Assembly (NCBI GenBank): GCA_021432635.1
Contig: MU270159.1
Location: forward strand, 1-34,773
Source of the DNA: Thozetella sp. PMI_491
Lineage: Eukaryota; Ascomycota; Sordariomycetes; Chaetosphaeriales; Chaetosphaeriaceae
Reading direction: 5' to 3'
Length of the DNA: 34,773 bases
The translations under genes were made by a program, and so were the position numbers. Shown one piece after another: positions 1 through 34,773 of the stretch (position 1 is the first letter of the stretch; each line of letters opens with the position of its first letter). The notes below the pieces were generated by a model. The model did not search any database. It saw nothing but the letters and a program-made list of their open reading frames with translations, and was not told the DNA's origin.

Positions 1-146
1 CTTTCAACAAGCGCTCTATCTGCATGCATTTTTACCTAGATTGACCACCGGAGAGCTCGGAAGAGCATATATAGAGTGGGAAAGCCAGCACTGGCAAGCA
101 GCTGATGACCGCTCGAGCGAGCGCAGCGAAAGAGAAAAAGAGCCAG
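1..146. other. Flank left of LTR with polypurine tract
   Basis: Ordinary-composition DNA with no convincing gene. A 15-base purine run at 128-142 lies 4 bases before the TGTTGG start of the LTR at 147. A polypurine tract just before a 3' LTR is the usual retrotransposon arrangement, so this may be the tail of a plus-strand element fragment. I could not recognise the end of an RNase H domain here, so this is only suggestive. Confidence 0.4.
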
Positions 147-376
147 TGTTGGAACAGTAGATTCGCAGCGCTCGCTCGCTGTGGATATGGAAGCTGGAAG
201 CTCCATGGGAGCCACGTGGGGAGCAACCACGTGATCAAGATGGAAGCTATTTAAGAGCTCTCTGGAGCTCCTAGACTGCTTTCCACCAGATACACAGAGA
301 AGACCAGACCAACAGTATGAACCAGTTTTAGCCCTTTGTTTTACCCCAGGAATGGGATCCTAGTATTGAACCAACA
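147..376 (+). mobile_element. Copia-type LTR, plus orientation, largely undamaged
   Basis: Starts TGTTGG and ends CCAACA, the inverted terminal hexamers of an LTR, with a TATTTAAG box near 249. It aligns with the LTR at 5464-5718 read on the opposite strand. The starts match over about 30 bases (TGTTGGA...TTCG.AGCG...GCTCG). The ends match too (GATCCTAGTATTGAACCAA against GATCTTATAATACTAACCAA), and most differences are transitions. The two LTRs therefore face each other. The right edge abuts RIP-damaged pol at base 377. The five flanking bases (gccag and ctatc) do not match, so there is no target-site duplication around it as a solo LTR. Confidence 0.7.
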
Positions 377-3300
377 CTATCTATAAAAATATATAGCCTA
401 GTAATATCTAGGTTAAGGCTTATATAATAGATATCTCTTAACTACTTATAGATTTGCCAAATAATATATTTATTAAGCCTTTTAATCTACTATTCCCCTA
501 GTTTTAGCTCCTAAATAGCTATAATATAGTTAAATACTGCCTCTAACTAGTAGATAAAAGCAATATAAGCACCTTATACTCTCTGCTCTATATACTACTT
601 TTTTATACTCTTTAAGCTAGAGTCTACTAGCTTAAGCCTACCTATTTAGCCCTTTTAACAGATTATTATAAAGTCCTTACTAATCTTAAGGTAATAACTA
701 TTAAAGTCTTTTATAAACCTAGGATTTATTAATGATCTTGGTTTAGCTTTAAAACCTACTCTTTAAAGCTTTAATTCCTTTTTTTTAAGAAACTCTAAGC
801 TATTAATATTAATAATATTATTAGTTTATAAACTAATTATACTAAATAATTCTCCTACTTTTATAATTAGGAGATATAGATTATATCTAGAGGTTTCTAT
901 CTCTAAATACTCTTTATAGTATTTATTATATATTATAAACTAGTATAGCCCTGTTTTTATAAGCCTATAAAATAGCTTTATTACTTTTAAAATAATATTT
1001 AAAGGGTATTAACTATACAGCTTACACGGTAAATATAGTAAAATAATATGCTAGAGATTAAACCTTAACTAAGTATAAGCTTATATAATATCTCTAAACG
1101 CAACTTTAAGTTCTTATTGTTTAAGGCTTAATATAAGCGTTAAAATTAGTTATTAGCTATAATATAAGATTATTAATGCTTAGGTAAGGAGAGTATACTT
1201 CTTATAATTATTATAGCCCTAGGCAACTAAATACAATTTTTTATATAAATACTTAATACCTTACCCTTTTACTTTATAAATAAGCTAATAACTAAAGATC
1301 CTAGCCTAACTATGTTTTAACCTTAGAATAATTAGTTTAATTATACCTATAGTTATTAGTGACTTAATTTTAACTTAATCAAAGAGCTTAAACAACTCTC
1401 CTAATATTTTAATAATCCCTACCACACACATCTTAACAGTAGTTTTATAGCTATACCACTCTTTCTTAGTCTAATAATTAACTACTATAATAATCTTACT
1501 ACTCCAAGTCCTTTACTTATTAACTTATCTATTTTTACAATTCTCTATTTAACACATAGCTGCCTCTTATTTTATTAATTAACCTTACTTTTATTATTTT
1601 AATAGTTTTAAATACTTAAATATAATTATTTCTTCACTCTTCTCCTAGGGTATTAACTAATTATTTTATATATTATAAGGCCTAATTATAATACTTTTAA
1701 ATATAATAGGTTTATTTATTATTTTTATAGTAATATCTTTATTAGTTATAATAAGCACTTTAAATAGTTCTTTCTATACTTATAGGCTCTTATATTATAC
1801 TAATACTAAACTCTTAAGAGCTAATAATTATAACAGGACATACTTAATATCTAGCTTATTCTATATATAAAGTACTTTTTAAATCTAATAGTCTATAGAG
1901 ATCTTCTAGAGCTTAATTAAGGCTTTACTATAAGCTCTTACACATTAAATCTAGCTTATAAAGAGGGGTAAATCTATTAAGATTTATAGATATACCTTAA
2001 AGACTAAAAGGGTTAGGACTAATCCGTCTAGTCCAGCTATAGTATTTACTACACTAAGAGTAGCTTATAGCACTTCTTCTCTACTCTCTCTACTCTTTAC
2101 AAGTATAATATTATATACTCTCTTTAATATCTTATATACCCTTTTAATCTTTCTAATTAAATTATATACTTCTACTAGAATTTAATAGTATATAATCCTT
2201 ATAAGCTTTGCCTTAGCTTTAAAATAATTAGCTATAAAGTTAATACTTAAATCAGTTATTAAGATATTTAATAGTCCTAAATATATATTTATCTAGTATC
2301 TCTTTAGGGTTTTCTATATTATTTTAGCTGTTATATCTATAAGAAAGCTCCCTGCCTAGAATCTTATACTTATACAAATTATATAAAGCACTAATTTACT
2401 ATTAAAATACACTATATCTACTAAAATCTTATGGTTAAAATCAGCTTCCTTTTATAGCTTAAACTTAAAGTATTTTAATATATTTTAATATATCTAATAA
2501 AAATAGTAAAAGTAGTTTATAAGCTTAAGAGTACTTATCTTAACGTTATAGCCTACTTCCTTAAGAAACTTATATATTTTCCCTACAGATAGGTAGCTAA
2601 ATCATAAATAAATATACCTTAACTCAGCCTTAGTTAGGAATACTGTGCTTAATCTATTTAAACCGTCTATTTACTACACTTTTAGGTTATCTAGGTAAAG
2701 CTATACATAGCCCTATTTCCTATATACTAGCACATATACTCTAAAGGCACTTACTAACTTATTACACATATTATATAACTCTACCCTAAGCTTATCTATA
2801 TCTCTTAAATAAAAAAGAAAGGAGGTTAGCACGTCAACTATATAAAACATTACCCAGTTAATTAGTATATCTAGCTTAATACTCCCTATAAAGCTTATAA
2901 AAGCTTTACTATTAAACTTTATATATACTTTTCTAGCTTTACTAGTGTCTAGTATAATCTTTAGTATCTACTTATAAAGTACTTAAAACTAGCTTCTCCT
3001 AGCAATTAATTTCTTAGCTACACTAGTATCTAACATTATATCCTAAAATACCTTTTTAAAGTATCAATCAAGCATAAAAACATTTATTTTATACTTATTA
3101 TAATCAAGGTTCTAGTCTATTAATAAAGTATCTCTTATTTTAACTTATAATATATATTAAAACAATATACTAGTAAGCCAAACAGCTATCTTATACTATT
3201 AACTACTTTTTTAATTACTCTTATTACTCTTAGAAAGCTCACTATAATCACTAGCTTTCCTATTAGCCTCGTTATAATTTTTATCTTAGTAGAATATAAT

Positions 3301-5463
3301 CTTTAAGATTAAGCCTTTATATAAGGTAAGGAATATTTAAAAAGTCTTTTCAAGCTTATTATAAAAAGCTTAGTCACACTTCTAATCCTCTTTTACCTTT
3401 ACCTAATCCTCCTTCGTATAGTTTATTAAGAAACAGCCTTTCTTTTTACATACCTAGTATCTACTAATCTATTTTATACTAGATCTTTAATTATTTAATA
3501 AAAAATACTTAAAGCTTTTTCTATAGCCTTTTTAACACTCCCCTATCTATTAGAATTATTAATCTATAAAAAAGCTTTCCCTAATTAACAACTATATATT
3601 CTCTACGATCTATAAAATACTCTTAAGTATTAAACAAAATACTTTAAAACTCTTTTCTAGCCTTATAAGTGCTATTAATAGCTCTCTAACTCTTAAGACT
3701 ACTCTTAAAGTTATATCTACTAATTACTATTTAATATTATATATATTATTAAGAGCTTATTAGTATAGCTATAACTTATTAAAAAATACTTATAATACCT
3801 TTAGTTTACTTTTTTTAGTTATTTCTAGTCTCTTTTTTAAGATTAAAAACATTAATAAGCTTTAATTACTATAATATAAAGCTTATATAGTTTTTATATT
3901 ATAATATTATCTAATCTAGGTATATAATATTATAAATAACTATTTAGGGTTTATATAATATAGGTAGTATTATAATACTTCTCCTCCTAATAAGTAGTTA
4001 AAGATTATATAAAACTATAATAGTCTAATCCTAAGCTTTTATACATATAGTAAAAACTACTTAACTTTAAAGTCTAAGATATTATACTAAGCACTAGTCT
4101 ATATATTTCTATCTTTTTAGATTTTTATAAATACTTATAATAAGCTTATATTAATCTCCTCAATAAAAGATACTAGAGGTAGTAAAGTATACTAGTCTTA
4201 GTTTTACCAGTCTCTATTAATAGCTATAAATATATTAAAACCCCTTTCTTAGTTGCTTAGGGGCATATTATTCCACCTATTATATATACTCTATAATCTT
4301 TAAAATCCTTATTATCTAAGTATCTAGTACAATAACTAGTCTTAACTATAGGAATTAAGCTTATTAAATCCCCTTTCTTACTATCTTTAAGCTTTTTAAA
4401 ACAACTATTAGCTATACTTAATCCCTTTATTTTAACTAGGTTAATCCTAATAGATTATAAGTATTTCAGCTTAGTCTAGTTTATTAAGGAGTTATTTATA
4501 GGGCTTTTTAAAGACGTTTAAAGTAGCTAATTAATTAATTAAAGCTTTATTTTCCCCTATATTATTTAATACCTACTCCTAGCCTTATATAAAACTACTC
4601 TCTTATTAAAGCTAACTTAAGGACATTTTTATTAGGGGTTTTTACTAGTCCCTAGTTAGGATTAAGCTTTTACTACTTGCCAAGCTCTAAACAACCCTTA
4701 GAATTAGATAAATAATCTATAGAACAGCCTTTTTATCCTTATTGTCTTTAAACTACTTTATTATATAGTTAAAGAGGATAATAGCTAAAGGGAGCTATAT
4801 AGCCCATTTTACTAGTAGTCCGTAATTATATAGGTAACTATATAGTACTTATATAATCAGCTTATCTAGCCTTTAAAAGTCTTTAATCTACTAGCTTTAA
4901 AAATCCTCTTAGAAGTAGCTTAATAGTTTGTTTTCACGTGGTAATTTCCCTAGGTTATAGTAGCTAAGTAATTAAAATATAGCCTATAAATTCCTTAGCT
5001 TAGCTAAAGCAATATCTAGATTAATCTCCTAGTATAGTTTTAAAACTACTACTCAATCTATAATATCTTAGTCTTAAAGCTAAAGCTCTAGGTAAGTAAG
5101 TATTACCATAAGCTCTATATCCTTACACTTTTTATCAATATTCTAATATATTACTAATATACTTATATACTAGTTATTATACTTATAGGTATACTAGTTT
5201 ATTTTAGTACTTTCTTAACAAGGTCCTGATACAATAAGAATAATACCTTATATTATTAGCTAGCACTAGTTATAATACTTGTAATACACTCTAGATAGTC
5301 ATTTATGTAATTATTAGCAGCCCTAAAGCAAAGAAGAATAAAATCCTCTAATAAAATCACTACTTTAAAGGAGCCCTAAAGTAAATAAGAACAGAATCTC
5401 TTAAATAGCGTTTATAAGTTTGCCTAGCTTATCTATACTGCTTTTAAAAACAATACTGATCAG
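377..5463 (-). mobile_element. RIP-degraded Ty1/Copia retrotransposon, gag-pol body
   Basis: The body is very AT-rich, full of stops in all frames, nearly free of CpG and rich in TA, as expected after RIP. Translation of the minus strand through the stops still shows Copia domains in order. A gag-pre-integrase segment lies near 2640-2500 (pattern AELR...SVGKIYKFLKE). The integrase core lies near 2460-1970 (DFNHKILVDIVYF, then ITDLSINFIANYFKA, then the AGLDGLVLTL region). The late reverse transcriptase lies near 1010-500 (YIEQRV.GAYIAFIY). The first catalytic strand of RNase H (RLYIFIDS) stops dead at the LTR edge at 377. The rest of RNase H is missing. The gag part, roughly 3200-5400, is too damaged to read. 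It is non-functional. Confidence 0.88.
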
Positions 5464-5718
5464 TATTGGTTAGTATTATAAGATCTTAGTACTGTAAAAC
5501 AAACAAACGTAAAACAACTGGGTAAAAGATCCTCTATATTGGTATATATCTAGATGTGTTCTCTATAAGCTAAGTTAACTGCTCGAACAAGCCCCTAAAT
5601 AGCCCTCAGCCAATCATGTAACTCTCCGCACTAGATCGGCTGTGGTCCAATCAGAGCTCGTCAGAGCTCTGGATCCTCCATACTAGATCGAGCAACGCTA
5701 CGAACCCACGATCCAACA
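5464..5718 (-). mobile_element. Copia LTR, minus orientation (5' LTR of the element)
   Basis: On the minus strand it starts TGTTGG at 5718, has a TATTTAGG box near 5593, and ends ..AACCAATA at 5464, where the undamaged form would be CCAACA. Its inner end (5464 to about 5560) carries transitions relative to the LTR at 147-376, while the outer half is of normal composition. Orientation agrees with the minus-strand pol genes, so this is the 5' LTR. The adjacent host bases (5719-5723, gtgtg) would be one copy of a target-site duplication. No second copy is visible in the window. Confidence 0.7.
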
Positions 5719-6724
5719 GTGTGGTTAATTAGTAATCACCAATATCGAGATGTGCTGAAATAGCGCATGAATATTGCAGCATCATGAAGGCATCTGGCAT
5801 AGATTAGGTAATTGTATACTATCTAGGCAATGCGTAAGCTGACAATATGCGGAAGGCCCTAGTGGTTGTTGCATATCATACATGGCAGCTTTTTAATAGT
5901 GTCGAGGCGGCTATTGGAAGGCCGGGGTAGTTGCCTGCAGAGTCGGGGCCGACTGGAGGAGGCCTGCAAATAGACTTGTGCTGCCGGCGGCAAGAAAACG
6001 CGTAGGTGAACAGACATACTTCTAGATATCACCCAAAACCTGGATACCAACATGCCCGTCACTCGGGTATGGGAAGGCGGGCGAGCTGGGCGTGGCGAGT
6101 CTGACTTTGCTAGCTAGTCCCAGCTCATTGTATCAACTATACTTTGTGCGTCAAGACACATTTGACACGCTAATGCATAAAATCATAAAACGAGCCTAGG
6201 GTACTACGACTAAATGGAATGCTCTGGCGATACGCGAGGCTTCGATTACTGTAATAATCTAGCTGGTTACAGTGGTTAGTCGACGTGACTTTGGCGCGGC
6301 TACGCTGGAAATATTAGCGGCTAGTCCACTAAGTTTACAACGTACCTCGCTGATTTTATAGTACTTAAATCAACCATGTGCTCAACTAGTATTAACTAGT
6401 ATTACGCTTAGAAGCTCTTGCTTTTTTAGCCTCCTACCATTAATAGTAATACCCATGAAGTCGCTGCGCCATAACTTCGCGATTCGCGCGGCGGAACTCA
6501 GATGCAGGCGTTGGGATAAGCGAGAAGGTGTGGCTAAGCTTGGCATTCACTAGCCCTTCAGTCTGTTCGACGGATGTTCAGCCGCACGAAAAAAATGTAG
6601 GACAGGGAGGGGAAGCGATTCCCGAAACAATGCTCCGGTATGCACAGGTACGCCGAAGGTAATCTTGCCGTATTCGTTGCAGAGGTCGTAATTCGCAGAC
6701 TCGGGAAGGGAGGCCTTTGGTACC
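5719..6724. other. Intergenic, 5' flank of the HET gene
   Basis: About 1 kb between the retroelement and the HET-domain gene. Composition is mixed, with an AT-rich patch around 6340-6460 that includes the small direct repeat AACTAGTATT. No reading frame shows family features. It presumably holds the HET gene promoter near its right end. Confidence 0.5.
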
Positions 6725-9235
6725 ATGGACCATCTACCAGTCTTTCGTCATATGGTGGAGGCATACTCAAGGATCCCGGTTGTGTCTCGCGAGCCCTATG
6801 ATGGCCTGCCGTTCGCGGAATACCACCACAGGCGCGGGTTCAATGTTACTCGGCTCTACGAGCGTGATTACGGGCAGCACTCACCCGACGAGACTGCATC
6901 CTTCATACAAACTTGGCTGTTCTTCGGCGCGCTTCATGAAATTTTCGGGTTCCAAAGCCCCATTGATATGGGCCAGTTCATCGAGACCGATCATCTTGGC
7001 AGGCGACTATGTACACGGCATCTCGAAAGCTGCATTGCGACCTGGGCTGCCCAGATAGAAGCATTAGCAGAGAAATCGCCAAGTGACTGTCGCGCCGCCC
7101 TCACAAAAGTCGGTGTCGTCCAGAATACTCTGAACCGGATATACCACGGTTTGTCTAATGCGACAGACAGCCCCGTACCCACGGAGGTAACGCTGTCCTT
7201 GGGCATCCTCGGATGTACTATTGATCACGCCTTGAAATGGCTCTGGGGCCTGGGCCGGGGTCGCAAATGGGGCTTGGACAGCCTTGCTGCCTCTCGGATG
7301 TCTATGGCAGAGTGGTGTCCTCGTGACATTGCTGTCTCGCGGCAACTACTCTCTGAGCTTCCTATGCTATGCGCAAGCTACCTGGAGCGACGGGCAGTGC
7401 CATTTGATCATTGGGGGTGTTCAGAAACCACTTGTCAAGTTAATCAGATCGACAACGAGACATACAAGACGCAGCACCGAACCAAAGACTGCCAATGTGA
7501 GCATATCTGCCCCGACCAATCTGAGATACGACGAATTCTCGACAAGGGTGGCGTTCCGGTAATATATGTCACAAGTTCTGCTGGCCAAAATGGAGGACCG
7601 AAGTCGCTCCGCGTGGAAGTGAGTGAAGGAAGCACTTTTATCCATTCGTATACTGCGATTAGCCATGTGTGAGGCCACTTATCGTCCCGTAGTTTTATAC
7701 CACCGCTGACCACCCTCGACAGCTGGTCCGACGGACTCGGGAACCCCAAAGCAAATTCATTGCCCCTCTGCCAAATCGAGTTCTTGTACGACCGTCTTAG
7801 CGACATGATAATGGAAGAGACGTATTCTGCACTAGAGACATCTGGACAAGACATCGAGTATGACTCTGAAGGCAGCAAGAAAGCTATCGAATTTACCGGC
7901 CAGATGCTCAGGGCGTTGGCGCCGGGCCTGCGGAGAATAGTGACACCCATCCGTGAATATCGTAAAAAGCCGTTTGCGTTCTGGATGGACACGCTGTGCG
8001 TGCCTCTTGAGCAGCCTTATAGGAGCTTGGCGATATCCCGGATGAAGGATGTCTATGCCAAGGCTACCATGACTGTGGTTTTGGACTCCGAACTCCAAGC
8101 TTTTGAATTCCGAGGTTCTTCGAACGAAGAGTTGGCTCTCCGCATGGGGCAGTCTGGTTGGATGCGGCGAGCGTGGACCTTCCAAGAAGGGGCGCTGTCG
8201 ACGCAGTGGCTGCGTTTCTTGTTCAAAGATGGGCCTACTAAACTCCCTCTGTGGAAAAAGGAACCATTCAGCGGACCTAGCGACTACCTGGCCCCGAAGA
8301 CTTTTGACAACATGGCCAAGCTACAGGAAAGGCTTCTCGAGTGGTCGTCAAAGAAGGGCGGTGCCAGCTATTGGCCGACAGAGAAGATCCCACAGAGCCG
8401 GCTCGACGAGATGGCGCAGGCCAAGAAATCGTACTCTGCCACGCGCCACCTTCTCGAAGAAACTAAAAACTTCTTCCTGGGCATGAAGATGCTGTGGGAA
8501 TTTGTGACGCCTACGGCGCCTCCAGGCATTCTGACGGCTCGCATGATCGCGGTTTGGAACAGCATGCGACTCCGTGCGACGAGCCGTGAGTCCGACAAGT
8601 TCATATGCTTTGCAATGGCATGTGCAGTGGGCAATAACGAACGAGAGCAGTTGCAGAAGCTTCTTGCTTGCCCTCCCGAGGACCGTATGCGAGAGTGGGT
8701 TCGGTCGCAGCCCGCAGTCCCGTCGGGTCTGGCGTTTATACCCGGGGTGCGTTACGAAGCGCCTGGATCCCGCTGGATACCTCGAGCAGTGTGGCCGGTA
8801 GCTATGGAGGATGAAGGCGTTGCCGTTCGCGACTCCACCACCGGTGCGTTCATTTTCCAGAAGCCCGGATTCATAACTACTATACACAAAGAACTTCTTA
8901 GCGGATCAGATTTCGTTGTGTCAGACTCGGCGACCGAGCTTCGCTACTCCGTCACGTTTCTTGAGGTGCCGCCTACTAAGGTGATTGACGCCCTGGGCGA
9001 TTCAATCGCCGTGGCCGTGATGCTGGCTGCGCGGGTTGGACATCGACCGCCCGAGGAAGGGCTGGTAAAGGAGCGAGGTGTGCTCTTTGGCAACTCGTGT
9101 GAGGTTAGCACTAGGATCCATGGCCAATATCTATGCCAGGTGGACGTGGGGTTGTTTATCGAGGAACAGGAGAGCGACGTATTTGTCACTCCCGGGACCT
9201 TCATGGCCGACGATCAGCAATGGGTTATTGAATAA
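6725..9235 (+). CDS. HET-domain (heterokaryon incompatibility-like) protein
   Basis: Two exons, 6725-7668 and 7723-9235, joined over a 54-bp intron (GTGAGG donor, CTGAC branch at about 7706, CAG acceptor), give 818 residues. The start has a good context (taccATGG). The splice rebuilds the HET signature: YTAISHV is completed by WSDGLG at residues about 309-321, followed by WMDTLCVPLEQ at about 402-412 and RRAWTFQE at about 463-470. These correspond to the conserved blocks (Y-x-A-L-S-Y-x-W, W-x-D-x-L-C-I, R-x-W-x-x-Q-E) of the HET domain. About 300 residues precede the domain and about 350 follow; I recognise no domain in either. HET proteins trigger incompatibility cell death when partner alleles differ. 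Whether this one does so is inference. It stands alone, with no obvious operon-like partner. Confidence 0.9.
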
Positions 9236-9610
9236 TTAGATTTCGACCGAGTATTCGGTTAGAGCCAGTGCCTACAGCTAATTTAGACAACCTGTTTGTT
9301 CGTTTGTTAGTGTTGCAACTAAAAACAACCGTAGTCATTAAGATATCAGAAAGCAACTGACCTCTATACAGAGAGTTTACAGGGCTAACAGCGAGCTTCT
9401 AGCTACAGTTGCTGGCATTTGAGCCGTCATAACGGGCCGGCCTCTGTCCTGTACCAAGCTAACAACTAACCGAGGCTGCATTTTACTTCGAGTTTTCATA
9501 CTCAGTGTCCGAGCTGAGCGCGGCCGTGGTGCGGCCGCCTAGCACTGGAAGACTGAAAAAGTCTTAGTGATCGTGGATCTGCGTACATTACCTACATATG
9601 TCATAACAAC
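9236..9610. other. Convergent 3' spacer
   Basis: Lies between the 3' ends of the HET gene and the monooxygenase gene. It should contain both polyadenylation regions. No gene seen. Confidence 0.5.
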
Positions 9611-10979
9611 CTAAGTGGAACTAACAAGAGGAATATCCGAAAGCCGAATCGACGAGCGCGGAATCTCACCGATCGGCTTTCCCCAGCCCTCCCTAGTTCC
9701 AGAGGAGCTACCAGCCCAGTTTCCGCGGGAGAGCCGGACGGCATTGCCACCTCTCTCTAACATCTCTTGCTGGTATTCGCCCAAAGCTTGGTTTACGGAT
9801 GCGATGCCCGCGCCGCCACGGGCAATGCTCGCAATAGCACGAGAGAGCTTGAGGGCGTCTCGCATAGCGTGGACGCCGCCTTCTCCACGGACTAAAGCTC
9901 ATGTCAGCATCGCATAGTCATCTTCGCTGGGTGAAATACGAAACCACTTACATGGCGTCATGCAGTGCGCGGCATCTCCGAGCAGGGTCACTCTCCCAGA
10001 TGGGATGCTGTCAAGCTCCAGGTCCCGCAGCACCAGCGGAGTAGTCATCATCCCCTCCGGTCCCGTCTTTTCGATGATGTGGCGGAAGTCCTGGATTAGA
10101 TGCTGGGTCTTCTTAACCGCCAAATCATATAAGGCCTCTTTGCTCGCGCCGGTTGTCCAGTGAGGGCCTTCTGCCGCCGCGGCGTCTTCGTATGTCAGAC
10201 ACCAGTAGTAGTTACCAGATTTGGCATCTGGGTTCACGGAGCGTAGTCCCACGAAGAGGGTTGACCCGACGCTGTTGGGTAGCCCGGCATCGGTGGCAAT
10301 GTAGGCGCTGTAGCCAAGGTCGAGCTGTCTCTCAAACTCTCGGCCTTCGAGTACGAGCTCTCCGACGAGATTGACCATGGGGAGCAAACGCACGGGGTCT
10401 TGGGTGCCCGCGGGGAGGAGGTGGCGCCGAATCGCGCTGTGGACTCCATCAGCGCCAATCACGATGTCGCCCGTCGCGGTGGTACCGTCTTGGAAGTGAA
10501 CAGTAATGCTGCCGTCTCCTTCTTCCACGCGGGTAGCCGTTTTGTTGAACTGGATGGGGATGTTGGTCGCGAGCCACTCGCGGAACCGCTGCCGGTTGGC
10601 CCTGATGACGGACTTGTCCCCATCGTCCTGAACCCCGATGCGAGGTAGCAAGGCATTATTACGGTAGTAAATGATTTGTGCTGGCAGAGACAGTGGGAGA
10701 AAGTGGTCCACGCTGGTGATCGGGGCCATGTCATCAGGGAAAGATGAGACGAGCTCGCCGAGCATGCTACAGGATTTCGCACGTTAAGATGAAGTCTTTG
10801 CAAATTAGGACGCCTCGTGGTTACCTGTGAATGCCGATGGCCCAGCCCTGGGTCCGAGTGTTTGAGGAACGCTCGAATATCTCAAACGAGACATCCTGCT
10901 TTCGCAGCGCCTGGGCAAGTGTCAGGCCACCGAGGCCGGCGCCGACAATGAGGACGTGGGGCTTTGAAGCGGTGGCCAT
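9611..10979 (-). CDS. FAD-dependent monooxygenase (salicylate hydroxylase-like)
   Basis: Three exons, 10979-10825, 10766-9952 and 9891-9611 (introns 58 and 60 bp, GTAACC..TAG and GTAAGT..TAG), give 416 residues, normal for group A flavin monooxygenases. Visible motifs are the dinucleotide fold GAGLGG at residues 13-18, the GADG motif at 156-159 that contacts FAD/NADPH, and LLGDAAHCMTP at about 313-323, whose GD binds the FAD ribityl chain. The last two motif residues, TP, are followed after the splice by FRGEGG, which is typical. The likely reaction is NAD(P)H- and O2-dependent hydroxylation of an aromatic or polyketide-like substrate; the substrate cannot be read. There is no signal peptide, so it is cytosolic. 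The Zn2Cys6 regulator immediately upstream on the same strand may control it (inference). Confidence 0.9.
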
Positions 10980-11626
10980 TGTCTCGATTATAATATCTTC
11001 CCGGCGTCAAGACGAATCTGGTAAAAGAGGCTAGGTAGGCAGATGCCGTAACTGCTCATCAGAGATTTATCATGTCCGTTTCGCCTGGTCGCAATTGTTG
11101 TTTTATAGTCGATAGACTTTGTCAGTTCGACTTGGGATATTCTACGGCACAGGCTCATCGGCCCCGGCGTCAGCTGCGACATTGGCTGATCATCCACCTC
11201 GTCCGGCACCCTCGGCCGCCGAGGCGCAATCATCTATATCTCAAAGCGAGCTCGACGACTAGGAGGAGAAGAATCATGTCTGCATTTATGCAATGACAAA
11301 AACAGCAGTGGGTCTGTCCGCCCCGAAGCGGCCCCCAAGTGGAGACGGACAAGGACCAGTGAAAGCGTGAGGGCTTCGACGGTCTCGGCGTACTCGTTGG
11401 GGCCGCGCCGAGCTAGGTGACACAGCTTACCCAAGGACCGTGGATGCCATGTATGCTCGGCACATAGTAACGTCCGAGTCGCGGATTTATTCCCCGTGTC
11501 TCTGAACATACTTGTAAAACGTCATTTGCCTACGGGACGCCAACCGTACTCCACTGCATTCCCGCCAAAGCAGCATCGGCCGTCAAGTGTGCACCGCTTT
11601 TCGATCCGGCAAGGCGCTATTTGCAA
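10980..11626. other. Intergenic, monooxygenase promoter region
   Basis: Upstream of the monooxygenase start and downstream of the transcription-factor stop. Reading frames here show no family features. No additional gene is supported. Confidence 0.5.
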
Positions 11627-13768
11627 CTAAACAATACTGAAATCATACGTCGCATCTAGTGGGAAGTCACCAGCTAGGGCGTCTAGGTCCAAGTATCCAC
11701 CTTCCCAGAGCGAATCGTTTGCCATCGTAATCCCATCCATAATTTCGCTCAGAGGAGTGGTATCACTCGAGCCCTGCGAGGTTGGGACGGCTTCGGCGGC
11801 TCCTACTCCGGACTTCGCTAGCTCTCGTCGGCGCTTCGCTTTGTCTCTGAGCGTAGCCAACAAGGTCCATTTCTCTCCCATCAGACTTGATGTCTTGTTA
11901 ATTACCTGCCGCTGCTCTCTGCCCTTCTGTTGCTCGAAGGCCGACTCCGCTAATGCCCAGGCCCTGTCGGCACTGCCGCCAGAAGGCCTTACCGTGAGGT
12001 GCCATAGAATGTAGAGGATCGCGTGGAACTGAGGGTACATGTCGCCCGCCCAACGGAAGCTGCGCAACATGTCATCGCGCTGTATGCCGATGCCGGTCTC
12101 GACGATCTCACAGGCATCCAATAGGTTCTCCTCGGTCGCTAGTGCCGCTGCGGTTCCGTGAGGGCGGCTTCCCGCCCGCATCGACTGTATCCGGGACGTT
12201 AGATCAAGCTTACGAATCCTGAGGCGTACACAGGCAGCAGCCATACGTCGGTGCGGGATGACGGTATCACAGGTTCGAAGCAAGGCCTCAGCACGGTCAC
12301 TATGCTGCTGCACCAGCTCCGCCCTCTTCTCCTCGTCGGGCACCCCTTCCGAGGAAGCCAGAAGGCGAGCAAGCGCCTGGGACATCCTAGTCGTCTCCTC
12401 CATAAGAAGAGGCAGGGACATGTCCGTCCATTCTTGTCGAGAGGGTGGCAGCTCGCGCATATCAGGCTCTAGATCGCTGTCATTCACGTTGAGCGGAAGT
12501 CGGGTCGTGGCAGCAATCTCGCCGGAGAGTATAGTGATGCCGTGGTCCTCTGCCGCCCGTAGGTCTTGGGTGACCATCTGCCACCAGATACGGCGGCGCC
12601 TCTCTACCTCGAACGGCGAGAGGGGGAAGTCGGCACCATCGCGGTGAAGACCGATGGACATGGCAGCTCGCATGATGAGCCCCCATAGCAGCCACATCGA
12701 GCGCCCAGTGTTGTGCGCCCGTGCCGTTCTCTGACATGGCCCACCACGATTAGCAGCGACCTTTCCTCCTAGGAGAGTACTGGTTCACCCACCAAGAATA
12801 GCACCACTGCTTCGAGGACCATGAGGGTTGGTTTCTCGAAGAAGTTGGCTTGCACAAGCGACCGCTCCAGCCCTAACTTGAACTGTGCGAGCGCCACGGC
12901 TTTGTCTCTTTTCAGCATACCTTGGATCTCCTCCGGCGTGAGGCTGATCGCTGCGGAGAAGAAGATGCTGTTCAATAGACAGCTCACCTCCGGAGCCCAG
13001 CTATCCTTCTGGCCGATGGCGGTAAACAGCGTGACCTGGCTGGAGGGAATGTGCAGTACCCTGACCGACGGGTCGACGTTTTGCAGAAATGCCTGCCATA
13101 GTTGCATGCATTGCCAGGTGGACGGCGGCTCCTCAGCAACAGAGCGAAGCTGCGAGCCAGGCGCATACGCCAGAGAGAGCAGACTGATGGACGGAGCTGA
13201 TGACAGAGTCTCTGCTGCTGCCTCCCCTTGCGCCGCTAGCAGAGACCGTATGTCTTTCTCCTATAGCGTGTTGGTTGCACATGCCAGCTTAGGACAGAAT
13301 GGGGTAACTTGCCTCTTCAATTACGCGAGAGAGAAGCGTATCGTTTACATAGTGAGAAGAATAACCGCCAGTGACGAGCGCTTCGTCCACGGGCTGGCTG
13401 TCGCCTGTCGCGTTTTTTGGCGTGCTTTCACGTTCAAGGCCTGGTGAGGGGACGTCCTGCGCGGGTTTGCTGGCTGAGCCGCTTTCTGCTACGGCAACAA
13501 GAGTCCGCTCCAGCTGCCCAAGGCGGGCTGAGATATCCGCAATCGTGGTTCGGGGATGGCGTTGAACCGGCTTGTCGCTCGATGGGTAGCAGCATAAGAC
13601 ACCGGTCTTCGTGCACACAGAGCAAGGTAGCTTCCTGTCGCATCGCACCTTTCTACGGTGGCATACCATGCAGGACCTATCGGCAGGCTTCGTGATTCGT
13701 GTGGGCCGCGGTGGGGGCGTGCCTCGGGGGTCCTCGCCCTCCGTCCCCCAAATCTCTTCGTTCTCCAT
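11627..13768 (-). CDS. Zn(II)2Cys6 fungal transcription factor
   Basis: Three exons, 13768-13325, 13260-12793 and 12730-11627, give 671 residues. The zinc cluster at residues 33-59 is CX2CX6CX5CX2CX6C (Cys 33, 36, 43, 49, 52, 59), followed by a linker and a short heptad-like coiled coil (ISARLGQLERTLVAV). The middle region matches the fungal-specific transcription factor domain: LWQAFLQNVDPSVRVLHIPS, then MRAAMSIGLHRDGADF and the WQM..DLRAAEDHG region. Intron 2 (62 bp, GTGGGT..CAG) is forced by frame. Intron 1 is less certain: I chose GTAATT..TAG (phase 0), but a GTTACC donor with a later AG would also keep frame. The start at 13768 is the Met nearest the zinc cluster; the frame is open further upstream to about 14065. 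A nuclear regulator; its target is unknown, the neighbouring monooxygenase being the obvious candidate. Confidence 0.88.
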
Positions 13769-15471
13769 TGTGCGGCCTATGGTTTGGATCGTTTGGCCTA
13801 CGGTCCGGCCGGCGCTGGTGGTGGCAGGTACGCACGGTTCTTTGCTTTGTGTTTCTGGCGTGCCGTTGTCAGACCAAGGATCTGCGGATCCAGCAGCACG
13901 TGAGCCGCCAGAGCCGCAATGGACTGGGTCTATGCGACAGGCCTGAAAATACGCGGTACCGTGAGGGACTTTTGCATGGCGGGGTCCGCCCTTATTCGCC
14001 CACCAAACCGGCGAGTTCAGCGATGCACCTGGCGCCAACTCGTTGTGATACACAGTATACCTCACTTATCATTCCGGCGAAGCACCAAGATTGGATTTCA
14101 GTCTGCGTCCATCGGAGTTTGAGGTATCCAGACATCGCAAGTCCGCATCGACTCGGATCGGTTCAGGGCGAAAAATACCCAACTAAAATCCGCGCAGAAA
14201 ACAATTCTGTCCAGAGTCGAGTCAGCTTCCATATGTGCCCTTGTCTGGCGTAGGCATTTGCCATACTAGGCAAGGCGATAGCCTCTTCCCGCAGAGAACG
14301 AAGCCTCATGCTACCCACCATATCATATTGGTGGCATGCGGGGTTTTAGCATTGCTCCCACTCTGGACCATTGCTTTCCAAATTCCAAGAGCGACGGGCT
14401 GTACTTCGAACAAAGAAGATCTAGAATCGTACCATCTAGCTGCCTTGGTATGGGCGGAAAAGCCACCCGCCCTTGGTCTAGACCAAGACTAAGACAAAGA
14501 ATCTGATCATCTCACAACGCTAGAAGCTGAAACGAACAATCGATCTTGTTACTGGGCGGGAGATCGGCATGATGCTGTCCATTCCCTAGGTTCGGTTGCG
14601 ATGCTTCTGAGCTCTCATTATGCAAGGCAACGTAGGTATCGTGCATGTTGAATGTAAGGCATCTACGTATAGCATCCGGATTCAAGATTGTGGCACCATT
14701 CCCCACGGCCCAGCCTCTAGTATTTGGCAGCCGCTAAATGAAAGCAATTTCGATCTAGATCTGGCATCCCGCCAAGCTAAAGGTAGACTAGAGAAGGGTC
14801 CCGACAATCCGGATGTCCGCTTGCCGGCGGCAACTAGTTGGCGAGGTCTTGTTTTGCCGGTAGCAGGAGCCAGGCGTAGGCGAGCCATCCGCTTTTCTTT
14901 GTCTCTTGCGGTCTAGGCGTCCCCCTTGGTTTAACTGGCTTGAGTGACGCTAGCATCCAACCTGTCGGATCTCCCTCTTCAGCCCATGGAATTTGTAGCT
15001 ATTCCCAGGGGACGGGATGCTGACCGTCCGAACGGGTAGTACCTCCGGCGCTTGGGAGGCGCCAGTGCTGTAGTTCAATGATTATGGGCCGACAACCACT
15101 CTGCCGGGTTGCAATGGCACGTGGCTTACCGCTTTGTGAACTGGATCGCTCCCGCCCTGATTCTCCTTGGAGGTGCATCGGGTTCATTATTGGATATTAG
15201 AGCTAGCTACGGTCTTCCTGGCGCATTAGTCTTGTGGGCTGTCCGCCCGTATAATAGAAGGGCCCTAGACCCCGTAATTAGGAGATCGTGGAGTCAGAAT
15301 ACCCGCTGCCATCGCCTGAGCAACTCGAATTTAGGGCCTAAGCTCACCCAGCGGGACTGGATTTGGACGAACGAGGCTAACTATCTGCTTCCCTCTACGC
15401 CACTGCTTAGTACTTGTCCTCTTCTTCACATTGTAGCGTTTCATCTCACCTTCTTCCGAATTTTTGCTATT
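13769..15471. promoter_or_regulatory. Long divergent intergenic region
   Basis: About 1.7 kb between the regulator (minus) and the protease (plus), so it carries both promoters. Short open frames occur on both strands but none has a recognisable domain, a signal peptide or convincing splice partners. A pyrimidine-rich stretch around 15386-15463 (ctgcttccctctacg, then cttgtcctcttcttc) precedes the protease start, as is common at fungal promoters. Confidence 0.45.
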
Positions 15472-17653
15472 ATGCGGAGTGCTTGGTTTCTCGGCTGCGT
15501 TGGAGTGGCTCAAGCCGCTGGCCCGGGCTTCCTCCGATTTCCCATCGCCGTCAAAAGCCCTGCTGCGCAGAGCTCAGGAGCCTCCAAGAGGCAAAATGCT
15601 GTCGACTTGACCCGCGCCTTTTTGGGAGCCGCCTACACCATCGAGGTTCAATTAGGCACGCCAGAACAGACAGTATCGGTTCAACTCGATTCAGGCTCGT
15701 CAGAACTCTGGGTGAACCCCAACTGCTCTAATTACCCCGGCTTGGAGAATTGGTGTAAATCACAGGGCTTCTTCAACAGCTCCACCTCTTCCACATTTAA
15801 CAATACAGGCCCGGATGGCAGCATTGTGTACGGCGGCGGCAACGTAACGTTTAGATATGCTACGGACAACGTCCGCGTGGGTTGTAGGTAGCCACCAGGA
15901 AACCATTTCCATCTACACTGCTGGGTGATTGGACTAACCACTCTACGGCAGCTACGAAAGTTATTAGGCAGAGGTTTGGTGTAGCAACAGACAGCTATAC
16001 CGAACAATTCGGGATTCTAGGCATCGCACCGTACATGTATCCAGCATGCTCCGACCCATATTGCCAAGCGTATCTGGACAAGTATGCGCCTCGCTATCCT
16101 TTCTTCATCGAAAGCCTGGTCAGCCAGGGCTTCATCGCTAGTCAGGCCTTTTCCTTGGACCTTCGAAGCATCGAAAACCCAACAGGCTCTCTCATCTACG
16201 GGGGCATCGATACTGGCAAATACATTGGCGAATTGGAAAAGTTGCCAATCCCTTCGCCGTCTCAAACTCCAGATGGATCGATCAGGTGCGTACCGAAGCA
16301 TTGCCGTGAGCAGCTTAGGCTGAGAAAGTAAATGGCAGTCGATGAGTGCAGGGACTAATTGAATATAGGTACTGGGTCAGTTTGGACTCTGTTTCGACCA
16401 ACAACGCTCTTCTCAGCAATGGCAGTATCGTTGCGATCCTCGATAGTGGTAGCACATTGACACGGCTTCCGCCCTACTTACATCATGCCATCGCCCAGAG
16501 CATTCCGACCTCCCAGCTCCTCTCGGGCAACTCGGGACTTTATACTGTGAACTGCTCGATGATGGATGTGGATGCCACGGTGGACTTCAAGTTTGGAGGA
16601 AAGGTGATCCAGGTCGCCTACAAGGATATCATCTACATTGGGGGCTATCAGTTCTGCTTGGTTGGCACAGTTCCTGCCCAAGGTACGTTATACTTTCAGC
16701 GGCGGCCTCAAAGGCAGCAGTTCCAAATGCTGTGCTAATACGCTCAAGACGACTTTTACATTCTCGCCGACAGCTTCTTGCGGGCCGCCTATGTTGTCTT
16801 CGACATAGACCAGATGAATATTCATATGGCGCAGGCGGCTGATTGCGGCACCAATATCATGGCCATTGGCTCTGGCGCAGACGCCGTACCATCCGTAGTA
16901 GGAGAATGTACCAGCTCAGTCAAGTCCACGTCGTCCTCGGTAAGCGTTTCTACATCATCCGATTCTGCTCTTCTGTCAACTTCGACGGCGCTGTCGAATT
17001 CCTCTACGCCTGTATCATCCACCGAAGTACTTGTCTTATCTACCCCATCATCAACTTCCTCCACGACGTGGACTTCACCCATTACACCAGGCTCTTCTAC
17101 CTCCTTGGATTATTCTATCCTTCCCAGCTCCTCTTCGCTTTTAAGCTCCTTTACAACCCAGTCGATTGGTTCCGTGGAGGATACCTCTACAATTCAAGAC
17201 ACAAACTCAACGGTGATTCAGAAACTTCGTTCGACTCCCCGTTCCACATCTCATATCTCATCCTCTTCGTCCAAACCAACCTCGTCAACTAAGAAAACTT
17301 CGTCTTCCATGACAACTTCTATACGCAAGATTAGCTCTTCTACGTCTAAACCGAAATCCTCCTCAAAGCCGACACCCTCTTCAAAAACAACATCCTCGAC
17401 AAAGGTCTCTAGCAGCGCAGTAGCGACCTGCAAAGCTACCATTGTCGTTACTGTCACCAAAGTACACACTACAACTACAACAAAACCGATGGCTTCGACC
17501 TCTTCCTCTACAAAGTCTACATCGACGTCCACGAAGCGCACAACATCTTCTATGAAAGGGAAATCATCAACTACTAAGTCTCCTTCCTGTCGCACAACGG
17601 TTACCGAGACCAAAACGGCAATATCGACAAAGATCATTACAAAGACTAAATAG
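15472..17653 (+). CDS. Secreted aspartic protease (A1, yapsin-like) with Ser/Thr-rich tail
   Basis: Four exons, 15472-15883, 15952-16285, 16369-16682 and 16749-17653, close in frame to 654 residues. Introns are 68, 83 and 66 bp, each with a CTAAC-like branch. Residues 1-16 form a short signal peptide ending AQA-A. KR at 39-40 is a likely Kex2 pro-peptide site. Both catalytic motifs are present: DSGSSELW at 73-80 and DSGSTLT at 274-280. DSG in both lobes rather than DTG at the first resembles OPSB/yapsin-type enzymes. The fold ends near FDIDQMNIHMAQA. About 270 residues of Ser/Thr/Lys repeats follow, probably heavily O-glycosylated. No hydrophobic GPI tail is visible at the C-terminus, unlike true yapsins. 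An in-frame ATG at 15109 exists, but starting there would bury the signal peptide. Expected at the cell surface or secreted. Confidence 0.88.
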
Positions 17654-18016
17654 AGACAAAATACTACCGTGTTGACACGGAGTTTTATGCTGGAGCATAC
17701 GCGGATATAGAGAATCACATGAATTGACTTTTATAGCAGGCGGGCCACGCGTTGTTTGGGCAATTTTTGCCGGAGAAGAGAGCCAAGTGAAAAGAAATAT
17801 TTCCGATACCATTTTGACGACGACTTATTTTGTGCTCAGACACTTTGGGTATAGGCTAGAGCAGATACCAAATAACAACTTATAAGCCACTATCCGTCCT
17901 ACCTAGTAAGACTTGATTTCGTGCACACCTGCCGCGCCACACAGGACAGTTGCTTGTAACCATTTTGACCATGGGAACCAGTTTGCAGTTGACTGCCTCA
18001 TTTCCGTGCCGAAACC
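17654..18016. other. Convergent 3' spacer
   Basis: Separates the 3' ends of the protease and the ankyrin gene. No gene seen; it should hold both transcription end regions. Confidence 0.5.
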
Positions 18017-20435
18017 CTACATAAGATCCAGGAAAATCCCGACAAGCTCGTCATTTCCCTGCTCTGCAGCAAGGTCCAATGGTGATCTTCCCTGTTGATC
18101 CTGGACCTCAAGATTCACTCGTCCTGTGTTGAGAAATAAGCGCACCACCTCGGTGTGATTCAGGGATATAGCCTCCAAGAGCGCATTCCGTTTGCCATCA
18201 AACTTGAGGTTGATATCAGCACCGTGATCCAGGAGATAAGAGATCATTTCAGTGTCGTTATCGGTGGCTTTTACCACTGCCGACACTAGCGGAAGTGTCC
18301 TTCCTGGCGTGTTGACGCCTAGCCCGGCTCCCACCAGCAACTTAACGGACTCGAGCTGTTTCGCATCCACCGCCGCTTCCACGAGCCATTCATTGCCTTG
18401 AACCTTGGCACCACTTTCAAGCAGACACTTCAGCAATTGCGGATTTTTGACAGCACCAGAGAGAGGCAACCACTCCCCTTTGAGATTGGGATCGGCGCCG
18501 TGAGACAGTAGAATCTCAACTAGTTCCAGTTGGTTGTCCCGAATCGCTGTGGTGAGTGGTGTCAAGCCTTCGCTGTTCTTCTCGTTAGGGTCCAACTTCT
18601 TTTCAAGGAGATACTCAACCACCTCCTTGCTCTTCGCCGCTACGGAATTCTCCAATAGTCCCTTGTGTCTTTCCAGTTTCACGCCGCTATCCACCAGCTG
18701 CATGAAGATCTCTGGCTTTCCGTACGCCCATGATAAAGGAGACTCTGGAGGTGGCAGATTGGGATCCGCGCCATACTTCAATAGCAGCGACACCTGCGCG
18801 GGTTTATTCCAATAAACAGCAAGTGATAATGGCGAGAAGCCATCTGGCCGCCTCTCATTTGGCCTTGCACCATGCTCGAGAAGGACTGCCATCGCTTCTA
18901 CAAAATTGCGGCTCTGTTCAACTGTAGCAATGAGAGGCGTCGATCCACCATGTGTAAACTTTCGGCTTGGATCTGCCCCGTGACCCAGCAGCAACCTGAT
19001 CATGTCGACAGCGTTTCCGGCTACCGCCATTCCTAGAAGGGAAAGTTCACGGGGAATTTCGACTTCCAGGTCCGCGCCGTACTCGAGAAGGAGAGTTGCT
19101 TGAGCAATGCGTTTCCACCACACGGCTAGCCCAAGGGGCGTGAACCCGTCGCGGCGGGAAATCGCGGGATCGGCGCCGTAGGAAAGCAGAAGGCGGGTGC
19201 CGTCGACGAAATTGCGATTCTGCTCGGCAGTAGCAATCAAGGGTGTGCTCTCTCTCTCCGGATCCGCAAAATTAGGGTCCGCACCGAACTCCAAGAGCAG
19301 CTGCATGGTTGCCAAGTCCCCACGTGCCGCAGCCTCAATGAGAGCGACCTTGGGCGTAGTGTTCGGCGACACACCCCGATCGAGAAGCTGTTCTACAACT
19401 TTGTGCTTCTTACCCTCCACGGCAAGGAGTAGAGCCTTTTGAAGGCTTGCAGGGTTGGAAGAGGAGGGATTGGAAGGGTGGCGACGCTTCATCCGTGCGG
19501 GATCCGCCTTTATACGGGCAACACTTAGCTTAGGCCTAACGGTAAGCTCGGGCTGAACAAGCGTCTTGGGCTCCACATCTATAGCCTCCGAGTTGGTGTC
19601 TTGCTTCTTGACCTCTTCTTCAAATACGAGTCTGGAGTACTTTTCGTTAGCCCCGAGTTCGCTGTTGCTCCTTGATGTTAAACATTCAGGGTTTCACTTG
19701 CCTCTTGGGGTCCTGTAGCTCTCGAGTTATTTCGACAACACCTGCGAATCCGGGACTCTGGATGGAAGTGTCGTCAAGTTCGGGGAGTTCATCATCCTTC
19801 AGTGATGTATCCTCCAGCTCGGGCTGGCTTGAAACTTCTGGCACATCACCCTCTCCACCAAGATCCGCGGCTAGCTTGAGGTATTCAGGTGCGACTAGGA
19901 CATTTTGGTCTTGAGGAACCCTGATAGTCGTTAATTTTGTAAACTAATATTAGAAACTATATAATGGTGAGTGATCATACCAACTAAATACTAGCATGCT
20001 CATCTTGAGAGCATCGCGGTTCATACGCAGCGAATTCTGAATCTTGGCGATGTCCTTGTCTGCGAAAACCATCGCCCACACCTGCTGGAGCTTCGCCACT
20101 GTTCCAGGCCTCTTATGCTCGAAGAGCTTTTGGAGCAGTCGGCTAAGCGCGAGGAAGTCCTCGACTGTCTGGCTGAACTTTTTCTCCAGCTCGGCGAGGA
20201 CATCAGGTGGGAACTGTGTCGCTGCCTTAAGGAACTCAGTGAGTCCTACCTCGATAGAGGTGATGATGCGGCAAACCTCAAGGAACTCGAGACCAAGGTC
20301 GCGAAATCCACGGGGCTGTTGCTTCGGCTTAACCTGGCCGATGAACTCTGTCATCTGTGTCGAAATGCTGCTACCGAGATGTGCAGCCCGCTGGCACTGC
20401 TGCAGAAGCGACTCCTTCTCTCGGGTGGACGCCAT
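18017..20435 (-). CDS. Ankyrin-repeat protein with helical N-terminal domain
   Basis: Model: exons 20435-19981, 19920-19702 and 19631-18017, 762 residues. Exon 1 is an all-helical region of about 150 residues (RMNRDALKMSMLVFSW near its end). It resembles the N-terminal domains of fungal STAND/NLR-type and ankyrin signalling proteins. Residues about 155-275 are acidic and low-complexity. From about 285 to the C-terminus there are roughly 15 ankyrin repeats (for example LLLEFGADPNFADP, ILLSHGADPNLKGE). Two neighbouring blocks, each starting TPLIAT.EQ.RNFV, look like an internal duplication. There is no NACHT or NB-ARC domain between the N-terminal domain and the repeats. Intron 1 (60 bp, GTATGA..CAG) is sound. 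Intron 2 is best explained by a GC donor (AG|GCAAGT at 19701) and CAG at 19632, 70 bp with CTAAC; a GTGAAA donor at 19697 with an AAG acceptor is the alternative. A role in recognition or scaffolding is inference. Confidence 0.85.
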
Positions 20436-21153
20436 AATCTCTATAGAATGCAATGGTCTAAGTGGCAAGGTTAAGACACTAGATCAAGGTGAGCGAGACA
20501 GTTGTTGAAGAGAAGATTAGGTTTTCTTGCCAGTAAGGTGCAACGGGCGCACCTTTATTCATGAGGCTGTGTGGAATCCGGCCCTTTTGTATTTAAGGTG
20601 GCCGAGTCTTTGAGCAAGGTGGGATGGAGAGGCAATTCATTGGGCCAGACGCAAAGTAAGTCCGAAGGCTTGCATCGCCTGAAAACCGTACCGGGCCAAA
20701 TGAAGAGTGCTTAATGGGTGCGTTACGATATCATAGTATACCCCTGTACCGTGAAACGGCCATAGATTGCACATTAGTCCCCTCGAATGCAACTATAGGG
20801 GTTATAGGCGTACTGGAGATATACCGACTTTTTGGTAGACGATGTGGTGATAGAACACACAACGGTGCAGGCGACGCGGACTATTACGGTATCCTGATTC
20901 ATGTGACCTAATCGTGGGCCGGCGTGCAAAACCTTTGGTTAGCATGACTACGGATACTTGCTCTAATTTTCTGCTTAAGGCTTTCAGTGAGCTTCCAACG
21001 TGACGGACGAGGCTTGCCTTTAAATATACTGACCGTGATTACTTTAGACCAACGGCCGTTTCATCGCGAACAATAGCCAGCATAATTGTAGCTGCTCTTG
21101 ACCAATGCATGTTCTATAGTGGGTGTATGGAATGAATCTGGTACAGTCCAAGC
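20436..21153. other. Intergenic, ankyrin gene promoter
   Basis: About 0.7 kb upstream of the ankyrin gene and downstream of the transporter gene. No coding signal with family features and no RNA gene recognised. Confidence 0.45.
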
Positions 21154-22958
21154 TTAGACCCGACTTCTCTGCTGCCTGCTAATCCATGGTCGCTTCCACT
21201 CTAATATCTGGATCAGTGCTATAAATCCGGAAAGTAATCCTAGAGACCATGACATTGCCGACCACCCTACCAGGTCTCTCACGAGGCCAGCCCACAGAGG
21301 CCCAATGACATAGCCAATGTGCCAAACGGCGTTGAATATGCCGTACGCTTGCGCACAAAGACCGCTTCTCCCATCTACCCCTCGACGGCTCTCTTCCGCC
21401 TCCTCAACAATACGACAGACTTCTCCAAGCAGAGGGTCCATTGCTAGATCGATACCAAGCCCAATGAAAAGGAGTAGAATGAAAAACACCGCCTTCTGTT
21501 CGACTGTGTCTTGGTTGATGAATTGCATAAGAATTAGGAGGGGGCACATGATGAGAAATCCAGCCAGGACTGGCCACCGTGTCCCGACGCGGTCAGCTAG
21601 TCGCCCGATGAGCGGAGAGCCGACGGAGGGGATCATGACCGGGAGGTATATCATGCCGGCACCAAGAGAATCCCATCCCCACAAATCCTCGACAAACACT
21701 GCTAAGACGGCCTCGAGCCCGCTCAGGATGATCTCAGCTGTGAAGATATTGAAGAGCGCCATGCACATCCGCGGAGAAGCGCACAGACGAATAACCTCTG
21801 GGACACGAAAGGATTGGGTTTGGGTTGGTTCAAATTCGTAGGTTTTCCAAGGCTGTGGCGGTTCTTGATATTCTTTTTCGGTGGGTGAGACGGCACCGAG
21901 GCGCATATAACTATAGTCGTCGACGTTTTGCTCAAAATGGGAGTCGCTTTTGCTTGTCATCTTGTATGACGTCTCATTCAGTCCTCCTGCTTCTGGATTC
22001 TCCTTCATGAGGAGCCGTAGCAAGATATCGAGGGCTACGAATCCTGTCATCAGCCCGAAAACAGCATCATACCCGAACTTGGCCAGGATAGCACCGCCCA
22101 ATAGAGGTCCGAAAAAGCTGCCCATACTTAGAGCGGTACTAATCCAGCCCATGTTCTCAGCAACGTGCTCTGTCCCAGCTTGCTCAACAAGTATCACAGA
22201 GCCACTGATGTAGACAAGCGATGCGGATGCCCCTAGAAATATCCGAGAAATGACTTGTAGTGCCAGACTGTTGCCAAACCACATGAGCAATGTGGCAGCG
22301 AGCTGGTTTATGAGGGCAACAAGAAAAGGAAACTTCTTAGAACTGCATTTCCCGACCCAGTAACCCATTGGTGCTAGAACAGGATATGTCAGTCAACTCG
22401 GCTCGACTCTTCTCATGACTTGCCTGGTGATGTTATAACTAAGCTCGGGCTAAGGGGCATTTACCTGAAAGAAAGGCCGCACCGACTCCATAGACTGAAA
22501 TCAAAAAAGAGTTCCATATTGCAACTATTGTGATATAACTTCTATTAGTCGAGAGAGGTCTTTCTAGTTCAATGCTAAAGAGTGAAGTACCTTTTTCCTG
22601 TGGGACGCAAGCTCGCTCACTCAAGGTAAAGGGCACTACCGGCAGAACAATTGTATAAAGAAGTGCATCCTGCGAGTGGTGAGAGTTGGGCCAATTTAGA
22701 TCGACAGGGGAAGACAAGGGCAATTAAAGGTTGAGTAGGGAGGAAACCGCAGAGGAGGGAAGCAATGAGGATGAGAGGGAACAGGAGGAGAGGCGGGGGA
22801 AGAGGGGAGAGGGGGGGGATGGGGAGAAGCCAACTGACCACCAGCTCCGAATAAGAGACCACAAGTGTGATGAACCAGGCTGAAGATCTAAAGTCGACTG
22901 GAGTCCCATCGACCGGGAAATGTATTGACATATCGGAATGGCGCTGGGTGCTCATCAT
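21154..22958 (-). CDS. MFS transporter, DHA1/vesicular-amine-transporter-like
   Basis: Four exons, 22958-22839, 22669-22591, 22524-22465 and 22373-21154, close in frame to 492 residues, the normal size for a 12-helix major facilitator. Exon 1 ends within helix 1 (WFITLVVSYSELV) and exon 2 continues it (DALLYTIVLPVVPF). Exon 3 holds helix 2 (WNSFLISVYGVGAAF). The junction to exon 4 gives FLSAPMGYWVGKCSSKK, the equivalent of motif A (usually G-x-L-A-D-R). A polar cytosolic loop lies between helices 6 and 7, followed by six more helices including LIGRLADRVGTRWPVL. Intron 1 (169 bp) is unusually long and pyrimidine-rich. The gene is divergent from homospermidine synthase across 372 bp. DHA1 transporters include yeast polyamine exporters, so polyamine export is a reasonable guess; drug or metabolite efflux is the alternative. 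Confidence 0.88.
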
Positions 22959-23330
22959 TAATCGAGAAAAAGTTCGGAATCTTCAGGTGGTAGGTGTGCG
23001 TGGGCCAAGAGGATAGGTATCGCCGCCTGATGTACCACTGTACCGGCTGCCAGATCATTATATATTTCAGGGCACAATCTCAATTCAGCAGGTATCTGGT
23101 GAGCACCTTGGGCTGACGCTTATGCGTAATCAGCGCTCAGAAGGGCAATTAGTGCCCAGAAGGCATGATTCAGCCGCATTCAATAGGTAATCCTTCCAGG
23201 CAACGTTGTGCATCCAGCATTAGCGGCACAGCATGCATCCGAAAGATGAGTAAGAATAGGTATCCTATCACCTGCACACGCATCGCCGATTTAACTTGCT
23301 GCGTCCTCCGCTAGCACTGACTTGTTGGTG
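22959..23330. promoter_or_regulatory. Shared divergent promoter, transporter / homospermidine synthase
   Basis: A 372-bp region between two divergent starts, short enough for shared control elements. No specific operator recognised. Confidence 0.5.
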
Positions 23331-24824
23331 ATGCTACACGTTCTCATGGAGAAGTTAGAAATGGTTCAGCAAAAGTTTCCAATGTTCGGCCACATCTGGG
23401 GTGCCGTCGTTATGATCGGCTTTGGCTCGGTCGGGCGAGGAACATTGCCTTTGATCTTCCGTCATTTCCAGTTCGATAAGAAACGGATGGTGGTGATCGA
23501 CCCCAGCGATGAAGACACCATCACGGAAATTCTGGCTATATACGGTGTCCGCCATATTAAACAGCATGTCACCGAGCAAAATTACCAGAATCTTCTCACA
23601 CCGCTACTAAAAGACGGACCTGGACAGGGGTTCTGCGTCAACCTGTCAGTCACGACCTCCTCACTAGATCTGATGAAGCTGTGCCGCGAACTTCAAGTCC
23701 TTTACATCGACACCGTCGTCGAACCCTGGCTCGGATACTGGGACAGAGAAATGGACATGGCCAGTCGCACAATATACGCACTACGCGACACTGTCTGTCG
23801 TGAGAAAGCACGGAGCCCCGGTGGCACCACGGCCGTCTTTACATGCGGTGCCAACCCTGGCCTGGTCTCATGGCTCGTCAAGCAAGCCCTCGTCGACTTG
23901 GCCAAGGATCTAGGCCTCGAGTATGAAGAACCGCGCTTCTACGATCAACAGGGCTGGGCCCAGCTTATGCGGCGCGCTGGTGTCAAGGGTATCCACATAG
24001 CCGAGCGCGATACTCAGCGTGCCAAGCATCATAAGCCGCTCGGCGCTTTCTGGAACACTTGGTCCGTGGAGGCTATGATCACCGAGGGTGTACAACCCGC
24101 CGAGATGAGCTGGGGTACCCATGAGAGGTGGATGCCCGGTAATTGCCGGCGCCACGCAGACGGTGTAGTCCATCTCGAGCAGCCTGGGGCTGGCACTATG
24201 GTGCGGTCATGGTGTCCCACCCCGGGGCCGCAGATCGGCTTTCTCATTGCGCATGAGGAATCCATCTCCATTGCCGACTTTTTCACGCTGCGCGATAATG
24301 ACCCAAAAAGTGACGATAATACGGGCAACCCGGTTGCCTTCCGGCCGACATGTCATTACGCCTACCATCCCTGCAACGACGCGATACTTTCGTGGCGCGA
24401 GATGCTAGCCAACGGCTGGAACCTGCCCCAAGTCCAGCACGTGCTTCAGGAGGCTGAACTAGTAGATGGTAGTGATGAGCTCGGAGTCTTGCTGTACGGC
24501 CACGACAAGAATGCGTACTGGTTCGGCTCACGCCTGTCGATTGAGGAGACTCGGCGGCTGGCCCCGTATCAAAACGCCACCGGTTTGCAGGTGACGGCTG
24601 GTGTCATTGCTGGTATGGCATGGGCGCTAGAAAACCCAACGGAGGGTATCGTTGGAGCTGATGAGGTGGATTACAAGCGTTGCTTGGAGGTCGCGAAGCC
24701 GTATCTTGGCATTGTCGAGGGCCACTATACAGACTGGACACCGCTGCAGGGCTCTCGGGGCCTCTTCCCGGAGGATGTCAATGCCAGTGACCCCTGGCAA
24801 TTTCAAAATGTACTGGTTCACTGA
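23331..24824 (+). CDS. hss: Homospermidine synthase, bacterial type (saccharopine dehydrogenase-like)
   Basis: A single intron-free frame of 497 residues from the first ATG (23331); a second ATG at 23346 gives 492 and fits bacterial homologues slightly better. The NAD-binding fold begins VMIGFGSVGRGTLPL at residues 27-41. Further family blocks are VNLSVTTSSLDL, LYIDTVVEPW, FTCGANPGLVSWLVKQAL, HLEQPGAGT, GFLIAHEESISIADFF and HYAYHPCNDA. This pattern is the NAD-dependent homospermidine synthase (EC 2.5.1.44) known from alphaproteobacteria. It makes sym-homospermidine from two putrescines, or from putrescine plus spermidine. It is not the deoxyhypusine-synthase-derived plant enzyme. No signal peptide; cytosolic. 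The lack of introns among multi-intron neighbours fits ancestral transfer from bacteria, but is not proof. The divergent MFS gene may handle the product (inference). Confidence 0.9.
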   Translation: MLHVLMEKLEMVQQKFPMFGHIWGAVVMIGFGSVGRGTLPLIFRHFQFDKKRMVVIDPSDEDTITEILAIYGVRHIKQHVTEQNYQNLLTPLLKDGPGQGFCVNLSVTTSSLDLMKLCRELQVLYIDTVVEPWLGYWDREMDMASRTIYALRDTVCREKARSPGGTTAVFTCGANPGLVSWLVKQALVDLAKDLGLEYEEPRFYDQQGWAQLMRRAGVKGIHIAERDTQRAKHHKPLGAFWNTWSVEAMITEGVQPAEMSWGTHERWMPGNCRRHADGVVHLEQPGAGTMVRSWCPTPGPQIGFLIAHEESISIADFFTLRDNDPKSDDNTGNPVAFRPTCHYAYHPCNDAILSWREMLANGWNLPQVQHVLQEAELVDGSDELGVLLYGHDKNAYWFGSRLSIEETRRLAPYQNATGLQVTAGVIAGMAWALENPTEGIVGADEVDYKRCLEVAKPYLGIVEGHYTDWTPLQGSRGLFPEDVNASDPWQFQNVLVH

Positions 24825-25385
24825 TCAGGTAGCGAGATCGTATAGTCGAAAGCAATATCTTAGATAACGTTAGAGTTGTCGATCAGGGACTATTCACATT
24901 GCGAACTTGCTAGACCTGCTCGCACGCATGAGCTTATCGTAGTCACTTTTGCTTTTAGAATTTCGGTGTCATGAGCGCTTCAAACAAAGGTTAGGACCCC
25001 AGCTCCCCGCAGAAGAAGCAGCAGAAATGGCCAGCACCGCGACTGTAGACAGGCTGGGCCGCCGAGTGGGGGGAAGGTCGGTAGCCCAGCCTAAGGCACC
25101 CTACTATTGCGAGACATGATAATATATACGCACATCGCTCCGAGGTAACAGGATGGCCAGGAGCCTACAGTGTCCCTGCTTTCCTCTTACCCGATGTTGA
25201 TTCCGTAAATTTGTCTTCGCATATAGCACTCATGCATATCTTGAGGCCAGCAAATATGATTTCAAACGCATTTAATTGGGCTATAGGAGTATACGCTCCC
25301 CCGCACTATAAACTGGGTAACTACAAAAGTTCCTTACCTCAAGCCCTGGGGTCACATTCTATCTGATTAGGTAGATAGTTTCCGT
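24825..25385. other. Convergent 3' spacer
   Basis: Lies between the 3' ends of homospermidine synthase and the repeat precursor gene. No gene or structured element recognised. Confidence 0.5.
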
Positions 25386-26168
25386 CTACTCAACGAGCTA
25401 CGAAATCCGCGTGTTAGCCTGTGTTAATACACAAGTAGAAATGCACTTACCCCGGCGCAGGCTTCATCCCCAACAGCGTCACATAGCACGTGGACATCTT
25501 CTGCAACTTCTTGCCTCGGGAGAACATCCTTCTCAACCAGCTTTGCAGGAGTTAGTTCTGGCATTGCACTGATCAGAAGATATGATAACTTACACCGGCA
25601 CAGGCTTCATCTCCGATAGCGTCGCAGAGAACGTGGACGTCATCCTCAACTACTTGGCGTGCGAGGACATCCCTTTCGACCAACTTTCAAAGGTTTAGCT
25701 CTCGTATAGAAACAATGAATTCTCAAAGACTTACACCAGCACAAGCTTCGTCTCCGATAGCGTCGCAGAGAACGTGGACGTCATCCTCAACTGCCTGGCG
25801 TGGGAGGACCCCCCTCTCGACCAACTTTCGAGGCATTAGCTCTAACGCTGCATCCATTATAAGTCATGTCGACTTACACCAGCACAGGCTTCATCTCCGA
25901 TAGCATCGCAGAGCACATGTACATCATCCGCTTCCTGTCGGGCGAGAATCGCCCTTTCGACGAGCTTGTAAATGCTTTAGCTCTAGAATTTCATTGATGA
26001 TAATCGAAGAGAACTTACACCGGCGCAAGCCTCGTCCCCGATAGCGTCACAGAGAACGTGGACATCATCCTCAACTGCTTGGCGTGAGAGGATAGACTTC
26101 TGCTGCAGCACAGGAGCCGCAAGCGCGACATGTGCGAACAGAACGGTCACGAGCTTTGAGAAGATCAT
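25386..26168 (-). CDS. Multi-repeat secreted RiPP-type precursor peptide (dikaritin-like)
   Basis: Six exons: 26168-26019, 25964-25878, 25824-25735, 25683-25594, 25540-25451 and 25397-25386. They are separated by five phase-0 introns of 51-54 bp, all with GTAAGT donors, and give 172 residues. Residues 1-17 are a signal peptide (hydrophobic LVTVLFAHVALA, then AP). Exons 1-5 each end with one copy of the core VHVLCDAIGDEACAG (last copy Ile to Val). Exons 2-5 each begin LVE[RK], then a variable residue, [IV]L[AP]RQ and an acidic stretch. Exon 6 adds only LVE and the stop. Core changes are almost all synonymous, so the peptide is selected. There is no KR; LVE[RK] and LxR-Q are the only basic cleavage candidates. 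Divergent to a UstYa-type oxidase, the classic partner of fungal RiPP precursors. Alternative: a pheromone-like or effector repeat protein. The product's structure is unknown. Confidence 0.88.
25398..26018 (-). repeat. Tandem exon-plus-intron repeat units (about 140-143 bp)
   Basis: Exon starts are spaced 140, 141, 143 and 143 bp apart (25964, 25824, 25683, 25540, 25397). The introns are also related: each starts GTAAGT and has an AGAGCTAA/AGAACTAA/AGGCTAAC branch block near its 3' end. The duplicated unit is therefore genomic exon plus intron, not coding repeat alone. Confidence 0.85.
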
Positions 26169-26980
26169 CTTGAATGTTGAGATATGAAAGGCGGATATTG
26201 GAGGGTGAAGAGAGTATGTTAGAGTACGAAAGATGTATTAGACTGTAGATGGTATAGATTGGGTGTAAAAGGCAACTTGTAGTTGATTCTTTCATTCCAG
26301 GTATATCAGAAGAGATTTAAACCCTCTTATATACTAGTTAGCCCTTCTGCCATTTCTCTTTCCGTCTTCCTAGCCGGCCGTCCTGAAACAGACGAAGATC
26401 TCACCGCTCACGTCAACTCCTATCTTGTCACCATCTTCGTCCGTCGCAACCCTCTTGGTGATAGTGGTCATGCCAAGTAGACCACGAGGTTCGATGCATA
26501 AGTGAAGAGGATCGATTATTGATTACTGCAGATATCAGCTCCATCCTTCCAGGCGACGTTCGCAGATAGAAGTTGTGTTTCTTTCTTATCAACGCTGTAC
26601 AAGATCACGATGCCCGTCTCTACACATGATCTCGATAGCCTCAAAGCATAGGGAAAGGATCCAAGCTGAGAGGTCAGACTATTACTAATCTGCAAGGTTA
26701 ATACTCCTTCTTGGGGCTGAAAGCGGCACAGGGGTGGCCGAATCCTCAGCTGGCAAACATACCTTATCGAACCCCGCAACCACACCCAAAATGGAATGAT
26801 ATCCTAAGCAGACTACTAAGTATACGTACCTTAGGTATAGTCATTCAAACGCGGACATATCTAGATATCAAAGCGCCTTCGTCACGCTCATTCTTGTTTT
26901 CTTCACCCTGTCGCCAACACTCAAGATTCCCAAGTATCTGCCTTAGTTTACAACTCTACCACACATTTCTATCAGGCAAT
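26169..26980. promoter_or_regulatory. Shared divergent promoter, precursor / UstYa-like oxidase
   Basis: An 812-bp head-to-head region between the precursor start (minus) and the oxidase start (plus). Small open frames around 26283-26480 and 26711-26980 have no family features. The second is simply the oxidase frame extended upstream of its own transmembrane start. A CCGGCCG palindrome-like site lies near 26371, but no bound regulator can be assigned. Confidence 0.5.
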
Positions 26981-27884
26981 ATGTTCTGGTATAGGCCCAA
27001 AGACTGTCCTCATCTGTCCTACTCTTTGCTTGAGAAGGATAATGTGGATGATGAAACAAATGGAGACAAGGAACGCCTTCAGCTTCCTTCGCATCCAAAA
27101 TCGAGGCAGCTTGTGCCAGGGCTTCTGCTCTGTCTCATCACAGTACTTGTGTTAACCAATTCTTTCTGGTTCTATCAAGTCTCCCGCACCAGAATAGACC
27201 TCTCCGCCGAATACTATCGTAAGTTCTAGTCCTAACTGTCTGCAACATCAAATTGAGATTGGTCTGGTCTAATAGGCGGTAGTCCAAACTTCATCAGGGG
27301 GACATCTACCGAAAGAGATGGCGCGAGAATACAAATTGTTTGAGGAAGACTTCGTGACAGATAACTTGACGGTTTCAACTGCAGCTTGGGCAACCCTTTT
27401 CCCAGGTAAGTATCAATGGCGATGTAATTGGCGGTCAAAATAGCAATGATCTGACGTTTCTAGATGGAAACGGCACTGTAGCCATACATGAATCGGAGAT
27501 TTCGGCGTTAGGCCTACCGCCATCGGTCGAGATGCCGGGCCAACCTGATTACTCAGTCTACTTGGTCGCTCAATTTCACCAATTACACTGCTTGGTAAGA
27601 TGGAACCACGATTTGTAGCAGTAATGGATATTGACCCAAGATTCTAGAGCCAACTCAGGTGGATAATGAACAGCTATTACTTCCAGGAGAACTTCTCTGT
27701 TCCGCAGCCCACGTGGGCGCACACAATGCATTGCTTAGACGTAATTCGTCAAAGGTTGATCTGTGCTGTTGATGGAACACTTATGGCCAAGACTGGTGAT
27801 CAGGATCCCGGCGTTGGCGCTATCCGAACGTGTGGAAACTTCGAGGCTCTAAAAGATTGGACTTCAGCGCGCCGAGCAGAGTAA
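26981..27884 (+). CDS. UstYa-family (DUF3328) oxidase
   Basis: Four exons, 26981-27218, 27283-27405, 27464-27594 and 27648-27884 (introns 64, 58 and 53 bp), give 242 residues, the usual size for the family. A single N-terminal membrane anchor spans residues about 45-65 (GLLLCLITVLVLTN), with a short cytosolic leader. Both family-defining motifs are intact: HQLHC at 159-163 and HTMHC at 189-193, followed by LDVIRQRLICAVDGT. The AAWATLFP and ISALGLP blocks also fit. In ustiloxin, phomopsin, asperipin and victorin clusters such enzymes perform oxidative cross-linking or cyclisation of the processed precursor; they also occur in cyclochlorotine-type pathways. Intron 1's acceptor is the second AG (ggtag), because only that keeps frame. 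Only one UstY gene is visible, whereas ustiloxin uses two. Head-to-head with the precursor gene. Confidence 0.92.
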
Positions 27885-28546
27885 TAAATTGAGGATCTTT
27901 GTTCATATTTAGCAGTAGACCGTTGAATTTAGCATATCACGTCACCGCTCCACTGGTGGAGTGCATCCCTTGCAGCGGGCTGAGCCGATCGGGAGCAATC
28001 TAGCAGCTCGAGAGCAAGGTACACCTCCTCTAGGATCATTAAGGTTGTCTTAATTGTTGAAAAGACTTAATAAGACCTTTCGCTGTCCAATTAGATAATC
28101 AGGAGCAAAGTGCCTTGAGTAAATGTCCCGGTGCATAGGATCTTGTGAGCTTCAGAGCCGGGCGTGGCAGCCAATAAGAAGGGGGGGGGGGGGGGGGTTA
28201 CACCCTAGCAATGTATATTACTAAGGGCGAAGACTAAAATCCTAATGGATATTTCAGAAATTGGAATTACAAAGCCACCCGCGGTGGATACTACTATAAC
28301 TCACTGTCACCTAGTGACGCTATCATTTCCCATCAGAGATGTGAGATGGATGGGGCGGGGACAACTGCCACAGAGCAGCGGTATGACTGATGTACCGTAA
28401 TCGGGCAACTAGAATAGGTCCGCGTGCTAAGACACTATATCCGTGAACAGGGGTATTACAGCGAATCTTGAGATATACAGACGAGCAGAAATGCATACAA
28501 TACCCGAAAAACAAGTGTATCACTTGGCCCTAAACCAGCTCCACCT
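27885..28546. other. Convergent spacer with poly-G tract
   Basis: About 660 bp between the oxidase stop and the end of the membrane-protein gene. No coding signal. Contains the G17 run at 28181-28197. Confidence 0.5.
28181..28197 (+). repeat. Poly-G homopolymer, 17 G
   Basis: Seventeen consecutive G in the sequence as given. The length may be inexact because such runs are error-prone in sequencing. Confidence 0.8.
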
Positions 28547-30519
28547 CTATGCCTCGGCTGGAAGTGCCCGTCTCCTGGTCTCGTCTCTCGTCGTTACTGG
28601 CACAGCGTCATCGAGATTCTCCCAGATCAGGTCTTGTTGAGCTGTAGATAAAGCAAGATGATGTTGAAAAAGGAGGGCATCAGCGCGCCATGCCGCGGAC
28701 TTATACTCCTTCCGGCGCCGCCTTTTTCGAATGGCCGCCATTACTGATTCAAGGAACACGCTGACAGCGTAAATGAGCACGCCGATGGACGCAATCAGCG
28801 AAATCCCCAACACAGAGAACGTCTGATATGCCCCTGTATTCCGCATAATCTGGGTGTCACACATGGTTGCTGATGATGATGTCGCGTTCGGATGGACAAC
28901 TTGAGCGTACGGGAGGAGGTCGTCAACCTCTTTCGACACAAATGACATTACTTCAAGCTGGTGGATTGCCAAGGCCTCCTCAAACCAGCCTTGCACCTCC
29001 AACTGCCACTAGTTAGATGGGAGGCCAACGGACAGAGTGTAAAAGGCACTATTTGACGCCCTCAGCGCGTCGCCAGGTAGAACTGTAATGCTACGGCCCA
29101 TGATGGCGATGCCGGCTGGGACCATAAGTCGGTATGCTGTCTCTTGCTGGAATTCATTTAGTCCGAGATTGCGGCTTTGAGCCTCCACGGCGAATATGGA
29201 ACTCATTGCAGTAGTGATGTTGTTCTGTTCGTTCCTCAATTGGAACTGCTCGGTGCATCCAATCACAGTGGTAAGGGCGTCAGCAGTATAAACAGGCGAG
29301 CCAAAGGAAAGCAGCGGACCCTTTCGATGAGCCGCGAAGAATGGGTCGTCTATTGGACCAGGGTATCTCATACTGTTCTGGTTAAGGAAGAATGCGACGA
29401 CGTCCGCATCTGTACGGTTGAAGTCTGCAATGGGTTGCCAACCAGTTTGGTAGAATGGATCATATGCTATGGCAGCGTAGCTCCTATTTCTCGGAGTTAA
29501 CGAATGGAAAATATCTATAGGAAATCTGAAAATATTCGCAGAGGGATGACTTACAATACCCTGTAGGGGATGTTGTCATTCTGCACCGTGTCGGAAATAA
29601 GGTAGGTGGGCGAACCGGGCCCGTTGCTAGTTCCATATGGGCCAAGATAATAGGCGTAGAAACTGCTTTGCGATCCTTCTTTGACAGCTGTCAAATCTTT
29701 AATGTCCAGGACAGAACAGACGGCAGATCTGCGCAGACCAACGCGGTCATTGGGTGGGGCATTGATCCCAAAGTGTTCGTGGGAACTGAGCCAAGGTGTT
29801 GTCACGCGGAAGGCTTTTTTCGGCCCCAGCAGACACCGTCCTTCCTTAAAAGGGCAATCGGCCGCGTCGTCGGTAGCATATGGTAGCTGCTGTACAGGCA
29901 ACTCGTTGCATGTGATAGAGTCGGAGGCGTCCTTCCCGTAGCAGGTCCGCGCATAGTTGCGGCCCGCCGCCATTCGGGTTGCATACCACTTAGCGTATAC
30001 CTGCGCTCCCTTGGAGGTCAGGTTTCCGCTGCCATCATAGTTCTCTGGTGCATTCCAGTTAAGATATCCGCAGTTTCTTGATACAACTCGGACACGATTC
30101 GCCGTGTATGAAGGCGTAGTAACCCTGTTCGAGTTGACACTCGCGACCGTGAAGCCCGCAAAACAGAAGATGGGTGGAAGAAGGTATAATAGGCTGCGGA
30201 GTAAGACGCGCCTGGCGCGTTTGCGCCACGCCCAGGCCATCCGGACAACGTACCATGCGGCACTGAGTTGCGAGTCGCTGTTGCGGTATACAAGCTGATG
30301 CTGGTGAAACAGGACATCTTTTTGATCTTCTGTCGATTGATACTGATGGATTGCGAATGCGACAATGACCCAAAAACGACCGCCGATGATGGTGATAAAT
30401 GTTGCCAAGGCCGAGATCAAATAGCCTCCAGTGGTGACCTCCAGCGTGATCATAGACGATGACCAACCAGCCAAGGACTGGTCAGACCAGGGCCCCGTCG
30501 CAACGCTGTATAGAACCAT
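28547..30519 (-). pseudogene. Multi-pass membrane protein, interrupted by one in-frame TAG
   Basis: Exons 30519-29555 and 29483-28547 (71-bp intron, GTAAGT..TAG, TTAAC branch) make one continuous 633-codon frame except for TAG at 29011-29009 (codon 480). The sequence on both sides (GLPSN, stop, WQLEVQGWFEEALA) reads as one conserved segment. A single C-to-T change of CAG (Gln) would explain the stop. Membrane segments lie at residues about 32-55, 105-127 and 540-565, with a large Cys-containing, N-glycosylatable region between the second and third. The C-terminal cytosolic part has a basic RKRRRRK stretch. It belongs to a family of uncharacterised fungal membrane proteins I cannot name. Alternatives are stop readthrough, a sequencing error, or a 74-bp intron from GTTCTA to the TAG, which I consider poor because it deletes coding-like sequence and puts the branch against the acceptor. 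Confidence 0.72.
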
Positions 30520-31286
30520 CGAATTTCAATCTCGTGACGCCAGAGCTCAATTGCAGCTCTTTCGTCGTTAGCTAATGAAAGAAGATGCGATCTGACAGCC
30601 GGAAGCATAGCGCTGATAACTGCCGACAGAAGCTATAATCTTCGCTTCATTGAGGAACATCTGGGCAGACTAAGGCACGCTAGATGATTTCTCGTCTTCG
30701 AGGATGCCTTGCCTGTCGCTGGACGACAGAGGCCTGCGGCGATGCCAACCCAGCAGGCACACCTAACCAGCTGTGTTGTTAGTTTCCCAACTTAAAGATG
30801 CGAGATATGAGTGAGCTAACCCCAAATGGCCCTTAGCGACCTATCACGCCCGCGAGTGCCGATCTCGTGAGAATCTACTCGTGCATCCAGAAGACGGCAG
30901 TTGGCTAACAATTCTTGGCAGAGCCACTATATTGGCAAGCTGAGGTCTCGGCACCAGCCACCCTCTGGCCTAGCTGAAGCTGCGGCGAGAGCTATTTTGT
31001 GGCTAGGCTCGTAATGGAAATTATAGGCAGACTTCTGCACGCTTGGCATGTTTGTCGATGAAAGATTCGAAATCCTGTTATGGTTTGAAGCGCTGTCGAT
31101 AACGAGCTTTAAGGATAGAATTGACCCGATCGCGTAGGCCACATATCCTCTCTCTGTGCATCCTGTGCCGACTCCAAAGCGTCCTTCTCAAGTAAAAAAA
31201 TCCTAGTTTCCCAAATATCGTCAATTAATCCTCCATATTTGATAGAAATACACTATTTTGTCCCTTGCGCCATCCTTCTAACCACG
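30520..31286. promoter_or_regulatory. Divergent intergenic region
   Basis: Upstream of both the membrane-protein gene (minus) and the Cys-rich surface protein gene (plus). No additional gene supported. Confidence 0.45.
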
Positions 31287-32218
31287 ATGCCGACCTTCAA
31301 TTGGCGGCTCCCGGTAACCCTCCTCATTCTTCTCTCCCAGCCGGTATTTGGTCAAGTCACCGATACGAATGCGCTAGCATGTGGTACGGCCAATGCGATT
31401 GTATCCATTTGCCGCAGCATAAATCCCGCCCTCGTGACCGCCTCTCAGTTCTACTCCTCGGCACCCTGCCTGTGCTACTCGTCCACTGCGTGGGCGCCTG
31501 GCATCTTCGATCACTACCACTCTTTGTGCTACAGCTACCTTAGCACTGCCAGCCCGGCTTATGTTGCCTCCGCAACGTCCATAAACCACGGGCCCATCCC
31601 CAGCGATCCATGCCGACTCGTGGGCAACATCTTGACTGCTCCCGTAACAGTGACAGATACCGCTCTAAGCATCACGCAGCCGACAGACGTAGGATATAGC
31701 GCATGCCAGTCAGTAGGAAATGTCGTGAATAACTGCGAGCAATTATCGCCCGGATTTTCCACGCAGACCGATCCCAAGACTCTAGCCTCCTGCCTCTGCT
31801 ATTCCGGGCTCGCGTGGAAGCCATCTTCGTTCGACAACGCTTGGAGTTCCTGCGTGAAATACTATTCAACAGCCGTTCCAACAAGGTACGCTTCTATTAC
31901 CGCTGCTGGACTTACTACCAATCTCTGTGCACTTGCCGGCGATGTGCGAGCCGGGGTGACCTCTTCGTCGGCTGCAGCCTCCACTCCCGTCTCCACCACG
32001 ACATCAACGATTACATCGGAGCAATCAGCCGCTATAACGACAATACCAACGACGACAACATCTCGGAACGCTGGCAACAAGCAGGCGCCTAGGCCAATAT
32101 ATGGCGCTGTAAGTTTATTCTTCAAAGCATAGCGCTCTTCTTGCTGGAGGCTCGACGTAGCTAACGTCTTAGTATGGAGGCCGCGCTCGCCGTCGTAATA
32201 GTGATCTGCATCTTCTAA
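31287..32218 (+). CDS. Secreted, probably GPI-anchored Cys-rich surface protein
   Basis: Exons 31287-32108 and 32180-32218 give 286 residues. The start was chosen at the Met giving a clean signal peptide (LPVTLLILLSQPVFG-Q); an upstream in-frame start at 31239 would lengthen it. Two tandem copies of one domain follow. Each has the Cys spacing C-x9-C...C-x-C-x17-C...C (CGTANAIVSIC and CQSVGNVVNNC; CLCYSSTAW and CLCYSGLAW). A Ser/Thr-rich stretch leads to the C-terminus. Splicing with GTAAGT at 32109 and AG at 32179 adds AALAVVIVICIF, a hydrophobic end typical of a GPI signal. The nearer AG at 32172 also keeps frame but gives a basic, non-hydrophobic tail. A cell-wall or surface role is likely. 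The Cys pattern is not one I can assign to CFEM or hydrophobins. Confidence 0.78.
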
Positions 32219-32770
32219 AATACCGCAGCGGACAAAGCTCTTTCGAGTTCGCAATAGAAACATGTAACTAGCTTTAGGTCAGGTGTTTAGCTCGAGTCAA
32301 ATAGCCTTGGCAGTTTTGTAAGCATTTCAAGGCCCGTATTTTCTCAGTATATTGCCAGTGTCTAAGTGGCTGGGTAGAAGTAAAGTAATGGATTAATTAA
32401 TGTGATAGGTAGGATCGTAGTCGATTTTTGGGACTTCTAGTATTATCTCTGATTGGTGGAGTAGGTTGTAGCCTTCTCGGTATATCGTTTTCTCAAACTC
32501 GCTTAGCCCTGTTGAATACCTCATGTGTATGGTATGTTAAGCAATGCCATGATACTAAGATGAATAAAAATAAATGTCTCTAGCAGAGTAATTTCGACAG
32601 CTCATAACCTTGGCATTAATCAGAAACATTCTATCCTCTGTTTCGATGGCTTGTTTGACACACCTTCTTCCTTCAATATATAAGTGAAACATAAAGTGGC
32701 GAATAAGTGCTTGAAACCTCCGAAAAATAATCTACCGAGCAACAAACGGTCAAAGTATAACTATCTGCAG
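32219..32770. other. Convergent 3' spacer
   Basis: About 550 bp of AT-leaning DNA between two gene 3' ends. No gene recognised. Confidence 0.5.
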
Positions 32771-34160
32771 TCAAAGCTGCACCGTTCCGAATAAATTAAA
32801 CAACCTTGGGAAGGAATTTTTCAGCTTAACAATAGCCTCTTCTCTGCGCCTCTTTCTTTTGGAACCTCCACCGTCCAACGCAGACATGGTGACAACTGAA
32901 CCAGCGGCACAAGTCCAACCACCAATGGCGGCGGGCATAGCGACCGGTGCTGCTGCCCCTGCCGTTAGTGCACTTAAAGCACACCCGCCCACAAAGGTCG
33001 CCATGCCCATTAGAGCACTGGTATCGCAGCTCCGGGATCTTGGCTGAATGACCTCGTCAAATCTTAGTTGGGCGAGGCGCTGTAAAATTTGGCGACAGGT
33101 TTGGACTGGCGCATCTTGTACTAGAAGACAGGCGAGAGATAGAGCGAAGTCGGCCGCATTCCACCATATGTTGAAATATTCCCAGTCGCGCCGAAGTTCG
33201 ATATAGTCTGTAGTGCATTAAGTAACTAGCACTGCATTATTCTTCAAGGGGGGCTTTGGGGCAAATACTTACATTCCGTGCAAAGGTTAGCGGCGTCCTC
33301 CCCCGAGAGTGCAACGCCAAGGTCCTGGATAGCATTAATCTGTCGAACCGTGTTCGAGGGCCAAACCGCGCCTCTCGAGTAGTTGGTGTTGTTTCCATAG
33401 TAGTCCCAGAACAGCTGGCCGTCAAGCTTCTGGAAGATGGTTATGGTTCGGGAGGTCCAGATGTCTTTTGGTACAAGGCAGATAGCGAAATGACGTCGAA
33501 AGTGCAAGGATGGAAGCATGGAAGGGATAGAAGCCAGGTCGACCTCGCTCCAAGGAATCGCTTGGGGTAGATCAGGAGGAGTACAAAATCCGTCGCTGAC
33601 AGTCCCGTAGGAGTGGATAGGGGGGCGAGTTACAAGTACAACGCAGTACTCTAGGCGTCCTGAAATATCTCCTGCCATGGCGGCGGAGAGCCTGAAGACT
33701 TTTCATTGAACATAACGACCTCTCATTTCCAAAGACGCTGGATCTCTCACCTTGGCTTTGTAGCAACAAGCAGATACAGGACCCCAAGCTCTCGATCTAG
33801 GTCCTGCCGGAGGTCTGCTAACATCTTAGTATGTTGAGTCCATTTAATCTTGGCGATAGCACCAAGAAGGGACTTCTTGACACGGCCAGAACCAAGATGA
33901 GGCTCAAACTCTGCGATTCTGCTAAAGTAATGTCGCAGTAGTCTTTGGGTGTTGCGAAATGCGCGTTTAATGTCCGGATCTTTTTGTAGACTGCTGCTCT
34001 GTACCAGCGTTGTGAGCCCCTCAACAAGCCGAATAAAGCGTCGGTATGTTTTTTTGTATCTTCGGAAGCCGTCTACAGCCTCACTTTTAAGGGCCGAGAT
34101 TACCTTCGAGAGGCCCTTAAGAAGTATGGCGATATCGCCCAAGCCGACACCGAAAGACAT
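32771..34160 (-). CDS. Protein with STAND/HeLo-like helical N-terminus, unknown function
   Basis: Exons 34160-33751, 33691-33273 and 33207-32771 (introns 59 and 65 bp, GTGAGA..CAG and GTAAGT..CAG) give 421 residues. The first about 135 residues begin MSFGVGLGDIAILLKGLSKV and are helical and charged. This is the style of the N-terminal domains placed in front of NACHT, ankyrin or kinase modules in fungal signalling proteins. No such module follows. The middle (residues about 140-280) is unassigned and contains GQLFWDYYGNN. The C-terminal part has a Gly/Ala-rich hydrophobic stretch (MGMATFVGGCALSALTAGAA onward, about 45 residues) followed by a very basic KRKRRRE cluster. That could be a membrane-inserting hairpin or a glycine-zipper-like segment. 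A role in incompatibility or cell death is speculative. Confidence 0.75.
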
Positions 34161-34773
34161 GTTTATAGAATTTTTTTAGATGAGAATAACTCAAGAACTA
34201 TGGGCTCCAAGGATTATTAGAAACGAGACAGAAAAGTTGATCCGAGGGAGGGGCTAGATACTGCAGAGTTTTTATCTAGGAAAGGCGACGCTCGAGGTGT
34301 GGGGAAGACAGACATGCTGTAATTCTACACTTTTGAGAGCCTGCTTAGACACATGCCCGCCTTTGAGACTGTGCTGTTTTGGGCCAATAAATGAATTGCC
34401 GAGGTGGATAGCACGAGGTAAAAAGAAAGCGCCCTGCCAAATTGATTGGTAGAAACCTGCAGAAGAATCAGCCTTCCCTGGTCTGATGACCTGAGAAAAC
34501 AGCCTGCAGTCTTCATTGTAGAGACCCTGCTCGTCGATACACTCGCGCTAGAGGATGTGCGGCTTTGAGTTCGCAAATAAATCACCGAGATTCAAATTTG
34601 GTGGGTAGCACGAGATGACAAGAAACCGTTCTGCAAATTTGTTTGTCGGAAGCCTGCTGGAGAAAACCCTCTTATTTGGGGTTGGGGGGGGGGGGGGGGT
34701 AAGTCACGACAGAGGACGTACACAGATAAGTAGCAATAATGCTGCTATTGCGTCTGTGCGGGGAACGGAGTAA
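34161..34773. other. Right-end intergenic with diverged tandem repeat
   Basis: No gene is supported. Two related segments, about 34386-34470 and about 34576-34676, share AATAAAT, CCGAG, TAGCACGAG, AAGAAA, CTGC.AAATT and CCTGC in the same order with a period near 190 bp. They are a decayed tandem duplication. Confidence 0.5.
34684..34700 (+). repeat. Poly-G homopolymer, 17 G
   Basis: Seventeen consecutive G as given, the same length as the run at 28181. Exact length may be unreliable. Confidence 0.8.

Follow-up and report, generated by a model that had tools for sequence, protein, structure and literature searches.

A repeat precursor gene head to head with a UstYa/DUF3328 gene in Thozetella sp. 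PMI_491: a probable RiPP-like pair with aromatic-free, two-cysteine units

The genome of Thozetella sp. PMI_491 (72.3 Mb, 157 contigs) contains a gene for a secreted-type protein built of five similar units, each with two cysteines, which lies head to head with a UstYa/DUF3328 gene. Both genes are situated in the analysed stretch of 34,773 nucleotides, which we refer to as the window and which represents the whole of the 34.8-kb contig C144. We consider it probable that one of them encodes the substrate and the other the modifying enzyme of a single RiPP-like pathway. This reading is based on the repeats themselves, on the selection acting on their core and on the presence of a second, diverged pair with a related enzyme and related units on contig C7. 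The locus seems to represent an atypical offshoot of an established type of fungal peptide pathway.

The precursor was modelled on the minus strand (26168-25386) as six exons that join into a single frame of 172 amino acids, consisting of a signal-peptide-like start, MIFSKLVTVLFAHVALA, five units of 29-30 residues and a terminal LVE followed by the stop codon. The signal peptide was called by eye, and the splice sites are a sequence-based model. Each of the five introns is 51-54 nt long, in phase 0 and begins with a GTAAGT donor; in all five, a branch-like RCTAAN site (GCTAA- or ACTAA-type) is found shortly 5' of the 3' end, and the acceptor is AAG in four and TAG in the last. Because each phase-0 intron sits at a unit boundary, one repeat corresponds to one exon. 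The features of both genes are as follows.

26118..26168 (-) signal-peptide-like segment, first 17 residues, by eye
26019..26168 (-) precursor exon 1, signal-peptide-like start and unit 1 (core DVHVLCDAIGDEACAG)
25965..26018 (-) precursor intron 1, 54 nt, GTAAGT ... GCTAAA ... CAAG, phase 0
25878..25964 (-) precursor exon 2, unit 2 (LVERAILARQEADDVHVLCDAIGDEACAG)
25825..25877 (-) precursor intron 2, 53 nt, phase 0
25735..25824 (-) precursor exon 3, unit 3
25684..25734 (-) precursor intron 3, 51 nt, phase 0
25594..25683 (-) precursor exon 4, unit 4
25541..25593 (-) precursor intron 4, 53 nt, phase 0
25451..25540 (-) precursor exon 5, unit 5 (core DVHVLCDAVGDEACAG)
25398..25450 (-) precursor intron 5, 53 nt, phase 0
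25386..25397 (-) precursor exon 6, LVE and stop codon, matching the C-terminus predicted for the finished core
26169..26980 (strand not assigned) divergent intergenic region, 812 bp, probable shared control region
26981..27218 (+) UstYa exon 1, N-terminal tail and hydrophobic segment
27283..27405 (+) UstYa exon 2
27464..27594 (+) UstYa exon 3, HQLHC at 27577-27591
27648..27884 (+) UstYa exon 4, HTMHC at 27720-27734, stop

The unit core, VHVLCDAIGDEACAG / DVHVLCDAIGDEACAG, is identical in four of the five copies, while in copy 5 V replaces I. The enzyme gene (26981-27884, plus strand) was modelled with four exons and encodes an intact protein of 242 amino acids whose start codon is 812 bp from that of the precursor. 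It is a UstYa/DUF3328 protein: the PF11807 match has an E-value of 1.6e-24 and a score of 87.4 bits against a curated cut-off of 25, and the HxxHC(x)nHxxHC pattern is present as HQLHC at residue 159 and HTMHC at residue 189. A hydrophobic stretch was recognised by eye near residues 45-66. The preliminary description, made from the letters of the DNA, had proposed a five-copy repeat precursor with a signal-like start, divergent from a DUF3328 neighbour with both HxxHC motifs, and the models bear out both genes; its 30-residue unit is real, although its length is 29-30 residues, and the core that it called invariant is so in all copies except the fifth. Weak Pfam matches on the precursor (the best to Nitro_FeMo-Co, E 3e-5, below the cut-off) were judged to be chance products of the repetition, and no Rfam match was obtained at gathering scores.

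Over the ten pairs of copies, 72 of 111.3 synonymous sites in the 16 core codons differ, as against 8 of 368.7 non-synonymous sites (pS 0.647, pN 0.022). The window core is thus under strong purifying selection, and the great excess of synonymous over non-synonymous divergence indicates that the repeats are old and have been kept at the protein level. The introns between them have drifted to 44-67% identity between copies.

These data raise the question of whether such units exist elsewhere in the genome. A search of the 72.3 Mb with one window unit returned just the five window copies. The best genome match to the window UstYa outside the window, however, led to contig C7 (L043, minus strand, 5660-4751), where an intronless frame of 187 residues lies 2.0 kb from the enzyme gene (L043, 2162-2725, plus strand; G000:C7:1165322-1175321). 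This second precursor consists of a signal-peptide-like start and six units, e.g. PSAVEILCSKDESSALCAGLVQR, which share with the window units the pattern V-x-[IV]-L-C-x7/8-C-A-G-L-V. Over the ten distinct units of both families, the invariant positions comprise V, L and C, followed by A-C-A-G-L-V. An alignment of the two unit families by hhalign gave a probability of 91 (P 1.1e-6, score 26.8), while 100 column-shuffled controls scored at most 14.3, and units representing seven further repeat families found beside UstYa genes reached at most 0.33% against the window family and 2.25% against the C7 family. The Smith-Waterman score between the C7 and window units was 41, a value reached by none of 5000 shuffles, the best of which scored 40. 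The C7 units are constrained as well (pS 0.696, pN 0.124). The frame between the C7 precursor and its UstYa gene resembles a 6-pyruvoyl-tetrahydropterin synthase.

Since the related C7 units were missed, the one-unit genome search evidently sees close copies only; reciprocally, searches with units of either family do not recover the other, and a plain protein search sees little of such short units. At the codon level, the intron junction of the window unit occurs at 25 places in the genome, more than once only on C144 (all five), and the CAGLVxR codons occur at 24 places, which form a cluster only on C7 (all six); both scans would miss diverged units, and a broader codon-pattern scan yielded 130 places. 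At both places with clusters of units, a UstYa gene lies no more than about 2 kb away, so that the situation which the preliminary description had named as telling against its proposal, repeats lying mostly away from UstY genes, was encountered at neither of the two. Outside the genome, no homologue of the window precursor was found at E 0.01 among 1182 candidates of the protein set, and none of the C7 precursor at E 1 among the best 8000 of a larger candidate list. This absence is weak evidence, because the UstYa query obtained only one protein among 180 candidates and the set is perhaps poor in fungi.

That one protein, P0001 from Stipitochalara longipes BDJ (Helotiales, Leotiomycetes), is 46% identical to the window UstYa overall and 60% identical over the core columns. 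The C7 UstYa is the nearest of the 18 other sequences from the same genome that were aligned (39% over 135 core columns), and it was modelled with four exons whose junctions fall at the corresponding points of the protein and whose donors are less canonical. In a tree built from P0001 and 19 sequences of this genome (137 trimmed columns), the window UstYa grouped with P0001 (0.970), then with C7 (0.860) and then with C20 and C71 (0.945). Only the C144, C7 and C20 sequences entered this tree spliced, the others being frames in which a single exon carries both motifs, and one of the sequences, L023_10, is doubtful. Two cysteines of the window enzyme outside the motifs, C203 and C226, are invariant in all four aligned relatives, a conservation that would fit a copper-dependent dimer and is only suggestive. 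By sequence, no related solved structure was found either for the window UstYa (best E 0.11, an ion channel) or for the C7 precursor (best E 0.25), and the fold of P0001 predicted from the single protein was poor (pLDDT 43.4).

For the C20 and C71 UstYa genes, which belong to the same clade, the codon-pattern scans and the regions read show no accompanying CAGLV repeat precursor, which counts against the reading proposed here. Within 10 kb of the C71 gene there are no repeats, and none of the eight signal-like frames detected there by a crude scan is repeat-bearing. On C20, 2.2 kb from the UstYa gene, there is a short frame of secreted type that contains a single LC-x6-C stretch (L044, minus strand, 2507-2238). 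It was considered as a one-unit relative of the precursors and set aside as a weak lead, as it contains Tyr and a KR pair and a genome search with it recovered nothing but the frame itself.

How would such a precursor be used? In the pathway that we propose, the precursor would enter the ER, where the two cysteines of each unit would pair to form a disulfide and a membrane-bound copper UstYa dimer would oxidise the units. A kexin-like protease would then cut after single basic residues. Each unit boundary of the window precursor contains two candidate sites, LVE[RK] and [KR]x[IV]LxR before Gln, and all five sites of the latter type agree. A Kex1-type carboxypeptidase would trim the last basic residue, and the secreted output would be four different peptides, each 23-24 residues long and of the form Q...CAGLVE, copies 1 and 3 yielding the same one. 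Their calculated neutral monoisotopic masses, with the disulfide formed, are 2468.083 for copies 1, 3 and 5, 2369.015 for copy 2 and 2496.115 for copy 4, each lower by 17.027 should the N-terminal Gln be cyclised. The predicted end of the finished peptide is suggested by the last unit, whose terminal LVE is precisely what would remain of LVER after trimming. Monobasic sites have been confirmed in some yeast killer toxins, as described in PMC13211469.

DUF3328 proteins have recently proved to be binuclear copper enzymes, in which the two HxxHC motifs form the copper site and the dimers are held partly by disulfides; the reactions described in the same source are halogenation, hydroxylation, isomerisation and macrocyclisation (PMC12435403). 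The known dikaritin links, according to PMC7329392, use Tyr. Neither the window core nor the C7 core contains Tyr, Trp or Phe, and the C7 core also has no His, which indicates another kind of reaction if UstYa acts on the units. Candidate outcomes that need no aromatic side chain would be hydroxylation, a C-S or other aliphatic C-H link, or another oxidation, and a Cys-Cys bridge with a further UstYa oxidation is a better guess than a dikaritin-type cross-link. The secreted cyclic or cross-linked peptide proposed in the preliminary description thus gains from the recurrence of the precursor-UstYa pairing on C7, but in its dikaritin form it lacks both the dibasic site and the Tyr, Trp or Phe that such a link would use.

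The dikaritins ustiloxin, phomopsin and asperipin-2a offer the closest comparison, since, in the accounts of PMC7329392 and PMC6514808, they also combine a signal peptide, tandem units and an adjacent DUF3328/UstYa gene. The window precursor differs from them in having no dibasic Kex2 site, no aromatic residue in the core, two cysteines, a predicted peptide of 23-24 residues and an intron at each unit boundary, and no tyrosinase is present among ten neighbouring window frames scanned, which are a subset of the frames. The C7 precursor has a single dibasic pair, RK. According to the KEP criterion of Umemura 2020, at least three repeats of at least eight amino acids must lie between KR, KK, RK or RR; a second KEP survey demands KR, RR or KK sites. 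With no dibasic site, the window precursor falls outside this definition. A core without Tyr has precedent when taken alone, because about a third of the repeats of DUF3328-linked KEPs are of this type (34%, from the 65.6% given in PMC7329392), and 22% of the KEPs surveyed in that source have a DUF3328 neighbour. As it fails on two features, dibasic sites and an aromatic core, we do not file the precursor as a dikaritin or KEP. It nevertheless probably works in the manner of such a precursor, while our confidence in any one reaction is much lower.

Other systems resemble the locus in part. The epichloecyclins of the gigA cluster also have imperfect repeats (27 residues in gigA) and a UstYa-like gene in the cluster (PMC7317419, PMC8982410), whereas their cores are described as cyclic, of nine residues and Tyr-containing, with KR sites (PMC6514808); in addition, the gigA cluster as presented in PMC7317419 and PMC8982410 includes a kexin gene, and none was seen among the ten window frames scanned. 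The cyclochlorotine hydroxylase CctR has the same HxxHC(x)nHxxHC copper motif and further cysteines, like the window UstYa, and a membrane helix, to which the hydrophobic stretch of the window enzyme may correspond, but its substrate is a non-ribosomal peptide (PMC12435403). No two-cysteine, aromatic-free family of UstYa substrates was recognised in the open-access literature, supplementary tables lying outside this scope, and the same literature agrees with the earlier statement that no product with this core has been described.

Another important question is whether the units are released at all. According to the strongest rival explanation, the precursor is an uncut secreted repeat protein, a chain of disulfide-closed helical hairpins of the surface or effector type, and the neighbouring UstYa modifies nothing or something else. 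The two cysteines per unit and the missing dibasic site of the window precursor would suit such a protein, as would the best of five single-sequence AlphaFold models of the C7 precursor, a regular helix-loop-helix repeat with one Cys per helix (pLDDT 70.6, pTM 0.60; pLDDT of the others 66.3 to 51.0). A counterpart is known in Venturia Cin1, a secreted Cys-rich protein described as having eight helix-loop-helix repeats (PMC4617103, PMC9632046), although its units of 52-64 residues are much longer and the likeness was drawn from these descriptions. We give the model little weight because repeats often fold into regular helices when no alignment is supplied and because the fold matches are generic: comparison of the C7 model returned generic helical repeats, and the absence of Cin1 among the 50 matches listed excludes nothing. 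The helix propensity of the units (1.11 for the window, 1.03 for C7 and 0.91-1.07 for the seven other families) separates the classes poorly, and such a hairpin could equally be adopted by a released peptide. We regard an uncut protein as unlikely.

Less likely still is a pheromone-like signal, in which the precursor would be cut into unmodified linear or disulfide-bonded two-Cys peptides and no UstYa step would take place. Many ascomycete alpha-pheromones do have two conserved cysteines and repeat precursors (PMC6339444). However, compared with the motifs given there, the unit has no Trp, GQxC or PCW ending; the Cys-less pheromone types of that source do not fit either; and nearly all annotated pheromone precursors in PMC7329392, with three exceptions, have no DUF3328 neighbour, while both loci here have one. 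Finally, the UstYa richness of the genome could have placed a functionally unrelated enzyme beside the precursor, but such a chance neighbourhood is highly improbable, as simple arithmetic puts the share of genes expected to have a divergently oriented UstYa start within 1 kb at about 0.09%, and as the second pair on C7 again combines a related enzyme with related units.

The preferred reading, a precursor and UstYa pair of one RiPP-like pathway, can also be set against the other UstYa loci of this genome. Merging of the genome matches gave about 126 places with a UstYa gene, which fall into 108 groups; this is a rough tally, as 150 of 203 candidates were scored in one underlying scan. Besides the window, 25 UstYa regions were read (13 of 10 kb and 12 of 3.2-3.7 kb), and eight of them contain a repeat frame (on C2, C18, C25, C36, C63 and C84, and two on C7). 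The scan looked for three identical 7-mers (in one round, 6-mers occurring twice) and so misses one-unit or diverged precursors; the frames on C2, C18 and C63 run beyond the stretch read. In seven of the eight frames, the representative core includes Tyr or Trp and is free of Cys (L002, L003, L007, L037, L045, L046 and L052; e.g. QLYRDNGGGYSALVPGDVEKR and SEAQSPDILYNNPAGWGKR), and the eighth is the CAGLV precursor of C7. Regular KR sites are present in five of the eight. The C63 and C18 frames have mixed or monobasic sites (KPR, KAR and KRR on C63; KGR on C18), and in the C84 frame the first site is EER/Q and the following ones are EKR/Q. These boundary variants on C63, C18 and C84 suggest that the fungus probably cuts some monobasic sites, and the variable boundaries at L007 and L052 (C63 and C84) offer a natural test of monobasic processing.

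Precursors of the window kind would be passed over by both repeat-precursor surveys, because both require dibasic sites. The window gene is also easily missed by gene callers, as it has an intron at every unit. A family of aromatic-free substrates with a conserved Cys pair and its own UstYa branch leads to the question of what else DUF3328 enzymes do. A bolder and, in our estimation, rather doubtful extension is that a UstYa lineage has moved from Tyr cores to aromatic-free two-Cys cores and adds a thioether-type or other aliphatic link to hairpin peptides of ~24 residues cut at monobasic sites, all of which would be invisible to dibasic surveys.

Several further observations concern the surroundings of the pair. 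Exons of an aspartyl protease followed by a Ser/Thr-rich stretch are located at 15631-16837 (plus strand); the enzyme is presumably yapsin-like. Yapsins cut at single basic residues. The presence of this gene ~8.5 kb away says little for a yapsin route, since 111 exon matches to PF00026 are spread over the genome as a whole. An MFS transporter (21154-22392, minus strand) and a saccharopine-dehydrogenase-type protein (23295-24824, plus strand) adjoin the precursor, and their genes could belong to the same cluster. The same 10-mer is present upstream of both genes of the pair, at 26202-26211 and 26900-26909, in the same orientation relative to each; ~0.3 such pairs are expected by chance. Downstream of the UstYa gene, a run of 17 G extends from 28181 to 28197.
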